From Dictyoglomus turgidum DSM 6724 (GTDB lineage: Bacteria; Dictyoglomota; Dictyoglomia; Dictyoglomales; Dictyoglomaceae), in contig NC_011661.1 in NCBI RefSeq assembly GCF_000021645.1, positions 714,723 to 778,722 of the forward strand: a stretch of DNA of 64,000 nt, in the 5' to 3' direction. Below the pieces are notes generated by a model. It saw only the letters and a list, made by a program, of their open reading frames with translations. It was not told where the DNA came from and did no database searches. Below, piece by piece: positions 1-64,000 of the stretch (positions are counted from its first letter, which is position 1; each line of letters begins with the position of its first letter). The translations under genes were made by a program, and so were the position numbers.

Positions 1-803
1 GACTTGGGAAGACTCTTATGGTAAAAGCTTTTGCTAAAACTATTGGAGGAAGTTTTAAGAGAATTCAGTTTACTCCAGACCTTCTCCCTTCAGATCTTAC
101 AGGGATTAATTTTTATAATCAGAAAAAAGGGGAATTTGAATTTAGGCCTGGACCATTGTTTGCTAATGTTATTCTTGCTGATGAAATAAATAGGGCAACT
201 CCAAGGACTCAAAGTAGTTTATTAGAAGCAATGGAAGAAAAGCAAGTTACTGTAGATGGAGTTACTTGGAAGCTTCCTGATCCTTTCATGGTGCTTGCAA
301 CTCAAAATCCTGTAGAAACTTACGGAACTTTTCCTCTTCCTGAAGCAGAACTGGATAGATTTTTTATGAGAATAAAGATTGGATACCCCACGAGAGAAGA
401 GGAAATAGAAATTATAAATAGAAATAAAAAGAGGGACATGCTTGAAGATGTGGAAAGTGTAGTAAATTTTGATGAAATAGAGTATTTAAGAAATAATTTT
501 AGTAATGTAAAAATCTCGAGAGAAGTACTGAATTACCTTCTTGACATAGTAGAGTATACTCGAAATTCCGATACTATTCTTCTAGGAGTAAGTCCTAGAG
601 GGAGTATTGCCCTTTTTAAGGCAAGTCAAGTTTATGCTCTCTTTAATGGTAGAGATTACGTAATACCTGAAGATATAAAGTACCTTGCTCCTTTTATACT
701 GAATCATAGGATAATCTCTATGGGTGCATCCAGAACTAAGGATATATATGAGAATATCAATATTATTGTTGACAATGTTAAAGTCCCATTAGAGGAATTT
801 TAA
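1..803 (+). CDS. MoxR-family AAA+ ATPase, 5' end cut by the window
   Basis: Cytoplasmic MoxR-type AAA+ ATPase, a family thought to act as a chaperone for VWA/DUF58 partner proteins. The frame is open to the window edge and already reads LGKTL just before the first ATG at 18, which is the end of a Walker A motif, so the true start lies upstream and only the first part of the ATPase domain is missing. Visible motifs are Walker B (ILADEINRA), the sensor region ATQNPVE and the arginine-rich ELDRFFMRI stretch, followed by the C-terminal lid domain. The DUF58 gene begins 12 bases after its stop and a DUF4129 gene follows, the usual MoxR-DUF58-DUF4129 operon. The partner proteins support the MoxR assignment. 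Its precise client is unknown. Confidence 0.93.
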   Translation, partial: LGKTLMVKAFAKTIGGSFKRIQFTPDLLPSDLTGINFYNQKKGEFEFRPGPLFANVILADEINRATPRTQSSLLEAMEEKQVTVDGVTWKLPDPFMVLATQNPVETYGTFPLPEAELDRFFMRIKIGYPTREEEIEIINRNKKRDMLEDVESVVNFDEIEYLRNNFSNVKISREVLNYLLDIVEYTRNSDTILLGVSPRGSIALFKASQVYALFNGRDYVIPEDIKYLAPFILNHRIISMGASRTKDIYENINIIVDNVKVPLEEF

Positions 804-815
804 GAGGAATTTTAA

Positions 816-1955
816 ATGGTATATCTCTTACTTTTTTTAATATTAATTGGTATTTTGTTAAACGAATTATCAAAAAGATATATCCTTGACAAGGTATACT
901 TCAATAGAAATTTTTCGAAGAGAGTTGCTGAAATAGCAGAAGATATATATATTGAAGTAGTGGTTGAAAATAGAAAACTTATACCTGTTACGTTTCTTCA
1001 GGTTATTCAAGAACTACCCTCAGTCATTGAGTATAAATTTCAAGTAAATAAGGTGAGAACAAAGGACTTTTTATATCATACTATGACTTTTTTTCTTCTA
1101 CCTTATCAGAGAATAAAAAGAAAATACCTTGCTACTTGTACTAAAAGAGGAAGATACGTGTTTGGAAATGTAGAGCTTTGTGGAGGAGATTTTTTAGGAT
1201 TGAATTTAAAAACTAAGTCCATTTCTCTTGTTCAAGACTTAGTAGTTCTTCCTAAAAGAAAAGATCTTGAGAAAGATTTGATCCCCTATGGAAATTTTAA
1301 TGGGGATACTTCAGTAAAGAGATGGATTATAGAAGATCCTACCATGATTATCGGAGTTAAGGATTATACAGGAAGGGAGCCAGCCAAAACCATTCATTGG
1401 CCTCTTTCTTTAAAACATAACAAGATTCTCGTAAAAAATTTTGATTTTACCTATGAGAACAATGCCATGATATTTTTAAATGTGGAATGCTCTAAACCTT
1501 ACTGGATCAAAATGGATGAGAAAAGTATTGAGGAATGTATATCGGTAGCGAGAAGTGTAGGGGAGATATTTCATGAAAGAAAGATTCCTTTTGGTTTTAC
1601 TACTAACTCTTTAATCTATGGATTTTCAAGAGATGAGAATACAGTCTATCCAGGTATGGGCGATGCTCATCTTCAACTTTTCTTGGAATATTTAGGGAGG
1701 CTTTCTTATAATGTTAATGTTCCTTTTGAGGAAGTGATAAAGGCTTTTATGAGGAATAATAACTTCATGATCTCTACCTATGTAATAATTACGCCCTATC
1801 TTTTAAGGGAATATATTCCATATATCTCTGCTCTTGATACTGATTTAACGAAAGTGATATTAATAACGTATTATGATGACAATCTTAGCTTTCTTTCGCC
1901 AAAGATACTGAAATATTCCTTGAGAAGGGAGAAAAATGTGGCTTCTATATCTTGA
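816..1955 (+). CDS. DUF58 domain protein (MoxR partner)
   Basis: 379-residue protein with a hydrophobic N-terminal segment (residues 1-20) and a DUF58 domain in the middle. The diagnostic stretch GREPAKTIHWPLSLKH near residues 190-205 matches the conserved basic and Trp-containing DUF58 signature, with the following LVKNFD strand. DUF58 proteins are VWA-like and are nearly always encoded beside MoxR ATPases; they probably receive assembly help from them. It follows moxR by 12 bases and overlaps the next gene by 20 bases, so the three are probably co-translated. No MIDAS metal site can be claimed with certainty. Function beyond partnership with MoxR is unknown. Confidence 0.88.
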   Translation: MVYLLLFLILIGILLNELSKRYILDKVYFNRNFSKRVAEIAEDIYIEVVVENRKLIPVTFLQVIQELPSVIEYKFQVNKVRTKDFLYHTMTFFLLPYQRIKRKYLATCTKRGRYVFGNVELCGGDFLGLNLKTKSISLVQDLVVLPKRKDLEKDLIPYGNFNGDTSVKRWIIEDPTMIIGVKDYTGREPAKTIHWPLSLKHNKILVKNFDFTYENNAMIFLNVECSKPYWIKMDEKSIEECISVARSVGEIFHERKIPFGFTTNSLIYGFSRDENTVYPGMGDAHLQLFLEYLGRLSYNVNVPFEEVIKAFMRNNNFMISTYVIITPYLLREYIPYISALDTDLTKVILITYYDDNLSFLSPKILKYSLRREKNVASIS

Positions 1956-3186
1956 TTTAATAACCAGAATATCTTTTATATTTTCTCTAATTATGGCGGC
2001 GGTTATTATAATGTATAATCCAGTTGTTCCTTTTTATTTCTTTCCCCTTCTTATTTTTCTTTCTTTTATGGCCCATATATTAAAGAATTTTCTTTCGGAA
2101 AAATTAAGATTTTTTGTATTAATTCCTTATATCTCAATTATCTTCTTACCTTTGGGAACATATGAAAAGATATTAATTCTACTCATTTCCTTAATATCTA
2201 CATATCTGCTTTTAACTCAAAAGTCAGTAAGCTATGGTCTTGCGGTAGATCATTATAGAAAAACCAGTCCTATAGCTATTATTATTTTTATAATCTCGTT
2301 TTTTATGAGATATCTTTCTACAAGTAGGTTTACGAATTTTGAGCTTACAGTTTTACCCTCCCTTTTAGTGTACTTTGTGGTTAGTGTTTTTCTTCTCAGA
2401 ACTTTAAGATATATGGAGCATAAGATTGAGGATAAGAAATTAGTTTCTTTAAATCTAAGATATGCTTTTGGAGTAATTTCTTTGTCGGCTCTTTTGAGTA
2501 TTCCTGGGGTTAGAGATAAAATATTTTTCATAACTAGCAATATCTTTTCAATAGTTTATTTTCTATTCACCACAATTATAGCAGTAATTTTTATAGTAAT
2601 AGGTTATATTCTTTCTTGGATCTTTTATTTAGTTTTGAATTTTATGGCCAAAAGAGGACTTATTGGAAGTTTGAATACTCGAGATTTTAGAATGGATCCT
2701 AATTTGAGTAGACTATTAAGACTTCTTTGGGATAGGAGAGAGTCTCATTCAGAAATAATTGATATCTTGCTTGTGATTTCTTTTTATATTTTAGTTACAG
2801 GATTAATAATATTAATAATTTTGTGGGTAATAAGAAGGGTATTTTCTTCTCAAACAAAAGGTGAGAATTATATAGAGGAGAGAGAATTTTTATTTTCTCA
2901 GATAAACCCATGGAATGCAATAAGAAGGTTTCTTGAAGGGAGAAATTTAGGGATAGTGAGGGAGTATTATAGGAAATATCTTATGAGGAGTAAAAATCTT
3001 GGGGTAGATCTAAAACCTTCAGATACTACTCAAGATGTCTATAAGAAGACTTTTCAGCTTTTTGATTCTGAAGTTTTAAGAAGAATAAGAGAGATTTATA
3101 TATATGTGAGGTATAATAGGATGGAAAGCTCAAGGGATTTAGATAAAGAGTTTATTTCTCTCTATAGGAGATTGTTTAAAAAGTGA
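1936..3186 (+). CDS. Membrane protein with C-terminal DUF4129
   Basis: 416 residues with several hydrophobic segments in the first 230 residues, another at about 275-300, and a soluble C-terminus. The end of the protein (VREYYRKYLMRSKNLG followed by a P-S-D-T-T motif) fits DUF4129, a domain usually found at the end of transglutaminase-like membrane proteins encoded next to DUF58 and MoxR. A recognisable transglutaminase core is not seen here, so this is the short form that keeps the membrane part and the DUF4129 tail. It overlaps the DUF58 gene by 20 bases. It is most likely the membrane component of a MoxR-linked cell-envelope system; the substrate is unknown. Confidence 0.8.
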   Translation: MWLLYLDLITRISFIFSLIMAAVIIMYNPVVPFYFFPLLIFLSFMAHILKNFLSEKLRFFVLIPYISIIFLPLGTYEKILILLISLISTYLLLTQKSVSYGLAVDHYRKTSPIAIIIFIISFFMRYLSTSRFTNFELTVLPSLLVYFVVSVFLLRTLRYMEHKIEDKKLVSLNLRYAFGVISLSALLSIPGVRDKIFFITSNIFSIVYFLFTTIIAVIFIVIGYILSWIFYLVLNFMAKRGLIGSLNTRDFRMDPNLSRLLRLLWDRRESHSEIIDILLVISFYILVTGLIILIILWVIRRVFSSQTKGENYIEEREFLFSQINPWNAIRRFLEGRNLGIVREYYRKYLMRSKNLGVDLKPSDTTQDVYKKTFQLFDSEVLRRIREIYIYVRYNRMESSRDLDKEFISLYRRLFKK

Positions 3187-3204
3187 ATAGGGGAGGGTTT
3201 GAAA

Positions 3205-3750
3205 ATGAAGAGGTCGGAATATGAAAGGGCAAAGAAGAGGGCTATTGAGTTTCTAGAGAGGGCTCATATTGTTATTACTGATGAGGAGAAGAATAGAATT
3301 GAAGTAGCTGATTTTGGACTTGGGAAAATTGATGTATTTGGCCTACAAATTCTGACCTATGTGAGTACAGAGAGGGTTTGTGCTAAAGAACTTATTCTAT
3401 TTCCAAGACAAACTTGTCCAGAACATAGGCATCCTCCTTTCGGCGGAGATCTTGGTAAGGAAGAAACCTTTAGATGTAGATGGGGAAAAGTTTATCTTTA
3501 TGTTCCTGGCGAGCCTGCGGAGAATCCTAAAGCTACTGTTCCCGAAGAAAAGAAAAAGTATTTTACTGTTTGGCATGAGATAGAACTGAATCCGGGGGAG
3601 CAATATACTCTTTACCCTAACATTCCCCATTGGTTTCAAGCAGGAGATGAAGGCGCTATTGTTTCAGAATTTTCTACCCGAAATTCAGATGAATATGATA
3701 TCTTTACAGATCCTGAAATAAGAAGAATTCCTGTGATTGAGGAAGATTAA
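3205..3750 (+). CDS. D-lyxose isomerase (cupin sugar isomerase)
   Basis: Cupin-fold sugar isomerase that interconverts D-lyxose and D-xylulose (and often D-mannose and D-fructose) using a divalent metal. The metal ligands are visible as CPEHRHPP (His74, His76), Glu87 eleven residues later, and His142 in PNIPHWF, the expected H-x-H...E...H set, and the length of 181 residues is typical. A TTG at 3199 is also in frame, but the GGGAGG at 3191-3197 sits only two bases from it and eight from the ATG at 3205, so 3205 is chosen. It follows the DUF4129 gene by 18 bases and precedes the RNase H gene by two. A D-lyxose isomerase of this type is, to my memory, characterised from Dictyoglomus turgidum. 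Confidence 0.88.
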   Translation: MKRSEYERAKKRAIEFLERAHIVITDEEKNRIEVADFGLGKIDVFGLQILTYVSTERVCAKELILFPRQTCPEHRHPPFGGDLGKEETFRCRWGKVYLYVPGEPAENPKATVPEEKKKYFTVWHEIELNPGEQYTLYPNIPHWFQAGDEGAIVSEFSTRNSDEYDIFTDPEIRRIPVIEED

Positions 3751-3752
3751 AA

Positions 3753-5027
3753 TTGTATGGGAGAAGTTGGAAGTTAGATATTAATGAAAGTGAGAAAATA
3801 AAAAGTTATTTGATAAAAATGGGAGGTGTGGAGGAATCTATTAAAAATTCTTATGAATTATGGAGAATAAAATTAGGAGGTAGCACTTTTATATATTATA
3901 CTTCTGGTAAGTTGTATAGTACTCCTTCAGCCAAGGTCATAAATATTTGGGATGAAATAGATAAACTTGTTAGTAAGAGCTATGATTTGAATAAAGACTA
4001 TGTTTTAGGATTTGACGAAGTAGGTAAGGGAGAAGTATTTGGACCAATTATAACTTGTGGAGTTCTTATAAGAAAAGACGTTATCTCCCAGATACCCTCC
4101 GAGTTAAAAACTCCTGATACAAAAAAATCTCATGGTTTTGAGTACTGGACAAGGATACTAAAGGTACTTGAGGATCTTATATCCGATGGGTTTTATTATA
4201 TTATTGATATTATTCAGCCTCGAGAAATTGATCGTTTTAATATTAACCAGCTCTTGGACTTGTCTTATATGAAACTCATAAAGCAGTTAATTACTGATTT
4301 ACCTTATAGAAAAGAAGTAAGAATCGTAATTGACGATTATGGAGTAGGAGAGGGATTGCAAAGGTTTTTGGAGATTATAAAGGGAGAAAACAATTTTGAA
4401 ACTATTATTGTCACAGAGTCGGAAGATAAATTTTTAGAAGCTAAATTGGCATCTTTAATTGCAAAATCTTACAGGGAGAGCATATTAAAAAATTTGCAGG
4501 AAAGATATGAAATTCCAGAAAGTTTAATCAAGGGGAATATGTCTAATAAAGCCTTGGAATCCTTCTTAAAAAATTATTCCAAGGATGATCTGTGGTTTAT
4601 CAGAAGATCTTTTGGAAAAAGGATTAAGAAGGAAAAGCCTTCTTTTTATAATTTAATATCCGAGGATAATTTTAGATGCTTCTTTTGTGGTAAAGAAAGT
4701 AGTAAGGTAATTTTAAAAGATTATAGATTTCTTTGTTCCTTTTGTGGTAAGGAGATAAAAGATCTTGAGCTGGCTATGAAATATCATAGTGGAATTATTA
4801 AGTTAGAAAAAGAGAGCTTTTACTCTTTTTTTGAAATTATTAAGAATTCCTACTTATTTGATGGGTTTAGTTTTTTAGTTGATAATTCTTTAAGGAATCT
4901 TCTTACTCCCTACGAGGATATAGGAAGAATACTAATTCTTAAAAGGGCTTTTTCAAAGTTTTTAACCCTAAAGATTGAGGGAGACAGTATAGCTTTTTCC
5001 TTTTTCAGGAATATCTACAATGTTTAA
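3753..5027 (+). CDS. RNase HIII-like protein with C-terminal zinc ribbon
   Basis: 424-residue type 2 ribonuclease H, expected to remove RNA from RNA-DNA hybrids. The first 70 residues resemble the TBP-like substrate-binding domain of RNase HIII (STFIYYTSGKLYSTPSAKV). The catalytic core begins with GFDEVGKGEVFGP (Asp88, Glu89), continues with IVIDDYG (Asp194, Asp195) and ends with a segment like ASLIAKSYRE near 233-242. Beyond about residue 300 there is an unusual tail with two Cys-x2-Cys pairs (Cys309/312 and Cys328/331), a probable zinc ribbon, and about 90 further residues. It starts at TTG 3753 with GAGGAAG about ten bases upstream inside the previous gene. Its 3' end overlaps the convergent gene by 60 bases. 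Confidence 0.82.
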   Translation: MYGRSWKLDINESEKIKSYLIKMGGVEESIKNSYELWRIKLGGSTFIYYTSGKLYSTPSAKVINIWDEIDKLVSKSYDLNKDYVLGFDEVGKGEVFGPIITCGVLIRKDVISQIPSELKTPDTKKSHGFEYWTRILKVLEDLISDGFYYIIDIIQPREIDRFNINQLLDLSYMKLIKQLITDLPYRKEVRIVIDDYGVGEGLQRFLEIIKGENNFETIIVTESEDKFLEAKLASLIAKSYRESILKNLQERYEIPESLIKGNMSNKALESFLKNYSKDDLWFIRRSFGKRIKKEKPSFYNLISEDNFRCFFCGKESSKVILKDYRFLCSFCGKEIKDLELAMKYHSGIIKLEKESFYSFFEIIKNSYLFDGFSFLVDNSLRNLLTPYEDIGRILILKRAFSKFLTLKIEGDSIAFSFFRNIYNV

Positions 5028-5459
5028 TTTATAAGGAGTATTTGATTTATTAATTTCAAAGATTAAATATCCTTCCATTAACTCTCCAGGTTTTATATAT
5101 TTCTTAAAAAAGACATTATAGTCCCTTAAGGCATAATATACGGAGGCAAAGGTGCTTACAGGATTTTTTCTTCCATCATCGTCGATTAAACTAAAATTAT
5201 TGTGGGTAAGTAATATCTCCTTTTCGGTTTTATTCCATATAAATAAATTAACCATATAGAAGATTCCTTCTGGGAGATATTTGAAATCCAAGTATAAGGG
5301 AAGTTCTTCTATTTTTTGAACTTTAAGAATGTATACTATAAGACCGTCAAGATTTTCTCCTTTTACTTCCTTTCCTTGAATTATAAGAGGTGTGGTTTCT
5401 CCAAAAGAGAGGCTAAAGAATAAAAGCCATATTATTATAAGAATTACTCCTTTTCTCAT
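4968..5459 (-). CDS. Secreted DUF4352-like protein
   Basis: 163 residues with a clear signal peptide (residues 1-20, cut after a FSLSFG-like region) and a beta-rich body. The pattern with MVNLFIWNKTEKEILL followed by a NFSLIDDDGRK segment resembles DUF4352/telokin-like extracytoplasmic domains, in which a conserved strand precedes a D-D-G turn. No catalytic motif is visible. It is transcribed alone from an extended -10 element just upstream, and its last 60 bases overlap the end of the convergent RNase H gene. Role unknown; the family assignment is tentative. Confidence 0.65.
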   Translation of the reverse strand: MRKGVILIIIWLLFFSLSFGETTPLIIQGKEVKGENLDGLIVYILKVQKIEELPLYLDFKYLPEGIFYMVNLFIWNKTEKEILLTHNNFSLIDDDGRKNPVSTFASVYYALRDYNVFFKKYIKPGELMEGYLIFEINKSNTPYKLNIVDIPEKGKSYTVSLNL

Positions 5460-5486
5460 ACCTTACCCTCTTAATTTTTTTGTTTA

Positions 5487-5495
5487 ATTATAGCA
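5487..5495 (-). promoter_or_regulatory. Extended -10 promoter of the DUF4352-like gene
   Basis: On the minus strand this reads TGCTATAAT, a consensus -10 with a TGn extension, ending 27 bases before the ATG at 5459. A GAGGGTAAGG ribosome site lies between. No good -35 is evident, which is common for extended -10 promoters. Confidence 0.5.
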
Positions 5496-5500
5496 TATTT

Positions 5501-5537
5501 TAAAGAGTAAGGTAGGATCTCCCTACCTTACTCTTTA
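5501..5537 (-). terminator. Long hairpin at the malG stop codon
   Basis: A perfect 16-base inverted repeat, arms 5501-5516 and 5522-5537, with a five-base loop. The malG stop codon lies inside the 3' arm as drawn on the plus strand. It is placed as a transcript end or 3' stabiliser for the mal operon. No strong T-run follows on the minus strand, so it is not a textbook intrinsic terminator. Confidence 0.55.
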
Positions 5538-6373
5538 ACAGCACCACGGGTTAAACCTGAGACTATAAGATTTTGAAGGGATAAAAATAATATCACAATG
5601 GGTAAGGCTCCAACAATGGAGGCTGCAGCAAAATCTCCCCATCTTACATCATACATCCCTGATATAAAGTTTCTTAAGCCAACTGCAAAGGTATATTTTG
5701 ATGGATCCTTTAAAATAATACTTGCTAATAGAAAGTCAGAATATGTTCCTATAAAGGAATTTATTGCTACTACCGCTAAAACAGGAGTAGCAAGGGGAAG
5801 TATTATTTTATAGTAGGCTTGGAATCTTGTGGCTCCATCAATTAAAGCAGACTCTTCTAAGGAGTCAGGAATGCTGTCAAAAAATCCCTTCATAAGCCAT
5901 ATGTTATAGGGTACGCCTCCTCCAAGATAAACCATTATTAATCCTGATAGAGTATTCAACCCTAAAAAAGGAATGTATTTACCAATATGAAAGAGTAATA
6001 GATATACTGCTACCATTCCCATTACTGCTGGGAACATTTGTAAGATAAGAAGAGTAAGAAGGGAGTATTTTTTACCCCAAAAGTTAAATCTTGAGAATGC
6101 ATATGCTGCAAGAGATACAAAAAAAACTGTAAGAATGGCAGTAGTTAAGGATACTATTAGGGAATTTTTAATCCAATTAAAAAATCCTATAGCTTTTAGA
6201 TTTGAATAGTGCTCTAAGGTTAAAACCTCAGGAATTAGTTTTTGACCTACAAGCCCACCACCAGCTCTTAATGAGGCTGATACAGTCCATGCTACTGGAA
6301 AAAAGGTAAACACTAAGATGATCCATATGAGTAAGTGTTTAGGAATATGGTTTAAAAAATTATTTTTTTTCAT
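5528..6373 (-). CDS. malG: Maltodextrin-type ABC permease, MalG-like
   Basis: 281-residue inner-membrane permease with six predicted membrane spans. It carries the cytoplasmic EAA loop (SLEESALIDGATRFQAYYKI), which docks the ATPase, and ends AVKE. It is the partner of the MalF-like permease, whose gene overlaps its start by four bases, and of the binding protein further upstream in the same operon. The nearest ATPase candidate is the MalK-type gene at 37.8-38.9 kb, not here. Length and loop sequence agree with MalG. The exact sugar cannot be read from sequence; maltose/maltodextrin is inferred from the MalF-type periplasmic loop of its partner. Confidence 0.88.
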   Translation of the reverse strand: MKKNNFLNHIPKHLLIWIILVFTFFPVAWTVSASLRAGGGLVGQKLIPEVLTLEHYSNLKAIGFFNWIKNSLIVSLTTAILTVFFVSLAAYAFSRFNFWGKKYSLLTLLILQMFPAVMGMVAVYLLLFHIGKYIPFLGLNTLSGLIMVYLGGGVPYNIWLMKGFFDSIPDSLEESALIDGATRFQAYYKIILPLATPVLAVVAINSFIGTYSDFLLASIILKDPSKYTFAVGLRNFISGMYDVRWGDFAAASIVGALPIVILFLSLQNLIVSGLTRGAVKE

Positions 6374-7887
6374 TCATATCTCACCTCTTGTTTAAACATT
6401 CCAGAGATCCAGAAGTTTAGAAGACTTAACAATGCGACAATTAGAAATACAATTATGGATATGGTGGCTGCAAGTCCGTAATCTTGCCCTCTTCCTCCTT
6501 CAAAGGCAAGTTTATAAGTATAGGAGATTAAGATATCAGTTGTACCTGCTACCGATGATATATCAGCCATAGGGGGTTTTCCACCTGTAAGAAGATATAT
6601 CACATTAAAATTATTAAAATTGAAGGCAAAAGTACCAACAATAAGTGGTCCAATGGCAGTAAGTAATAAGGGTAGGGTTATGGTTTTAAGTTGTTGGAAA
6701 TAACTTGCTCCATCTACTTTTGCAGCTTCATATAACTCTTCAGGAATACTTTGAAGAGATCCAAGACATACGGTCATAGCATAAGGATATCCTAACCAAA
6801 GGTTAACTACAAAGAGAGCAAGTCTTGCCCACTTAGTCTCCAAAAACCATGGTATTTTTACCCCAAAAATAGAAAGAAGTATTCTGTTTACTACTCCTAC
6901 CTCTGTATTCAAAAGACCAACCCAAATAAGTAAAGAAATAAAAGAAGGAATAGCCCATGGTACTATGAGAAGGGTACGATATATACCTTTAAATTCTAAG
7001 TTTTTGTCATTCATAAGTAGGGCTAAAAAGAGTCCAAAGGCAAAGTTAATAAAGGTAGTCAAAGTTGCCCATAATACGTTCCAGATAAAAACTCTTAAAA
7101 ATGGTTTTGAAACCCTTTCATCCTTAAAAAGTCTTATAAAATTCTCTATCCCCACATTTGTGACAAAACCTGGCAAAATTTCTTGCCCATTAGGTCTTAC
7201 AAAAAATCCATTCTTAGGAATTAGTTTTTCTCCTGTGAGATTGTCTATTAAAACATCTTCTGTTGATATATACTTATATCTTTGTCTATAAATGGAAAAT
7301 GTGTTTAAGTCTGACATTTGTAAAAAGGTATCATTCTCAAGTTCTATTTTGATATTTTGTAGTTTTGAGATTTCTCCATATTTTTGAGTTTGAGGAACAA
7401 TTTTGTAGTTAGAATACTCCTTAGGAAAATCTCCTTCTCCTATTTTGATAAGTTTTTTATCTTCAATCTTGTAGATATTTTTGCTTTTATCTCGAAAAAG
7501 GAGTAATATTTCCCCAGTTTTTGCCTTATAGATCTCATACTCAAAGTTCTGAGTATTTTCTGGCAAGAAAGTTTCCTTTTCCAACTGTTCTATTACTTGG
7601 GTTTTTGTAAGAATATGACCTGTTCCATAGTTTGTAAAAGCGATCTGGATTGTATATATTATAGGATAAATCATGAACATAAACATGAGTAAGAAAGATG
7701 GTACTATGTATCTCCAGGGATAGCTTTTAGGATGAACAATTAAGAGAGCAAATAAAAATACTACGAGAAAGAAAATTAAACCCCAAACAAAGCCTGCAAT
7801 TATGCTTAGAATATAGCTGAAAAATGTTCCAATTGCTACTATAATTCCAGCATATATTATGGGAAGAAAAGGCATAAGAAGGTTCAT
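6370..7887 (-). CDS. malF: Maltodextrin-type ABC permease, MalF-like with large periplasmic loop
   Basis: 505-residue permease. Three hydrophobic spans in the first 90 residues are followed by an extracytoplasmic insertion of roughly 150 residues (about 95-250), like the P2 loop of MalF that contacts the maltose-binding protein. The C-terminal permease domain has the EAA loop (PEELYEAAKVDGASYFQQ). The large loop separates it from ordinary sugar permeases of about 300 residues and supports a maltodextrin system. It lies between the malE-like and malG-like genes, overlapping malG by four bases, and a 12-base-pair hairpin separates it from malE. The symbol is by family and context. Confidence 0.87.
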   Translation of the reverse strand: MNLLMPFLPIIYAGIIVAIGTFFSYILSIIAGFVWGLIFFLVVFLFALLIVHPKSYPWRYIVPSFLLMFMFMIYPIIYTIQIAFTNYGTGHILTKTQVIEQLEKETFLPENTQNFEYEIYKAKTGEILLLFRDKSKNIYKIEDKKLIKIGEGDFPKEYSNYKIVPQTQKYGEISKLQNIKIELENDTFLQMSDLNTFSIYRQRYKYISTEDVLIDNLTGEKLIPKNGFFVRPNGQEILPGFVTNVGIENFIRLFKDERVSKPFLRVFIWNVLWATLTTFINFAFGLFLALLMNDKNLEFKGIYRTLLIVPWAIPSFISLLIWVGLLNTEVGVVNRILLSIFGVKIPWFLETKWARLALFVVNLWLGYPYAMTVCLGSLQSIPEELYEAAKVDGASYFQQLKTITLPLLLTAIGPLIVGTFAFNFNNFNVIYLLTGGKPPMADISSVAGTTDILISYTYKLAFEGGRGQDYGLAATISIIVFLIVALLSLLNFWISGMFKQEVRYE

Positions 7888-7906
7888 ACATTCCCTCCTT
7901 TTTCAA

Positions 7907-7936
7907 AGGGGGAGAGAGTTTCTGCTCTCTCCCCCT
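7907..7936 (-). repeat. Hairpin between malE and malF
   Basis: A perfect 12-base inverted repeat, arms 7907-7918 and 7925-7936 with a six-base loop, made of G/A runs against C/T runs. It lies six bases beyond the malE-like stop and ahead of malF. In enteric mal operons a comparable element leaves more malE than malF message by stabilising or attenuating the transcript; the same role is inferred here. Confidence 0.6.
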
Positions 7937-7942
7937 AATTTT

Positions 7943-9136
7943 TTACTTTCTTGCCTTTAAGATAGCATCCTTAATTTGTGCTACAGCTTCCTTAAGAGCT
8001 ACATCAGGAGCTTTCTTCCCAGATGTGATCAAAGTTAGAGTATCTCCCATATAGCTCCATACAGGACCCATTTCAGGAATATTCGGCATAGGAATCCCGT
8101 CAGCTGCGCTGGCTCCAAAGGCTTTTATATCAGGATTTGAAGAAACCACTTTATATGCGTCTTTTCTTGCAAGGATTCTGGGATCAGTCTCGAATAATTT
8201 AAGTTCTAATTCTTTTGTGGCGAGAACTTCAAGGGCAAAGGTTTTTAAAATAGCAATATTGGGTGATCTTGAGTTTATCATAAAGCCTTGTACTCCTACA
8301 AAAGGTCTCATGGGTTTTCCATCTATCTTGGGAAGTTTGGCAACACCATAGTTAATATTTGCCTTTTTAATATTATCAATCTCCCATGGACCATTTATCA
8401 TCATACCCAATTTTCCTTCTGAGAACAAACTTGTAGTGGTTTGGTAATCTACACCTTGTTTTAAGATACCTTCTTTAAATAAATTCACAAGTTTTTCTAC
8501 TCCTTTTATGGCTCCTTCATTGGCAAGCCCGATATCTAATGGATCGAGCCCATTAGGTGTTTCTTTGAATACATAACCACCTAAAGCAGAAAAGAATGGA
8601 AAGCTGAAGTAGAAATTGTTGTAATCATAGAGGAATCCATAGATTCCTCCTTTTGTAAGATTCTTAGCTGTTCTTACTAATGACTCATAGGTGGTTGGAG
8701 GGTTAGGAACTAAGTTTTTGTTGTATATTAAGGCTACTGCTTCCATAGAGTAGGGGATACCATATAGTTTTCCACCATAGGACATAGCTTGTAGAGTGAC
8801 AGGTGTAAATTGATCTAAGATACTCTTGGGTAGGAAATCGATAGGAAGGAGTAATCCGTTAACTGCTAATTCTCCAATCCAATCGTGGGCTCCAACAATT
8901 ATATCTGGCCCCTCTCCTGTAGGAGCTGATGTAATAAATTTTGGCTTTATGTCACTGAAACTTACTTCGCTAACTTCTACTGGAATGCCATATTTGGTGC
9001 TAAAGTTTTTTACAAACTCTCTTAGTCCTTTTACTTGTGCTTCTGAAGTCCATATGGTGATTTTTCCGGGCACAGCAGCTTTAGAAAGAGAGAAAACCAT
9101 CATTAGTAAGAGCACTAAAATTAAAACTTTTTTCAT
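7943..9136 (-). CDS. malE: Sugar ABC transporter substrate-binding protein, MalE-like
   Basis: 397-residue exported binding protein. It has a signal peptide (residues 1-20), then KITIWTSEAQVKGLREF, typical of cluster-1 sugar-binding proteins, an EGPDIIVGAHDWIGELA segment and the conserved GKLGMMINGPWEI motif of MalE-like proteins. There is no lipobox Cys, so it may be free or held by an uncleaved signal. It is the first gene of the malEFG-like operon and has a roughly 100-base leader containing a LacI-type palindrome. The ribosome site is AAAGGGGG about nine bases before the ATG. Likely ligand: maltose or maltodextrin; other alpha-glucosides are possible. Confidence 0.9.
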   Translation of the reverse strand: MKKVLILVLLLMMVFSLSKAAVPGKITIWTSEAQVKGLREFVKNFSTKYGIPVEVSEVSFSDIKPKFITSAPTGEGPDIIVGAHDWIGELAVNGLLLPIDFLPKSILDQFTPVTLQAMSYGGKLYGIPYSMEAVALIYNKNLVPNPPTTYESLVRTAKNLTKGGIYGFLYDYNNFYFSFPFFSALGGYVFKETPNGLDPLDIGLANEGAIKGVEKLVNLFKEGILKQGVDYQTTTSLFSEGKLGMMINGPWEIDNIKKANINYGVAKLPKIDGKPMRPFVGVQGFMINSRSPNIAILKTFALEVLATKELELKLFETDPRILARKDAYKVVSSNPDIKAFGASAADGIPMPNIPEMGPVWSYMGDTLTLITSGKKAPDVALKEAVAQIKDAILKARK

Positions 9137-9220
9137 AAAACTTTACCCCCTTTAATTTTTAATTTTAAAATTTAAAGAGATATGATTTTTATGTTATTTC
9201 CTCTCTTTCACCTCCTTACC

Positions 9221-9232
9221 TAACTCGTGTTA
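9221..9232 (-). promoter_or_regulatory. LacI-type operator at the malE start site
   Basis: TAACTCGTGTTA is palindromic at 10 of 12 positions with a central CG, the hallmark of LacI/GalR-family operators. It lies directly after the leftward -10 element, where RNA polymerase would start, so a bound repressor would block malE. Which regulator binds is not shown; the LacI-type gene at 26.5 kb is one candidate. Confidence 0.5.
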
Positions 9233-9235
9233 ATT

Positions 9236-9298
9236 AAATTATATCACAAATTAAAATTTCTTTAAAGATATAAGAGAAAATTTTTTGTGATATAATTT
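9236..9298. promoter_or_regulatory. Mirror-image divergent promoters for malE and the DUF4330 gene
   Basis: A perfect 15-base inverted repeat, arms 9236-9250 and 9284-9298, separated by 33 bases. Each arm reads outward as TTTGTGATATAATTT, so each contains a TGATATAAT extended -10 facing its own gene: leftward for malE, rightward for the gene at 9343. Neither has a clear -35. The same arms could also be a binding site for a regulator shared by both directions. Confidence 0.55.
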
Positions 9299-9342
9299 TT
9301 CTTGTTTAATGGATATATTTTAGGAAGGAGAGGTAGAAAAGT

Positions 9343-9819
9343 ATGAGGTTAAAAATAAACGTTTTTGATGTTGTAGTGTTTCTTGTTATTCTACTTGGAA
9401 TTCTTGGTTTTTTCTTAGTAAGAGAGGGTAAAACTCCTCTTGCAAGGGTTCAGGGGGTTGAGAAAGAAATAGAAATAGATATGATAGTGAGAAATTTGCC
9501 TCTTAATGATAAAGAGGTTATAAAGCCAGGTGATAAAGCCTTTATAAGAATTAAAAATCAACCTTTTGCTTGGGTTACTGTTAAAGATGTAAAAATTTAT
9601 GAGAAAAAAATGCTTATTCCTAATTTTAATGGTACTTATACTTTCATAGAAGATGTTAACAATCCTTTTAACGTGGATATGCTTATAACTTTTACTTCAA
9701 AAGGGTATATTACTGAGGATGGTGTGGTTCTTGGAGTAAAGGTAAAGGTAGGTATGCCTATTAGTATTGAGAGCTATAAACTTGATGTAAATGGAGTTAT
9801 CTCTGCATTAAGGTATTAA
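9343..9819 (+). CDS. DUF4330 family membrane-anchored protein
   Basis: 158 residues with one N-terminal membrane anchor (about residues 8-27) and an extracytoplasmic beta-rich domain. The opening KINVFDVVVFLVILLG and the body with a KVKVGMPISIES motif near the end fit DUF4330, a family of small anchored proteins often found beside polysaccharide genes. It has a strong GGAAGGAGAGG ribosome site and lies four bases before the O-antigen ligase/GT9 gene, suggesting the two work together at the envelope. Function is unknown. Confidence 0.72.
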   Translation: MRLKINVFDVVVFLVILLGILGFFLVREGKTPLARVQGVEKEIEIDMIVRNLPLNDKEVIKPGDKAFIRIKNQPFAWVTVKDVKIYEKKMLIPNFNGTYTFIEDVNNPFNVDMLITFTSKGYITEDGVVLGVKVKVGMPISIESYKLDVNGVISALRY

Positions 9820-9822
9820 TTT

Positions 9823-12168
9823 ATGGATAGGTTAATGCAGGTTTGGAAAGAGAGTTTAATATTTAAGGTTCTAAATTTATTAGAAGATAAGATAAAAACC
9901 AAGCTTGAGCCTATTATTTCTACATCCTTCTTTTTTCCTTTCTTTCATCTGGTTTTAGAATATTATCTTTACATTTTCCTTTTTTTGCTTCCTTTTTTAT
10001 CCTCAGGAAAGATTGCTGTTGGAATTTTTATAGCTTTTATTTTATGGGTTGTTGATACCTTTTTGGCTAAGGATAGAAAATTTTTTGAAAGTCTTGATAC
10101 TTTTACTTTGCTTTATATTTTATTCATGTTGATAAATCTTGTGGCTACGTTCTTTTCCCCCTATTTGATGCCTGCCATAAAGGGTTATTTAAAATTCTGT
10201 GTTTATTTTGGAATATTCTTAGTCTTCAGAGATGTATTTAAAAATAAAGAGAAGGTTAAAAGAGCTATTTTTGCTATACTTTTTTCTACCTTTTTATTGT
10301 CCCTATATTGTCTTTATCAGTGGATAATAAAAGTTCCCCCTCTTGCAGGTTGGGAAGATGTGGAGTTTGTTGGTGAGAATGTAACAAGGGTTTATGGGAC
10401 CCTTCAAAATCCAAATCTTCTTGGAGGATATTTAATTGGCATTTTTCCTTTTATCCTTTCTTCCATCTTTATTTTTAGATTCAAAAGTATTCCTCTTCTT
10501 GCAAGTTTACTTTCTTTCCTTTCTATAATTTGGACTTATTCAAGAGGAGCCTATTTTGGCTTCTTTGTTTCTTTGATTTTGTATTTTTATTTCGTTATTC
10601 ATATGATTTGGGGATTTGCAAATAGGAGACAGAGGAAAATTTTATTAACCTTCATTATAGCTTTAGTATTCTTAGGAGTGGGAATTTTCTTAAAATCTTC
10701 TTATCTTCAAAAAAGGATATTCTCAATTTTTACCCTTTGGGGACATTCCTCTAATGCTACAAGGATAGTTATATGGGAAAGATCTTTTAAGATATTTAAG
10801 GACTTTTTCTTAACAGGAATTGGGCTTGGAAATGATGTTTTTAGGAGAGTTTATGCCTTTTATATGGAGCCTAAATTTACTGCTCTTGCATCTTACAATC
10901 TTTTTATGGAAATAGGAATCGAAGGAGGAATATTTGCTCTTATAGTATTTCTTCTGATGCTATATTATCTCTTTAGTAGGTTTATTAAAAGGTATGATTC
11001 ATGGGATATGGAACAAAAGTTAATTGGGATAACTTCATTATCATCAGTTGTTGCTCCCATTTTCCATGGTTTTGTAGACACTATTTGGTATAGACCTTAT
11101 CCTCAAATTATTTTTTGGTTTTCTGTTAGTATACTTGTGAATTTATATAAAGATAAAAAGGAATCGAAAATACTGCTTTTTAACTTAGGAGGATTAGGTG
11201 ATCAAATACTTTTTCTTCCTGTGATAAAAGCTCTTAAAGAAAAGCTTAATCCTAAAATAACTATAATTACAGAGAGAAGAGGTAGAAAAATTTATGATCT
11301 TTTGAAAATGGATGTAATAGAATTTAATCCTAAGGAAAATTTTTCATTAAAAGATACAGTGTATCTTTTAACAAAACTTCATAGAGAAAATTATGATATC
11401 TCAATTTCTACGGGAAAGTCCCTCTTTATACCTATTTTTATGTATCTTGTAGGAGCACCTATAAGGGCAGGATATAAAGAGAATCCTTTGAGCTTTTTGT
11501 ATACTCATAAGGCTTCTTCAAAGAGAAATGAATATATGGCAAGGGTTCATTTCAGGCTTGTGGAGGCAATCTTTAAAGATGCTTCTTATGCTAATCCTGA
11601 AATAGAACTTTCAGAAGGTATAAAAGATGAGGTCGAAAGGAGAATTATAGAATATGGATTGAAGCCTTTTGAATATACGCTTTTGCATCCTGGTGTAAGT
11701 AAGATGAGTATTAAAAGGGGTATAGATAGAAGATGGTCTGAGGAAAATTGGGTAGAGTTAATAAAGAGATTAAAAGAGCACAATATAGATTATGTGATTA
11801 TTTATGGACCCGATGAAGAAGATAGTATAAGGGAATTAAAGGAAAAAGTTCCTGATGGCAAATTTGTTTCTCCCAAGTCCTTAGAGGAATTCTTAGGATG
11901 GATATATTATTCAAAAGTCATGGTTTGTTTAGACTCTGCTCCTCTTCATCTTGGTGTTGCTCTCAAAAAACCTATTGTGGCTCTTTTTGGTCCTACAAAT
12001 CCTGCTGAGATCTTGCCTATAGATCCCATTTATCAAGTGGCAAAGATTGATCTTCCTTGTGAGCCTTGTCTTTGGGATAAAAGAAAAAGGGTTTGCGAAT
12101 CTTTAGATTGTATGAAAATACCCGTGGATTTGGTATGGGAAAAATTAATGATCTTTGTAAAGAGCTAA
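9823..12168 (+). CDS. Fused O-antigen ligase-like membrane protein and GT9 glycosyltransferase
   Basis: 781-residue fusion. Residues 1-440 form a polytopic membrane protein with an O-antigen ligase/polymerase (Wzy_C/WaaL) signature RVYGTLQNPNLLGGYL and a WSRGAYFG-like stretch. From about residue 447 a complete glycosyltransferase family 9 (heptosyltransferase-like) domain begins with ILLFNLGGLGDQILFLP, continues through LLHPGVS near 620 and CLDSAPLHLGVALKKP near 702, and ends with a Cys-rich EPCLW...CESLDCM tail typical of GT9. The convergent ADP-heptose genes overlap its last 24 bases, so it probably transfers heptose and ligates or polymerises the glycan on the outer face. There is no frameshift and the join is within one open frame, so the fusion looks real. 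Confidence 0.82.
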   Translation: MDRLMQVWKESLIFKVLNLLEDKIKTKLEPIISTSFFFPFFHLVLEYYLYIFLFLLPFLSSGKIAVGIFIAFILWVVDTFLAKDRKFFESLDTFTLLYILFMLINLVATFFSPYLMPAIKGYLKFCVYFGIFLVFRDVFKNKEKVKRAIFAILFSTFLLSLYCLYQWIIKVPPLAGWEDVEFVGENVTRVYGTLQNPNLLGGYLIGIFPFILSSIFIFRFKSIPLLASLLSFLSIIWTYSRGAYFGFFVSLILYFYFVIHMIWGFANRRQRKILLTFIIALVFLGVGIFLKSSYLQKRIFSIFTLWGHSSNATRIVIWERSFKIFKDFFLTGIGLGNDVFRRVYAFYMEPKFTALASYNLFMEIGIEGGIFALIVFLLMLYYLFSRFIKRYDSWDMEQKLIGITSLSSVVAPIFHGFVDTIWYRPYPQIIFWFSVSILVNLYKDKKESKILLFNLGGLGDQILFLPVIKALKEKLNPKITIITERRGRKIYDLLKMDVIEFNPKENFSLKDTVYLLTKLHRENYDISISTGKSLFIPIFMYLVGAPIRAGYKENPLSFLYTHKASSKRNEYMARVHFRLVEAIFKDASYANPEIELSEGIKDEVERRIIEYGLKPFEYTLLHPGVSKMSIKRGIDRRWSEENWVELIKRLKEHNIDYVIIYGPDEEDSIRELKEKVPDGKFVSPKSLEEFLGWIYYSKVMVCLDSAPLHLGVALKKPIVALFGPTNPAEILPIDPIYQVAKIDLPCEPCLWDKRKRVCESLDCMKIPVDLVWEKLMIFVKS

Positions 12169-12639
12169 AATCTTATTTATTATCTGGGTAGTTGAAAAAC
12201 CTTCTATAAGTGGAACTATTATAATTTTGCCTCCATAACTTTTTACAATTTTTGCTTCAGGAAGATCTTCTTCTTTGTAATCTCCTCCCTTTACATGAAT
12301 GTGAGGTTTTATGATACTTATTATATTTTCAGGAGTTTCCTCATTAAAAAGGACTGTATAGTCAACACATTCTAAGGCAGATATTATTTTTAATCTACTT
12401 TTCTCATCAAATATAAGCTTCTTTTCTCCTTTGATTTTTTTTACCGATTCATCACTGTTGATACCAACTATTAAGATATCTCCAAAGCTTTTTGCTTTTT
12501 CAAGAAGCGTAATGTGACCTGGGTGTAGTATTTCAAAGCATCCGTTAGTAAAAACAATAGTCTTTCCTTCTTCTCTAAACCTCTCAGCTATGTTACATAT
12601 TTCTTCTTTTGTTTTAATTTTCCTTTCAGAACTCCACAT
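12145..12639 (-). CDS. hldC: D-glycero-beta-D-manno-heptose 1-phosphate adenylyltransferase (HldC / HldE C-domain)
   Basis: 164-residue nucleotidyltransferase that makes ADP-D-glycero-beta-D-manno-heptose from heptose 1-phosphate and ATP. It has TNGCFEILHPGH (HxGH motif), GINSDESVKKIKG, VKGGDYKEEDLPE and GFSTTQII, all characteristic of RfaE domain II. It is the last gene of the ugd-gmhAB-hldA-hldC run; its start overlaps hldA by 14 bases and its end overlaps the convergent GT9 fusion by 24. In many bacteria this domain is fused to the kinase; here they are separate. Confidence 0.92.
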   Translation of the reverse strand: MWSSERKIKTKEEICNIAERFREEGKTIVFTNGCFEILHPGHITLLEKAKSFGDILIVGINSDESVKKIKGEKKLIFDEKSRLKIISALECVDYTVLFNEETPENIISIIKPHIHVKGGDYKEEDLPEAKIVKSYGGKIIIVPLIEGFSTTQIINKILALYKDH

Positions 12640-13627
12640 AATTTTTGTCTATGTTTATTTTTTGAGGAATTACTTGAATGATTTCTTCGGGAGATAGGGT
12701 GCTGGTTCCTAATTTTCTTACCACTACGCTACCAGCAAAGTTAGATATAAGAGCAGCTTCAAGAGGATTTGCATCAGAAGATATTGCCAAGGTCAGGGCG
12801 GATATTACAGTATCTCCAGCTCCCGTAACGTCTCTGACCTCTGCTTTAAGGGCAGGGATAAAATAATAGGAATCTTTTAAGTAAAGAAACATGCCCTTTT
12901 CTCCTCGAGTAATAATTACACCTTCTCCTTCTATTAACTCCAAGAGTTTTTGGGCACAAATTATAATGTCAAAATTTTCTTCCATATCTGTAGCAATTTT
13001 TGCCTCTTTTTCATTAGGAGTGATATAGCTTGCTCCTTTATATTTTGTAAAGTCTTTTCCTTTAGGATCTACAAGTATTTTTTTTCCATAGGTTTTGGCA
13101 AGCTCAATAATTTTCTTAGTAAAGGAATAAGTTAGTACTCCTTTTGCATAATCTGACAGGAGAAATATATCTATTTTTTCAATGTTTTCCTTTATTTTTT
13201 CTAATAAAAGCATCTCTATCTCTTCTTTTATGGGATTTCTTTTTTCTTTATCCATTCTTACTACTTGCTGGCTCAGAGCAATGAGTCTTGTCTTAGTAGT
13301 AGTAGGTCTTTCTTTATCTTTCACAAGAAAATTTTTTATTTCCCTTTGATTTAGGAGGTTTAATATCTTTTCTGCTCCTATATCTTCTCCCACTACTCCA
13401 AAAAGCAAAGGTTCTCCTCCAAGGGCTTTTATGTTATTAGCCACATTTCCTGCACCCCCAAGTACATATTTTTCTTCTTCAATCTCAAGAACAGGCACAG
13501 GAGCTTCTGGAGAGATTCTTTCTATTTTCCCTATTATATATTCGTCAATCATTATGTCCCCAATTACTGCAATTTTTTTCCCTTTCCAAGAATTAATTAT
13601 TCTTATAAGTCTTTCTCTAATATCCAT
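12626..13627 (-). CDS. hldA: D-glycero-beta-D-manno-heptose 7-phosphate kinase (HldA / HldE N-domain)
   Basis: 333-residue PfkB-family sugar kinase phosphorylating heptose 7-phosphate at C1. Seen: IAVIGDIMIDEYIIG at the start, LGGAGNVANNIKALGG (first PfkB signature) and DVTGAGDTVISALTLA (second signature with the GAGD anion hole and catalytic Asp). RISPEAPVPVLE is typical of RfaE domain I. A PfkB kinase rather than a GHMP kinase means the beta/ADP-heptose branch, not GDP-heptose. The start overlaps gmhAB by 25 bases with a TGGAGG ribosome site. It works with HldC next door. Confidence 0.92.
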   Translation of the reverse strand: MDIRERLIRIINSWKGKKIAVIGDIMIDEYIIGKIERISPEAPVPVLEIEEEKYVLGGAGNVANNIKALGGEPLLFGVVGEDIGAEKILNLLNQREIKNFLVKDKERPTTTKTRLIALSQQVVRMDKEKRNPIKEEIEMLLLEKIKENIEKIDIFLLSDYAKGVLTYSFTKKIIELAKTYGKKILVDPKGKDFTKYKGASYITPNEKEAKIATDMEENFDIIICAQKLLELIEGEGVIITRGEKGMFLYLKDSYYFIPALKAEVRDVTGAGDTVISALTLAISSDANPLEAALISNFAGSVVVRKLGTSTLSPEEIIQVIPQKINIDKNYVEF

Positions 13628-14673
13628 TGGGCTGCCTCCAATAAATTTTTTGCCGAGAAATCTGCAAGAGAATTTTCTTTTCCTATAATTATAGTTTTAC
13701 ATCCAGCCTTTTTACCTGCCTCTACATCGGTAATTTTATCTCCAATCATATAAGATTTTTCTAAATCTATATTCCAGTCCTTTGCTGCTTGAATCAGCAT
13801 TCCTGGATTTGGCTTTCTGCACTCTCCCTCAAGATAGGGACAGTAATAAAAGTCGTCTATGTATACTTTCTCCTTTGCTAAAGTGTAGTATAAATGTCTG
13901 TGAAATTTATCTACATCCTCTATGGTATAGTATCCCCTCTCTACCCCTGATTGATTAGTTACTACGATGATAAGAAATCTTTTTTGTAATAATTTTAAGC
14001 CTTCTATAACATGGGGCAAAATTACTAAGTCCTCTGTTTTATAAACATATCCTTTATCTTCATTAATAGTTCCATCTCTATCAAGAAAGATAGCACGATT
14101 CTTGGAAGGAAATAGTTTCTCCTCTATTAGATCACATAGGATATGTCCTATGGTTATGTGAGCTTCTTGGACATGAGGGGTCATATGAAAAGGTACAGTA
14201 ATAGATATGTCAGCATACTTAATCATTTCTCCCCCATCTCTTCCTGAAAGGGCTATAGTTACCCCTTTAAGCTCCTTTGCCTTTTTAAGTGCTTTTACTA
14301 CGTTGGGAGAGTTTCCTGAGGTACTTATCCCAATAACTACATCCTCTTCCTCTAATAGAGCCTCAACTTGTCTTTCAAACACTTCATCAAAACTATAATC
14401 ATTAGAAATGGAGGTTATATTTGAGGAATTTGTAGTGAGAGCAATGGCAGGAATTCCCTTTCTTTCTTTTAAGAACCTTCCTACAAGTTCCGCAACTATA
14501 TGCTGAGCATCAGCTGCACTTCCGCCATTTCCAAAAATAAGTACTTTTTTACCTTTTTTGTATTTTTCTATGATTATCTCAGCTGCTTTTTTAATATCAG
14601 AAATCAAATATTCTTCTACAAGTTTTAAAGTAAAATCATGCTTCCTAAGCCGTGCTTTTATTCTCTCTTCCAT
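13603..14673 (-). CDS. gmhAB: Fused phosphoheptose isomerase (GmhA) and heptose-bisphosphatase (GmhB)
   Basis: 356-residue fusion of two steps of heptose synthesis. Residues 1-185 are a SIS-domain sedoheptulose 7-phosphate isomerase (FGNGGSAADAQHIVAELVGRF, GISTSGNSPNVVKAL, HITIGHILCDLIE). Residues about 190-356 are a HAD phosphatase of the GmhB type (IFLDRDGTINEDKGYVYK, VVTNQSGVERGYY, CPYLEGECRKPNPGM, MIGDKITDVEAGKKAG) removing the C7 phosphate. The two enzymes normally come from separate genes. The ATG shares one base with the ugd stop (TAATG), and the end overlaps hldA by 25 bases, so translation is coupled. With HldA and HldC all steps to ADP-D,D-heptose are covered. Confidence 0.92.
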   Translation of the reverse strand: MEERIKARLRKHDFTLKLVEEYLISDIKKAAEIIIEKYKKGKKVLIFGNGGSAADAQHIVAELVGRFLKERKGIPAIALTTNSSNITSISNDYSFDEVFERQVEALLEEEDVVIGISTSGNSPNVVKALKKAKELKGVTIALSGRDGGEMIKYADISITVPFHMTPHVQEAHITIGHILCDLIEEKLFPSKNRAIFLDRDGTINEDKGYVYKTEDLVILPHVIEGLKLLQKRFLIIVVTNQSGVERGYYTIEDVDKFHRHLYYTLAKEKVYIDDFYYCPYLEGECRKPNPGMLIQAAKDWNIDLEKSYMIGDKITDVEAGKKAGCKTIIIGKENSLADFSAKNLLEAAQWILEKDL

Positions 14674-15974
14674 TATTGCCTTCCCACCCCTTTGTATATA
14701 AATCCCATATTTTTAATAATTTGGGGATCAAGTAGATTTACACCGTCAATTATTATGGGAGCTTTCATCACCCTCTTTATTTTTAAAAAATCCAATTCTT
14801 TAAATTCTTTCCATCCCGTGAGGATAACAAGACAATTAGAATCTTGAGCTACATCATAGGGATTATCACAGTATTCAACATCATTAATTTCTTTTTTGGC
14901 CTCTTCCATTCCTAAGGGATCAGAGGCTTTGATTTTTGCCCCATCATTTTTAAGCACTTTTGTAATCCTTAAAGCTAAAGAATTTCTTACATCATTTGTA
15001 TCAGGTTTAAACGTGAGTCCTAATACTCTTATAATTTGTCCGTCCAAAAATTCTCCTAAGAAAGACTTAATCTTATAAATAATTTGTCTTATTTGATGTT
15101 CATTCTTTTCAAGAATACTTATAAGTAAATTAGGTTGATAACCTTGTTTTTCTGCCATTTTGATAAGTCCCATGAGATCTTTTCCTAAGCATGGTCCTCC
15201 AAAGCCAATTCCAGGCTGTAAGTAATCCTTGCCTATTCTTTTGTCATACTTCATTCCTTCTATCACTTCCTGTATATCAATTCCGAATCTTTCTGCGATA
15301 TTTGCAATCTCATTTATGAAAGATATTCTCATGGCAAGAAAGGCATTAGATGCGTATTTTATTAGTATAGCTGCATTAGGTGATGTTATAATAAAGGGTG
15401 CGTTTAAAGGAGAGAAAAGTTTTTTTAACTCTTCTATGGTTTCAGGGTTTTCTGCTCCTATAACTATCCGAGATGGATTATAAAAATCATATACTGCATT
15501 TCCTTCTCTCAAAAATTCAGGGATAAAGGCTATCTCAAAGTCTTGATTTTTCTTTTTTCCATAGTTTTCAAATATCTGATTTATTTTTTCCAAGGTTCCT
15601 ATCGGAATAGTGCTTTTAATAGCTATTATTTTTTTATCTTTTAAATTCTTGGCAAGGCTTTCAGAAACCGATATTACTTGAGATAAATCTACACTTCCAT
15701 CTTCTTTTGGGGGAGTATTTACACATATAAAAATTATTTCTGAATTTGAGATAAGTTCTTGAATATCTTTAGTGAATTTTATCCTATTTTTTTCTATATT
15801 TCTTCTTAACAGTTCATCTATGTCCTTTTCTTTAATTGGAGAAATACCTTTTCTCAACTGCTCAATCTTTTCGTCGTCTATATCAAGACATATTACTTGG
15901 TTTCCAAAATCAACAAGACCAAGCACTATTACCAGACCTATGTATCCTATTCCTATAATGCCTATCTTTTTCAA
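14673..15974 (-). CDS. UDP-glucose/UDP-sugar 6-dehydrogenase
   Basis: 433-residue NAD-dependent nucleotide-sugar dehydrogenase oxidising C6 to a uronic acid. An N-terminal Rossmann domain (IGIIGIGYIGLVIVLGLV), the central AEFLREG-type segment (IPEFLREGNAVYDF), the catalytic Cys in GFGGPCLGKD and the C-terminal VLGLTFKPDTNDVRNS motif are present. UDP-glucose is the commonest substrate, but UDP-ManNAc or UDP-GlcNAc dehydrogenases share these motifs. It starts at TTG 15974 after AAAGGAGG. It heads the heptose operon, linking uronic acid supply to the same surface glycan. Confidence 0.85.
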   Translation of the reverse strand: MKKIGIIGIGYIGLVIVLGLVDFGNQVICLDIDDEKIEQLRKGISPIKEKDIDELLRRNIEKNRIKFTKDIQELISNSEIIFICVNTPPKEDGSVDLSQVISVSESLAKNLKDKKIIAIKSTIPIGTLEKINQIFENYGKKKNQDFEIAFIPEFLREGNAVYDFYNPSRIVIGAENPETIEELKKLFSPLNAPFIITSPNAAILIKYASNAFLAMRISFINEIANIAERFGIDIQEVIEGMKYDKRIGKDYLQPGIGFGGPCLGKDLMGLIKMAEKQGYQPNLLISILEKNEHQIRQIIYKIKSFLGEFLDGQIIRVLGLTFKPDTNDVRNSLALRITKVLKNDGAKIKASDPLGMEEAKKEINDVEYCDNPYDVAQDSNCLVILTGWKEFKELDFLKIKRVMKAPIIIDGVNLLDPQIIKNMGFIYKGVGRQ

Positions 15975-16022
15975 CGCTTCCTCCTTTAAATAGGTTTTCT
16001 TAAAAATTTTATCATAAAAATC

Positions 16023-17207
16023 TTAACTTTTCTTATTTATCTTCCACTCTTGCTTATATGGGGAGATAGTTCTTAATTTTTCTATGATTCTTTCCAAGAC
16101 ATCAAGGGTATAATTAAGATCCTCTTTGGTGGTATATAATCCGAGGGTAAATCTTATGGAGCCATGGGCAAGTTCAATAGGTACATTAATTGCAGAAAGA
16201 ACATGGGATGGCTCTAAGGAACTGGAACTGCATGCAGATCCTGTAGAGACCTCAACCCCCTCTAAATCTAAATGAAGAAGAATAGATTCTCCCTCTACAT
16301 AAGCAAAACTAAAGTTTATATTATTAGGAAGTCGATTTGATCTGGGACCATTTAAATAAACATCTGAAATCCTTTTTTCTACCTCTCTTATGAAATAATC
16401 TCTAAGCTCTGTTAATCTTTCTATCTCTTTATCCATTTCCAGAATTGCTAACTCTATAGCTTTTCCCATACCTATAATTCCTGCTACGTTTTCTGTTCCA
16501 GCTCTCTTATTGTTTTCTTGTGATCCTCCATGAATTAATGGATGAATTTTTGTGCCTTTTCTTATGTATAAGGCTCCTACTCCTTTGGGACCATAAAATT
16601 TGTGGGCAGAAATGGAAAGAAGGTCCACCCCTAATTCATCCACATTTACAGGTATATGTCCTACGGTCTGTACCGCATCGGTATGAAAGTAGATATCATA
16701 TTCTTTAGCAATCTTTGAAAGTTCTTGGATGGGTTCAATAGTTCCTATTTCGTTATTGGCATGCATTATAGATATCAATATGGTATCTTTTCTTAAAGCT
16801 TTTTTAAGATCATCTGGATCCACAAAGCCCTCTCTGTCGACAGGAAGATAAGTTATTTCAAACCCTAATTTTTCAAGAAAATGGCATGGTTCTAATACTG
16901 CATGATGCTCAACTTTACTTGTGATTATATGTTTTCCTTTGGTTGATAAAGCAAAAGCAACCCCCTTGATAGCCATATTGTTTGATTCTGTTCCTCCGCT
17001 GGTAAAAATTATTTCGTCAGATTTTGCCCCTATGGCTTTTGCTATTTTTTCTCTTGCTTCCTCAATGGCAGTTCTTGTTTCTCTTCCAAAATGGTGAATA
17101 CTGGATGGATTTCCGAATTTTTCCTTTAAGAATGGTTTCATTGCTTCATATACTTCTTTTCTTAAGGGAGTTGTAGCTGCATAGTCTAAATATACTTCTC
17201 TTTTCAT
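16023..17207 (-). CDS. iscS: Cysteine desulfurase (NifS/IscS)
   Basis: 394-residue PLP enzyme that takes sulfur from cysteine for Fe-S clusters. It begins YLDYAATTPLRKEVYEAM, has the PLP lysine in SISAHKFYGPKG, and the mobile loop Cys in STGSACSSSSLEPSHVL. The loop length is that of the NifS/IscS group I enzymes rather than SufS. It is divergent from the IscU-type scaffold gene 98 bases away, which confirms the role. The ribosome site AAAAGGAGG precedes the ATG. NifS or IscS naming is a matter of convention. Confidence 0.93.
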   Translation of the reverse strand: MKREVYLDYAATTPLRKEVYEAMKPFLKEKFGNPSSIHHFGRETRTAIEEAREKIAKAIGAKSDEIIFTSGGTESNNMAIKGVAFALSTKGKHIITSKVEHHAVLEPCHFLEKLGFEITYLPVDREGFVDPDDLKKALRKDTILISIMHANNEIGTIEPIQELSKIAKEYDIYFHTDAVQTVGHIPVNVDELGVDLLSISAHKFYGPKGVGALYIRKGTKIHPLIHGGSQENNKRAGTENVAGIIGMGKAIELAILEMDKEIERLTELRDYFIREVEKRISDVYLNGPRSNRLPNNINFSFAYVEGESILLHLDLEGVEVSTGSACSSSSLEPSHVLSAINVPIELAHGSIRFTLGLYTTKEDLNYTLDVLERIIEKLRTISPYKQEWKINKKS

Positions 17208-17234
17208 TTAATTTACCTCCTTTTTTATAAAGAA

Positions 17235-17263
17235 TTGACTAAGATACAAAAAAGTATTATAAA
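17235..17263 (+). promoter_or_regulatory. Promoter of the IscU-MIP18 gene
   Basis: TTGACT at 17235-17240 and TATAAA at 17258-17263 are spaced by 17 bases, close to a sigma-70-type consensus. The expected start near 17270 leaves about 35 bases to the ATG at 17306, with GAGGG as ribosome site. Confidence 0.6.
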
Positions 17264-17305
17264 AATTATACTAAAATAGTCGGAAAAATAAAAAGAGGGA
17301 TTAAA

Positions 17306-17929
17306 ATGTTGAGATATACGGATATAGTATTGGAACATTTTAAAAACCCCAGAAATGTAGGAGTCATAGAAGATCCTGATGGATATGCTATAGAAGGAAG
17401 TCCTGCTTGTGGGGATCAAATTGTAGTTTATATAAAGGTTGATCCCAATACAAAAGTCATAACTGACATAAAGTTTCAGTCTTTTGGTTGTGCCTCAAAT
17501 ATAGCTACAGGTTCTATGATGACGGAGATGGTAAAGGGGAAAACTATTGAAGAAGCTTTAAAACTTACTTGGAAGGATGTGGTAGATGCTTTAGGAGGGC
17601 TTCCTCCTGTAAAATTACACTGTTCAGTTCTTGCAATAGATGGTCTTAAAGCAGCAATTAGAAATTATTTGGGAGAAAAAACTGAAGGAAAACTGAGTAA
17701 AGAAGAGGTAGTCAATGTTTTATCCAATGTTTTATATCCCAGCTTGGCTGTAGATATAGTAACTTTGAAACTTTTAAATTTTTTAAAAATTACAGAGAAA
17801 GGAAAAGTTATTATTGAGCTATTATTAGGTGAGGAAGATCCTTTTAAGGAGCATATCAAAGAGGAGATTGTTGAGAAGTTATCAAAAATAAATGGAGTTA
17901 AGGAGGTTGAAGTGAATTTTGTCAAGTAA
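17306..17929 (+). CDS. IscU Fe-S scaffold fused to a MIP18/DUF59-like domain
   Basis: 207 residues. The first 125 are a complete IscU/NifU-N scaffold with the three cluster cysteines Cys35 (SPACGD, Asp37 next to it), Cys62 (FGCASN) and Cys106 (KLHCSV). The last 75 residues (LSKEEVVNVLSNVLYPSLAVDIVTL... to the ...INGVKEVEVNFVK end) match the pattern of MIP18/DUF59 (SufT/PaaD-like) domains: helix, hydrophobic strand, charged strand, helix, then GVxxVxV. It is therefore not the usual NifU C-terminal domain with CxxC. It assembles and perhaps hands over Fe-S clusters with the divergent cysteine desulfurase. The fusion assignment of the tail is by pattern and is less certain than the IscU part. 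Confidence 0.85.
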   Translation: MLRYTDIVLEHFKNPRNVGVIEDPDGYAIEGSPACGDQIVVYIKVDPNTKVITDIKFQSFGCASNIATGSMMTEMVKGKTIEEALKLTWKDVVDALGGLPPVKLHCSVLAIDGLKAAIRNYLGEKTEGKLSKEEVVNVLSNVLYPSLAVDIVTLKLLNFLKITEKGKVIIELLLGEEDPFKEHIKEEIVEKLSKINGVKEVEVNFVK

Positions 17930-17950
17930 AAGTTATTTACCGTCACTTAT

Positions 17951-18915
17951 ATGTTTGATAAAAATATTATCATGAAGAGTTTGGATGTTTCTTTAGTGAT
18001 ACCAGTCAAAGACGAAGAAGTTACTTTAGAAGCCTTATATGAAAGAATCACAGAAGTATTAGAAGGGTTAAATCTTACTTTTGAAATTATTTTTATTGAT
18101 GATGGAAGCACTGATCAGTCTTTTGATATTATGAAAAAGCTATCTCAGAGGGATTCAAGGGTTAAGGTTGTGAAATTTAGAAAAAACTTTGGAAAAGCTG
18201 CAGCTCTTTCTTGTGGGTTTGAAAAGGCAAGGGAAAATATTGTTATAACTATGGATGCTGATTTTCAGGATGATCCAAAAGAAATTCCCAAATTTATTGA
18301 CTTGATTAACAATGGTTATGATGTGGTTTCTGGCTGGAAAAAAATAGAAAAGATCCTTTGAGTAAAAGACTTCCTTCAAAGATATTTAATAAAATTACTG
18401 CTTGGCTTACAGGTGTAAATATTCATGACTTTAATTGTGGATTTAAAGCCTATAGAAATGAGGTTATAAGAAATCTTGAGGTATATGGGGAACTTTACAG
18501 ATATATTCCTGCTCTTTCTCATAGTAAAGAATTCAAAATTGGTAAGGTAGTAGTAGAACATCATCCGAGGGTTTATGGAAAGTCAAAATATGGATGGGAA
18601 AGATTAATAAAGGGATTTTTAGACCTATTTACGGTAGTGTTTCTTAAAAGATTTTTGAGGTGTCCTATGCACTTTTTTGGTGGTGTTGGATTAATATTTT
18701 TCTTTTTAGGGTTTCTCATAAACTTGGGACTCACCATATACAAATATACTACTGGTGTTCTCATAGGAAATAGACCGCTACTTCTTTTTGGAGTACTTTT
18801 AATGATTTTAGGAGTTCAATTTTTATCTATAGGTCTTCTTGGAGAGATGATAAATAATGTTACTCATGGAAGAAAAAAGGAATATCTGATTTCAGAGGAG
18901 ATTGGTTTTGAGTAA
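17951..18915 (+). pseudogene. Glycosyltransferase family 2 (dolichyl-phosphate-mannose synthase type), frameshifted
   Basis: Two frames make one GT2 enzyme. The first part (17951-18361) has VSLVIPVKDEEVTLEALYE, FIDDGSTDQS and the DADFQDDP motif, and runs into a stop after VVSGWKK. The second (from about 18345 to 18915) resumes with NRKDPLSKRLPSKIFNK and carries the QWDR-like acceptor region and two C-terminal membrane spans. An eighth A in the A7 run at 18338-18344 would restore one frame. ATG 17972 (MKSLDVSLV) is an equally good start; neither has a ribosome site. Members of this group load a sugar onto a lipid carrier. Loss of one base may be decay, sequencing error, or slippage; neighbours argue for decay. 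Confidence 0.8.
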
Positions 18916-20524
18916 TGTATATTTTAAGGTCATCATTGATGAGATTCCAAGGCTTCTTGGACTTTTAGATAAGAACCCTATATAAGTCCTACTTTTGGTT
19001 CTTTTGATAGAAACTATCGGCATTATAATATTTCTGACTTTTCCTGTGCCAGATTTCAAGAGGCGACTTTGACTTTGGCTTTGCTATATCTTTTGAATTA
19101 CGATAATAATCCTTATTATAACTCAGAGGATATTTTGAAATTTATTAACGGGGGAGTTAATTTTTGGTGCAAAATCCAGAGGAAAAATGGATCTTTTGAT
19201 GAATGGTATCCTTATGAGGGTAGTTTTGTAGCAACTGCTTTTTCTACTTGTGCTATTTCAGAGGTTTTACTTCTTTTAAAGGAAAAGATAGCAAATTTTG
19301 ACAATTCTTTAAGATGTATTAAAAAGGCGGTGGATTTTCTTTCTAAAAATGTAGACTATACTGCTTGCAATCAAGAAGCAGGTGCTATTCTTGCTATATA
19401 TAATTGCTATTTGCTCACCTCGGAGAGTAAATATAGGGATTTGGCTTATAAAAGACTAAATGATCTCTCTAAATTACAGAAGGAAGAAGGATGGTTTCCC
19501 GAGTATGGAGGACCTGATATAGGTTATTTATCTCTTACCATAGACTACCTTGCTAAGGTTTACGAAAAGTCTAATTGGGATCTTGCAAAAGAAATGCTAA
19601 CTAAAGCTATAGATTTTTTATATTATTTTTCCCATCCTGACGGGAGCTTTGGTGCAGAATATGGCTCAAGAAATACTAAATATATAATTCCTTCTGGAAT
19701 AGAATTTATAGCTCCATGGAATAGGAAAGCTGGATATATAGCTTTCAATTTGAGAAGAGCCCTTTTTGAGAAAAAAACCATAGGACCATATAATTTAGAT
19801 GATAGATACCTTGCTTATATTGGTTATACTTATCTTCAAGCATCTTTATATTTTAGAGAGGATTTAGAGGTTGAAGAAAGAGGTCATGTAGACAAATATT
19901 TTGAGGAAAGTGGAATATGGGTTTTCTCTAATAGCAGTTTTTATCTTGTTTCAAATTTCAAAAAGGGTGGAGTCTTAAAGGTTAATTTCAAAAATGGCAG
20001 TTCTTTTAAAGATAAGTGGGATTATTTTAAAAACTAAAAACAAAATCTATACTTCTTCTTGGTTAAATTCTTCTGAGGAAAAGATAATTAAGGATGGTGG
20101 ATTTAAGGTTTCAAGAGAAATGAAGCTAATTTCTTTTTACAAAATGAGCATTATTAAAGGCATTTCTTTAAGAGTTTTTCAACTTTTACTGGGAAGATTT
20201 GAGTTTATAAACAAGCTGGTGAAAAAATTCTTGAGAGGCATATTAATTACGAAGCAAAAATCTTCAGGAATAAGATTTTTTAGGACTATAAAAGTAGTAA
20301 ATGAAAAAATTGAAATGGAAGATCTAATTCTTTCGTCAGAAAACATAAATAAAGTATTTTGTGTGGTGGAGAACTCTTATATTTTCATACCGTCTTCTCG
20401 ATATTTTGAGATAGGAGATTTGAATAAGTATTTTCATGAAATTGAAGTAGGTTCTAAGAAAGTGATAATTAGGAGGGTATTTGATGAGGAGGGGAATGAG
20501 GAATTTGATTATAAATCTGATTAA
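18908..20524 (+). pseudogene. Toroid-fold glycan-operon protein, frameshifted twice
   Basis: Start inferred at TTG 18908, eight bases inside the end of the GT2 gene, with GAGGAG seven bases upstream. The frame gives SNVYFKVIIDEIPRLLGLL and stops at 18983; one base is missing there and the next frame continues ISPTFGSFDRNYRHYNISDF to the long open part 19069-20037. Near 20014 one extra A breaks GSSFKD from SGIILKTKNKIYTSSW, after which the frame runs to 20524. The repaired protein is about 535 residues. The middle has repeated helical pairs with GWFPEYGGPD and HPDGSFGAEYGSR motifs, like alpha/alpha-toroid proteins of polysaccharide clusters. Enzyme activity is not established. Confidence 0.65.
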
Positions 20525-21471
20525 GTTAGGATTAACTTTTCTTGTTTTCTTAGTAATCTTTAAAAGAGTTTCCTTTCCTTCCTTGATAGAGATTTTACAA
20601 GGAGTTAAGTTTATCTATTTTATTCCTACTTTTTTGTTAAGCTTGGCTTTTACGATTTTGAAAATTTATAAGTGGCATTTATTACTAAAAATCTCTTGAG
20701 GATGTAAGTTTTTCTAAATCCGTGGATAGCTATCTCATTGGTATGACTCTTGGGATTGTTACTACTGGGAGGATTGGAGAGATTGGTAGAGTGAGTAATG
20801 TAAGTAAAAAGTTAGAAGGTATAAGTATTGCTCTTTGGGATAAAATTTTTGATCTTTATGTAGTATTGCTTCTTGCTTTACCAGGGATTTATTATTTTAA
20901 AGGGTTGTTTCTGAGTATTTTATATGTTCTCTTTTTGATAGTAATCTTCTTTCTTCTAATAAAGCCTGAATATCTTGAATCTTTAAAGAGGTTTCCTATC
21001 TTAAGAAGTTATCCTCAACTTGTTAATGGTTTAAAGGCTATTGAGAGAAAAATCTTTATAGTTAATCTTCTTATTACTTTTGTGGCTTATTTTCTTGTTG
21101 TTTTTGAGGGATATTTTTTAGGTAAGGCTTTTGATATTGATAATTTCTTTGCTTTTCTTTACGGATATCCTCTTGTGATGCTTGTAAATTTAGTTCCTAT
21201 GACCATTGCAGGGCTTGGATTAAGAGAGGGCACTGCTATCTTACTTTTGAATAAATTTTCTATTCCTTCTAATGTGGCGTTTAATGTTTCCTTTTTGATA
21301 TTTCTTCTAAATACTGCCTTGCCTGCTATTTGGGGAATTTTTGCCATGTACCTAGAGGAAATTAAAAAGAGTATTTATAAAACTGATGTATGGGCTTACT
21401 TGATTACTCTTTTTGGGGGATTTTTGAGATTCTATAAAATTGGAGTTATGGATAGACATTATCTTGAATAG
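20484..21471 (+). pseudogene. Flippase-like membrane protein (UPF0104/AglD family), frameshifted
   Basis: ATG 20484 is chosen because AGGAGGG lies seven bases before it. The first frame (LIKLGLTFLVFLVIFKRVSF, then KWHLLLKIS) hits TGA at 20697; one extra base there, and the following frame reads EDVSFSKSVDSYLIGMTLGI with the conserved GRIGEIGR and GLGLREG motifs of the lysylphosphatidylglycerol synthetase/flippase-like family. Seven or eight membrane spans. Its end has no stop codon of its own: the frame runs on from about 21375 into what looks like the N-terminus of the next glycosyltransferase and stops at 21471. Proteins of this type accompany glycolipid synthesis; activity as a flippase is not proven. 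Confidence 0.72.
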
Positions 21472-22711
21472 AGCCCTCACAGGTATTCATCCACCTTTGT
21501 ATTTCATTGTTATGCATTTTTGGATAAAGATTTTTGGGGGTTCAGAGGTTGCTTATTAGGTCTATCTCAGCTTTTTTGGAATTTCGTGTATCTTTATGAT
21601 ATATAAACTTGCTTCGAAGCTTTTTGATAAAGCTACAGGGCTTATTTCTAGTATCCTTTTTGCTCTTTCTCCTTTTCATATATATTTTGCTCAAGAAGCA
21701 AGAATGTATCCTATGGTGATTTTTCTTGTACTTTTTTCTCTCTATTATCTTGTTAAAGGAATAGATAAAACTAAGAATCTTTTCTTTATAACTATCGCTA
21801 ACGTCCTTATGCTTTATACCCATATTTTCTCAGCTTTTGTAGTACTTGTTGAAAATCTCTATGTTATTACTACAAGCTTTAAAAATAAAAAACTTTTAAA
21901 GAGATGGGTTATTGCTCAATTTATAATTTTGATTTTTATCTCTCCATGGTTATATGTGATTATTCAAAGCAGGACTCCAGAAGTTTATCAGGGTGCCCAA
22001 AAAGTTTCTTTGATTAGTCTTGCCTATACCTTTTTAGAAGTAAACCTTGGAGCTGGAAGATCAGTTTTTAGGAATAAAGCTCTTATTGCAATTGTATTCA
22101 TTTTTCTTTCTATTATTGGATTGTTGCCTCCTTGGGATAAGAAAAGGGAGCTTTTTCTCTTGATTTTGTATCTTTTTGTTCCTATTTTACTTTTACTATT
22201 TCTTTCCTTAGGGAAAAGTTTCTTTAGTGCGAGATACATTTCTATATTCATACCTGGATACTTAATTCTTCTTAGTAGAGGTATCAGAAGATTTAAGTAT
22301 TATTCATTGATATTACTTCTTCTTATTGGAATTCTTGGAGTATATTTTCTGTCTTTAAATTATTATTATAGCAATCTTGCTAATTTAAATCGTCCATGGA
22401 GAGAAGCTGTGAGATATATACATGAGAATGTGGCAAGCGAGAAAGTCTTTATTTTTGCTCCTTATATGTGGAGACCTTTTGAATACTATAATAGAGGAAA
22501 AATAAATTATGAGACTCTAAGTATTTCTCAATTAGAGAGTAAATTGTTTAATTTGTCTCAGGGTGAAAAGTTCTGGGTAATAATTGCAAATGAAGAAGTA
22601 GAAGATCCTGAAGGAAAACCTCTGAGGTTTCTGGAGAGTAAGTTTATCCTGCTAAGAGAAGTTAAATATTATAGAATTGTTATTAAGCAGTGTAAAGTAC
22701 CAGAAAGTTAA
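21376..22711 (+). pseudogene. GT39/ArnT-type membrane glycosyltransferase, broken
   Basis: The N-terminal WAYLITLFGGFLRFYKIG is typical of family 39/83 enzymes that move sugars from lipid carriers in the outer leaflet. That frame stops at 21469; the next frame reads NRALTGIHPPLYFIVMHFW, stops at an in-frame TAG (21557-21559), and continues open from about 21560 to 22711 (FFGISCIFMIYKLASKLF, FAQEARMYPMVIF, then further spans). The acidic Asp-Glu motif expected in the first outer loop between the first two pieces is missing, as if a short segment was deleted. The open part alone is 371 residues with eight or more membrane spans. The last four bases overlap the convergent gene. Confidence 0.72.
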
Positions 22712-25700
22712 TTTATATTTATAAGAAGCATGCCTTTGTCATAGTTTATTATTTCTTCCATATCTTTTTTGTATTCTTTAAAATCTTGAGCAGGAATTAA
22801 TATTTCTTTTTGAGTGAAGACCCTTTTTAGGGATAGGATATTATTCTTTTCTTCAATTTCCACGGAATATTTTATCCATTTATTTTCTTTTGTTACACTT
22901 TTGATTGTCGTATCTATGTTTATTCCCTGAGGAATGTTTATGCTTATTTCTTCTATCTCTTGATAAGGTAAATAGTATTCTATATCGTAATTTCTTTCTT
23001 CTCTTGTTATCTCTTCTGCAGACTTTATACTGGAAAAGGGGAACATGTTTAATAGGTTTATTTCTTTTTTATAAGATGTAATATATGGATTCTCAAATTT
23101 TAATTTAATTATTAATGGTTCTTCTAAGTTACCTATATTTTGGACATCCCAATCCGTCAACTTAGAATTGGGAATATAGTAATTCAAGAGTCTTGATAAG
23201 AAGTTTTCTTTTTGTAATGTAGTCATAGTCTTAAGATAGTACCGATAAGAGTTTGCAAAATATCCTGTAAGAGTTATCTGAGTTTCTGCTACCAAATTCT
23301 TCTCTTCAATGTTAATTTTTGTGTTATATTTTCTTAAGTTGTTCTCTGGTTTACTCATAGGGATTGTGGTAAGAATTGGTTTTCCATCTATGATGATCAT
23401 AGCATCTGCTCCTTGATCCATGCCTGGAACTTCTCCAAAGGGAGTGTCTTCTGCAGTTCCATCTAAAAAGAGATAGGAATTTTTATAGGGGAGTGCAACT
23501 ATAGCATGATCAAATTGAAATCCTGGAAGTTCCTTTTTCAAAGGCGATGAATATCGGGTAGAGACTAAAGTATAATAAGCTTTTATTCCTGCCTCCTTTA
23601 ACATAGTAAGAAGTAATACTGCTTTATCCTTACAATCTCCATATTTAGCTTTAAAGATCTCAGGAGCACTATGGGGCATGATTCCTCTTATTCCATATTC
23701 TAATCCCACGTATCTTATTTGATTGGTTACAAAGTAATAGATGGCTTTTATTTTTTCTTCTTCCATTTTTGCACCCAAAACAAGTTCTCTTACCTTTTCT
23801 TTTATTTCCTTATTACTTCTGATCTGAGGGTAGGCAAGAGAGTAGTACCAATCTGCAAGATCCTCCCAACTTCTAAAGGTGGTTATCCATAATTGAGGCA
23901 CCAATTTAGCAAGGTCTGGCATATAGGGTTCTTCTGTGATGCCTGGAACGTTCTCCATCTTCCATGTGAATATTTTATAATCTTTATTCTGGTTTACCTC
24001 TGGATCAACTTTACCATTGTATACTTTATATTTAAAATCTATGGTAGATGGTATCTTCAAGATATATATACTCCTTAGAGTTGGAACTTCATTTTGGAAG
24101 AAGAATATATCTTGAAAGTTTTTTCCGAATATACTTCGTGTATATTCATCAATTACATAGAAACACTCAAGAATGGCTCCTTTTTCTACTGCTGGCATAG
24201 AGATAATAATTTGTCTTTGATCAGTATAAAGGGGATAATCGGATGCTACCGAAAAGTCCTGTATGGAGGTTGCCTCTAATTCCTTTCCATCGGGTTTTAT
24301 GGTTCTTGCTCTTAATATTCTTACATCTTCAAAGCTTGAATCATAATTTATAGTTATCTCTCCATATTTGTCTTTTGCTTCATCTTTTAGAATTTTTATT
24401 ATTTTGTGGAAAACTACGGTAAAAGATCCATCTTTATGCATCGTTCTTTCTTGCCAATCTAATAGATATATGGCGGGAAAGTCTAAAAATTCTTTTGGAA
24501 TGTCCTTTGATAGATATTCTGAGATATCCGGAATCTTAATTTGCTCACTTCTCAGATAGTTTAGATATTCTCTTATTCCCTTATAAGATGGATCAATTTC
24601 TATAGCTTTTTCATAGGATTCTATAGCAAGCTCTTTTTCATCTTTCAAGTGATGTATTTCTGCTTCATAGATAAAAATTTCTGGATATAAGTAAGTTATC
24701 TTTTTCGTTTTTTCTATTAATCTTTGAGCCTCTTCTATTTTCTCTTGAGAGAGATATATTCTTATGAGTTGAATGTATGCCCATATATCCGTAGGATCTT
24801 TTTCTATTAGATTTTTGGCTAAGTTTTCTATTATGTCATATCTGTGTAGATCTCTAGCAAGATAGAAGAGACTATAAAATACTTCCCAGTTTTCCCAATT
24901 CATAGATAGGGCGGTTAAGTAGTTTTCTATGGCTTTGAAGGGCATATTTCTTTTTTCATACATTTTACCTTTTAAAAAGTAAGCTTCTTGACTCGTTTTA
25001 TAACCCTTCTCAAAAATACTTATTTGATTTTCTACCTCTTTAGTCCAGGAGAGAGCATTAAAGAGTCTTATAAGTAGACTTCTCAAAAGAAAAGAATTTT
25101 CGGGTATATCTTCTTTTTCTAAGTTTTTCAGTGCTTCCTCATATCTTCCATGCTCTAATTCATAGAGGGATAGGTAATAAAGATTCATTTTCAGATTTTT
25201 TGAGAGGGAATAAGAATCAAGAAGGTATTTTCTTCCTGTTTCTACATCTTGAGAGCCTAAGTAGAATTTTCCGAGAATAAACTTTATAACTTCAGAATCC
25301 TTTTTTATTTTCTCTGCTCTTTTAAGGTACTCTTCTGCCTCTTCCGAAACCCCTTTTTCAGAGAGTAAAAATCCATAAAAGGTATAAAAGATTTCAGAAG
25401 AGTCACTCTCTTTTATAAGCTCTTTTTCAGGTAGAATTCTTTCAAAATATATTTGGGTTTTTCTATAATTTTGAGGTTTCACTGAAGTTTTTAGTCCTGA
25501 TATTTTATTTCCTTTAGAATCTGTTATTCTTAAAAAGAAGCCAAAATCTCCTTCTTGATTGCAAAATTTTAACAAAAGTTTATGCCAGCCTGAAGATAGA
25601 GGAATTCTATATATTTCTTGGTCCCAAATTGCTCTTCTTTGGGTTTCTATTTCATATATATGGCAATCATCTAAGAAGAGTTTATAAGAACTTGTAGTTC

Positions 25701-26385
25701 CTATTCTTATGTATATCTCTTGATTTTGAGGTATATAAAAATAACAGAGAGCATAAGAAGTAGACCATTGATTTGGATAAATTAAATTATAGAGGCTTAT
25801 ATATGCACTTTTACTTTCTTCAGGGGAAAACCATCTTATATCAAGTCCATTTTTCCCTTGATATGTCTTTTCAAGTTTTATCTCCTTCTCGGGAGGATAT
25901 TCTTTGTAAAGTCCAGAATTCCCTATGTTTTCAAAGGGGCCTATAAAAATGAAATCTTTTATAAAGCCTTTTTCCTCAGAATACTTTTCTGCTTTAGAAA
26001 TAAGATTTTGAGAAAGAAGAGCTTTCCAATATAAATATTCTAAATAAGAGTTATTAAATTCTCTTCCATCTAATAAAGATACTATTTCTTTATATATGGG
26101 AAGACTATCCCAAAGATCATAACCTAAAAGTCCTATTACTTCATGCCAGAGAGAATTTGGGTTTATTTCTATGGATTTTTTCCAATGTTTCCATGCTTGA
26201 GAAGCATTATCTTCAAGGAGGTAGTATATACTAATTATGGCATTTGAGTAAGCATCTTCTTTATAAGAACTTTTTAAAAGCTCAAACTTATTCTCTAATA
26301 GTAGATTTCCAACTTTTATACTTTGAGCAGAGGTAGATATAATAAGAAGGGCTAAAGTTATAAATAGAAATATTTTTTTTCTCAT
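22708..26385 (-). CDS. Large exported TPR / DUF3857 / transglutaminase-like protein
   Basis: 1225 residues with a signal peptide (1-20). After a region that includes a beta-rich module (about 165-300, possibly a PA14-like sandwich) come TPR-type helical repeats (about 330-630; for example ELAIESYEKAIEIDPSYKGI). A DUF3857 domain follows (from about 640) and a transglutaminase-like core with YGDCKDKAVLLLTMLKEAGI (Cys near 915), FDHAIVALP (His near 959) and LFLDGTAED, so the catalytic triad is intact. The C-terminus is beta-rich. DUF3857-transglutaminase proteins occur mostly in Bacteroidetes and Acidobacteria; peptide crosslinking or cleavage is possible but unproven. Alone on its strand, promoter TATAAT at 26417-26422 on the minus strand. 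Confidence 0.85.
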   Translation of the reverse strand: MRKKIFLFITLALLIISTSAQSIKVGNLLLENKFELLKSSYKEDAYSNAIISIYYLLEDNASQAWKHWKKSIEINPNSLWHEVIGLLGYDLWDSLPIYKEIVSLLDGREFNNSYLEYLYWKALLSQNLISKAEKYSEEKGFIKDFIFIGPFENIGNSGLYKEYPPEKEIKLEKTYQGKNGLDIRWFSPEESKSAYISLYNLIYPNQWSTSYALCYFYIPQNQEIYIRIGTTSSYKLFLDDCHIYEIETQRRAIWDQEIYRIPLSSGWHKLLLKFCNQEGDFGFFLRITDSKGNKISGLKTSVKPQNYRKTQIYFERILPEKELIKESDSSEIFYTFYGFLLSEKGVSEEAEEYLKRAEKIKKDSEVIKFILGKFYLGSQDVETGRKYLLDSYSLSKNLKMNLYYLSLYELEHGRYEEALKNLEKEDIPENSFLLRSLLIRLFNALSWTKEVENQISIFEKGYKTSQEAYFLKGKMYEKRNMPFKAIENYLTALSMNWENWEVFYSLFYLARDLHRYDIIENLAKNLIEKDPTDIWAYIQLIRIYLSQEKIEEAQRLIEKTKKITYLYPEIFIYEAEIHHLKDEKELAIESYEKAIEIDPSYKGIREYLNYLRSEQIKIPDISEYLSKDIPKEFLDFPAIYLLDWQERTMHKDGSFTVVFHKIIKILKDEAKDKYGEITINYDSSFEDVRILRARTIKPDGKELEATSIQDFSVASDYPLYTDQRQIIISMPAVEKGAILECFYVIDEYTRSIFGKNFQDIFFFQNEVPTLRSIYILKIPSTIDFKYKVYNGKVDPEVNQNKDYKIFTWKMENVPGITEEPYMPDLAKLVPQLWITTFRSWEDLADWYYSLAYPQIRSNKEIKEKVRELVLGAKMEEEKIKAIYYFVTNQIRYVGLEYGIRGIMPHSAPEIFKAKYGDCKDKAVLLLTMLKEAGIKAYYTLVSTRYSSPLKKELPGFQFDHAIVALPYKNSYLFLDGTAEDTPFGEVPGMDQGADAMIIIDGKPILTTIPMSKPENNLRKYNTKINIEEKNLVAETQITLTGYFANSYRYYLKTMTTLQKENFLSRLLNYYIPNSKLTDWDVQNIGNLEEPLIIKLKFENPYITSYKKEINLLNMFPFSSIKSAEEITREERNYDIEYYLPYQEIEEISINIPQGINIDTTIKSVTKENKWIKYSVEIEEKNNILSLKRVFTQKEILIPAQDFKEYKKDMEEIINYDKGMLLININ

Positions 26386-26435
26386 ACTCTTCTCCTTTAT
26401 CTCTGGATTCTAATTAATTATACAATATAAAAAGC

Positions 26436-26465
26436 TTGAAAATATTATCAAAAAGAGTGTAAAAT
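26436..26465 (+). promoter_or_regulatory. Promoter of the LacI-type regulator gene
   Basis: TTGAAA at 26436-26441 and TAAAAT at 26460-26465 with an 18-base spacer. The start near 26472 leaves a 50-base leader ending in GGAGGGAGG before the ATG at 26522. Confidence 0.5.
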
Positions 26466-26521
26466 TCTTAAAAATAACTTGTGTTAGTAAGTAATTATTT
26501 CTCAAAGCGGAGGGAGGATCT

Positions 26522-27535
26522 ATGACAAAGAAGAAAAAAGCACCCACCAGTTGGGATGTGGCAAGGCTTGCAGGAGTTTCAAGATCTACAGTCTCTTTTG
26601 TGCTTAATAATACTCCCGGAATAAAGATAAGTGAAGAGACAAGAAGGAGAGTTCTTGAGGCAGTAAAGGCTCTTGATTATAAGCCCAATGCTATAGCTCG
26701 AAGTCTTGCAAAACAAAAGACGGAGGCTATTGCATTTTTTGTTTTAGATATTGCAAACCCTGTTTTTCCTAATATGGCAAGAGGTATAGAAGATGTGGCA
26801 AGACAAAATGGCTACACTTTGTTTCTATGTAACACCGATGGGAAAACTTTAAGAGAAGTAAGATATATGAATATAATGCTGGAAAGAAGGGTGGATGGCA
26901 TAATTGCTGGAGCTCTTTCTAACGAGGAAGTGAGTAAGATAGCTCAGAAGAAAAATATACCTCTTGTTATTCTTGAACATCCAAGACTTCCAGAGCATGA
27001 TGTGGTTTATGCGGACAATGTTAAAGGAAGCTATGAGGCAGTGATGCATTTTGTAGAGTTGGGACATAAGCGGATTGCTCACATAACTATAAACCCTGAA
27101 AGTATAATTGTTCAAGAAAGAATTGAAGGGTATAAAAAGGCTCTTGAAGATGCTGGAATTCCCTTTGATGATAATCTTTTAAAAATATTTTACGACAAAG
27201 TTGACGAAGAGAAAGCAATAAATGAACTTTTTTCATTACCTGATCCCCCAACTGCAATCTTTACCTTTAGTGATTTTATGGCAATCCAGGTTATGAAGAT
27301 ATTGATAAGAAGGGGCTATAGGATCCCGGAGGATGTTTCCGTAATAGGCTTTGATGATACCCTGGCAAATTTGACGATACCTGCTTTAACTACGGTTTCT
27401 CAACCTTTTTATGAGATGGGGGCAAAAGCTGCTGAAATTTTAATTGAAAGATTGAAAAATCCTAATATGCCAATACAGCATATAAAATTACCAACGAAAT
27501 TGGTAATAAGAGAGAGTACTGCAAAAAGAAGATAG
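26522..27535 (+). CDS. LacI-family transcriptional regulator
   Basis: 337-residue regulator. The N-terminal helix-turn-helix WDVARLAGVSRSTVSFVLNN and the hinge helix (YKPNAIARSLAK) are canonical, followed by a periplasmic-binding-protein-like effector domain with VDGIIAGALSNEE, GHKRIAHIT and SVIGFDDTLANLTIPALTTV. These proteins bind palindromes with a central CG; two such sites occur in this window, before malE (9221) and before the corrinoid gene (27590). The gene sits directly upstream of the corrinoid genes on the same strand, with a separate promoter between. The ligand, normally a sugar, is unknown. Confidence 0.93.
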   Translation: MTKKKKAPTSWDVARLAGVSRSTVSFVLNNTPGIKISEETRRRVLEAVKALDYKPNAIARSLAKQKTEAIAFFVLDIANPVFPNMARGIEDVARQNGYTLFLCNTDGKTLREVRYMNIMLERRVDGIIAGALSNEEVSKIAQKKNIPLVILEHPRLPEHDVVYADNVKGSYEAVMHFVELGHKRIAHITINPESIIVQERIEGYKKALEDAGIPFDDNLLKIFYDKVDEEKAINELFSLPDPPTAIFTFSDFMAIQVMKILIRRGYRIPEDVSVIGFDDTLANLTIPALTTVSQPFYEMGAKAAEILIERLKNPNMPIQHIKLPTKLVIRESTAKRR

Positions 27536-27567
27536 GTTTTTAGCTTAACTTTTTAAGTAAGATGATA

Positions 27568-27601
27568 TGTTATAATATCGTCAAAATAGAAAAACGTTTT
27601 T
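27568..27601 (+). promoter_or_regulatory. Extended -10 promoter and CG-centred palindrome before the corrinoid gene
   Basis: TGTTATAAT at 27568-27576 is an extended -10 element. AAAAACGTTTTT at 27590-27601 is a perfect 12-base palindrome with central CG, shortly after the expected start and before the AGGAGGTG ribosome site. This spacing suits an operator for a LacI-type repressor such as the product of the preceding gene. An A/T-rich palindrome can also occur by chance. Confidence 0.45.
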
Positions 27602-27621
27602 TTAGGAGGTGTAAAAATTAA

Positions 27622-28260
27622 ATGGTAGATTTAGAGGAGATTGCCAATGCTGTTATAGCGGGAAATAGAAAAAAGGTTCAAGAACTTGTAAGTAAGACTT
27701 TGGAAAAGGGCTTAAATCCTGAGGAAATTATAAATAATGGACTTCTTGCAGGAATGAGTGTTATTGGGGAGAGATTTAAAAATAATGAAATATTTGTACC
27801 TGAAGTTTTAGTTGCAGCTAGAGCAATGCAAGCAGGAATGGATATATTAAAACCTTTAATTGCTAAAAATTCTGGTATTATAAAAGGAAAAGTAGTAATT
27901 GGGACGGTTAAAGGTGATTTACATGATATAGGAAAGAATTTAGTATCTATGATGCTAGAAGGAGCTGGATATGAGGTTATTGATCTTGGAATTGATGTTC
28001 CCCCTGAAAAATTTGTGGAGGCTATAAGAGAGTATAATCCTGATATAGTAGGTATGTCTGCTTTACTTACTACAACTATGTCTTATATGAAAGTGACCAT
28101 AGATGTTCTTGAAAAAGAAGGGGTGAGGAGGAAGGTTAAAGTAATTGTAGGGGGAGCTCCTGTAACAGAAAGCTTTGCCAAGGAGATAGGTGCTGATGGT
28201 TATGCTCCTGATGCTCCATCTGCAGTGGATCTTGTAAATCAGCTTATGGGTTTAGGATAA
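27622..28260 (+). CDS. Corrinoid (B12)-binding methyltransferase protein
   Basis: 212 residues of the MtbC/MtaC/MttC type. Residues 1-85 form the helical cap domain; residues 90-212 are the B12-binding Rossmann-like domain with DLHDIGKN at 99-106, His101 being the lower ligand of the cobalt, then the GYEVIDLGIDVPPEKF and IVGGAPVTESFAKEIGADGY motifs. It carries a methyl group on cobalt between two methyltransferases. It is followed directly by an activase and a UroD-family methyltransferase, but no substrate-specific methyltransferase (MtaB, MttB, MtbB type) lies nearby, so the methyl donor is unknown. Confidence 0.93.
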   Translation: MVDLEEIANAVIAGNRKKVQELVSKTLEKGLNPEEIINNGLLAGMSVIGERFKNNEIFVPEVLVAARAMQAGMDILKPLIAKNSGIIKGKVVIGTVKGDLHDIGKNLVSMMLEGAGYEVIDLGIDVPPEKFVEAIREYNPDIVGMSALLTTTMSYMKVTIDVLEKEGVRRKVKVIVGGAPVTESFAKEIGADGYAPDAPSAVDLVNQLMGLG

Positions 28261-29973
28261 ATGTATAAAATTAGGATAGGCAAAGATAAATTAATTTACT
28301 CAGAAAAGGGAGAAAATCTCCTCAGGGTGTTGAGGGATAACAATGTAAGTGTACCTTCCATATGTAATGGGGCAGGATGGTGTGGAAAGTGTAAAGTAAG
28401 GGTTTTGAAGGGCAATAGTTTAACTTTGACTGAGGAAGAGAAGAGACTTCTTTCAGAGGAAGAGATTAAAAATAATATTAGGCTTGTTTGTCACCTAACT
28501 ATTGAAGAGGACTTAGAGATAGAAGTTTTAGAAGAGATTAGTACTTTCAATTTTTCTAAAGAGATAGAATATAAAACTTCTTTAAATCCCTTAGTAAACT
28601 TAGAGAGATTCCGGAATAAAATAGATTCTAAAGATATAGATATCTCTTATATAGAGTATATAGAAAAAAGGAAATATGTCGTAAGAAATTTAGAAATAGT
28701 TAGAAGATTACCAAGCTTTTTAAAGGATGGATACTTGGAAGGGACCATAGTAGTGTTAGATAATGAGGTCATAGATTTGAGGGAGAAAGATTTAGAAAAA
28801 ATTTATGGATTTGCTATAGATATCGGAACTACAACTTTGGTTGTTTCTCTTTTAGATATTACCACAGGTAAAAGAGTAGGAGTTAAGATGGAGATTAATC
28901 CTCAGGTTTCTTATGGAGCTGATGTTCTTTCACGAATTAATTATGTAATGAGTGATCCTCATGGGCTTTTTGTTTTATGGGATCTGCTCATTTCTAAACT
29001 TGAGGATATGATAGGTAGTCTTTGCAAGGAAAAGGATATAAGTGTTAATGATGTTTATGTTGGTTCTATAGTTGGTAATTCTATAATGACACATATTTTT
29101 CTTGGAGTAGATCCTTCAAGTATTGGGGTTTTCCCCTTTACTCCAGTCTTTAAGAAGAGTTTTCTAATTTCTTCTAAAGACCTTTTTAAAAGCATTAAAA
29201 ATGCAAAAATTTACACTTTTCCTCTTATTTCTGGCTATATAGGTGGGGATATTGTATCAGGAATTTTAGCTTTAGGTATGCATCGTAAACCTGAAAATAG
29301 TCTCCTTATAGACATAGGAACTAATGGGGAAATAGTATTGAAGCATGATAACAAATTATTTTCCTGCGCTACTGCAGCAGGTCCTGCTTTTGAGGGAGGA
29401 AATATATCTCAGGGAATGATAGCAGTAAGTGGTGCTATAGATCATGTGTGGATTGAGGACGGTAAGGTAAAGTATAGTGTCATTGGGGGTACAGAGGAAA
29501 AAGGTATAACGGGTTCGGGTTTGGTAGATGCTATAGCGGTAATGCTGGATTTGGAGGTATTAGATAAAACAGGAAGAATGAGAAAAAATGAGTTTAACGT
29601 AGGAAAGGTGAGGATAACCCAAAAAGATATAAGAGAGTTTCAATTGGCAAAGTCTGCTATAAGGGCTGGAATAGAGGTATTACTTAATAAAGCTGATATT
29701 ACCTATGAAGATCTCGATAGAATATATGTGGCAGGAACCTTTGGAAATTACATTAATTTAGAGAATGCTATTAAAGTAGGGCTTTTACCTCCTATTGAAA
29801 TTAAAAAATTTGTTATTTCAGGGAATACAGCTTTAATGGGCGCAGAGATATTGCTTCTTAATAAGGAGTTAATAGAAGAAGCAGAGGAGATAATTAAAAA
29901 AGTTAAATATATAGATTTATCGTTATCCTCTGAGTTTCAAGAGTTATTTGTGAAATTTATAGGGTGGGGTTAG
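28261..29973 (+). CDS. Corrinoid activation protein (RACo/RamA-like, 2Fe-2S + DUF4445 ASKHA)
   Basis: 570 residues. An N-terminal plant-type [2Fe-2S] ferredoxin domain has Cys35, Cys41, Cys44 (CNGAGWCGKC) and Cys77 (RLVCHL). A linker follows, then an ASKHA ATPase-like domain from about residue 185 (GFAIDIGTTTLVVSLLDI, LLIDIGTNGEIVL, IYVAGTFGNYINLENA). Such proteins use ATP to reduce inactive Co(II) corrinoid back to Co(I). It starts right after the stop of the corrinoid protein gene, which is thus the obvious client. Members of this family have also been linked to B12-dependent methionine synthase reactivation. The electron donor is not identified here. Confidence 0.92.
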   Translation: MYKIRIGKDKLIYSEKGENLLRVLRDNNVSVPSICNGAGWCGKCKVRVLKGNSLTLTEEEKRLLSEEEIKNNIRLVCHLTIEEDLEIEVLEEISTFNFSKEIEYKTSLNPLVNLERFRNKIDSKDIDISYIEYIEKRKYVVRNLEIVRRLPSFLKDGYLEGTIVVLDNEVIDLREKDLEKIYGFAIDIGTTTLVVSLLDITTGKRVGVKMEINPQVSYGADVLSRINYVMSDPHGLFVLWDLLISKLEDMIGSLCKEKDISVNDVYVGSIVGNSIMTHIFLGVDPSSIGVFPFTPVFKKSFLISSKDLFKSIKNAKIYTFPLISGYIGGDIVSGILALGMHRKPENSLLIDIGTNGEIVLKHDNKLFSCATAAGPAFEGGNISQGMIAVSGAIDHVWIEDGKVKYSVIGGTEEKGITGSGLVDAIAVMLDLEVLDKTGRMRKNEFNVGKVRITQKDIREFQLAKSAIRAGIEVLLNKADITYEDLDRIYVAGTFGNYINLENAIKVGLLPPIEIKKFVISGNTALMGAEILLLNKELIEEAEEIIKKVKYIDLSLSSEFQELFVKFIGWG

Positions 29974-29976
29974 AAC

Positions 29977-30936
29977 ATGATGATTTCTGAAAAGAAGAGA
30001 CTTGTAATTCCTCTTTTAGGAGCTCCAGGAATTAAACTTACAGGTACTACTCTTAAGCAAAATTTAATTGATCCCTCCATTCAATTTAAAACCCTTTATA
30101 AAATTTTAGAGAGATTTAATCCTGATGGAATCTTTCCCTTTATGGATCTTACTGTGGAAGCAGAAGCTTTAGGATTAAAAATTGATTTTCCAGAAAATGA
30201 GAATCCATCAGTAAGAGAACATCCTATAAAAGATAGGGAGGCTTTAGCTGAGTTAAAAAGAAAATGGAATGGTATTTCTGGAAGAATGAAAGTTTTTATA
30301 AAAGTCTGTGAGATGATGGTAAAGGAGTTTGATAGAATTAAAGGAGGATATGTTATTGGTCCCTTTACTCTTGCTGGAGAGCTTATGGGTGTAAATGATT
30401 TAGGGATTAATGTATTAGAGGAGCCAGAGTTTGTTAAAGAGGTTGTGGAATTTACTACAAAGGTGATTTTAGAATATGCTAAGGTCCTTTTTGAGACAGG
30501 AATAGATGTAGTTGCAGTCCTAGAACCTACAGCGGTAATTCTTTCTCCTCAGCTTTTTAAAGAGTTCTCAATGAAATATTTCAAATATCTTTCCTCAGAG
30601 ATTAAGAGACCTCTTATTTATCATATATGTGGGAATACTAAACACTTGATTGAGGATATGGGTAAAAGTGGCGCTTGGGGATTAAGTCTTGATAGTGCTG
30701 TGGATTTAAAATGGGCATCTGAGATTGTTCCTTCGAAGGTAAATTTGATAGGTAATTTGGATCCTGTAGGGGTGTTTTTGCAGGGAAGTCCTGAGATGGT
30801 GTATGAGAGAACTTGGAAACTCCTGGAAAGGATGAAAGATGTGGAGAATTTTATATTAAGTTCTGGATGTGATATTCCTGTGGGGACCCCTCTTGAGAAT
30901 ATTGATGCATTTATGCAAGCTGCTAAAAATTTTTGA
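29977..30936 (+). CDS. UroD-family corrinoid-dependent methyltransferase (MtaA/MtbA-like)
   Basis: 319 residues of the uroporphyrinogen decarboxylase superfamily, methyltransferase branch. Seen: GYVIGPFTLAGELMG, the VVAVLEPTAVILSPQLF segment, PLIYHICGNTKHLIEDM with His and Cys as likely zinc ligands, and GNLDPVGVFLQGSPEMV. The true decarboxylases lack the H-x-C zinc pair, so a thiol methylating enzyme is more likely. In methanogens MtaA/MtbA move the methyl to coenzyme M; a bacterium would use another acceptor, such as homocysteine or tetrahydrofolate. The homocysteine genes that follow make homocysteine an appealing guess, which is an inference. Confidence 0.87.
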   Translation: MMISEKKRLVIPLLGAPGIKLTGTTLKQNLIDPSIQFKTLYKILERFNPDGIFPFMDLTVEAEALGLKIDFPENENPSVREHPIKDREALAELKRKWNGISGRMKVFIKVCEMMVKEFDRIKGGYVIGPFTLAGELMGVNDLGINVLEEPEFVKEVVEFTTKVILEYAKVLFETGIDVVAVLEPTAVILSPQLFKEFSMKYFKYLSSEIKRPLIYHICGNTKHLIEDMGKSGAWGLSLDSAVDLKWASEIVPSKVNLIGNLDPVGVFLQGSPEMVYERTWKLLERMKDVENFILSSGCDIPVGTPLENIDAFMQAAKNF

Positions 30937-30943
30937 GTAGTTA

Positions 30944-30972
30944 TTGAAAAACTCCGACGATTTTGGTATTAT
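30944..30972 (+). promoter_or_regulatory. Promoter of the homocysteine operon
   Basis: TTGAAA at 30944-30949 and TATTAT at 30967-30972 with a 17-base spacer, each matching the consensus at five of six bases. The start near 30979 gives a leader of about 114 bases before the DUF39 gene. That leader holds a short ORF and a small hairpin. Confidence 0.6.
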
Positions 30973-31003
30973 ATCTGATAAATTTTATGGTTTTGAGGAG
31001 GTG

Positions 31004-31117
31004 ATGAAATTGTTATGGATCATGCCTTGCCCGAAAAGGGCGGTTCATATAGAAGCAAACATATCAAAATTCGAAAAAGGGAGGTATAGAGAATGGCAAA
31101 GACAATTGAGGAAATAA
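31004..31117 (+). CDS. Possible 37-residue leader ORF overlapping the DUF39 gene start
   Basis: A short frame preceded by a very strong GAGGAGGTG five bases from its ATG. It begins MKLLWIMPCPKRAV and runs 25 bases into the DUF39 gene in another frame. Codons 7 and 9 are Met and Cys, and the stretch at 31029-31041 can form a small GCCC/GGGC hairpin with a GAAAA loop. It could be a leader peptide controlling the following homocysteine gene, or a small protein. It may also be a chance frame; the ribosome site is the main evidence for translation. Confidence 0.4.
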   Translation: MKLLWIMPCPKRAVHIEANISKFEKGRYREWQRQLRK

Positions 31118-32316
31118 ATGAGAAGATCCGCCAGGGTAAGGCAGTGGTGGTTACTGCCGAAGAGATGATTGATATTGTGAGAGAAAAAGGAGTAGAAAAA
31201 GCTGCAAAGGAAGTTGATGTGGTAACAACGGGAACTTTTGGTATTATGTGTTCATCGGGAATATATTTTAACATAGGACATACAAAACCAAAAATAAAAC
31301 TTGGTGGAGGAAGGGTTTATTTAAATGGTGTTCCAGCTTATGCAGCATACGCAGCAGTGGATCTTTTCCTTGGAGCAAATGCTCTTCCCGATGATGATCC
31401 CAGAAATAAATATTATCCTGGTGATTTTGAGTATGGTGGTGGACATGTAATAGAGGATCTTGTTTCAGGAAAAGAAATAAGAATCACCGCTCAAGCTTAT
31501 GGCACTGATTGTTACCCAAGAAAATTTCTTGATGCATATATAACTATACATGATTTGAATGAAGCAGTGCTTTTTAATATAAGAAACGCTTATCAAAACT
31601 ATAATGTAGCTGTAAATTCATCAGATAAGACTATATATACCTACCTAGGAATGCTGAAGCCCCGCTTTGGGAATGCTAATTATAGCAGTGCAGGACAACT
31701 CTCTCCCCTATTAAATGATCCTTACTATAAAACCATAGGAATAGGCACAAGAATATTTCTTGGAGGAGGAATAGGATACGTAGCTTGGCATGGGACTCAA
31801 CATAATCCGAATGTAGAGAGAACGGAAAGAGGAATACCAAAGGGGGGCGCAGGAACTCTTGCAGTAATAGGAGATTTGAAACAAATGAGTAGTGAATGGC
31901 TTAGAGGCGTTAGCATGAAGGGATATGGCGTGTCTCTTGCAGTGGGAATTGGAGTTCCTATTCCTATTTTAAATGAGGAAATTGCTTTTTACACTTCTGT
32001 AAGTGATGAGGATATATTAGCCCCTGTAGTGGATTATGCTACAGCCTATCCAAATAGAGAATCGGACGTTATAGCTTATGTAACCTATAAGGAATTGAGA
32101 AGTGGAGAAATAGAATTGTTTGGCAAAAAAGTTCCTACAAGTCCTCTTTCTAGCTATTTTAAGGCAAGAAGAATTGCTGAAATTCTTAAAGAATGGATTA
32201 AAGAAGGTAAATTCTTACTTACTTCTCCATCTGCCCCAATTCCTGGAGTTGAGTCAGGAATCAAATTTAAACCCTTTAGCGGGAAAGAGGTATTGGAGGA
32301 GGTGGAGAAGAGATGA
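31093..32316 (+). CDS. Homocysteine biosynthesis protein DUF39 (aspartate-semialdehyde sulfurtransferase)
   Basis: 407 residues of the DUF39 family, which with a NIL/ferredoxin partner converts L-aspartate semialdehyde and sulfide to homocysteine, known from methanogens and Desulfovibrio-like bacteria. Two conserved cysteines are visible: Cys53 (GIMCSSG) and Cys140 (GTDCYPRKF). The GGGRVYLNGVPAYAAYAAVD stretch and the GGGIGYVAWHGTQHNP region are typical. It has AAGGGAGG nine bases from the ATG. Its stop overlaps the ferredoxin gene by four bases, so the two subunits are translated together. This route bypasses homoserine acylation. Confidence 0.92.
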   Translation: MAKTIEEINEKIRQGKAVVVTAEEMIDIVREKGVEKAAKEVDVVTTGTFGIMCSSGIYFNIGHTKPKIKLGGGRVYLNGVPAYAAYAAVDLFLGANALPDDDPRNKYYPGDFEYGGGHVIEDLVSGKEIRITAQAYGTDCYPRKFLDAYITIHDLNEAVLFNIRNAYQNYNVAVNSSDKTIYTYLGMLKPRFGNANYSSAGQLSPLLNDPYYKTIGIGTRIFLGGGIGYVAWHGTQHNPNVERTERGIPKGGAGTLAVIGDLKQMSSEWLRGVSMKGYGVSLAVGIGVPIPILNEEIAFYTSVSDEDILAPVVDYATAYPNRESDVIAYVTYKELRSGEIELFGKKVPTSPLSSYFKARRIAEILKEWIKEGKFLLTSPSAPIPGVESGIKFKPFSGKEVLEEVEKR

Positions 32317-32726
32317 GAACTGAAAGGATTGTCTTACACTTTCCTAAAGAGCTTGCAGATAAACCCATAATTGTAAACTTGGTGAAGAAGTTTGATCTTG
32401 ATTTTAATATATTGAAAGCCACCATTACTCCTGATGCAGAAGGGGTTATGGTTTTGGAAATATCAGGAGAAGACGATAATTTTTTAAAGGGTATAGAGTA
32501 TTTAAAAGATCTTGGAGTATCTATACAGCCCTTGTCTAAGGATGTGATATGGCTTGAAGAAAAGTGTGTCCATTGTGGGTATTGTGTAAGTTATTGTCCG
32601 ACAAAGGCCTTGTATAGAAATGAGAAGACATTGATGGTTGGTTTTGATTCTCAAAAGTGTACCGCATGCGGAGTATGTATAGAGATTTGTCCATATAATG
32701 CTATGGAGATGAAAATTTTTGTATAA
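32313..32726 (+). CDS. NIL domain + 2[4Fe-4S] ferredoxin partner of DUF39
   Basis: 137 residues. The first 75 form a NIL-type substrate-binding domain (IVLHFPKELADKPIIVNLV, then a VMVLEISGED strand). A 2[4Fe-4S] ferredoxin domain follows with Cys85-x2-Cys88-x2-Cys91-x3-Cys95 and Cys116-x2-Cys119-x2-Cys122-x3-Cys126. This is the known partner of the DUF39 protein, supplying electrons or a persulfide for homocysteine formation. It overlaps the DUF39 gene by four bases (ATGA type). Confidence 0.93.
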   Translation: MRTERIVLHFPKELADKPIIVNLVKKFDLDFNILKATITPDAEGVMVLEISGEDDNFLKGIEYLKDLGVSIQPLSKDVIWLEEKCVHCGYCVSYCPTKALYRNEKTLMVGFDSQKCTACGVCIEICPYNAMEMKIFV

Positions 32727-32745
32727 AATTAAGACTTGATGAAAT

Positions 32746-32783
32746 AAAATGGGGGAGATGGTTTTTACTTTCTCCCCCATTTT
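32746..32783 (+). terminator. Hairpin between the NIL-ferredoxin and UPF0280 genes
   Basis: A perfect 13-base inverted repeat (32746-32758 and 32771-32783) with a 12-base loop, GC-rich core and ATTTT at its 3' end, 20 bases after the stop codon. It resembles an intrinsic terminator with a short T-run and would reduce read-through into the UPF0280 gene. Confidence 0.6.
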
Positions 32784-32788
32784 CAATT

Positions 32789-33526
32789 GTGGAAATGTCA
32801 TCGGATAAGTATATAGAGAGAACCTATAGAAAATATATGAGAGCTCCTGACCTTGTGTCTTTTCAGGTAAAGGTACAAGAGAGTGATCTATACATTCTTG
32901 CTAAAAAAGATCTAAGAAAAGAGGCAGAAAAACTTTTAATATTTTATAGAAGACAGATTGAAGACTATATTTTAAAAGATCCAGTATTTAAATTAACCTT
33001 GACTCCTTATAAACCCAAAGGTAACGCTCCTGAGATAGTAAAGGAAATGAGTTTTTGGTCAGAAAAGGCAGGAGTTGGTCCTATGGCTTCGGTGGCTGGA
33101 GCTATAGCAGAGTACATAGGAAAAGAGCTTTTGAATTATTCTGACGAAATTATTGTGGAAAACGGTGGAGATATATTCATCTCTACAAAGAGAGAGAGAA
33201 AAGTAGCTATATTTGCTGGTGAATCACCTTGGAGTAACAAAATAGGTGTTTTAATTCCTCCTGGAACAACCTTTGGAGTATGTACATCGTCAGGAACGGT
33301 TGGTCCTTCCTTAAGTTTTGGAGTGGCTGATGCGGTAATGATTGTGTCCCCTTCAGCAATTTTTTCAGATGCCTTAGCAACAACCCTTGGAAATATGATT
33401 AAAACTGATAAAGATATAGAAGTTGCTCTTGAATTTGCCCAAAGGTTTCCCGAAGTAATACAGGTAGTAATAGTTTATGGTAAACATCTTGGTGTATGGG
33501 GAAATCTCAAACTTATAAGATTGTAA
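32789..33526 (+). CDS. UPF0280 family protein (COG2122, homocysteine-pathway accessory)
   Basis: 245 residues, with GGDIFISTKRERKVAIFAGES, the GVCTSSGTVGPSLSFGVADAVMI stretch and the conserved MASVAGAIAEYIG motif of UPF0280, an ApbE-like family. Genetic work in methanogens and sulfate reducers links COG2122 to the aspartate-semialdehyde route to homocysteine, and here it lies just after the two core genes. GTG 32789 and ATG 32795 are both possible; neither has a clear ribosome site, and the hairpin just upstream leaves little leader. Its stop is immediately followed by the convergent gene's stop. Confidence 0.85.
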   Translation: MEMSSDKYIERTYRKYMRAPDLVSFQVKVQESDLYILAKKDLRKEAEKLLIFYRRQIEDYILKDPVFKLTLTPYKPKGNAPEIVKEMSFWSEKAGVGPMASVAGAIAEYIGKELLNYSDEIIVENGGDIFISTKRERKVAIFAGESPWSNKIGVLIPPGTTFGVCTSSGTVGPSLSFGVADAVMIVSPSAIFSDALATTLGNMIKTDKDIEVALEFAQRFPEVIQVVIVYGKHLGVWGNLKLIRL

Positions 33527-34045
33527 TTATACAATCTCAATTATAACTTGTACGTTATCTTCAGGAGTATTTATATCTACAAGTTTTCCTCTAAAATCAG
33601 GGTCATTAACGAGGTTTTCTATCTCTTCAGGAGATATTTCTACTTTTTCTCCATACTTTTCAGCATAGGTGTTAGCAAACTTTAATCCCCACTTTAATAA
33701 GGAAAGAGGTACATTTATATTTACAATATTCTTACCATTTTCAATAACGTTTACTCTTAAATATCTTTTCTCCTTTTTACTAGTTTCCTCCAATGTTTTT
33801 ATTAGTTCTTCTGCTTCGTCAGCTTTTATTCTTCCTTCTTCTACAAGTTTTAAAATTTTATATCTCTCTTCTTTCATCCTTAAACTCCTCCTTTTTTTAG
33901 GGAATATCAACTTTAGACCAATATACACAAAAATTAGGGGCCATAATTTCCATAAATCCTTCAGTAAAGGGATATCAAAATTGTTCGCTAAAAGAGATAG
34001 CCCTAAAATTATTAATACAACACTCCAAAATATCTTATTAAACAT
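33527..34045 (-). CDS. DUF5668/SHOCT-like membrane protein
   Basis: 172 residues: two close membrane spans in the first 50 (IFWSVVLIILGLSLLANNF, WKLWPLIFVYIGLKLIF), as in LiaI/LiaF-TM or DUF5668 proteins, then a short SHOCT-like helical pair (KILKLVEEGRIKADEAEELI) and a soluble domain resembling YvlB-type adhesin regions (ENGKNIVNINVPLSLLKWGLKFA). It overlaps the end of the DUF2089 regulator gene by eight bases, a pairing often seen in envelope-stress modules of Firmicutes. Function unknown. ATG follows GAGGAGGGAG. Confidence 0.7.
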   Translation of the reverse strand: MFNKIFWSVVLIILGLSLLANNFDIPLLKDLWKLWPLIFVYIGLKLIFPKKRRSLRMKEERYKILKLVEEGRIKADEAEELIKTLEETSKKEKRYLRVNVIENGKNIVNINVPLSLLKWGLKFANTYAEKYGEKVEISPEEIENLVNDPDFRGKLVDINTPEDNVQVIIEIV

Positions 34046-34415
34046 CTTCTCCCTCCTCTAAAATTTTCAGAGCATCCTGTACAGTTATTTCTCCTCTTTC
34101 AAGTTTGTTTATAATCCATTTTACTTTATCCTTAGGTTCTTCCTCTTCCTCAGAAAGAAGTCCAAGTTTCTTGAGAATACTATCTAATTTACTTCTTACC
34201 GTAGGATAGGAAAGCTTTAAAATTCTTTCCATTTCCTTAACATTTCCTCGGGTTTTTAAGAACAATTCTAAGAATTCAAGCTCTTCTTGAGGAAGACTTG
34301 CTAAGCGGTTTACCCAAAATTCACCCTCTATGGTAATTTTACAATTAGGGCATTCAAGCTTTTTAATTACCATTTCATTACCGCATATAGGACATCTTGG
34401 TAATGGATGTGGCAT
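34038..34415 (-). CDS. DUF2089 transcriptional regulator
   Basis: 125 residues. An N-terminal zinc ribbon (CPICGNEM...LECPNCKITIEG) is followed by a helix-turn-helix-like segment RGNVKEMERILKLSYPTVRSKLDSIL and an acidic C-terminal helix. DUF2089 proteins control small membrane protein operons, and the gene directly after it is one. The ribosome site is AAAGGAGG seven bases before the ATG. The function is inferred from family and context. Confidence 0.82.
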   Translation of the reverse strand: MPHPLPRCPICGNEMVIKKLECPNCKITIEGEFWVNRLASLPQEELEFLELFLKTRGNVKEMERILKLSYPTVRSKLDSILKKLGLLSEEEEEPKDKVKWIINKLERGEITVQDALKILEEGEDV

Positions 34416-34510
34416 TCCCTTCCTCCTTTAAAATTTCTATGAATAAGTTTATAAAATTTAAAATAAAAAATCAATATATTGAAAAAAGAAATTTTAAAAA
34501 ATAAAAAATT

Positions 34511-35737
34511 TTACTCTGAGCGCAAAGCTTGAATGGGATCTAAATTTGCTGCTCTCATGGCAGGTAAAACTCCAAAGATGAGCCCAATAAAAAGGGAAAA
34601 TAGAAAGCCTAAAATTAGGGTTGAGTAAGAGAGATTATAAGGTACCTCAAATCTGGATAGTATTTCTCCTGTGATGATAGATAGGCCTATTCCAAGGGTT
34701 CCACCAATCATTCCTAAAAATCCAGATTCGGTTAAAAATTGTATAAGAATATCTTTCTTCTTCGCTCCAATTGCTTTTCTAATTCCTATCTCTTTATATC
34801 TTTCCGTTACAGAAACCAGCATTATATTCATGATACCTATTCCTCCCACAATAAGGGAGATAGCTGCTATTCCAGCAAGGGTTAAAGTCAGTATGTTTAA
34901 TATATCGTTCATAGCAGAGAGTAAATCTTCTTGCTTTGCAATGACAAAATTTAATTTTCCTCTTCTTTGCTTTAGGACAAATATCAATTTTTGTCTATAT
35001 ATTTCTATGTTTTTGCTATCTCTGACTTGTACGATAAGGAAATTCAAAATTTGGTCACCTTTTAACATCAAAGCAGTAGTTAGGGGGATTATTATTCTTG
35101 AGTCTAAATCTCCTAAGCTTTGATTATATCCTCTCTCTTTTAAGACGCCTATTATTCGAAAGTTGTGATCTCCAATTTTTATTATTTTATTTATGGCTTC
35201 CTTGTAATTAATGGCTATGTTTTTTGCTACCTTAGGTCCTACAATACATACTTTCTCTTTTGCATTTTGCTCATAGGAAGTAAAAAATCTTCCCTCACTT
35301 ATGGAATCTCTGTTTATTAAGAGTCCATCATTATCAGTACCATGAACAGTAGCTTCAAGGGGAAAGATTTGGTAGTAAACATTGTAGTAAGAGGATATTA
35401 AAGAAGAAACTAATAATTCATTTTTAAAGAGAGCCCTTAGATATAATAGGTCATTATAATTAAATAGCTGAGGTATTCCTCTTCTTGTCCTTTGTATTTG
35501 TATGGAAGTGAAAGTTCCTCCAGTTTCCAAAGCCGATGGAAATATTATTAAGGTATTACTACCAAGATTTTCTATTATTTGAAGAGTTTGATTTTTAGCG
35601 CCCTCTCCTATAGATATGAGGAGTACCACAGAAAATACTCCAATGATTATTCCTAATATGGTTAAAAAAGACCTAAGCTTGTTAGATTTCAAGGAATAAA
35701 GAGCTAATTTTAAGTTTTCCTTAAGCTGTGTCTTCAT
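34511..35737 (-). CDS. MacB-type ABC transporter permease (FtsX family)
   Basis: 408 residues. An N-terminal span (LRSFLTILGIIIGVFSVVLL) precedes a large extracytoplasmic MacB_PCD domain (about 45-270), then three C-terminal spans with the FtsX domain and the MLVSVTERYKEIGIRKAIGAKK motif. Such permeases use mechanical coupling to export substrates together with an HlyD-type adaptor and an ATPase. The adaptor gene overlaps its start by four bases. No LolD/MacB ATPase gene follows or precedes in this run, so the ATPase must come from elsewhere. Substrate unknown: peptide, lipid or drug. Confidence 0.88.
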   Translation of the reverse strand: MKTQLKENLKLALYSLKSNKLRSFLTILGIIIGVFSVVLLISIGEGAKNQTLQIIENLGSNTLIIFPSALETGGTFTSIQIQRTRRGIPQLFNYNDLLYLRALFKNELLVSSLISSYYNVYYQIFPLEATVHGTDNDGLLINRDSISEGRFFTSYEQNAKEKVCIVGPKVAKNIAINYKEAINKIIKIGDHNFRIIGVLKERGYNQSLGDLDSRIIIPLTTALMLKGDQILNFLIVQVRDSKNIEIYRQKLIFVLKQRRGKLNFVIAKQEDLLSAMNDILNILTLTLAGIAAISLIVGGIGIMNIMLVSVTERYKEIGIRKAIGAKKKDILIQFLTESGFLGMIGGTLGIGLSIITGEILSRFEVPYNLSYSTLILGFLFSLFIGLIFGVLPAMRAANLDPIQALRSE

Positions 35738-36822
35738 TTTATGCTATTTTCTATTTTTACTTTCATATTATTTGAGATCTTATCAATAGGTGATATTATT
35801 ACAAGGTCTCCCTCTCTTAGTCCTTCTTTTATCTCAATCTCATCAAGGGTCATATCTCCAATCATGATTTCTTTCTCTTTTGCTCTTCCATTTTCATATA
35901 GATATACATAGGTTTTTCCCTCCTTAAAGGTTATGGCATTTAAGGGAATAGTAAGAATATTCTTCTTTTCTCCGATATTTATGGTGGCTGAAATGGTCAT
36001 TCCTTCCACAACCATTTCTCCCAATTGGGGAAGAGGGATATAGATTTCATATGAATAGGTCCCATCTTTGTTTAGAGATGGAATTTTGCTTATAGAGGCA
36101 ACTTTTCCTTCCCATGGGTTTTGATCAAGGGCATCCACATTAACTACCGCCTTTTGCCCCTCTTTAATCTTTAAAATATTATTTTCATCCACTTTTAATA
36201 TGGCATTCAATGAAGTGGGGTCAATTACAATAAAAGCTGGATTATTTTGAGGCAAAGATAAGTTAAACATATTAAGTAAATTTGCGAAGTTTCCTAAAAG
36301 ATTATTTAAATTTAAGTTGTTTTGAGAGGCCTGTACTGTTTCTAATGGAGAAATATTGATCTTTGCAATAATCCCATTTATGGGAGATCTTATTATCCTT
36401 TCTTCATACAGTTTGTTTAAAGATTCATAATATGACTCCAAGGTTTTTATCTGATCTTGACTTATCTTAATTTCTGATTGGGGATTAAAGGTACTAAAGG
36501 CACTGCTGATTTTAGCAAGTTCAATTATATTTTTAATCTGTTCTATTTGTTTTTTTAGATCTTCTGCATCTATTATTGCTAAAACTTCTCCTTTTTTCAC
36601 CTTATCTCCTGGTTTTACTCTTACTTCTCTAACGGTTCCTGAGATCTTTGGATAAATCTCTATTTTCCTTAGAAAGGAAAGATTACCACTTAAGTTAATG
36701 GTTAAATTCAAATTTTTTCGGTTAACTCTTTCTACTTTTACGGAAAGAGTATTGTTTAATTTATAGAAAATAGTTAAAGCTAGTGCTATGATTATAAAAA
36801 CTACTATCAATATTCTTTTCAT
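35734..36822 (-). CDS. MacA/HlyD-type periplasmic adaptor
   Basis: 362 residues with an N-terminal membrane anchor (about 5-20), a split barrel-sandwich/lipoyl domain (YPKISGTVREVRVKPGDKVKKGEVLAIID and RSPINGIIAKINISPLETV), a short coiled-coil hairpin, and beta-barrel and membrane-proximal domains toward the end (GMTISATINIGEKKNILTIP). It partners the MacB-like permease whose gene it overlaps by four bases. The gene lies directly after the PLC/P1-nuclease-like gene, with only a three-base gap. No outer-membrane TolC gene is seen. Confidence 0.88.
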   Translation of the reverse strand: MKRILIVVFIIIALALTIFYKLNNTLSVKVERVNRKNLNLTINLSGNLSFLRKIEIYPKISGTVREVRVKPGDKVKKGEVLAIIDAEDLKKQIEQIKNIIELAKISSAFSTFNPQSEIKISQDQIKTLESYYESLNKLYEERIIRSPINGIIAKINISPLETVQASQNNLNLNNLLGNFANLLNMFNLSLPQNNPAFIVIDPTSLNAILKVDENNILKIKEGQKAVVNVDALDQNPWEGKVASISKIPSLNKDGTYSYEIYIPLPQLGEMVVEGMTISATINIGEKKNILTIPLNAITFKEGKTYVYLYENGRAKEKEIMIGDMTLDEIEIKEGLREGDLVIISPIDKISNNMKVKIENSIK

Positions 36823-36825
36823 ATT

Positions 36826-37776
36826 CTACTTCCCATCTTCTATTTTTTCTAAAAATTCTTTCAAGAATTCCAAATATCCTTTAGTATATCCTGCAAAATT
36901 TTCTAAATTACGAAGAATAATTTTATCATATTCTTCTTTAAGAGTAGAATTATTTCCTTTAAACAATTCTTTTGGAGCCTTATAATTTTTAGTGTTGTTA
37001 ATGCCCGGAAAATACTTTGATTGAATTTCAAATAATTTTCCTGCATCATTTCTTGCTGTCCATGCTGCTTTAATTCCTGCTTCCTCAGGATTTTCTATTT
37101 TATAGGGTTTTGCTTTCTTTAAGGTATCAATATATAAGGGATTTTGATTTAAGATTTGATATTCTTGGTAATCTTCAAGGGTATAGTGGTGATTTTCTCC
37201 TTGAGCAATTACTTTATCAAGATTAAAGATATTTTTAATTACATTTCCAAGGGGCATAGGATAGGCATGAAAGGGTTGAGTTAGGTCTTGGAGATAATGG
37301 AGACTGTAGGCAAAGAATCTAAATCCCCAATAATAATCTTTCTTTTGAAAAGCTTCCTTTGCTAAGTTCCAGAAATGTATTATCCTTTTTGGAGCTTCCC
37401 CCAGTTTTAATGCTCCTCCAAGGGCAATGTAGTATTGGTGTCTCCATCCTGAGCTTCCTCCTGTGAGTTTTTGCATGGAATTTAAGTTGATGTTATCATC
37501 CATACCATTGTCTGGTTCTATTACATATCTTGTAATAATTGTTATAGCATCTATGGTATCTCCTATTTTTTCTCCCCTATAAGGTATGGCATAGGCTGGA
37601 TTATAGGGCGAAGGATCGTTATAGGTATACGGTGTAACTTTTATTTTATTATATTTTCCAAGCCATGGATAATCTTTCAATATGAGCTCTGTCATTTCTC
37701 TGTGAGCTGACCAAGAGAAAATTGGAGAAATTAAAACAAGAAGTAAAATTCCTAAAAAGATAATTCTTTTTCTCAT
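36826..37776 (-). CDS. Exported zinc-dependent phospholipase C / P1 nuclease-like protein
   Basis: 316 residues with a signal peptide; predicted cleavage leaves Trp22 at or near the mature N-terminus, a Zn ligand in this family. Other likely ligands: His25 (WSAHREM), His113, the HYLQDLTQPFH motif (His160, Asp164, His170) and ENHHYTLED (His197, Glu201). These fit the three-metal phosphodiesterases of the phospholipase C/P1 nuclease family, acting on lipids or nucleic acid outside the cell. AAAGGAGG precedes the ATG. It starts an operon with the MacAB-like genes. Substrate unresolved. Confidence 0.82.
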   Translation of the reverse strand: MRKRIIFLGILLLVLISPIFSWSAHREMTELILKDYPWLGKYNKIKVTPYTYNDPSPYNPAYAIPYRGEKIGDTIDAITIITRYVIEPDNGMDDNINLNSMQKLTGGSSGWRHQYYIALGGALKLGEAPKRIIHFWNLAKEAFQKKDYYWGFRFFAYSLHYLQDLTQPFHAYPMPLGNVIKNIFNLDKVIAQGENHHYTLEDYQEYQILNQNPLYIDTLKKAKPYKIENPEEAGIKAAWTARNDAGKLFEIQSKYFPGINNTKNYKAPKELFKGNNSTLKEEYDKIILRNLENFAGYTKGYLEFLKEFLEKIEDGK

Positions 37777-37790
37777 AGATTTAACCTCCT

Positions 37791-38864
37791 TTATACTACT
37801 CTCTCACCTGTACTTTTTTTAAAAAGATAAATCCTCTTTGGTAGAGAGAAAGATATATTTTCTCCACAACGGTATATTTCTCCTGATTTAATCTCAATTT
37901 TTATGGAAGTGTTATCTTCTAATTGTATGTGTAATATTTTAGAAGGATCTGCCGGAGTACCATCAATAAAATATATCTCGCCTTTAATATCTCCATCGGG
38001 ATTTATTAGTACATCCCTCCCATGAAATCCTAAAAGATATTCTCCATCTTCTATTGGTTTTTCTAAGGGTATACCCTTGTTTCTCCATATAATCTGAGAG
38101 TTAATTACTTTTACTTCTATCAAATTCATGGAAGGTTTTCCAAAAAAAGATGCTACAAAGGCATTTTGTGGATTATTTGCTATTTCATCATAGGTCCCTA
38201 TTTGAATTATTTCTCCATTATTCATGATTCCTATGAGATCTCCTATACTTATTGCCTCGGTCTGGTCATGGGTTACATACACAGAGGTTGTATTAAACAT
38301 TACAAGAAGCCTTTTTAGTTGAGCTCTTGTAATAACCCTAAGTTTTGCGTCAAGATTAGAGAGAGGTTCATCAAAGAGCATAATTGATGGATTTCTTATT
38401 ATGCATCGCCCTATGGCAACTCTTTGTTGCTCTCCTCCAGAAAGCTCCTTAGGTTTTTTGTCTAATAGATATTCAAATCCTACACCAAGAATTTTTGCTG
38501 TTTCCTTTATTTTTTCATCAATCTCTTTTTCAGGGGTTTTTTTAATCCAGAAAGGAAAAGCTAAATTTCCTCTTGCTTTATAGTGGGGATAAAGGGCATA
38601 GTTCTGAAAAACCATGCCAATTTTTCTTTCATAAGGAGAAAGTTCTGTTACGTCTTCATTATTAAAAAATATTTTTCCTTCATCGGGTCTTTCTAAACCT
38701 GCAATTATCTTTAAAAGGGTAGTCTTACCACATCCTGAAGGCCCTAATATGGATATGGTTTTGCCAGGGGGTATTTTAAAGTTTATGTTTTTAAGAGCAT
38801 ATAAGATTTCATTTTTTGTTTTAAAAGTTTTTGTGATGTTTTCTAATCTAACTTCTATACTCAT
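37791..38864 (-). CDS. MalK/UgpC-type ABC transporter ATPase
   Basis: 357 residues: Walker A ILGPSGCGKTTLLK, Q-loop MVFQNYALYPH, signature LSGGEQQRVAIGR, Walker B SIMLFDEPLSNLDAKL, H-loop VYVTHDQTEA, then the C-terminal OB-type regulatory domain (from about 235) of MalK-like ATPases that serve several sugar permeases. It probably energises the malFG-type importer 30 kb away and perhaps others. It begins three bases after the LolA-like gene stop with no good ribosome site and is followed by the PLC-like gene. Confidence 0.9.
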   Translation of the reverse strand: MSIEVRLENITKTFKTKNEILYALKNINFKIPPGKTISILGPSGCGKTTLLKIIAGLERPDEGKIFFNNEDVTELSPYERKIGMVFQNYALYPHYKARGNLAFPFWIKKTPEKEIDEKIKETAKILGVGFEYLLDKKPKELSGGEQQRVAIGRCIIRNPSIMLFDEPLSNLDAKLRVITRAQLKRLLVMFNTTSVYVTHDQTEAISIGDLIGIMNNGEIIQIGTYDEIANNPQNAFVASFFGKPSMNLIEVKVINSQIIWRNKGIPLEKPIEDGEYLLGFHGRDVLINPDGDIKGEIYFIDGTPADPSKILHIQLEDNTSIKIEIKSGEIYRCGENISFSLPKRIYLFKKSTGERVV

Positions 38865-38867
38865 TTT

Positions 38868-39527
38868 TTATATGTTAAAAATTTTCTCATCTATAGGTAA
38901 GTTTATTTTAAAGTTTCTATATATTCTTTTATGGACTAATTCGTTTTGTCCATTTATATTTTCGTATTGCTCCAATTGAATTGGGACGAAGGTATTCTTT
39001 TCTACATATATTCTCTGCATGGAATAATTATATAAACGATCTTTGCTTTCCCCAATTTCAATAACATAACAATTGTATCCAAATATACTTACCTCTTTTA
39101 TAGATTTGGGCTTATATTTACTCAGTATGTCAAGAATGTAGTCAAAAGTTAGCTCATTTATTCTTCCCTTTCTTATAGAAAGCACAATGGGGTCGTCTAT
39201 GTTTAGAGATAAAGGTATAAAGCTTAAAACTCCTCCTTTTTTATATCTTATTCTATTGTTTTGGTACACAATGGTGGTTCCTTTGTCTTTTCCTTCAAGG
39301 ACTTCCAGTCTTAATTTATCTGGTTTTTGAAAGTAGTATTCATAGGTTACGTTTTCTTCAGTATTTCCAGCTTTATTATAGACTTCGAGGATACAGTAAA
39401 AACTTTGAAGATTCCTGTAGAAAGATGACATCCTTTCCAAAATCTCTTCGTAAGATATAGCATACGATAAGCTTATTACTAAAAGGAGGAGTAGGAGGAT
39501 TAAAGTTGTAAACCTTGCAGTCTTCAT
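38868..39527 (-). CDS. LolA-like outer-membrane lipoprotein-sorting protein
   Basis: About 219 residues, exported (signal peptide 1-20 from MKTARFTTLILL). The body, with a YEEILERMSSFYRNLQSFYCILE start and the YYFQKPDKLRLEVLEGKDKG segment, resembles LolA/LolB-type or MucB/RseB-type sensors that bind lipid in a half-barrel. ATG 39527 is chosen because GGAG precedes it; an in-frame ATG 30 bases upstream is less likely. It follows the flavin reductase gene so closely that its ATG overlaps the TGA region. Its lipid-carrier role is inferred. Confidence 0.7.
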   Translation of the reverse strand: MKTARFTTLILLLLLLVISLSYAISYEEILERMSSFYRNLQSFYCILEVYNKAGNTEENVTYEYYFQKPDKLRLEVLEGKDKGTTIVYQNNRIRYKKGGVLSFIPLSLNIDDPIVLSIRKGRINELTFDYILDILSKYKPKSIKEVSIFGYNCYVIEIGESKDRLYNYSMQRIYVEKNTFVPIQLEQYENINGQNELVHKRIYRNFKINLPIDEKIFNI

Positions 39528-39528
39528 T

Positions 39529-40086
39529 TCAAAACTCCTCAGTTTTAATATGTTCATAAGTGTCTATAGTCCCATAAATGTCCTTTCCAAAATATAAAAG
39601 GGGTTTAAATTTTTCAGGAATGTAGGTATTTTTGAAAAATTCTTCGTGGGCTTGAGCATACTGTACTCTGCCAATTATAATATGATGATCCGCAGGAAGA
39701 TCAATGATTCTCTCAAGGGTACATTCAATATGAGCTAAACACTCTTTAACTATAGGAGATCTTATTTTCTTTGCGGGTATAGGCGTAAGATTTGATTTTT
39801 TGAATTTGTTTATCTTTCTTCCCGAGTATCTTCCACAAATAAATACCGCTTTTCTTAATGAGTAATCTGGTATATTTATTGCAAAATCTCCTGTTTCTTT
39901 AATTAGTTCGTAGGTATATCTTTCAGGTCTTAAGCTTATACTAATAAGAGGAGGATTTATGCTTATAGGGGTTATCCATGAAGCCGACATTACATTTGGA
40001 TTGTTATTTTTTCCAATACTTGTTATAAGTATTCCTGGCAATGGATGTATTAGATAGACGAAATTTGATTTTACCTCGTGATACAT
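39529..40086 (-). CDS. Flavin reductase-like / flavoredoxin protein
   Basis: 185 residues of the flavin reductase-like (FMN-binding split barrel) family: VYLIHPLPGILITSIGKNNNPNVMSASW, then PLISISLRPERYTYELI and DFAINIPD. Such proteins bind FMN and pass electrons to partner enzymes. ATG follows GAGGTAGG. It lies between a secreted protein and the LolA-like gene on the minus strand with no functional partner visible. The physiological redox partner is unknown. Confidence 0.88.
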   Translation of the reverse strand: MYHEVKSNFVYLIHPLPGILITSIGKNNNPNVMSASWITPISINPPLISISLRPERYTYELIKETGDFAINIPDYSLRKAVFICGRYSGRKINKFKKSNLTPIPAKKIRSPIVKECLAHIECTLERIIDLPADHHIIIGRVQYAQAHEEFFKNTYIPEKFKPLLYFGKDIYGTIDTYEHIKTEEF

Positions 40087-40098
40087 AGATTCCTACCT

Positions 40099-40677
40099 CT
40101 ATAATTTTAAGATCCATTCAAAGTCATAATTTTTAGAGGAAAAAACTCCATTTTTATATTCTAATTTTTCAGTTTCTAAGAAAGCTATTATTTGAGCTCC
40201 AAATTTATTTAAATCTTTTGTCTTAGCATATTCTTTAACTGCAGAAAGGGCGAAGTTTAGAAATAATGTTTTTCCGTTATATAAGTCTTTATCGTCTTGG
40301 GTATAAAGTACTATGTTTATACCGGTCTTTTCAGGAAGATTAGAAGAACTTAGGGGAGCTACTAAATTTTTAAGGATTCTGTTTATCATAGACGGATAGG
40401 GGAGTCCTTTTTGGTGAAGTTTGGTGTAAAAGGATAAGTTTAAACCAATTGCAGGATGGTATATAGGTATACCCATTCTAAAGGTGTCATCAAGGGCTTT
40501 TAAGTCTTTTTCCAAATTTGTTTTTGACAAGCTATCAAAGGTTAGTACATGTAAAATAAAAATTGTAGCCTGCCTTTTAGGGGGTTGAGTTTTTGTGGGA
40601 GTTTGAGTTTGGGCAAAGACTAAGGTCAGCAAGAAGCATAGCAATAATAGCATTACAAGAATGTTATTCTTTTTCAT
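40099..40677 (-). CDS. Secreted protein of unknown function
   Basis: 192 residues with a clear signal peptide (1-22), a Thr/Pro-rich linker (TQTPTKTQPPKRQ) and a globular part with no motif I recognise. GAGGAGG stands seven bases before the ATG. It lies upstream of the flavin reductase and LolA-like genes, 12 bases from the former, and so probably belongs to that operon. It is divergent from the helicase gene. No function can be given. Confidence 0.7.
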   Translation of the reverse strand: MKKNNILVMLLLLCFLLTLVFAQTQTPTKTQPPKRQATIFILHVLTFDSLSKTNLEKDLKALDDTFRMGIPIYHPAIGLNLSFYTKLHQKGLPYPSMINRILKNLVAPLSSSNLPEKTGINIVLYTQDDKDLYNGKTLFLNFALSAVKEYAKTKDLNKFGAQIIAFLETEKLEYKNGVFSSKNYDFEWILKL

Positions 40678-40717
40678 TTTATCCTCCTCTGTAAATTAAT
40701 TTCAGCTTAAACTATTA

Positions 40718-40723
40718 TATAAT
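40718..40723 (+). promoter_or_regulatory. -10 element of an apparently leaderless helicase gene
   Basis: TATAAT ends eight bases before the ATG at 40732, so transcription should start at or beside the start codon, and no ribosome site precedes it. The gene is probably leaderless. Confidence 0.5.
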
Positions 40724-40731
40724 AGTTTATC

Positions 40732-42699
40732 ATGAATAACCAATTTGATGGTGAAAAGAAAATATTCATAATACCCTCAAAGAAGAAAAAAGAATTTCTT
40801 GAGAGAGTTGAAAGGGATCTTAATGAGGAACAAAGAAAGATAGTCTTAGAATCAGATGGCCCCTCTTTAGTTATTGCTGGGCCAGGATCTGGAAAAACAA
40901 GAACTATTGTCTATAGGGTAGGGTATCTTGTAGCCTTGGGTTATTCTCCTCAAAATATAATGCTTTTGACCTTTACTAACCAAGCTGCAAGACACATGAT
41001 TAATAGAACCCAAGCACTTATAAGAGAGGACATTGAAGAAATTTGGGGTGGAACGTTTCATCATGTGGGAAATAGAATATTGAGAATTTATGGGAAAAGA
41101 ATAGGTATTGGTGGACAATATAACATTCTCGATAGGGAAGATTCTTTGGATCTTATTGATGAGTGTCTTGAAGAATTATTTCCTAAGGAAGATGTTGGTA
41201 AGGGAATGTTAGGTGAAATTTTTAGTTATAAGGTAAACACGGGAAAAGATTGGGAAGAGGTTTTAAAGATAAAAGCACCTCAAATAATAGATAAGATTGA
41301 GATTATTCAAAAATTATTTGAGAGGTATAAAGAAAGAAAAAGAGAGCTTAATGTCCTTGATTATGATGACTTACTTTTCTTTTGGTACAGACTTCTTTTA
41401 GAGGATGAGAAGACAAGAAAAGTTTTGAACGATAGATTTTTATACATCCTTGTGGATGAATATCAAGATACAAATTGGCTTCAAGGAGAAATTATAAAAC
41501 TTATGAGGGAAGAAAATAAAAACATATTGGTAGTCGGCGATGATGCTCAAAGTATATATTCTTTTAGAGGAGCAACTATTGAGAACATTTTGTCTTTTCC
41601 AGAAGTTTTTTCTGGAACAAGAATTTTTTATTTGGTATTTAATTATAGAAGTACTCCTGAGATAATAAATCTTGCCAATGAGATAATAAAGAGAAATACA
41701 AGGCAATATTTTAAAGAAATAAAACCTGTCCTAAAAAGTGGAAGCAAACCAAAACTTGTATGGGTAAGGGATGAGGAGGAAGAAGCTCAATTTGTAGTTG
41801 AAGTTATAAAAGAATTGCATCGAGAAGGTATTAAATACAAAGATATAGGGGTGCTCTTTAGATCTAATTATCATTCTATGGCTGTCCAGATGGAACTCAC
41901 CATTCAGGGTATACCATACGAGGTTAGAGGTGGATTAAGATTTTTTGAGCAAGCTCATATAAAAGATATGCTTTCTCTTTTAAAAATTATTTTTAATCCT
42001 CAGGATGAAATCTCTGCTCAAAGGTTTTTTAAGTTATTTCCTGGTATTGGTAGATCTTATGCCAAAAAACTATCCCAAGTTTTGAAAGAATCTAATGATT
42101 TTGAAAGAATTTTCCAATTGCCATTCAGTGGTAGGACTCTTGAAGGTATAAGAATATTGAAAGTTCTTTGGGATAAGATTAAACCTATTCCAATTCAAAG
42201 GTTTTCAGAGATTTTAAGAATTTTTTTCCATGAGTATTATAAAGATTATTTAGAAAGAACTTATCCTGACTTCAAAGATAGAGAAAAAGACGTTGATCAG
42301 CTTATTCTCTTTTCAGAAAGATATGATGATCTTGAGAAGTTTTTGAGTGAACTTACCCTTTATACCTATGCAGGAGAGAAACTCATAGAAGAGGGGGAAG
42401 AAAAGGATTTTGTAGTTTTGTCCACAGTCCATCAGGCTAAAGGGCTTGAGTGGCATGCTGTATTTATTTTAAGGCTTGTTCAGGGAGAATTTCCTTCTTA
42501 CAAAAGTATGGAAAATATAGAAGAGGAAAGAAGGCTTTTTTATGTGGCAGTTACAAGAGCAAAAAAGGAACTATATGTGATTACGCATCTTACAAAAAGA
42601 GTAAAAGATATGAACATTTTTAGTAAACCGTCTATTTTTATTGAAGAGCTCCCTGTAAGGGAGCTCTTTGAGGAATGGATAGTTCAAAGAGAAATTTAG
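40732..42699 (+). CDS. UvrD/PcrA-type superfamily 1A DNA helicase
   Basis: 655 residues. Motif I AGPGSGKTRTIV (49-60), motif Ia LTFTNQAARHM, motif II VDEYQDTNW, motif III VGDDAQSIYSFRG, motif IV VFNYRST, motif V VVLSTVHQAKGLEW and motif VI YVAVTRAKKELYV are all present, so the enzyme should be active in ATP-driven 3'-5' unwinding in repair or replication restart. It is slightly shorter than PcrA and lacks its extended C-terminus. It is divergent from the secreted protein gene and has a promoter implying a leaderless transcript. The last 60 bases contain an intragenic hairpin. Confidence 0.93.
   Translation: MNNQFDGEKKIFIIPSKKKKEFLERVERDLNEEQRKIVLESDGPSLVIAGPGSGKTRTIVYRVGYLVALGYSPQNIMLLTFTNQAARHMINRTQALIREDIEEIWGGTFHHVGNRILRIYGKRIGIGGQYNILDREDSLDLIDECLEELFPKEDVGKGMLGEIFSYKVNTGKDWEEVLKIKAPQIIDKIEIIQKLFERYKERKRELNVLDYDDLLFFWYRLLLEDEKTRKVLNDRFLYILVDEYQDTNWLQGEIIKLMREENKNILVVGDDAQSIYSFRGATIENILSFPEVFSGTRIFYLVFNYRSTPEIINLANEIIKRNTRQYFKEIKPVLKSGSKPKLVWVRDEEEEAQFVVEVIKELHREGIKYKDIGVLFRSNYHSMAVQMELTIQGIPYEVRGGLRFFEQAHIKDMLSLLKIIFNPQDEISAQRFFKLFPGIGRSYAKKLSQVLKESNDFERIFQLPFSGRTLEGIRILKVLWDKIKPIPIQRFSEILRIFFHEYYKDYLERTYPDFKDREKDVDQLILFSERYDDLEKFLSELTLYTYAGEKLIEEGEEKDFVVLSTVHQAKGLEWHAVFILRLVQGEFPSYKSMENIEEERRLFYVAVTRAKKELYVITHLTKRVKDMNIFSKPSIFIEELPVRELFEEWIVQREI
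42644..42668 (+). repeat. Intragenic hairpin at the end of the helicase gene
   Basis: Ten-base inverted repeat, arms 42644-42653 and 42659-42668, loop of five. It lies 31 bases before the stop and ends with CTCTTT, so it may act as a transcription end signal for a gene packed against a convergent neighbour. Confidence 0.45.
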
Positions 42700-42700
42700 T

Positions 42701-42985
42701 CTATTGATTTTTTAATAATTCATTAGCTTGTTCTGCAAATATGAAATCTACTACTTCTATATCCACATTCTTTACTCCCTCTATTTCTTTAACTGCCTTT
42801 TTGATGGAAAGAGCAAGTTGTATTCCTAAGGGACAGAAAGGAGTTGTCGGTCTGAACACTATTTTTACATTTCCATCATTATCTACTTCTAACTTGTCTA
42901 TGGTATTTAGAGTAACTAAGTCAAGTCCAACCTCTGGGTCTATTATCTCTTTGAGCTTGTTTTCTATAGCTTCCTTTAAATTCAT
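42701..42985 (-). CDS. MIP18/DUF59 (SufT/PaaD-like) Fe-S assembly protein
   Basis: 94 residues from ATG 42985: NLKEAIENKLKEIIDPEVGLDLVTL..., the PTTPFCPLGIQLALSIKKAV segment with a Cys after T-T-P-F, and GVKNVDIEVV. This is the stand-alone DUF59 type implicated in Fe-S cluster maturation. A GTG at 42994 is also in frame, but it lies inside the GAGGTG ribosome site, so the ATG is chosen. Its stop is one base from the helicase stop. Compare the MIP18-like tail of the IscU fusion at 17.3 kb. Confidence 0.88.
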   Translation of the reverse strand: MNLKEAIENKLKEIIDPEVGLDLVTLNTIDKLEVDNDGNVKIVFRPTTPFCPLGIQLALSIKKAVKEIEGVKNVDIEVVDFIFAEQANELLKNQ

Positions 42986-43079
42986 ACCATTCACCTCGTA
43001 ATTTTTTTGTTAGTATAATATAATAAAATATCCTAAGATAAAATTAAAGAAATGTTAAATTTGATTTGGGAGGTAAGTA

Positions 43080-43445
43080 ATGAAGAAAATATTAATTGTA
43101 GAAGATGAAGAAAATGTAAGGGGACTCATTAAAGAGACCTTAGGGTTTTTGAATAAGTATGAAATTCATGAGGCTGGTACGGGTAGAGAGGCACTAGAAA
43201 AAATAAAGGAATTAAATCCAGATTTAGTGATTTTAGACATAATGCTTCCTGATATTGATGGATATACCATATGTGAGCAGATTAAAGAGGACCCTTCTTT
43301 AAATTCTCTTGTCCTAATATTGACCGCAAGATCCAGCAATCTTGACAAGAAGGTAGGTTTTAGTATGGGGGCTGACGATTACATGACTAAACCTTTTGGA
43401 CTTGCTGATTTGATTACAAGGGTAGAAAATCTTTTAGGAGAGTAG
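43080..43445 (+). CDS. Stand-alone response regulator receiver domain
   Basis: 121 residues, a CheY-like receiver with no output domain. Acidic cluster EDEE (8-11), phospho-acceptor Asp53 (VILDIMLPDIDG), Thr82 (LILTARS) and Lys104 (MTKPFG) are present. It is followed 29 bases later by a large sensor kinase that must be its partner. Signalling without DNA binding implies the output is through protein contact. Confidence 0.93.
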   Translation: MKKILIVEDEENVRGLIKETLGFLNKYEIHEAGTGREALEKIKELNPDLVILDIMLPDIDGYTICEQIKEDPSLNSLVLILTARSSNLDKKVGFSMGADDYMTKPFGLADLITRVENLLGE

Positions 43446-43474
43446 AGAGATTAAGAAATAATTTTTAATATCTT

Positions 43475-47430
<3,956 letters not shown>

Positions 47431-47477
47431 TCAATTATTTTATTTAAGGGAACCTTAAAAGTCAAATTTATTTTTTG

Positions 47478-47483
47478 TAAAAT
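47478..47483 (+). promoter_or_regulatory. -10 element of an apparently leaderless radical SAM gene
   Basis: TAAAAT ends eight bases before the ATG at 47492; no ribosome site precedes. TTAAAA stands 17 bases upstream as a weak -35. Leaderless start likely. Confidence 0.4.
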
Positions 47484-47491
47484 TATTAATC

Positions 47492-48709
47492 ATGAAATAC
47501 AAGATAGTATTTTACGATGTTAAAGAGAATAAATATAGTATAAATGCTCTGCTTGGAGCTTTAGAAAAAGACTTTAAAAATTTTGAGATAGGTTTTGTAG
47601 AAAAAAGCCAAGTTGATTTTTGGTTAGAAAATATAGAAAAGGATGTATTTTATATTTTTTGTGTATCCTTCTTTACTACTCAGTTTTTTGAAACAGAGGC
47701 TCTTTTAAAAAGGATAAAAGAAAAAATAGAAAATGTAAAAATTATTGCGGGAGGACCTCATGCCTCAGGCGATCCTTATAGTACACTTAAAATTGGAGCA
47801 GACATTGTAGTAGTGGGAGAAGGAGAGAAGATCTTCCCCGAGATTATTAAAAGAATTATTTCTGGGGAAGATGTTAAAGGAATTTTTAAAGGAGAATCTT
47901 TTGTCAAGCTTGATGATTATTTTCCTTTCTCTCTAAGATTTAAAAGGTTTGGCCCTATTGAAATAAGCAGAGGATGTCCTTATGGATGTTATTTTTGTCA
48001 AACTCCAAGAATTTTTGGGGGAGTTATGAGGCATAGGAGTACGGAAAAAATTTTAGATATCGTTAAAATAATGAATAAGCTTAATTTGAAAGACATAAGA
48101 TTTATAACCCCTAATGCTTTTGCTTACGGTTCTCTTACAGGAAAAGATGTTAATTTAAGAAGGCTTGAAGAGTTACTTTATGGAATAAGAAATATAATTG
48201 GAGATAAGGGAAGAATATTTTTTGGATCTTTTCCTTCGGAGGTAAGGCCCGAACATGTTAGAGAAGAAATTTTGGAGCTTCTTAAAACCTATGCTGATAA
48301 TGATAATTTAGTAATAGGAGCCCAATCTGGAAGTCAGAGGATTCTTGATTTAGCTCACAGAGGACATACTGTTGAGGATGTTTATAGAGCTGTTAGTTTA
48401 ACTTTAAGATATGGTTTAAAAGCTAATGTGGATTTTATTTTTGGGCTTCCTTATGAAGAAGAAAGAGATATTGAAGAAACTTTAAAATTTATAGAAGAAT
48501 TAGTAAAAATGGGAGCAAGAGTGCATGCTCATACCTTTATGCCTCTACCAGGAACTCCTTTTGCTAAATTTCCTCCAGGTAAGCTTGAAGGAATGTATAA
48601 AAAAATTATAAACAGGCTACTTCCTAAGGGAGTTATCTTTGGTAATTTTAGAGAACAAGAAAAAGTAGCTTGGGAAATTTACAATTATTTTTCTTTAAGG
48701 GAAGAGTAA
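47492..48709 (+). CDS. B12-binding-type radical SAM protein
   Basis: 405 residues. The N-terminal 140 residues are a B12-binding-like fold (KIIAGGPHASGDPYSTLKIGADIVVVGEGEKIFPEI), then a radical SAM core with Cys162-x3-Cys166-x2-Cys169 (SRGCPYGCYFC), GGPHAS loop and VNADFIFGLPYEEERD-like segment. It resembles the archaeal/bacterial TIGR04013-type family of unknown reaction. The usual cobalamin His (DxHxxG) is not evident, so it may not bind B12. It is alone; no partner gene indicates the substrate. Its 3' end overlaps the convergent transporter gene by 25 bases. Confidence 0.85.
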   Translation: MKYKIVFYDVKENKYSINALLGALEKDFKNFEIGFVEKSQVDFWLENIEKDVFYIFCVSFFTTQFFETEALLKRIKEKIENVKIIAGGPHASGDPYSTLKIGADIVVVGEGEKIFPEIIKRIISGEDVKGIFKGESFVKLDDYFPFSLRFKRFGPIEISRGCPYGCYFCQTPRIFGGVMRHRSTEKILDIVKIMNKLNLKDIRFITPNAFAYGSLTGKDVNLRRLEELLYGIRNIIGDKGRIFFGSFPSEVRPEHVREEILELLKTYADNDNLVIGAQSGSQRILDLAHRGHTVEDVYRAVSLTLRYGLKANVDFIFGLPYEEERDIEETLKFIEELVKMGARVHAHTFMPLPGTPFAKFPPGKLEGMYKKIINRLLPKGVIFGNFREQEKVAWEIYNYFSLREE

Positions 48710-49539
48710 ATGATTCCAATAATAATAAGAAGCATTCCTAAGGTTTGGAGGAGGGTTATTTTTTCTTTAAGAAAGACTAAAGCAAGGAGTGTAGCTATAA
48801 CTGTTTCACCTATTAATATGATGGAAGTTGCATTAGTAGAAAGAATTCTTATAGCATAGTTTGCTGATGTATGTCCTATAAGTTGAGGAATTAGTGCAAG
48901 TAGAAAAACATTGAAGTATATTTTGAGAGGGTACACTATAAGAGGTGTTTTTGTTAGAATTGCAAATACTAAAAGGATTATCCCTCCTGTGAAATAGACT
49001 AATGTGATATATGAAGACACACTTAAATTGGGAGATAAATACCTTCCCGTATAAAGATAGATGGCAAAAGTAATAGCTCCTAATATAGCAAGTAGTTCTC
49101 CCTTTCCAAATTTTAAAGAGATTTTGTTATTAGTTATTAAAACTATACCCAGAAGTATAAAAAATAAAGAAAGAAAAAAACTTCTTGTAGGTTTTTTCTT
49201 CTCAAATATATAAGAAAGAAGAGAGATAAAAATGGGACTTGTATTTACAAGGACTACTGCATTAGCAACAGTGGTCAAGAAAAGGGAAGAAATCCATGAG
49301 TAGAAATGCATACCTAAGGAAAGTCCTGCAATAAGTAATATAGGGAGATTTTTAGGCAATTTTAAGGTTTTTCTGTTTAATAAAAGTAGAATTAAAGATG
49401 CAATAAGTAACCTATAGGAGGCTATGATTATAGGTGGAGCAGAGGTGAGTCTTATTATTAAAGAAGCTGAAGCCATAGCTGTTATGCCAATTATAAGAAA
49501 TATATAGGCTTTTTCTTTTTCTGTCTTGTTTTTCAGCAT
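48685..49539 (-). CDS. EamA/DMT-type transporter
   Basis: 284 residues with ten predicted membrane spans and the internal duplication of two EamA domains (each opening with a G-x3-A type span; the second copy starts near residue 145). It follows the NadC gene with one-base spacing (TAAATG) and no ribosome site of its own, so it is probably translated with the nad operon. In this position it might export or import a pyridine-pathway compound, but many EamA proteins carry other metabolites. Function inferred from context only. Confidence 0.8.
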   Translation of the reverse strand: MLKNKTEKEKAYIFLIIGITAMASASLIIRLTSAPPIIIASYRLLIASLILLLLNRKTLKLPKNLPILLIAGLSLGMHFYSWISSLFLTTVANAVVLVNTSPIFISLLSYIFEKKKPTRSFFLSLFFILLGIVLITNNKISLKFGKGELLAILGAITFAIYLYTGRYLSPNLSVSSYITLVYFTGGIILLVFAILTKTPLIVYPLKIYFNVFLLALIPQLIGHTSANYAIRILSTNATSIILIGETVIATLLALVFLKEKITLLQTLGMLLIIIGIIYSSLKEK

Positions 49540-50379
49540 TTAGAGTAGTTCTAAGCTTAAGTCTAAACTTTTGTAAGAGTGGGTAAGTTTTCCTATTGAT
49601 ATAAAGTTTACACCTAATCTGGCAATCTTTTCCAAATCCTCTAAGGAGATATTTCCAGAAACCTCAATCATTACTTTTCCCTTTGCTATACTTACTGCCT
49701 CTTTAAGAGTATCATAGTCCATATTATCTAAAAGCACAATATCAGCTTTACTTTCAAGAGCCTCCTTTAGTTCTTCTAAGTTAGTCACTTCTACTTCTAT
49801 TTTGTAAACATGAGATACTCTTTCTCTTACTCTTTCTATCGCCTCTTTTATGCTTCCAACAGCTCTTATATGATTATCCTTTATTAGGACCATGTCATAA
49901 AGTCCAAATCGGTGATTTTCGCCACCACCTATTTTTACTGCATATTTTTCAAAAATACGCAAAGTTGGAGTAGTTTTTCTTGTATCTAAAATCTTGACCC
50001 CATAAGGCTTTACAACATCCACACATTTCTTTGTATAGGTTGCTATACCTGAAAGCCTTTGAAGAAAATTTAGAGCAGTTCTTTCTCCCATCAGAATTGT
50101 TTTTGTTTTTCCTTTTATCTCTAAAATTACATCTCCCTTTTTGATTTCATCTCCATCCTTTTTAAATTCTTTAAATTCTATTTTACTATCAAGGAGTTTA
50201 AAAACCTCTTCTGCTACGGGTAAACCTGCAAGTATTCCTTCCTCCTTTGCTATAATTACTGCTCTTGAAATCATATCTTCAGGGATAGTGCTTTCTGTAG
50301 TAATATCTCCAAAGCCTATATCTTCTTTTAATGCTTCTTCAACAATTTTTCTTAAATGAAGGTAAGGAATTAACCTCAC
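49540..50379 (-). CDS. nadC: Nicotinate-nucleotide pyrophosphorylase (NadC)
   Basis: 279 residues converting quinolinate and PRPP to nicotinate mononucleotide. Has EDIGFGDITTESTIP, the RTALNFLQRLSGIATYT segment, DTRKTTPTLR, KIGGGENHRFGLYDMVLIKDNH and IEVEVTNLEE, plus the IEVSGNISLEDL end. Starts at GTG 50379 after GAGGTG and overlaps nadB by 41 bases. Last of the nadA-nadB-nadC set, followed by EamA. Confidence 0.96.
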   Translation of the reverse strand: MRLIPYLHLRKIVEEALKEDIGFGDITTESTIPEDMISRAVIIAKEEGILAGLPVAEEVFKLLDSKIEFKEFKKDGDEIKKGDVILEIKGKTKTILMGERTALNFLQRLSGIATYTKKCVDVVKPYGVKILDTRKTTPTLRIFEKYAVKIGGGENHRFGLYDMVLIKDNHIRAVGSIKEAIERVRERVSHVYKIEVEVTNLEELKEALESKADIVLLDNMDYDTLKEAVSIAKGKVMIEVSGNISLEDLEKIARLGVNFISIGKLTHSYKSLDLSLELL

Positions 50380-51967
50380 AAAATATCACCTCTTTTTCTC
50401 TTTCCCAGATTATATGTTTTTTCCATTCTTCCTTAGATTTTGGATAATCTATTCTAAAATGTGCTCCACGACTTTCCTTTCTTATTAAAGCAGAATTTAT
50501 CATAAATTTGGATATTAAAAGCATATTTTTAAGTTCCACAAAGGATCTATCTAGAATAAAGGAATTATGCAGTTTTTCAATTAAGTTATCAATAATATTT
50601 TCTGCATCTTTTAATTCTGTTTCATTCCTTATAATTCCTACTTTATCCCAAAGGATTTTTTTAAGAATTTTTATTCCTTGATTTACCTCGTTAAGAGAAA
50701 TATTCAGGAGGTTATTTTGATGTTTTGGAATAGAGTGATTCTTAGCTGGATCTTCATTCAATATGGCATCAATACATCTTTTACCAAAGACAAGTCCCTC
50801 TAAGAGGGAATTACTTGCTAATCTATTAGCACCATGCAGTCCTGTACATGCAGTCTCTCCACATGCATAGAGATTTTTTAAATTTGTCCTTCCATATTCG
50901 TCGGTTTCAATTCCTCCCATAAAATAATGAGCAGCAGGGGAAACTGGTACTAATTCCTTAGTAATATCTATGCCGTGTTCCATACATTTTTTGTAAATAT
51001 TGGGAAATCTTTCTTTTATCTTTTTCTCCCCAATGGGTCTAAGATCCAAATATATTCTATCTTGAGTTTCTAACATTTCGAAAAATATTGCCCTTGTCAC
51101 TACATCTCTTGGGGCAAGTTCCGCGAGGGGGTGATAGTTTAACATAAATCTTTCTCCAAAGGCATTTAAAAGATAGGCTCCTTCACCTCTTACTGCTTCA
51201 GAGATGAGAAATCTTTGTGGAGAAGCCACATCAAGAGAGGTGGGATGAAATTGAAAGAATTCAAGATCCATTATTCTTGCACCAGCCCTAAACGCGATTG
51301 CAATGCCATCCCCTGTTGCAGTGAGAGGATTTGTAGTATGTAGATATAGTTGACCTGCACCACCTGTGGCTAATATAATGTATTTTGAAGTAAATATTCT
51401 AATTTTCCTTTCTTTTGTGTCGAAAAAAACGCCCCCATATACCTCATCTTCATAGGTTAATAGATCTATCAACACGTAGTGCTCGTAGATATTCGTATTC
51501 TTTCTGTCTTTTACAATGTTTATAAGGGTTCTTGCTACTTCATATCCTGTGGCATCTCCTTGGGCATGAATTATTCTTCTCTTGCTATGGGCAGCTTCTT
51601 TTGTAAAGGCGAGACCATCAATTTTATCAAAATTTACCCCTAATTTAATAAGGTCTTTTACTCTCTCTATGCCTTCTTGTACTACTATTTTTACAATTTT
51701 TTCTTCGTTAAAGTCTGCTCCTGCACTTAAAGTATCCTTATAGTGGAGTTCTGGAGAGTCTTCAGGATTTAGAGCTACAGCAATTCCACCTTGAGCATAG
51801 TACGTATTACTTTCTTCTAATCTATCTTTAGAAAATAGGGCTATTTTGAAATTTTCAGGAGCATAATATGCTGATATAAGTCCTGCTATACCGCTACCTA
51901 CTATTATTAAATCGTATTCTTTTTCAAAATCTTTCTCAGAAAAAGGCAATATAAACCTTTCTATCAT
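50339..51967 (-). CDS. nadB: L-aspartate oxidase
   Basis: 542-residue flavoprotein oxidising L-aspartate to iminoaspartate, which NadA condenses to quinolinate. FAD site DLIIVGSGIAGLISAYY, EESNTYYAQGGIAVAL, HTTNPLTATGDGIAIAFRAGA, PRDVVTRAIF and the HYFMGGIETDEYGRTN end are diagnostic. In an anaerobe it uses fumarate or another acceptor. The ATG overlaps the nadA stop by four bases (ATGA) and its end overlaps nadC by 41 bases. Confidence 0.96.
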   Translation of the reverse strand: MIERFILPFSEKDFEKEYDLIIVGSGIAGLISAYYAPENFKIALFSKDRLEESNTYYAQGGIAVALNPEDSPELHYKDTLSAGADFNEEKIVKIVVQEGIERVKDLIKLGVNFDKIDGLAFTKEAAHSKRRIIHAQGDATGYEVARTLINIVKDRKNTNIYEHYVLIDLLTYEDEVYGGVFFDTKERKIRIFTSKYIILATGGAGQLYLHTTNPLTATGDGIAIAFRAGARIMDLEFFQFHPTSLDVASPQRFLISEAVRGEGAYLLNAFGERFMLNYHPLAELAPRDVVTRAIFFEMLETQDRIYLDLRPIGEKKIKERFPNIYKKCMEHGIDITKELVPVSPAAHYFMGGIETDEYGRTNLKNLYACGETACTGLHGANRLASNSLLEGLVFGKRCIDAILNEDPAKNHSIPKHQNNLLNISLNEVNQGIKILKKILWDKVGIIRNETELKDAENIIDNLIEKLHNSFILDRSFVELKNMLLISKFMINSALIRKESRGAHFRIDYPKSKEEWKKHIIWEREKEVIFCEVNSLPSFKKNC

Positions 51968-52860
51968 AAACTAAGCATTCTTTCTATGGGTTTTATAGCT
52001 TTCTCTCGGGTAGACTCTTCTACTTTAACCTCTGGCTCTAAATTCTCAAGACTCGTTAATATTTTATCAAGAGTGATTTTTTTCATATTGGGACATATTG
52101 CAAGGGGGGATGCAAGGTAAAATTCCTTTTCAGGGTTTTCTTTTCTTAAGCGGTGTAAAAGTCCAACTTCTGTTCCTATAATATAGCGTTTTCCGTTATC
52201 TTCTTTTACAAATTTAATTATCCCACTGGTACTTGCAATTTTGTCTGCGAGATCTAAGACTTCTTTTCTACACTCTGGATGAACTACTACTTTAGCGTCT
52301 TTATATTTTTCTTTAAGGGCAATAATGTCTTGAGGAAGTATTCTTTGATGGGTTGGGCAAAAGCCATTCCATATGATTATCTCCTTTTTAGTATGTTTGC
52401 TAACATAATATCCTAAATTTCTGTCAGGTATAAAAATAACTTTTTCTTCTGGAATTTTCTCTACTATGAAGGTGGCATTAGCAGAGGTGCAAATGTAATC
52501 ACTTTCTGCTTTTACTTCTGCTGATGTATTTACATATGCTACTACTGCATAATTAGGGTACTTTTCTTTTAGTTCCTTGACTTCTCTCGGAGTAATAGTA
52601 TTGGCAAGGGGACAACCCGCAAAAAGATCGGGAAGTATAACTTTTTTGTCCGGAGCAAGGATAGAGGCTGTTTCAGCCATAAAATGCACGCCACAAAATA
52701 TGATGACTTCTTCCTTTACTTGGGCGGAAATTCTTGCAAGCTCTAAGGAGTCTCCTACAAAGTCTGCTATATCTTGAACTTCTGGAAGCTGATAATTATG
52801 AGCTAAAATTATAGCATTCTTTTCCTTTTTTAGTTTTTGTATCTTCTCTTGTATAGTCAT
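51964..52860 (-). CDS. nadA: Quinolinate synthase
   Basis: 298-residue [4Fe-4S] enzyme making quinolinate from iminoaspartate and dihydroxyacetone phosphate. Has AHNYQLPEVQDIADFVGDSL, IFCGVHFMAETASIL, GCPLANTIT, the cluster cysteines in YICTSANA, NGFCPTHQRI and AICPNMKKIT, and HPECRKEVLDLAD. First of the nadABC operon; ribosome site GAGGTGAGA. No clear promoter: TTGACA and TATAAT lie upstream but are 22 bases apart. Confidence 0.96.
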   Translation of the reverse strand: MTIQEKIQKLKKEKNAIILAHNYQLPEVQDIADFVGDSLELARISAQVKEEVIIFCGVHFMAETASILAPDKKVILPDLFAGCPLANTITPREVKELKEKYPNYAVVAYVNTSAEVKAESDYICTSANATFIVEKIPEEKVIFIPDRNLGYYVSKHTKKEIIIWNGFCPTHQRILPQDIIALKEKYKDAKVVVHPECRKEVLDLADKIASTSGIIKFVKEDNGKRYIIGTEVGLLHRLRKENPEKEFYLASPLAICPNMKKITLDKILTSLENLEPEVKVEESTREKAIKPIERMLSL

Positions 52861-52937
52861 TTTAAAATCTCACCTCTAAAAGAAGAGTCATATAGAATTA
52901 TAAGTTAATGAAATATTAAGCTCTTGTCAAATGTTAT

Positions 52938-53225
52938 TTATTTCTCACTACTCTGCTCAGGTATATTCTCCTTATTGATACTTTTTTCTAACTCTTTTAT
53001 TTTTTTGTTTAACTTTGCTATAGTTCTTTTATCTTTGATGATAGTTGGCAGTACGCTTATAAAAGCAAGAATTACACCAGAAGCAAAGGTTAAAAATAAA
53101 ACAGTAAATATTTTTTCTTGAAAGGACCAATTTAGAAAATAAATGGTTATTAGAGCTTGATTTTGAAAGGAAAGTAAAAGAGCAATAATTACTCCTATAA
53201 GGAGTACTATTATTATAGTACTCAT
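52938..53225 (-). CDS. LapA-domain membrane protein
   Basis: 95 residues: two membrane spans (IIIVLLIGVIIALLLSFQNQ and IFTVLFLTFASGVILAFI) joined by a short LNWSFQEK loop, then a C-terminal coiled-coil helix. The pattern with QNQALITIYFLNWSF matches LapA/DUF1049. Ribosome site AGGAGG lies right after the terminator of the PduL gene. It may take part in envelope or LPS-related assembly, as in enteric LapA. Function not established here. Confidence 0.8.
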   Translation of the reverse strand: MSTIIIVLLIGVIIALLLSFQNQALITIYFLNWSFQEKIFTVLFLTFASGVILAFISVLPTIIKDKRTIAKLNKKIKELEKSINKENIPEQSSEK

Positions 53226-53239
53226 TACTCTTACCTCCT

Positions 53240-53271
53240 AAAAAAAGAGGGAGAATCAAGTCTCCCTCTTT
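53240..53271 (-). terminator. Terminator after pduL
   Basis: On the minus strand an 11-base stem (arms 53244-53254 and 53261-53271, loop of six) is followed by a run of seven T. It is an intrinsic terminator after the PduL gene; the LapA ribosome site comes directly after it. Confidence 0.75.
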
Positions 53272-53304
53272 GAGATTTTGGCTTAATTTTTTAAATTTAT
53301 ACTT

Positions 53305-53910
53305 TTAAGTTATTTGTGGTATTTTGACTGGTTCAAAAATTACTATTGCCTTATCACCTGTCTTCACCATTGCCGCATTTGCTTCGTCGGTATCAATATG
53401 GAATTCCCAAGCAAATTTATTGCTTATCCTTATTAAGACATTTTCAAAAGTAATCGCTCTTACTCCTTCTACTTTAACTTTTACTAATTGTTTGTCTACA
53501 AGCCCTAATTCTTGTGCTATATTTTCTGGCGTATGAATATGTCTCCAAGCAATAATAACTCCCTGAGGTATTTCAATCTCTCCTAAGGGTCCTCTCATTT
53601 TTATTCCTGGAGTCCCCTCAATATCTCCGGAGTCTCTTACTGGAGGGATTGTGGGAAGCCCAAGATAAATTACATCAGTTAATGCTAATTCTACTTGGGT
53701 ATTTTTTCTTACTGGGCCAAGAATTCTTACTTTGAGAGATCTCTTAGGTCCAATTAGTTCTACCTCTTCTTCTGCTGCAAATTGACCTGGCTGAGACAAT
53801 GGCTTCAAGGGGTGTAGTTCATAATTCTTTCCAAATAACCTCTCCAGATCATCCTGAGAGAGGTGGACATGGCGTGCAGACACACCTATTGGTACTTTTA
53901 CCTCCTTCAT
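53305..53910 (-). CDS. pduL: Phosphate propanoyltransferase / phosphotransacylase (PduL)
   Basis: 201 residues from ATG 53910. It converts acyl-CoA and phosphate to acyl phosphate (propanoyl or acetyl). Diagnostic: VPIGVSARHVHLSQDDLERLFG with the zinc His pair, LGPVRKNTQVELALTD, and GVIIAWRHIHTPE with further metal-binding His, the two PduL domains. A longer in-frame start at 53955 has no ribosome site, whereas GAGGAGG precedes 53910 by eight bases. It has no microcompartment targeting tail, so acetate metabolism is likely. Downstream of the DUF4914 gene. Confidence 0.92.
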   Translation of the reverse strand: MKEVKVPIGVSARHVHLSQDDLERLFGKNYELHPLKPLSQPGQFAAEEEVELIGPKRSLKVRILGPVRKNTQVELALTDVIYLGLPTIPPVRDSGDIEGTPGIKMRGPLGEIEIPQGVIIAWRHIHTPENIAQELGLVDKQLVKVKVEGVRAITFENVLIRISNKFAWEFHIDTDEANAAMVKTGDKAIVIFEPVKIPQIT

Positions 53911-54012
53911 TTTATATTCCTCCTCGAATATAATCGTTTTAATTTTTTCTTTCAATTTATGTTATACCACTTTCGATATATTTTTTAAAGTAAAAAAAAT
54001 TTAAAATCTCTT

Positions 54013-55893
54013 TTATCTTCGAGGAGGAATAAGTTTTATATAGTCTTCTAAAGTACCGTCCGCAAGACAACACTCTATAATTCTTTTGCCTAAGGGATCA
54101 AGATCTAAAGAGAGGAATTTTTGTAATTCTTTTTTGAAGAATGCTTTGAGCATTTCTGCCCCTTTGTCATAAGCTTCAGGTCCTACTTCAGGTTGCTGAT
54201 CTACTTGTAGAAGAGCCTTAGGTATATAATGTCCTTCCACTTTTAGGGTTTCAAGGGCAAATCCTAAAAGTGAACATCTTGCAGGCTTCAGATTATCAGG
54301 TTTAATCCTTGCGCTGCCTCTTTTAGCTAAATACTCTCTTACTATCCATTCAGGCATAAATCCTACTCTATATGCTCCGATATATTGATTGGGTATAAGT
54401 ATATACTGAGTACGAGGATAATCTAAAATTTGTTGCAATAAAAGATTGGCTTGTTTTACCATTTTTCCTGTAGCAAAGGGCCAATATGATCCAACTCCTT
54501 CACTGCTCATGAGATCTCCATCAGTTATGCTTGGGTTATCATATCCTCTTGGACTTACTAATCTCCATAGCCAGGCTAATGCAGGTGGAAGTACATGGAA
54601 TAACCCTACTATTCCGTAGGTAGGTTTTTCCTTTGTGCAAGGAGGGGTTCTAAATCCAAAGCTTCTTACATCTACCTCAACAGGTTCATTTATGATGTTA
54701 GGTACAAATCTTCTTGGCAATATTACCCTTGGATTAGGACAGGGCTTTCCTGGTTCGTCCATAGTGTGTTCCCATATTAAGGCTGTAGCTCCAGGATGCC
54801 CCTCAATATTTAGGAATATAAGAGGCTCTGGGGGATGGATAGTAATTCCTTCAAGTTGCGGATCAGTCCCATATCTTTTTATTTGGTCTACCCTTACAAA
54901 CCATCCTTGTTCTGCATCTTTTATAACCATTTTGCCACTTCCATTTTGAAGTCTTGGATGACATAAAGCCATGTCGTCAGTTATAGGAAATATTTCACAT
55001 GATTCCTTTATCTCAATGTAATATCTTTCTCCTGTAATTATATTTTCTCCTACCAGGATTCTGTTATCTTTTTCTCTATGCATTTGCTGGATCATTTCAC
55101 TCTTTCCACCACCACTTGCTCCTTCGTGCATAATTACTAATTCATTATCATAAGGAGTAACTATCTTTACTGTAGAAGCATGAGCAGTAACCCATCCTTC
55201 CATTTCACCTATATTTATAAGCACCCCATAGATACCCTTTTTAGCACTTGGCCCAGGATATAAATTATAGGAAAATACCTCGTGTCTTCCGTTGGACCTA
55301 TAGTGTACCACTATCTGTTTGCCTGAAAAATGCGTATGCCTAAAGGGAGGTGCTACATAAACGATGGCCATAGGTTCAAATTTTTCTCTTAACTGATTTC
55401 TTGGTATGAAACCTTGAATATCTGCAAGAGCCCATGCAAAAAATCCTGCATTAGAAGGAGCAATTAAAAGAGACGGATATCCCAATTCATGCCCTCCAGA
55501 CATAAAGGGCATGACAATTAATTCCTGTCCTTTAAGCCAATTAAAGGTTTTTTCTCTTAAAGAGTCAAAATCCTCTCCAAATCTTTCTTTAAATGTAGGT
55601 TTGTCAGTATCTCCCTCGTCCCCTACAACCAAGCTATCTGGGTCTCTTCTTCTCATGTAGACATCTGGATAATTTACTACGATACCATTTTTAGCTCTTG
55701 TGATTACTGCTTCTACCACTTCTCCCTTTCCAGATACTTCGTATTTTACTTCAAACTCCATATTGTCCTTCCCGCCCATAGCAAGTTCTAAGAAATGTTC
55801 TCTACTTTCAGGAATTATAATTCCTTTACAGGATATAAGAATATCCTCTACTTCTTTTGGGATGACTAAGTAAGAAACCTCTTCCCTTATCAT
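54013..55893 (-). CDS. DUF4914 family protein with a PEPCK-like P-loop
   Basis: 626 residues of the DUF4914 family. The clear motif is HEGASGGGKSEMIQQM near residues 255-270, a P-loop resembling that of phosphoenolpyruvate carboxykinase-type kinases. Other conserved stretches: MPFMSGGHELGYPSLLIAPSN, FPITDDMALCHPRL, FLNIEGHPGATALIWEH, PCPNPRVILPRRF and the EYLAKRGSARI end. A nucleotide-dependent kinase or lyase acting on a small acid is plausible; no function is known. It has an AAAGGAG ribosome site and is followed by pduL, 58 bases after its stop, pointing to acyl-phosphate or C3/C2 acid metabolism. Confidence 0.85.
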   Translation of the reverse strand: MIREEVSYLVIPKEVEDILISCKGIIIPESREHFLELAMGGKDNMEFEVKYEVSGKGEVVEAVITRAKNGIVVNYPDVYMRRRDPDSLVVGDEGDTDKPTFKERFGEDFDSLREKTFNWLKGQELIVMPFMSGGHELGYPSLLIAPSNAGFFAWALADIQGFIPRNQLREKFEPMAIVYVAPPFRHTHFSGKQIVVHYRSNGRHEVFSYNLYPGPSAKKGIYGVLINIGEMEGWVTAHASTVKIVTPYDNELVIMHEGASGGGKSEMIQQMHREKDNRILVGENIITGERYYIEIKESCEIFPITDDMALCHPRLQNGSGKMVIKDAEQGWFVRVDQIKRYGTDPQLEGITIHPPEPLIFLNIEGHPGATALIWEHTMDEPGKPCPNPRVILPRRFVPNIINEPVEVDVRSFGFRTPPCTKEKPTYGIVGLFHVLPPALAWLWRLVSPRGYDNPSITDGDLMSSEGVGSYWPFATGKMVKQANLLLQQILDYPRTQYILIPNQYIGAYRVGFMPEWIVREYLAKRGSARIKPDNLKPARCSLLGFALETLKVEGHYIPKALLQVDQQPEVGPEAYDKGAEMLKAFFKKELQKFLSLDLDPLGKRIIECCLADGTLEDYIKLIPPRR

Positions 55894-55997
55894 ATATAGA
55901 CAACTCCTTTCTAAAACAATTATAATAAAAAGAAATTATGTTAAATTCTTCATTGGAAACTTTGGTCACCGTTGATCCAGATTTTACGGAAATAAAT

Positions 55998-56038
55998 TTA
56001 ACACAAAAAGATGTTAAAATCAATAAAAATTGTGTTAA
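55998..56038 (+). promoter_or_regulatory. Operator-like inverted repeat around the folC promoter
   Basis: TTAACACAA at 55998-56006 and TTGTGTTAA at 56030-56038 are perfect inverted nine-base arms, centres 32 bases apart. Between them lies TGTTAAAAT (56012-56020), an extended -10. One arm sits in the -35/-10 spacer, the other just after the expected start, a layout suited to a repressor. No regulator is identified. Confidence 0.45.
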
Positions 56039-56060
56039 TAAAACTGGGAGGGATAAAAAA

Positions 56061-57392
56061 GTGTCATACTTTGAGAGATTAAATTACCTTAATAGCTTTA
56101 TTAATTATGAGAAACGTCTTGACAACATAACCTATGAAGAAAAAAAATTTTATCTCGAACGAATGAGATACTTATTGAAATTAATGGGGAATCCTCAAGA
56201 TAATCTCCAGGCTTTTCATGTGGCTGGCACAAAAGGCAAGGGATCTACCTCAGCTATGATTTTTTCAATCTTGAAGGAGGCAGGTTATAAGGTAGGTCTT
56301 TACACTTCTCCTCATCTTCAATCCATAAGGGAAAGAATATCTACCCATAAGGGTTTCATCTCTCAAGAAGAATTTATTGATCTCATTGATTACGCAAAGC
56401 CCTATATAGAAGAGGCTAAGAAACATCCTATTTTTGGCCCTCCAACCTTTTTTGAAGTTTTAACTGCTCTTGCTTTTTTATATTTTTACATAAAAAAACT
56501 TGATTATGTGGTTATAGAAGTGGGACTTGGGGGGAGATTAGATGCAACAAATGTTATTAATCCTCTTGTCTCGATCATAACTCCCATAGGTTTTGACCAT
56601 ATGCATATATTAGGTAATACAATCGAGAAAATTGCCTTTGAGAAGGCTGGAATAATTAAGGAAGGAAAATTTGTCATATCTTCTATTCAAAAAGAGGAAG
56701 CAGAGAAAGTTATCGCAAAAGTTGCAAAGGAGAGAAATGCTATTTATTATAAAATAGATAATCTTTTTAAATGGGAAAGAAAAGATTTTAGTCTTAACGG
56801 ACAGAGGTTTTTATTGAGTGGAAAAGATATAAATGAAGAGTTTTTTATTCCCCTTCTTGGAGAACATCAAATTGTTAATGCTATTACTGCCTTTGGAGCC
56901 ATATATTTACTAAGGGATAAATTAAGTATAGATTATGAAACTGTGAGAGAAGGATTTAAAAAAGTACAATGGATGGGGAGATTTCAAATTGTTAGTAAAA
57001 GTCCTTTGACAATCATAGATGGAGCCCATAATGTGGAATCTGCTATAGCTTTAAGAGATACTTTAAAAAATTATGTAAACTTTAATAGGTTATTCTTAAT
57101 ATGCGGGCTTATGAAAGATAAGGATGCTGAAGGTTTTCTTAAAATCTTGAATCCTTTGGTTTATAGCTACAATTTTGTTCCCTTATCTTCTCATAGAACT
57201 AGAAGTCCAGAGGAGCTTGGTAATATAGTTAAATCTTTTAATGCCGATGCTAATATAAATCTACATACTAACTTTTATGAGGCAATAAATTTTGTCAAAA
57301 AAGAAGCCTCACCTGAAGATTTAATACTTATCACAGGGTCTCTATATCTTGCAGGTGAGGCTTTAAATTATTTTTATGGAAACTTAGACTAA
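56061..57392 (+). CDS. folC: Folylpolyglutamate synthase / dihydrofolate synthase
   Basis: 443 residues from GTG 56061, chosen because GGGAGG precedes it by eight bases; an open frame reaches 55938 but would need a 41-residue extension through the promoter. The enzyme adds glutamate to folates and couples dihydropteroate with Glu. Has the ATP-binding loop AGTKGKGSTSAM, SPHLQSIRERIS, VEVGLGGRLDATN, FDHMHILG, IDGAHN and the SHRTRSPEEL C-terminal domain. Alone on the plus strand, divergent from the DUF4914 operon; its last four bases overlap the PDO gene. Confidence 0.95.
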   Translation: MSYFERLNYLNSFINYEKRLDNITYEEKKFYLERMRYLLKLMGNPQDNLQAFHVAGTKGKGSTSAMIFSILKEAGYKVGLYTSPHLQSIRERISTHKGFISQEEFIDLIDYAKPYIEEAKKHPIFGPPTFFEVLTALAFLYFYIKKLDYVVIEVGLGGRLDATNVINPLVSIITPIGFDHMHILGNTIEKIAFEKAGIIKEGKFVISSIQKEEAEKVIAKVAKERNAIYYKIDNLFKWERKDFSLNGQRFLLSGKDINEEFFIPLLGEHQIVNAITAFGAIYLLRDKLSIDYETVREGFKKVQWMGRFQIVSKSPLTIIDGAHNVESAIALRDTLKNYVNFNRLFLICGLMKDKDAEGFLKILNPLVYSYNFVPLSSHRTRSPEELGNIVKSFNADANINLHTNFYEAINFVKKEASPEDLILITGSLYLAGEALNYFYGNLD

Positions 57393-58072
57393 GCTTTTAA
57401 AGCAGACTTGAAATATTCGAGAAAGACATTTTCTGGTACAGCTCCCTCGATTTCTACCTTTTCATTTATTATGGTCTTGGGAACACCAGTCACATCGTAT
57501 TTCTCAGCAAGATGTGGAAATTCAATGGCCTCAATCATATCTGCAGTAATTAGTGGATTTTCCATGGCAAATTGGTGGGCAAGTCTTACTGCTCTTGGAC
57601 AATAGGGACATGTAGGGGTGACAAATACCTGAATATGTACTGGTTTATCAACAGTGGCAAGAAAGGCTTTTGTATTTGGTGAAAGTTGAGTTTCACCACG
57701 AGATATATCAATAATATCCTCAATTAGACTTGAGAATTCATAACCTGATGGAATACCAAAATATCTTACTCCCAGTACATTATTATTCTTTTCGAAAAGA
57801 ATTGCAGGAATTTTGTCCAAATTGTATTTTTTAGCAAGTATTTCGTCGGTTAAGAAGTCATGAATTTCGAGTTCTAATTTGTCTGAGAGAGACACAAGCT
57901 CTTCTAAAATTTCTCTTGTTTGTTGACAATAAGGGCATTCAACTCTTCCTGGAACAACTAATTTACTTCCTGCAGCTTTATCGCTGAAAAGTATAATTTT
58001 TAACTTGTCCTTGAGATTTTCTCTAAATAGATTTTCCAAATATTGACGGTCCTCTTCTTTTAATAGAGCCAT
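57389..58072 (-). CDS. Protein disulfide oxidoreductase with two thioredoxin folds
   Basis: 227 residues with two consecutive thioredoxin/glutaredoxin folds. The first has Cys46-Pro-Tyr-Cys49 (ECPYCQQ), the second Cys154-Pro-Tyr-Cys157 (TCPYCPRA), and a cis-proline in IPAILF and VPKTII. Such PDOs are typical of thermophiles, where disulfide bonds stabilise cytoplasmic proteins. The thioredoxin reductase gene lies three bases upstream, so the pair forms a redox system. The ribosome site is GAGGTTT. Both active sites are intact. Confidence 0.93.
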   Translation of the reverse strand: MALLKEEDRQYLENLFRENLKDKLKIILFSDKAAGSKLVVPGRVECPYCQQTREILEELVSLSDKLELEIHDFLTDEILAKKYNLDKIPAILFEKNNNVLGVRYFGIPSGYEFSSLIEDIIDISRGETQLSPNTKAFLATVDKPVHIQVFVTPTCPYCPRAVRLAHQFAMENPLITADMIEAIEFPHLAEKYDVTGVPKTIINEKVEIEGAVPENVFLEYFKSALKA

Positions 58073-58075
58073 TTG

Positions 58076-59047
58076 TTAAACCTCCTTGTAATTTAATTCT
58101 TCTAAAAATTTGCTTGCTTCCATACCAGCTATTGCTCCATCAGCGACCGCAGTTACTATTTGTCTTAAAACCTTACCTCTTACATCTCCTGCTGCATATA
58201 TTCCAGGCATAGAAGTATGCATTTTCTCATCTGTTATTATAAAACCATTTGGATCTAAATTCAAAATATCTTTAAAAAGCTCTGTATTAGGAATTAAACC
58301 TACGTAGATGAATACACCATCTACAGGAAAAATTTTGGTTTCTCCTGTTTTAAGATCTTCTAATACTAATCTTTCAACTTTTTTCTCTCCTTCTATGGCT
58401 TTTACTACATGGCTCCATAGAAATTTAATTTTAGGATTAGAGAAAGCTCTTTGCTGAGTTATCTTTTCGGCTCTTAGAGTATCTCTTCGATGAATAATTG
58501 TTACTTCTTCGGCAAATTTTGTTAGGTAAATTGCCTCCTCAACAGCAGAATCTCCTCCTCCAATAACTGCTACTTTTTTCCTAATAAAAAAGGCGCCATC
58601 ACATACTGCACAATAGGAAACACCTTTCCCTATAAAGTCTTCTTCTCCAGGGACCTCTAATTTTCTTGGTCTTGTTCCAGTTGCGATAATAAGAGTAGGA
58701 GCTCTGAAAGTTCCCTGTGATGTTTCAACTATTTTCCAGTTTCCGTCTATTTTTAAGGATAATACATCAGATTCTAATATTTTGGAACCAAATTTTTTAG
58801 CTTGAGTTTCCATTCTTTTTACTAACTCTTCACCCGTTATTCCTTCTGGAAAACCAGGATAATTGTCTATTTTTTCTGTAAGAGCTGCATTGCCTCCTAA
58901 TATACCCTTTTCAATAATTAGGGTTCGCCATAGATTTCTTCCAGTATATATTCCTGCTGTAAGCCCTGCTGGTCCTCCTCCTAAGATAATTACATCTTGT
59001 ACTTCTTCAATCTTTTCTATAGGTTTTGTTATGGATATAAACTCCAT
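58076..59047 (-). CDS. trxB: Thioredoxin reductase
   Basis: 323-residue FAD/NAD(P)H enzyme. FAD site DVIILGGGPAGLTAGIYTGRN, redox disulfide Cys146-Ala-Val-Cys149 (SYCAVCDG), NAD(P) site VAVIGGGDSAVEEAIYLT and the GIYAAGDVRGKVLRQIVTAV end are all present. It reduces the PDO encoded three bases downstream. Ribosome site GGGAGGTG. The electron donor may be NADPH or NADH; the HRRDTLRA segment suggests NADPH. Confidence 0.96.
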   Translation of the reverse strand: MEFISITKPIEKIEEVQDVIILGGGPAGLTAGIYTGRNLWRTLIIEKGILGGNAALTEKIDNYPGFPEGITGEELVKRMETQAKKFGSKILESDVLSLKIDGNWKIVETSQGTFRAPTLIIATGTRPRKLEVPGEEDFIGKGVSYCAVCDGAFFIRKKVAVIGGGDSAVEEAIYLTKFAEEVTIIHRRDTLRAEKITQQRAFSNPKIKFLWSHVVKAIEGEKKVERLVLEDLKTGETKIFPVDGVFIYVGLIPNTELFKDILNLDPNGFIITDEKMHTSMPGIYAAGDVRGKVLRQIVTAVADGAIAGMEASKFLEELNYKEV

Positions 59048-59117
59048 TTTTTCACCTCCCTTTTAATATACCATATGGAGTATATCAAAAATTGATAACA
59101 TTTCAATAGATTTTATG

Positions 59118-59969
59118 TTAAGAAACTTTAAAGATTGGTTCTAAGTCTTGAGCTTTTTGTTTAAGAATATTTAACTCCTCATCAGTTAGTGGTTTAAAGT
59201 TTTCTCCAACTTCTACTGCCCATTTGAAGAATTTATATTCCCCAGGGGGTATAGCTGCTGTTATGGGTTGAGATAAGGTAAATCTTAATGCCAGTTGGGC
59301 AAGTTCTTTGTCATCTATAGGGTCATACCAACATTTGGGATATCTTCTTTCTTGTCCTTCTGGAATTATAGTCTTTGCCATCGCTTTTAAGGCAAGTATG
59401 GTTACGTTTTTTTCTTGCGCTTTTTTTACTACCTGAGGACCAAAATTTCCGTTAAAGAAATTTACCCAATTTATAGGGAAAAGAATAGAATCAAAATCAA
59501 AGATTTCAAGAAGTTTTAAGGCGACTTCAACAGAATGAGCTGAAAATCCTATATATCTTATTATTCCATCTTTTTTAGCTTTTATAAAAGCTTCTAAAGC
59601 CCCATTAGGACCTGTAACTAATTGGAAATCTTCTTCTGTAGTCATGGCATGTAACTGATATAGATCAAAATGGTCTGTTTCAAGTTTTTTTAGAGACCTT
59701 TGAAGTTCTTCCCAAGCTTTGTCCTTGATTCTTTCCATGGTTTTACAAGCGAGAAAAATATCTTTTCTTTTTCCACGAAGGGCTGGTCCAAGTTTATCTT
59801 CAGCATCTCCATAGGATGGTGCCACATCAAAGTAGTTAATTCCAAGATCTATAGCTTCAGCAACTCTCCTGTTGGCTTCCTTTTGTTCTTCGTTCATTAC
59901 TAATATTCCACCAAATCCAATAATAGAGAGGAGTTCTCTATTTTTGCCATAGGGTCTTTTTTGGATCAT
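59118..59969 (-). CDS. Aldo/keto reductase
   Basis: 283 residues, a TIM-barrel NAD(P)H oxidoreductase. Catalytic set: Asp and Tyr in YFDVAPSYGDAEDKLG, Lys in FLACKT, His in LYQLHAM. A GTG at 59978 is in frame but lies inside AGGAGGTG; the ATG at 59969 is correctly spaced and chosen. The DUF-like class with YRFKIGFSAHSVEVALKLLE-type segments acts on unknown carbonyls. Divergent from the MATE gene. A ferredoxin-containing C-terminal extension, seen in related proteins, is absent. Confidence 0.9.
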   Translation of the reverse strand: MIQKRPYGKNRELLSIIGFGGILVMNEEQKEANRRVAEAIDLGINYFDVAPSYGDAEDKLGPALRGKRKDIFLACKTMERIKDKAWEELQRSLKKLETDHFDLYQLHAMTTEEDFQLVTGPNGALEAFIKAKKDGIIRYIGFSAHSVEVALKLLEIFDFDSILFPINWVNFFNGNFGPQVVKKAQEKNVTILALKAMAKTIIPEGQERRYPKCWYDPIDDKELAQLALRFTLSQPITAAIPPGEYKFFKWAVEVGENFKPLTDEELNILKQKAQDLEPIFKVS

Positions 59970-60018
59970 AAAAGACACCTCCTAAATTTTTATACTTTTA
60001 TTTTAGCTTATCTTTTCA

Positions 60019-60047
60019 TTGCAAAAAAGTATGCTTTCGAATATAAT
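60019..60047 (+). promoter_or_regulatory. Promoter of the MATE gene
   Basis: TTGCAA at 60019-60024 and TATAAT at 60042-60047, spacer 17. Start near 60054. The transcript then meets the terminator hairpin 18 bases on, so the promoter and terminator are part of one control region. Confidence 0.6.
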
Positions 60048-60053
60048 ATATTC

Positions 60054-60147
60054 ACACACCCCCCTCCTTACGAGAGGCTGGAGAAATAACCATGAAACTC
60101 CAGCCTCTCTTTTTTAATGGGGTTATATAGTTGGAGGAAAAGCAAAG
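60054..60147 (+). ncRNA. Candidate terminator-controlled leader RNA of the MATE gene
   Basis: Between the promoter and the ATG lies a perfect 12-base-pair hairpin (arms 60072-60083 and 60098-60109, loop 14) followed by six T at 60110-60115, an intrinsic terminator in front of its gene. The 5' half of the stem can instead pair: CCTC (60063-60066) with GAGG (60074-60077) leaving a CTTACGA loop. ATAACC in the terminator loop (60086-60091) is complementary to GGTTAT at 60121-60126, and CTCCA (60098-60102) to TGGAG at 60132-60136 around the ribosome site. It is probably a regulated attenuator; the ligand is unknown. Confidence 0.55.
60072..60115 (+). terminator. Intrinsic terminator inside the MATE leader
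   Basis: GAGAGGCTGGAG and CTCCAGCCTCTC pair perfectly over 12 bases, followed by TTTTTT. It lies 32 bases before the MATE start and would stop transcripts begun at the promoter just upstream. Confidence 0.8.
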
Positions 60148-61524
60148 ATGCTTGAAGATGAACGGGGTAAAATAGGTAAAAGAGTTCTTGCTCTTGCTAT
60201 ACCCGTTTTGTTAGAAAACCTATTTCAGCTTGTCTTTAGTTTTGTGGATATGATTTTTGTAGGGTTTTTAGGAGCGGTTGCTCTTGCCGCGGTGGGATTA
60301 GGGATGCAAGTTATTAACGTAATTCTTGCTATTATTGCGTCTCTTACTGTGGGTACTATGGTTACAGTGGCTTATAGTGTAGGTGCTAAAAAGCATAATG
60401 ATGCTGCAAGGTATTTGGAGAACTCATTAGTTTTAGGCTTTTATCTCTCAATTTTGATTCTTCTATTTGGTTTATTTGGAACCGATAAACTTTTACAGAT
60501 TTTAGGTGCAAAAGGAGAGCTTCTTTATAATTCTTCTCTTTATTTAAAATACATTCTTATTCCTAGCTTTTTAATTGTGTATATGTCTATAATCTCTTCT
60601 GCTTTGAGGGGGTCAGGTGATACAAAAACCCCCTTATATGTAAGTATAGTTTCAAATGCTTTAAATATTTTCTTGGATTATGTGTTTGTTTTTGGCAAAT
60701 TTGGATTTCCTAAGATGGGGGTTGCAGGTGCAGCTTTGGCAACAACTTTGTCTCGCTTGTTAGGTATGGTTATTCTTTTTTATATTATTTATAAGAGAAA
60801 TGATTTTTTAAGCTGTAAGTTTTCCTGCAAGATTGTTCCTGAGAAAGATGTCAGTACCCAAATACTAAAGATAGGTATTCCTACATCTCTTGAGCAACTC
60901 CTCTTTAACATGGGAGCTCTTCTTTATGCTACTATTGTATTAAGCTTGGGTACTAAGGTTTATGCAGCTCATAGAATAGCATTAAATGTAGAATCTCTTT
61001 CTTTTCAGCCTGGTTTTGCTTTTGGGGTTGCAGCAACAACTCTTGTGGGGCAGTATAAGGGGGCAAGGGAAGATGATTTGGCAAGATTAGCCTCTATTGA
61101 ATCATGGAGGAAAGCTGTTATCTTCATGGGAAGTGTTGGCGTCCTTCTTTTTTTCTTTCCGGAGTATCTGGTTCAAATATTTACAAGAGATATGGAAGTA
61201 ATTAAATGTGCTTCATCAGTATTAAAAATTATTGCCGTGATTCAACCACTTCTTGCAACTGCAAATGTTATGTCTGGATCCTTAAGAGGAGCTGGTTTTT
61301 CTAAGATTCCTATGGTAATAAGTGGCGTAGGTATGTGGTCTATTAGGATACCTCTCGCTTATGTGTTAGCTTTGAAGATGGGTTTAGGACTTACTGGAGC
61401 ATGGATTGCTATGGCCACAGACATATCTTTAAAAGCAGTTGCTAATTATTACATGTTTATAATCAAAAAGTATTATAAAAAGGAAAGTTTTAAACTAAGG
61501 TATGAAGAAGCTATTAGTAATTGA
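60148..61524 (+). CDS. MATE-family multidrug/sodium efflux transporter
   Basis: 458 residues with twelve predicted membrane spans in two six-span halves. ALAIPVLLENLFQLVFSFVDM, RGSGDTKTPLYVSIVSNALN and the second-half PTSLEQLLFNMGALLYA and GSLRGAGFSKIPM motifs are typical of MATE proteins (NorM/DinF-like). Exchanges drugs or metabolites for Na+ or H+. Ribosome site TTGGAGG ten bases before the ATG. Transcription is likely controlled by the leader terminator. Its end overlaps lipB by 23 bases. The substrate is not known. Confidence 0.92.
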   Translation: MLEDERGKIGKRVLALAIPVLLENLFQLVFSFVDMIFVGFLGAVALAAVGLGMQVINVILAIIASLTVGTMVTVAYSVGAKKHNDAARYLENSLVLGFYLSILILLFGLFGTDKLLQILGAKGELLYNSSLYLKYILIPSFLIVYMSIISSALRGSGDTKTPLYVSIVSNALNIFLDYVFVFGKFGFPKMGVAGAALATTLSRLLGMVILFYIIYKRNDFLSCKFSCKIVPEKDVSTQILKIGIPTSLEQLLFNMGALLYATIVLSLGTKVYAAHRIALNVESLSFQPGFAFGVAATTLVGQYKGAREDDLARLASIESWRKAVIFMGSVGVLLFFFPEYLVQIFTRDMEVIKCASSVLKIIAVIQPLLATANVMSGSLRGAGFSKIPMVISGVGMWSIRIPLAYVLALKMGLGLTGAWIAMATDISLKAVANYYMFIIKKYYKKESFKLRYEEAISN

Positions 61525-62200
61525 TTTTAAAGAGAAAATAAAATATGAAGACGCATGGAATTTTCAGAGAAAACTTCATGATTTGAGGGTAAATAATATT
61601 ATTTACGATACCTTGATACTTTTAGAACACTTTCCAGTAATAACCTTGGGAAAGTTCGGAAATGAGAGTAATTTACTTAAGAGGAAGGAAGAGCTTGAAG
61701 ATATAGGGATAGACTTTTTAAGGGTTGATAGGGGAGGAGATATTACTTATCATGGTCCCTTACAACTTGTAGGTTATCTTATTTTCAGGGTTGAAGGGGT
61801 AAAAAATTTTGTTTTAAAAATTGAGAGATCTATCATAAACGTCCTTAATGAGTATGGTATAGAGGCAAAAGAGAATCTAAAATATCCAGGAGTTTGGGTA
61901 GGTGATAGGAAAATAGCTGCTATAGGTATTGCTATAAAGAAAAAAGTCTCTTATCATGGATTTGCGTTAAATGTAAGTAACGATTTAACACCTTTTTCTT
62001 ATATAATTCCTTGTGGTTTAAAGGATAAAAAAGTTACCTCAATACTAAAAGAGGCAGACTTTTCTCCTTCCATGGAGGATGTTAAGAAAAAAGTCTGCCT
62101 CTCAGTAGTTAGAGAATTTGGCTTTGACTCGTTTAAGGTTTTTAATTTTTCTTCCTATAAGGAACTGTCCAATTTTGATATGCTTTTGGAGGACCAATAA
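61502..62200 (+). CDS. lipB: Octanoyl-[acyl carrier protein]:protein N-octanoyltransferase (LipB)
   Basis: 232 residues. Transfers octanoate to lipoyl domains, the first step in lipoate formation. RVDRGGDITYHGPLQLVGYLIF is diagnostic, as are KYPGVWVGDRKIAAIGIAI and the catalytic Cys in IIPCGLKDKKVTSI with its Lys. It starts 23 bases inside the MATE gene with a weak ribosome site. A long inverted repeat lies within its coding sequence. Its end overlaps the convergent small membrane protein gene by 59 bases. No lipA is in the window. Confidence 0.93.
   Translation: MKKLLVIDFKEKIKYEDAWNFQRKLHDLRVNNIIYDTLILLEHFPVITLGKFGNESNLLKRKEELEDIGIDFLRVDRGGDITYHGPLQLVGYLIFRVEGVKNFVLKIERSIINVLNEYGIEAKENLKYPGVWVGDRKIAAIGIAIKKKVSYHGFALNVSNDLTPFSYIIPCGLKDKKVTSILKEADFSPSMEDVKKKVCLSVVREFGFDSFKVFNFSSYKELSNFDMLLEDQ
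62050..62102 (+). repeat. Long inverted repeat inside lipB
   Basis: A perfect 14-base inverted repeat (62050-62063 and 62089-62102) inside the coding sequence, with a nested CTCC/GGAG pair in the 25-base loop. It would form a strong hairpin in the lipB message on the plus strand. Confidence 0.6.
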
Positions 62201-62489
62201 TTTCTATAAGTGCTATAATCTCTGGTAAATTATTTTTTAGGCTTTTTTCAATATATGTTTCTTCAATCTTTTTTTCCTTTTTAACTTTTTCTTCTATTTT
62301 TTCCTTTTTTTCAACTGTTTTCTTAGGGAGTAAAATCTCTTTTGGAACTTCTTTTTTAATCTCTTCTTCTTTAGGTATCTCAGCTTTTTTTATGATAATT
62401 TCTCTTTTATTCTTTACTTCTTTTGCAGTGTTTAATATGGCAGAAACAATAACAAAGAGTATATATAAAATTATCAGCCATTCAAACAT
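62142..62489 (-). CDS. Small Lys/Glu-rich membrane-anchored protein
   Basis: 115 residues: one N-terminal membrane span (about 4-20), then a highly charged Lys/Glu linker (about 25-80) and a short hydrophobic tail with EIIALIEIIGPP. I recognise no family. It starts one base after the floA stop (TAAATG), so it belongs to the NfeD-FloA operon and may be a membrane partner of FloA. Its end overlaps lipB by 59 bases. The charged part is low complexity. Confidence 0.6.
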   Translation of the reverse strand: MFEWLIILYILFVIVSAILNTAKEVKNKREIIIKKAEIPKEEEIKKEVPKEILLPKKTVEKKEKIEEKVKKEKKIEETYIEKSLKNNLPEIIALIEIIGPPKAYQNWTVPYRKKN

Positions 62490-63479
62490 TTAGTCTTTCC
62501 TTCCCTCTTCTTCTTTTTGTCCTAATTTAGAGATGGCTTCTCTCATTGCAGTATCTGCTATTATATTCTTTAGGGTATAGTAATCTAAGACTCCAATTTT
62601 TCCGCTTCTTAATGCTTCTGCTATAGCAAGGGGTACTTCTTTTTCGGCTTCTATTAATCTTGCTCTCATCTCTTGAGTAAGGGCTTTCATTTCCTGTTCT
62701 CTTGCAATGGCAAGGGCCCTTCTACTTTCAGCTTGAGCTTGTGCGATTCTCATATCAGCTTCTGCTTGATCCATTTTTAACCTTGCTCCCACATTATTTC
62801 CTACATCTACATCAGCTATATCAATAGATACTATCTCAAAGGCAGTTCCCGCATCGAGTCCTTTTGCAAGTACTGTTTTTGAAATGCTATCTGGATTTTC
62901 TAAAACTTCTTTATAACTTTCTGCAGAACCAATAGTGGTTACTATTCCTTCTCCAACTCTTGCTATAATTGTAGCTTCTCCTGCTCCTCCTACTAATCTT
63001 TCAATATTTGCTCTTACTGTTACTCTTGCTTTGGCTTTTAATTCAATACCGTCTTTCGCTACAGCAGCTACCACAGGAGTTTCAATAACTTTTGGATTAA
63101 CACTCATTTGTACTGCTTCTAATACATCCCTTCCTGCAAGGTCTATAGCTGCTGCTTTTTCAAAGGTCAAGGGAATACCTGCTCTCTGGGCAGCAATTAA
63201 AGCATTTACTACTTTATCTACATTTCCACCAGCTAAGTAATGAGCTTCTAATTTATCAAGAGTCACCTCTGAAAGTCCAGCTTTATGAGCTTTGATTAAG
63301 GAGTTTATTATTACTCCAGGTGGAACCCTTCTAAGCCTCATTCCAATTAGATCGGTAATTCTTATGGAAACTCCTGCAGCAAGAGCAGAGATCCATAAAC
63401 CTAAAGGTACGAAGCTAAAAAATACTCCAAGAAATATCAATACTAAAATTAAAATTAAAAAACCCCAAATCAAATTCAT
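62490..63479 (-). CDS. floA: Flotillin-like protein FloA (UPF0365/YqfA)
   Basis: 329 residues. An N-terminal hydrophobic hairpin (about 5-40) is followed by the UPF0365 body: [69 protein letters not shown], and a long helical C-terminus rich in Ala/Glu. FloA organises ordered membrane microdomains in Bacillus. The NfeD gene overlaps its start by four bases, the usual pairing. Conserved closely throughout. Confidence 0.94.
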
Positions 63480-64000
63480 TTCTCACTCCTCCTTACAAAG
63501 ATTTTATTCCCCTCAACCTTAAAGACTAAAACTTCTTCACCGGGCTCAATAAATTCTGATTCTGAATAGGCCTCAAATCTTTCCCCGTCAATCTCTATAA
63601 TTCCTGTGGGACGTAACATGGTAATAGTTTTTCCCTTTTTTCCAATCAAATCTTTTCTCTCTTGAACTGCAGTATAACCTAACTCTTTCTTTTGACTTCC
63701 AGAAAGGCCAAACTTTTTCCAAACACGGCTTCTTGGTAGATAAATTGCTAAAAATATTATGAGAGAAAGCACTACAAAGATTCCTGTAAGTAGGGCTTGA
63801 AAGGTACCTCCTTTTTGAACTATAGTCCAGTATATACTAAGGAACACTGAAATACTGCCTGCTATTCCTGGAATTCCGAATCCTGGCGTATGCATTTCTA
63901 TAAATATGAGTATAAGCCCAAGGATAAATAGGATTAAGGGTTCTAATCCTGCAAGACCAGCAAGATAATGTCCTCCAAAAAAGAGTCCCAGACATATCAA
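63476..64000 (-). CDS. NfeD-like membrane protein, N-terminus beyond the window
   Basis: At least 174 residues, cut by the window's end. Four membrane spans (from [25 protein letters not shown] onward) and a C-terminal OB-fold domain (from about residue 115; [28 protein letters not shown]) typical of NfeD, which works with flotillin. The long form carries a ClpP-like serine protease domain upstream; whether it is present cannot be told. The first codon seen (TTG at 64000) is not taken as the start. Ends four bases inside floA. Confidence 0.88.

Follow-up and report, generated by a model that had tools for sequence, protein, structure and literature searches.

Positions 17951-22711 of the window, which is the whole stretch of DNA analysed (64,000 nucleotides) from the heat-loving bacterium Dictyoglomus turgidum DSM 6724, raise the question of whether a glycan operon has decayed there inside otherwise intact DNA, as the earlier note proposed. 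Comparison with four relatives, D. thermophilum among them, upholds this proposal and suggests that D. turgidum has very probably lost an operon of three genes, which would serve a sugar modification carried on a lipid, through pseudogenisation that is probably recent when measured against the split from D. thermophilum. What was observed is the set of lesions, the open reading frames (ORFs) of the relatives, and a genome that holds no second match to gene 2, gene 3 or PMT_2.

Gene content and lesions

The operon is composed of the following features, with the lesions placed by alignment.

Gene 1, pseudogene: 17951-18915, forward strand, predicted GT2 polyprenyl-phosphate sugar transferase, ArnC-like (Pfam ID PF00535)
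Gene 2, pseudogene: 18902-20524, forward strand, predicted alpha/alpha-toroid plus beta-sandwich protein (535-540 aa in relatives)
Gene 3, pseudogene: 20484-22711, forward strand, predicted fusion of a flippase-like LPG_synthase_TM domain and a PMT_2 GT-C glycosyltransferase (Pfam and alignment)
Lesion 1: 18338-18344, forward strand, net -1 leaving an A7 run, gene 1
Lesion 2: 18979-18984 (about 18980), forward strand, net +2, an extra TA step within a TATATA stretch, gene 2
Lesion 3: 20013-20016 (about 20014), forward strand, net +1, gene 2
Lesion 4: 20684-20692 (about 20687-20697), forward strand, net +1, placed at an A5 run, gene 3
Lesion 5: 21446-21458, forward strand, junction of a net 50-base loss, gene 3
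Lesion 6: 21549-21555 (about 21552), forward strand, net +1, bringing the TAG at 21557 into frame, gene 3
Lesion 7: 21570-21577 (about 21571), forward strand, net -1 at a T6 run, gene 3

The MAFFT alignment against the syntenic D. thermophilum locus shows seven frame-breaking gaps (net -1, +2, +1, +1, -50, +1 and -1, in order), which are spread over about 3.2 kb and hit all three genes. Six lesions in about 3.2 kb over four genes had been claimed; the clustering and the extent stand, but the lesions are seven and the genes three. The net -1 at the A7 run at 18338 and the extra bases at 20014 and 20697 reappear in the alignment, whereas the base reported lost near 18983 is a net gain of two with the same effect on the frame, and the frame change reported at 21466-21470 is the downstream effect of the 50-base loss. 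The in-frame TAG at 21557 is present, but the -1 at about 21571 had been overlooked. Since the TAG sits between the +1 of lesion 6 and the -1 of lesion 7, and the codon alignment with D. thermophilum contains no nonsense substitution in the operon's reference frame, it is a by-product of that pair, and its reading as a substitution stop is ruled out. The claim that only the first lesion lies at a homopolymer run did not hold, as lesions 1, 4 and 7 are at runs of at least 5 and lesion 2 is in a TA repeat.

Lesion 5 is a single gap of 50 in the MAFFT alignment and a pair of 8 and 42 in the blastn alignment; the loss takes out most of the stretch RSIW[IL]DEAITAQVS, which is invariant in all four relatives. 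A further blastn gap pair in gene 2 (19460/19469) is absent from the MAFFT alignment and was left out of the lesion count, because compensating gaps a few bases apart were read as alignment noise.

Lesion 1 splits gene 1 into the ORFs 17951-18361 and 18358-18915. Gene 2, whose start was put at 18902 because this position aligns with the TTG start in D. thermophilum, survives as the ORFs 19069-20037 and 19994-20524. Gene 3, whose start at 20484 was likewise chosen to match the ATG in D. thermophilum, survives as 20481-20699, 20722-21471 and 21596-22711. A four-gene operon was ruled out, since the flippase-like and mannosyltransferase-like parts are fused into a single ORF of 751 to 762 aa in the four relatives.

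Comparison with relatives and with the rest of the window

At the same locus in related genomes, all three genes are open in four relatives (D. thermophilum, G002, and G003, G001 and G005), with gene 1 orthologues of 314 to 327 aa, and disrupted in D. turgidum. Judged from these operon-bearing relatives, the broken state is therefore the derived one. Two of the seven family genomes (G004 and G006; 99% complete) give no match to the models of gene 2 and gene 3, which makes the system dispensable. The same models find nothing in the D. turgidum genome beyond the operon fragments, and the sole match of a genome-wide PMT_2 search is the broken gene 3. A third Dictyoglomus species, at 74% ANI according to a published report (PMC5854780), was left out of the comparison. 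Two short D. thermophilum ORFs between a cysteine desulfurase gene and the operon were considered as transposase remnants, which was a guess; neither matched Pfam.

The D. turgidum and D. thermophilum genomes are nearly colinear, and outside the operon 51 of 51 ORF pairs of 100 aa or more in the window are unbroken, the D. thermophilum partners having 0.92 to 1.20 times the length. From 67 ORFs in all, 6 operon fragments, 7 ORFs that lack a partner and another 3 (34671-35123, 60148-61524 and 63476-64000) were set aside to give these 51. The earlier statements that no comparable breaks occur elsewhere in the window and that the neighbouring heptose genes are intact are thus both borne out. If seven breaks were evenly spread over the coding DNA, the chance of all falling within 3.24 kb would be 1.4e-9.

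Raw gap counts from blastn gave non-triplet gaps in 15 of the 51 control genes, mostly in compensating sets a few bases apart. This count was dropped as a control, as the gapped genes have open ORFs in both species; the gaps were taken to be noise of the alignment, and intact ORFs served as the measure instead. In nine codon columns of the controls the window sequence gives a stop, five of them within four codons of the ORF end and four inside gap sets.

Sequencing error as a possible cause of the breaks

The lesions might have arisen in sequencing or assembly if the data were locally poor, with few reads or a finishing PCR clone, in which case the operon would be intact in the organism. Codon conservation is close to that of a functional gene, and lesions 1, 4 and 7 lie at A/T runs of at least 5, where sequencing error is most common, with lesion 2 in the TA repeat; both points would suit this reading. 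However, a net loss of 50 bases and a gain of two are atypical of base-calling errors, and the intact ORFs of the window (56.3 kb) contain 611 runs of at least 5 that are left unbroken. The 3.2 kb over which the lesions extend is also longer than one Sanger read. The genome paper describes 20x Sanger plus 454 data with a finished average of 17.3x (PMC5167688), which further speaks against error. Error is unlikely on these grounds, in agreement with what had been argued before.

Age of the probable loss

A dN/dS analysis of the broken genes had been listed as a check in the earlier note. With the three genes combined, branch omega comes to 0.061 for D. turgidum, 0.079 for D. thermophilum and 0.048 for the background. 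For gene 3 alone, a separate D. turgidum omega of 0.084 fits better (p 0.033, with D. thermophilum given its own omega too), but the D. thermophilum value is as high (0.092). At columns conserved in the outgroups and the other species, the operon has changed at 38 of 637 positions in D. turgidum against 21 of 620 in D. thermophilum (binomial p 0.036). The 12 control genes, 6 of 18 having been left out for too few orthologues, show 84 changes in 2374 columns and 77 in 2367, respectively. The D. turgidum excess is not significant against these controls (Fisher p 0.13), and in gene 2 the changes are equal (11 and 11). The low joint omega, the lack of significance against the controls and the lack of nonsense substitutions count against decay, the 38 against 21 changes and the better gene 3 fit for it. 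Long-lasting relaxed selection on the D. turgidum operon is not clearly seen in these comparisons, suggesting that the loss is probably recent relative to the D. thermophilum split.

Decay from soon after that split, which would have given seven lesions time to accumulate, is highly improbable, since an omega of 0.061 is not moving toward 1, nonsense substitutions are absent, and the conserved-column excess, in a hand estimate, is worth roughly 1% of neutral divergence and at most some 2%, where the pairwise dS is about 1.1. The least credible reading is that recoding by programmed frameshifting or transcriptional slippage bridges the lesions and the system still works: A7, A5 and T6 runs at three of the seven sites and the good codon conservation would suit it, but several separate events would be required, the 50 lost bases with their invariant stretch would not be restored, and the four relatives have no such frame changes.

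A recent loss by pseudogenisation, the favoured reading, could have begun with the failure of any one step, which would free the other steps from selection and allow slippage-type indels and one loss of about 50 bases to follow. The decay looks like ordinary pseudogenisation. It resembles bacterial pseudogenes that arise by indel decay of a dispensable surface-glycan operon, in that a number of minor frameshifts and one short deletion are confined to a single functional unit; notable in the D. turgidum case are only how clearly the lesions cluster and how close the intact counterpart is.

Predicted functions of the gene products

The intact D. thermophilum orthologue of gene 1 matches the ArnC model (NCBIfam PRK10714) at 1.1e-61, the ArnC structure (PDB ID 9hwj) at 1.7e-53 and sll0501 (PDB ID 5eke) at 1.9e-41, each nearly over its full length, and it carries the GT2 domain. 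It reaches 208.6 of the 529 bits required for the ArnC equivalog proper, and because the score is so far under this cut-off, the sugar was left unnamed. Unlike ArnC/PgfS/GtrB-type polyprenyl-phosphate glycosyltransferases, gene 1 is broken in D. turgidum.

Gene 3 of D. thermophilum scores 94.7 bits for LPG_synthase_TM and 64.5 bits for PMT_2, both over the Pfam cut-offs, and passes the flippase-like model TIGR00374 (49.4 bits, cut-off 43.2); domains of the TIGR00374 and PMT_2 families are thus joined in one protein. The D. turgidum fragment, read through a stop, still scores 52.1 bits against a PMT_2 cut-off of 26.1. Gene 3 is under the cut-offs of the Agl23, archaeal STT3 and mannosyltransferase models. 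The matches of genes 1 and 3 make a lipid-carrier-based modification system, as had been suggested, a fair reading.

Gene 2 yields no Pfam or NCBIfam model over cut-off and no match in a sequence search against the PDB, and none of six members of its barrel family that were tried reaches a Pfam cut-off. The AlphaFold2 model of the G003 orthologue (pLDDT 92.2) folds into a toroid plus sandwich, with a chondroitinase (PDB ID 9o3q) as the best Foldseek match (E 5.4e-9), followed by chondroitin, xanthan and hyaluronan lyases. Among the first 16 Foldseek matches, the TM-scores by query are only 0.45 to 0.57, with an rmsd of 6.6 to 10.9. The toroid (residues 1 to 321) resembles AGE-type cellobiose 2-epimerases, with a Z-score of 24.1 and an rmsd of 3.2 over 300 aligned residues. 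Sequence identity to the lyases and epimerases is about 10%, and sharing the polysaccharide lyase fold, seen here in a model, does not demonstrate a function.

In the relatives, the GT2 enzyme most likely puts a sugar on polyprenyl phosphate, and passage of this lipid-sugar through the membrane is most likely aided by the flippase-like part of the gene 3 protein, whose GT-C half would then pass the sugar to an acceptor on the outside. The substrate of the gene 2 protein is probably the sugar or the glycan.

Possible membership of a wider module

Among the listed papers that mention Dictyoglomus together with pseudogenes or with envelope glycosylation, no title bears on this operon loss, and the words pseudogene, frameshift and glycosyltransferase are absent from the main text of the D. 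turgidum genome paper (PMC5167688). Guessed locus tags gave a single match in the literature, where the tag denotes a ferredoxin.

As a case of decay, this probably recent loss of a glycan system is clear-cut but ordinary. The gene 2 barrel family frequently adjoins GT2 genes in a scan of a sequence collection; the scan used two short peptide patterns, and records close to the D. turgidum genome may be missing, so its counts are lower bounds. Tentatively, the decayed operon might be the remnant of a widespread uncharacterised module, found in many phyla, in which a GT2 gene stands beside a lyase/epimerase-fold barrel protein and often a flippase-like protein. If so, D. turgidum and D. thermophilum would form a natural pair of loss and retention for finding the module's product. 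Comparing the envelopes of the two species, which carry a broken and an intact copy of the only PMT_2 gene found, offers a way to look for the product of this uncharacterised glycan system. Common possession of the pathway should not be assumed for the two Dictyoglomus type genomes.

Loss of a probable lipid-linked glycan operon in Dictyoglomus turgidum

Over the window (positions 714723-778722 of the single 1,855,560-base contig of D. turgidum DSM 6724), the sequence is colinear with the 1,959,987-base genome of D. thermophilum H-6-12 except at 17225-17949. The region corresponding to the operon at 17951-22711 (+) carries three genes with open frames (314-327, 535-540, and 751-762 aa) in D. 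thermophilum and three other relatives (G003, G001, and G005), rather than the four genes of the earlier note. Comparison with these relatives, where that note had proposed related strains, finds the locus open in all four and broken in D. turgidum, making the broken state the derived one. An alignment of window 17931-22720 with the D. thermophilum locus (MAFFT, triplet gaps left out) yields seven frame-breaking gaps within the operon genes, one more than previously counted.

Frame-breaking lesions in the operon (window positions, + strand; net change relative to D. thermophilum)
Lesion 1, near 18340: net -1, at a run of five or more
Lesion 2, near 18980: net +2, in a TA repeat
Lesion 3, near 20014: net +1
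Lesion 4, near 20687: net +1, at a run of five or more
Lesion 5, near 21446-21457: net -50 (8 + 42 bases in blastn)
Lesion 6, near 21552: net +1
Lesion 7, near 21571: net -1, at a run of five or more

The base reported as lost near 18983 is actually a gain of two, with the same effect on the frame. The frame change at 21466-21470 exists but is a consequence of the 50-base loss, and the in-frame TAG at 21557 is present but sits between the +1 and -1 shifts. The first lesion is not the sole homopolymer lesion, since lesions 4 and 7 likewise coincide with runs of at least five and lesion 2 falls in a TA repeat. No stop created by substitution was found in the operon's reference frame.

With a minimum length of 100 aa the window holds 67 ORFs, and 51 of them, all outside the operon, served as control pairs with D. 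thermophilum partners. The remainder comprises 6 operon fragments, 3 others, and 7 unpaired ORFs, six of which face a longer ORF while the seventh (17306-17929) is absent at that D. thermophilum position. In line with the earlier note, decay is confined to this probably lipid-carrier-based operon within intact DNA, with none of the 51 control pairs broken (length ratios, 0.92-1.20). In the raw blastn alignments, 15 of these pairs show gaps that are not multiples of three, mostly as compensating sets inside open ORFs. Nine stray stop columns also occur, at the ends of ORFs or within such sets. We take both as alignment noise.

Base-calling errors in the D. turgidum genome, described in PMC5167688 as built from 20x Sanger plus 454 reads, explain the lesions poorly: the net 50-base loss, the two-base gain, and the 3.2-kb spread fit such errors badly, and intact ORFs totalling 56.3 kb contain 611 homopolymer runs of at least five. 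All seven breaks fall within 3.24 kb, with a chance of 1.4e-9 if spread evenly over coding DNA (lesions being non-independent once the operon is dead), which speaks against scattered error. The loss of this probable lipid-linked glycan operon is very likely real, and the operon is dispensable.

Selection and age of the loss

Pairwise dN/dS against D. thermophilum is 0.111 for the pooled operon (0.073, 0.093, and 0.143 by gene); the controls give 0.066, with a median of 0.054 and a maximum of 0.24. The pair at window 28261-29973 tops the 51 controls as the fastest-evolving intact pair (0.24). In a five-species codon likelihood (own script), the dN/dS check suggested earlier gives, for all three genes jointly, a branch-specific omega of 0.061 for D. 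turgidum, 0.079 for D. thermophilum, and 0.048 for the background, rough values given near-saturated synonymous change. By gene, D. turgidum versus D. thermophilum omega is 0.054 versus 0.031 (GT2), 0.035 versus 0.097 (barrel), and 0.084 versus 0.092 (fusion). The fusion gene fits better when D. turgidum has an omega of its own (p 0.015, or 0.033 if D. thermophilum has one too), but the D. thermophilum omega is likewise raised (p 0.023).

Polarised amino-acid changes in the operon number 134 in D. turgidum versus 113 in D. thermophilum (p 0.20); for 12 control genes the counts are 219 versus 229. At columns conserved in the outgroups and in the other of the two species, the operon shows 38/637 versus 21/620 (p 0.036) and the controls 84/2374 versus 77/2367 (operon versus controls, p 0.13). 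By a hand estimate, this excess equals roughly 1.2% neutral divergence (standard error about half that value). Its small size, together with the low branch omega, suggests that the loss probably happened recently compared with the divergence of the two species; the lack of substitution stops agrees with a short time since loss. It looks like an ordinary loss.

Predicted gene functions and genomic context

In D. thermophilum, gene 1 encodes a GT2 enzyme near ArnC (NCBIfam, 1.1e-61, under the equivalog cut-off) that also matches the structurally solved proteins ArnC and sll0501. Gene 3 fuses an LPG_synthase_TM/flippase-like domain to PMT_2, each above cut-off. Lesion 5 deletes most of RSIW[IL]DEAITAQVS, a stretch invariant in 4/4 relatives; an acidic motif of this kind would be catalytic in GT-C enzymes. 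The high-confidence gene 2 model (G003 orthologue, 38 sequences; pLDDT, 92.2) folds into an alpha/alpha toroid and a beta sandwich. Foldseek ranks polysaccharide lyases first, with modest TM-scores, and the toroid is similar to sugar epimerases (Z, 24.1; rmsd, 3.2; 300 residues). Judging by these families, the operon would attach a sugar to a lipid, flip the lipid-linked sugar, and then transfer the sugar.

Five of seven Dictyoglomaceae genomes have matches to genes 2 and 3; the other two, both 99% complete, have none. The same five have a single PMT_2 match apiece and the other two lack one, so D. turgidum shows no replacement. It keeps one open flippase-like paralogue above cut-off and six further GT2 matches (26-35% identity). 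The neighbouring heptose genes, with SIS/HAD, PfkB kinase, and cytidylyltransferase domains, remain intact, as noted earlier.

Directly upstream of the operon, the ORF 17306-17929 has a NifU domain; D. thermophilum has there two short ORFs (L013:3096-3437 and 3538-3951) with no Pfam match, and its best NifU match is partial, 59% identical, and elsewhere in the genome. A MatE-family transporter ORF (window 60148-61524, 458 aa) has a D. thermophilum partner of just 223 aa and may be the reverse case, broken in D. thermophilum and intact in D. turgidum.

The barrel family beyond Dictyoglomaceae

The lost operon may belong to an uncharacterised barrel/GT2 module of mild interest. Scanning genome contigs with gene 2 gave 42 loci under many phylum names, one labelled Candidatus Borrarchaeum, and including the G003, G001, and G005 loci again. 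With neighbours identified by profiles of Dictyoglomaceae genes, a GT2 ORF directly adjoins the barrel ORF in 20/42 (19 upstream, 1 downstream; overlapping as drawn in L054 and L062), lies further off within the fetched sequence in 10, and does not show up in 12, some of them with short upstream sequence. In nine of the 42 loci the ORF directly downstream is flippase-like, and in four of these it is fused with a GT-C part. None of six intact barrel members tried exceeded a curated Pfam cut-off, nor did the one tried reach an NCBIfam cut-off; a fragment from the window scored over the Pec_lyase cut-off, with no single stretch significant by itself. One MAG labelled only "bacterium" encodes a flippase-like/GT-C fusion of 960 aa (L034:6580-9462).
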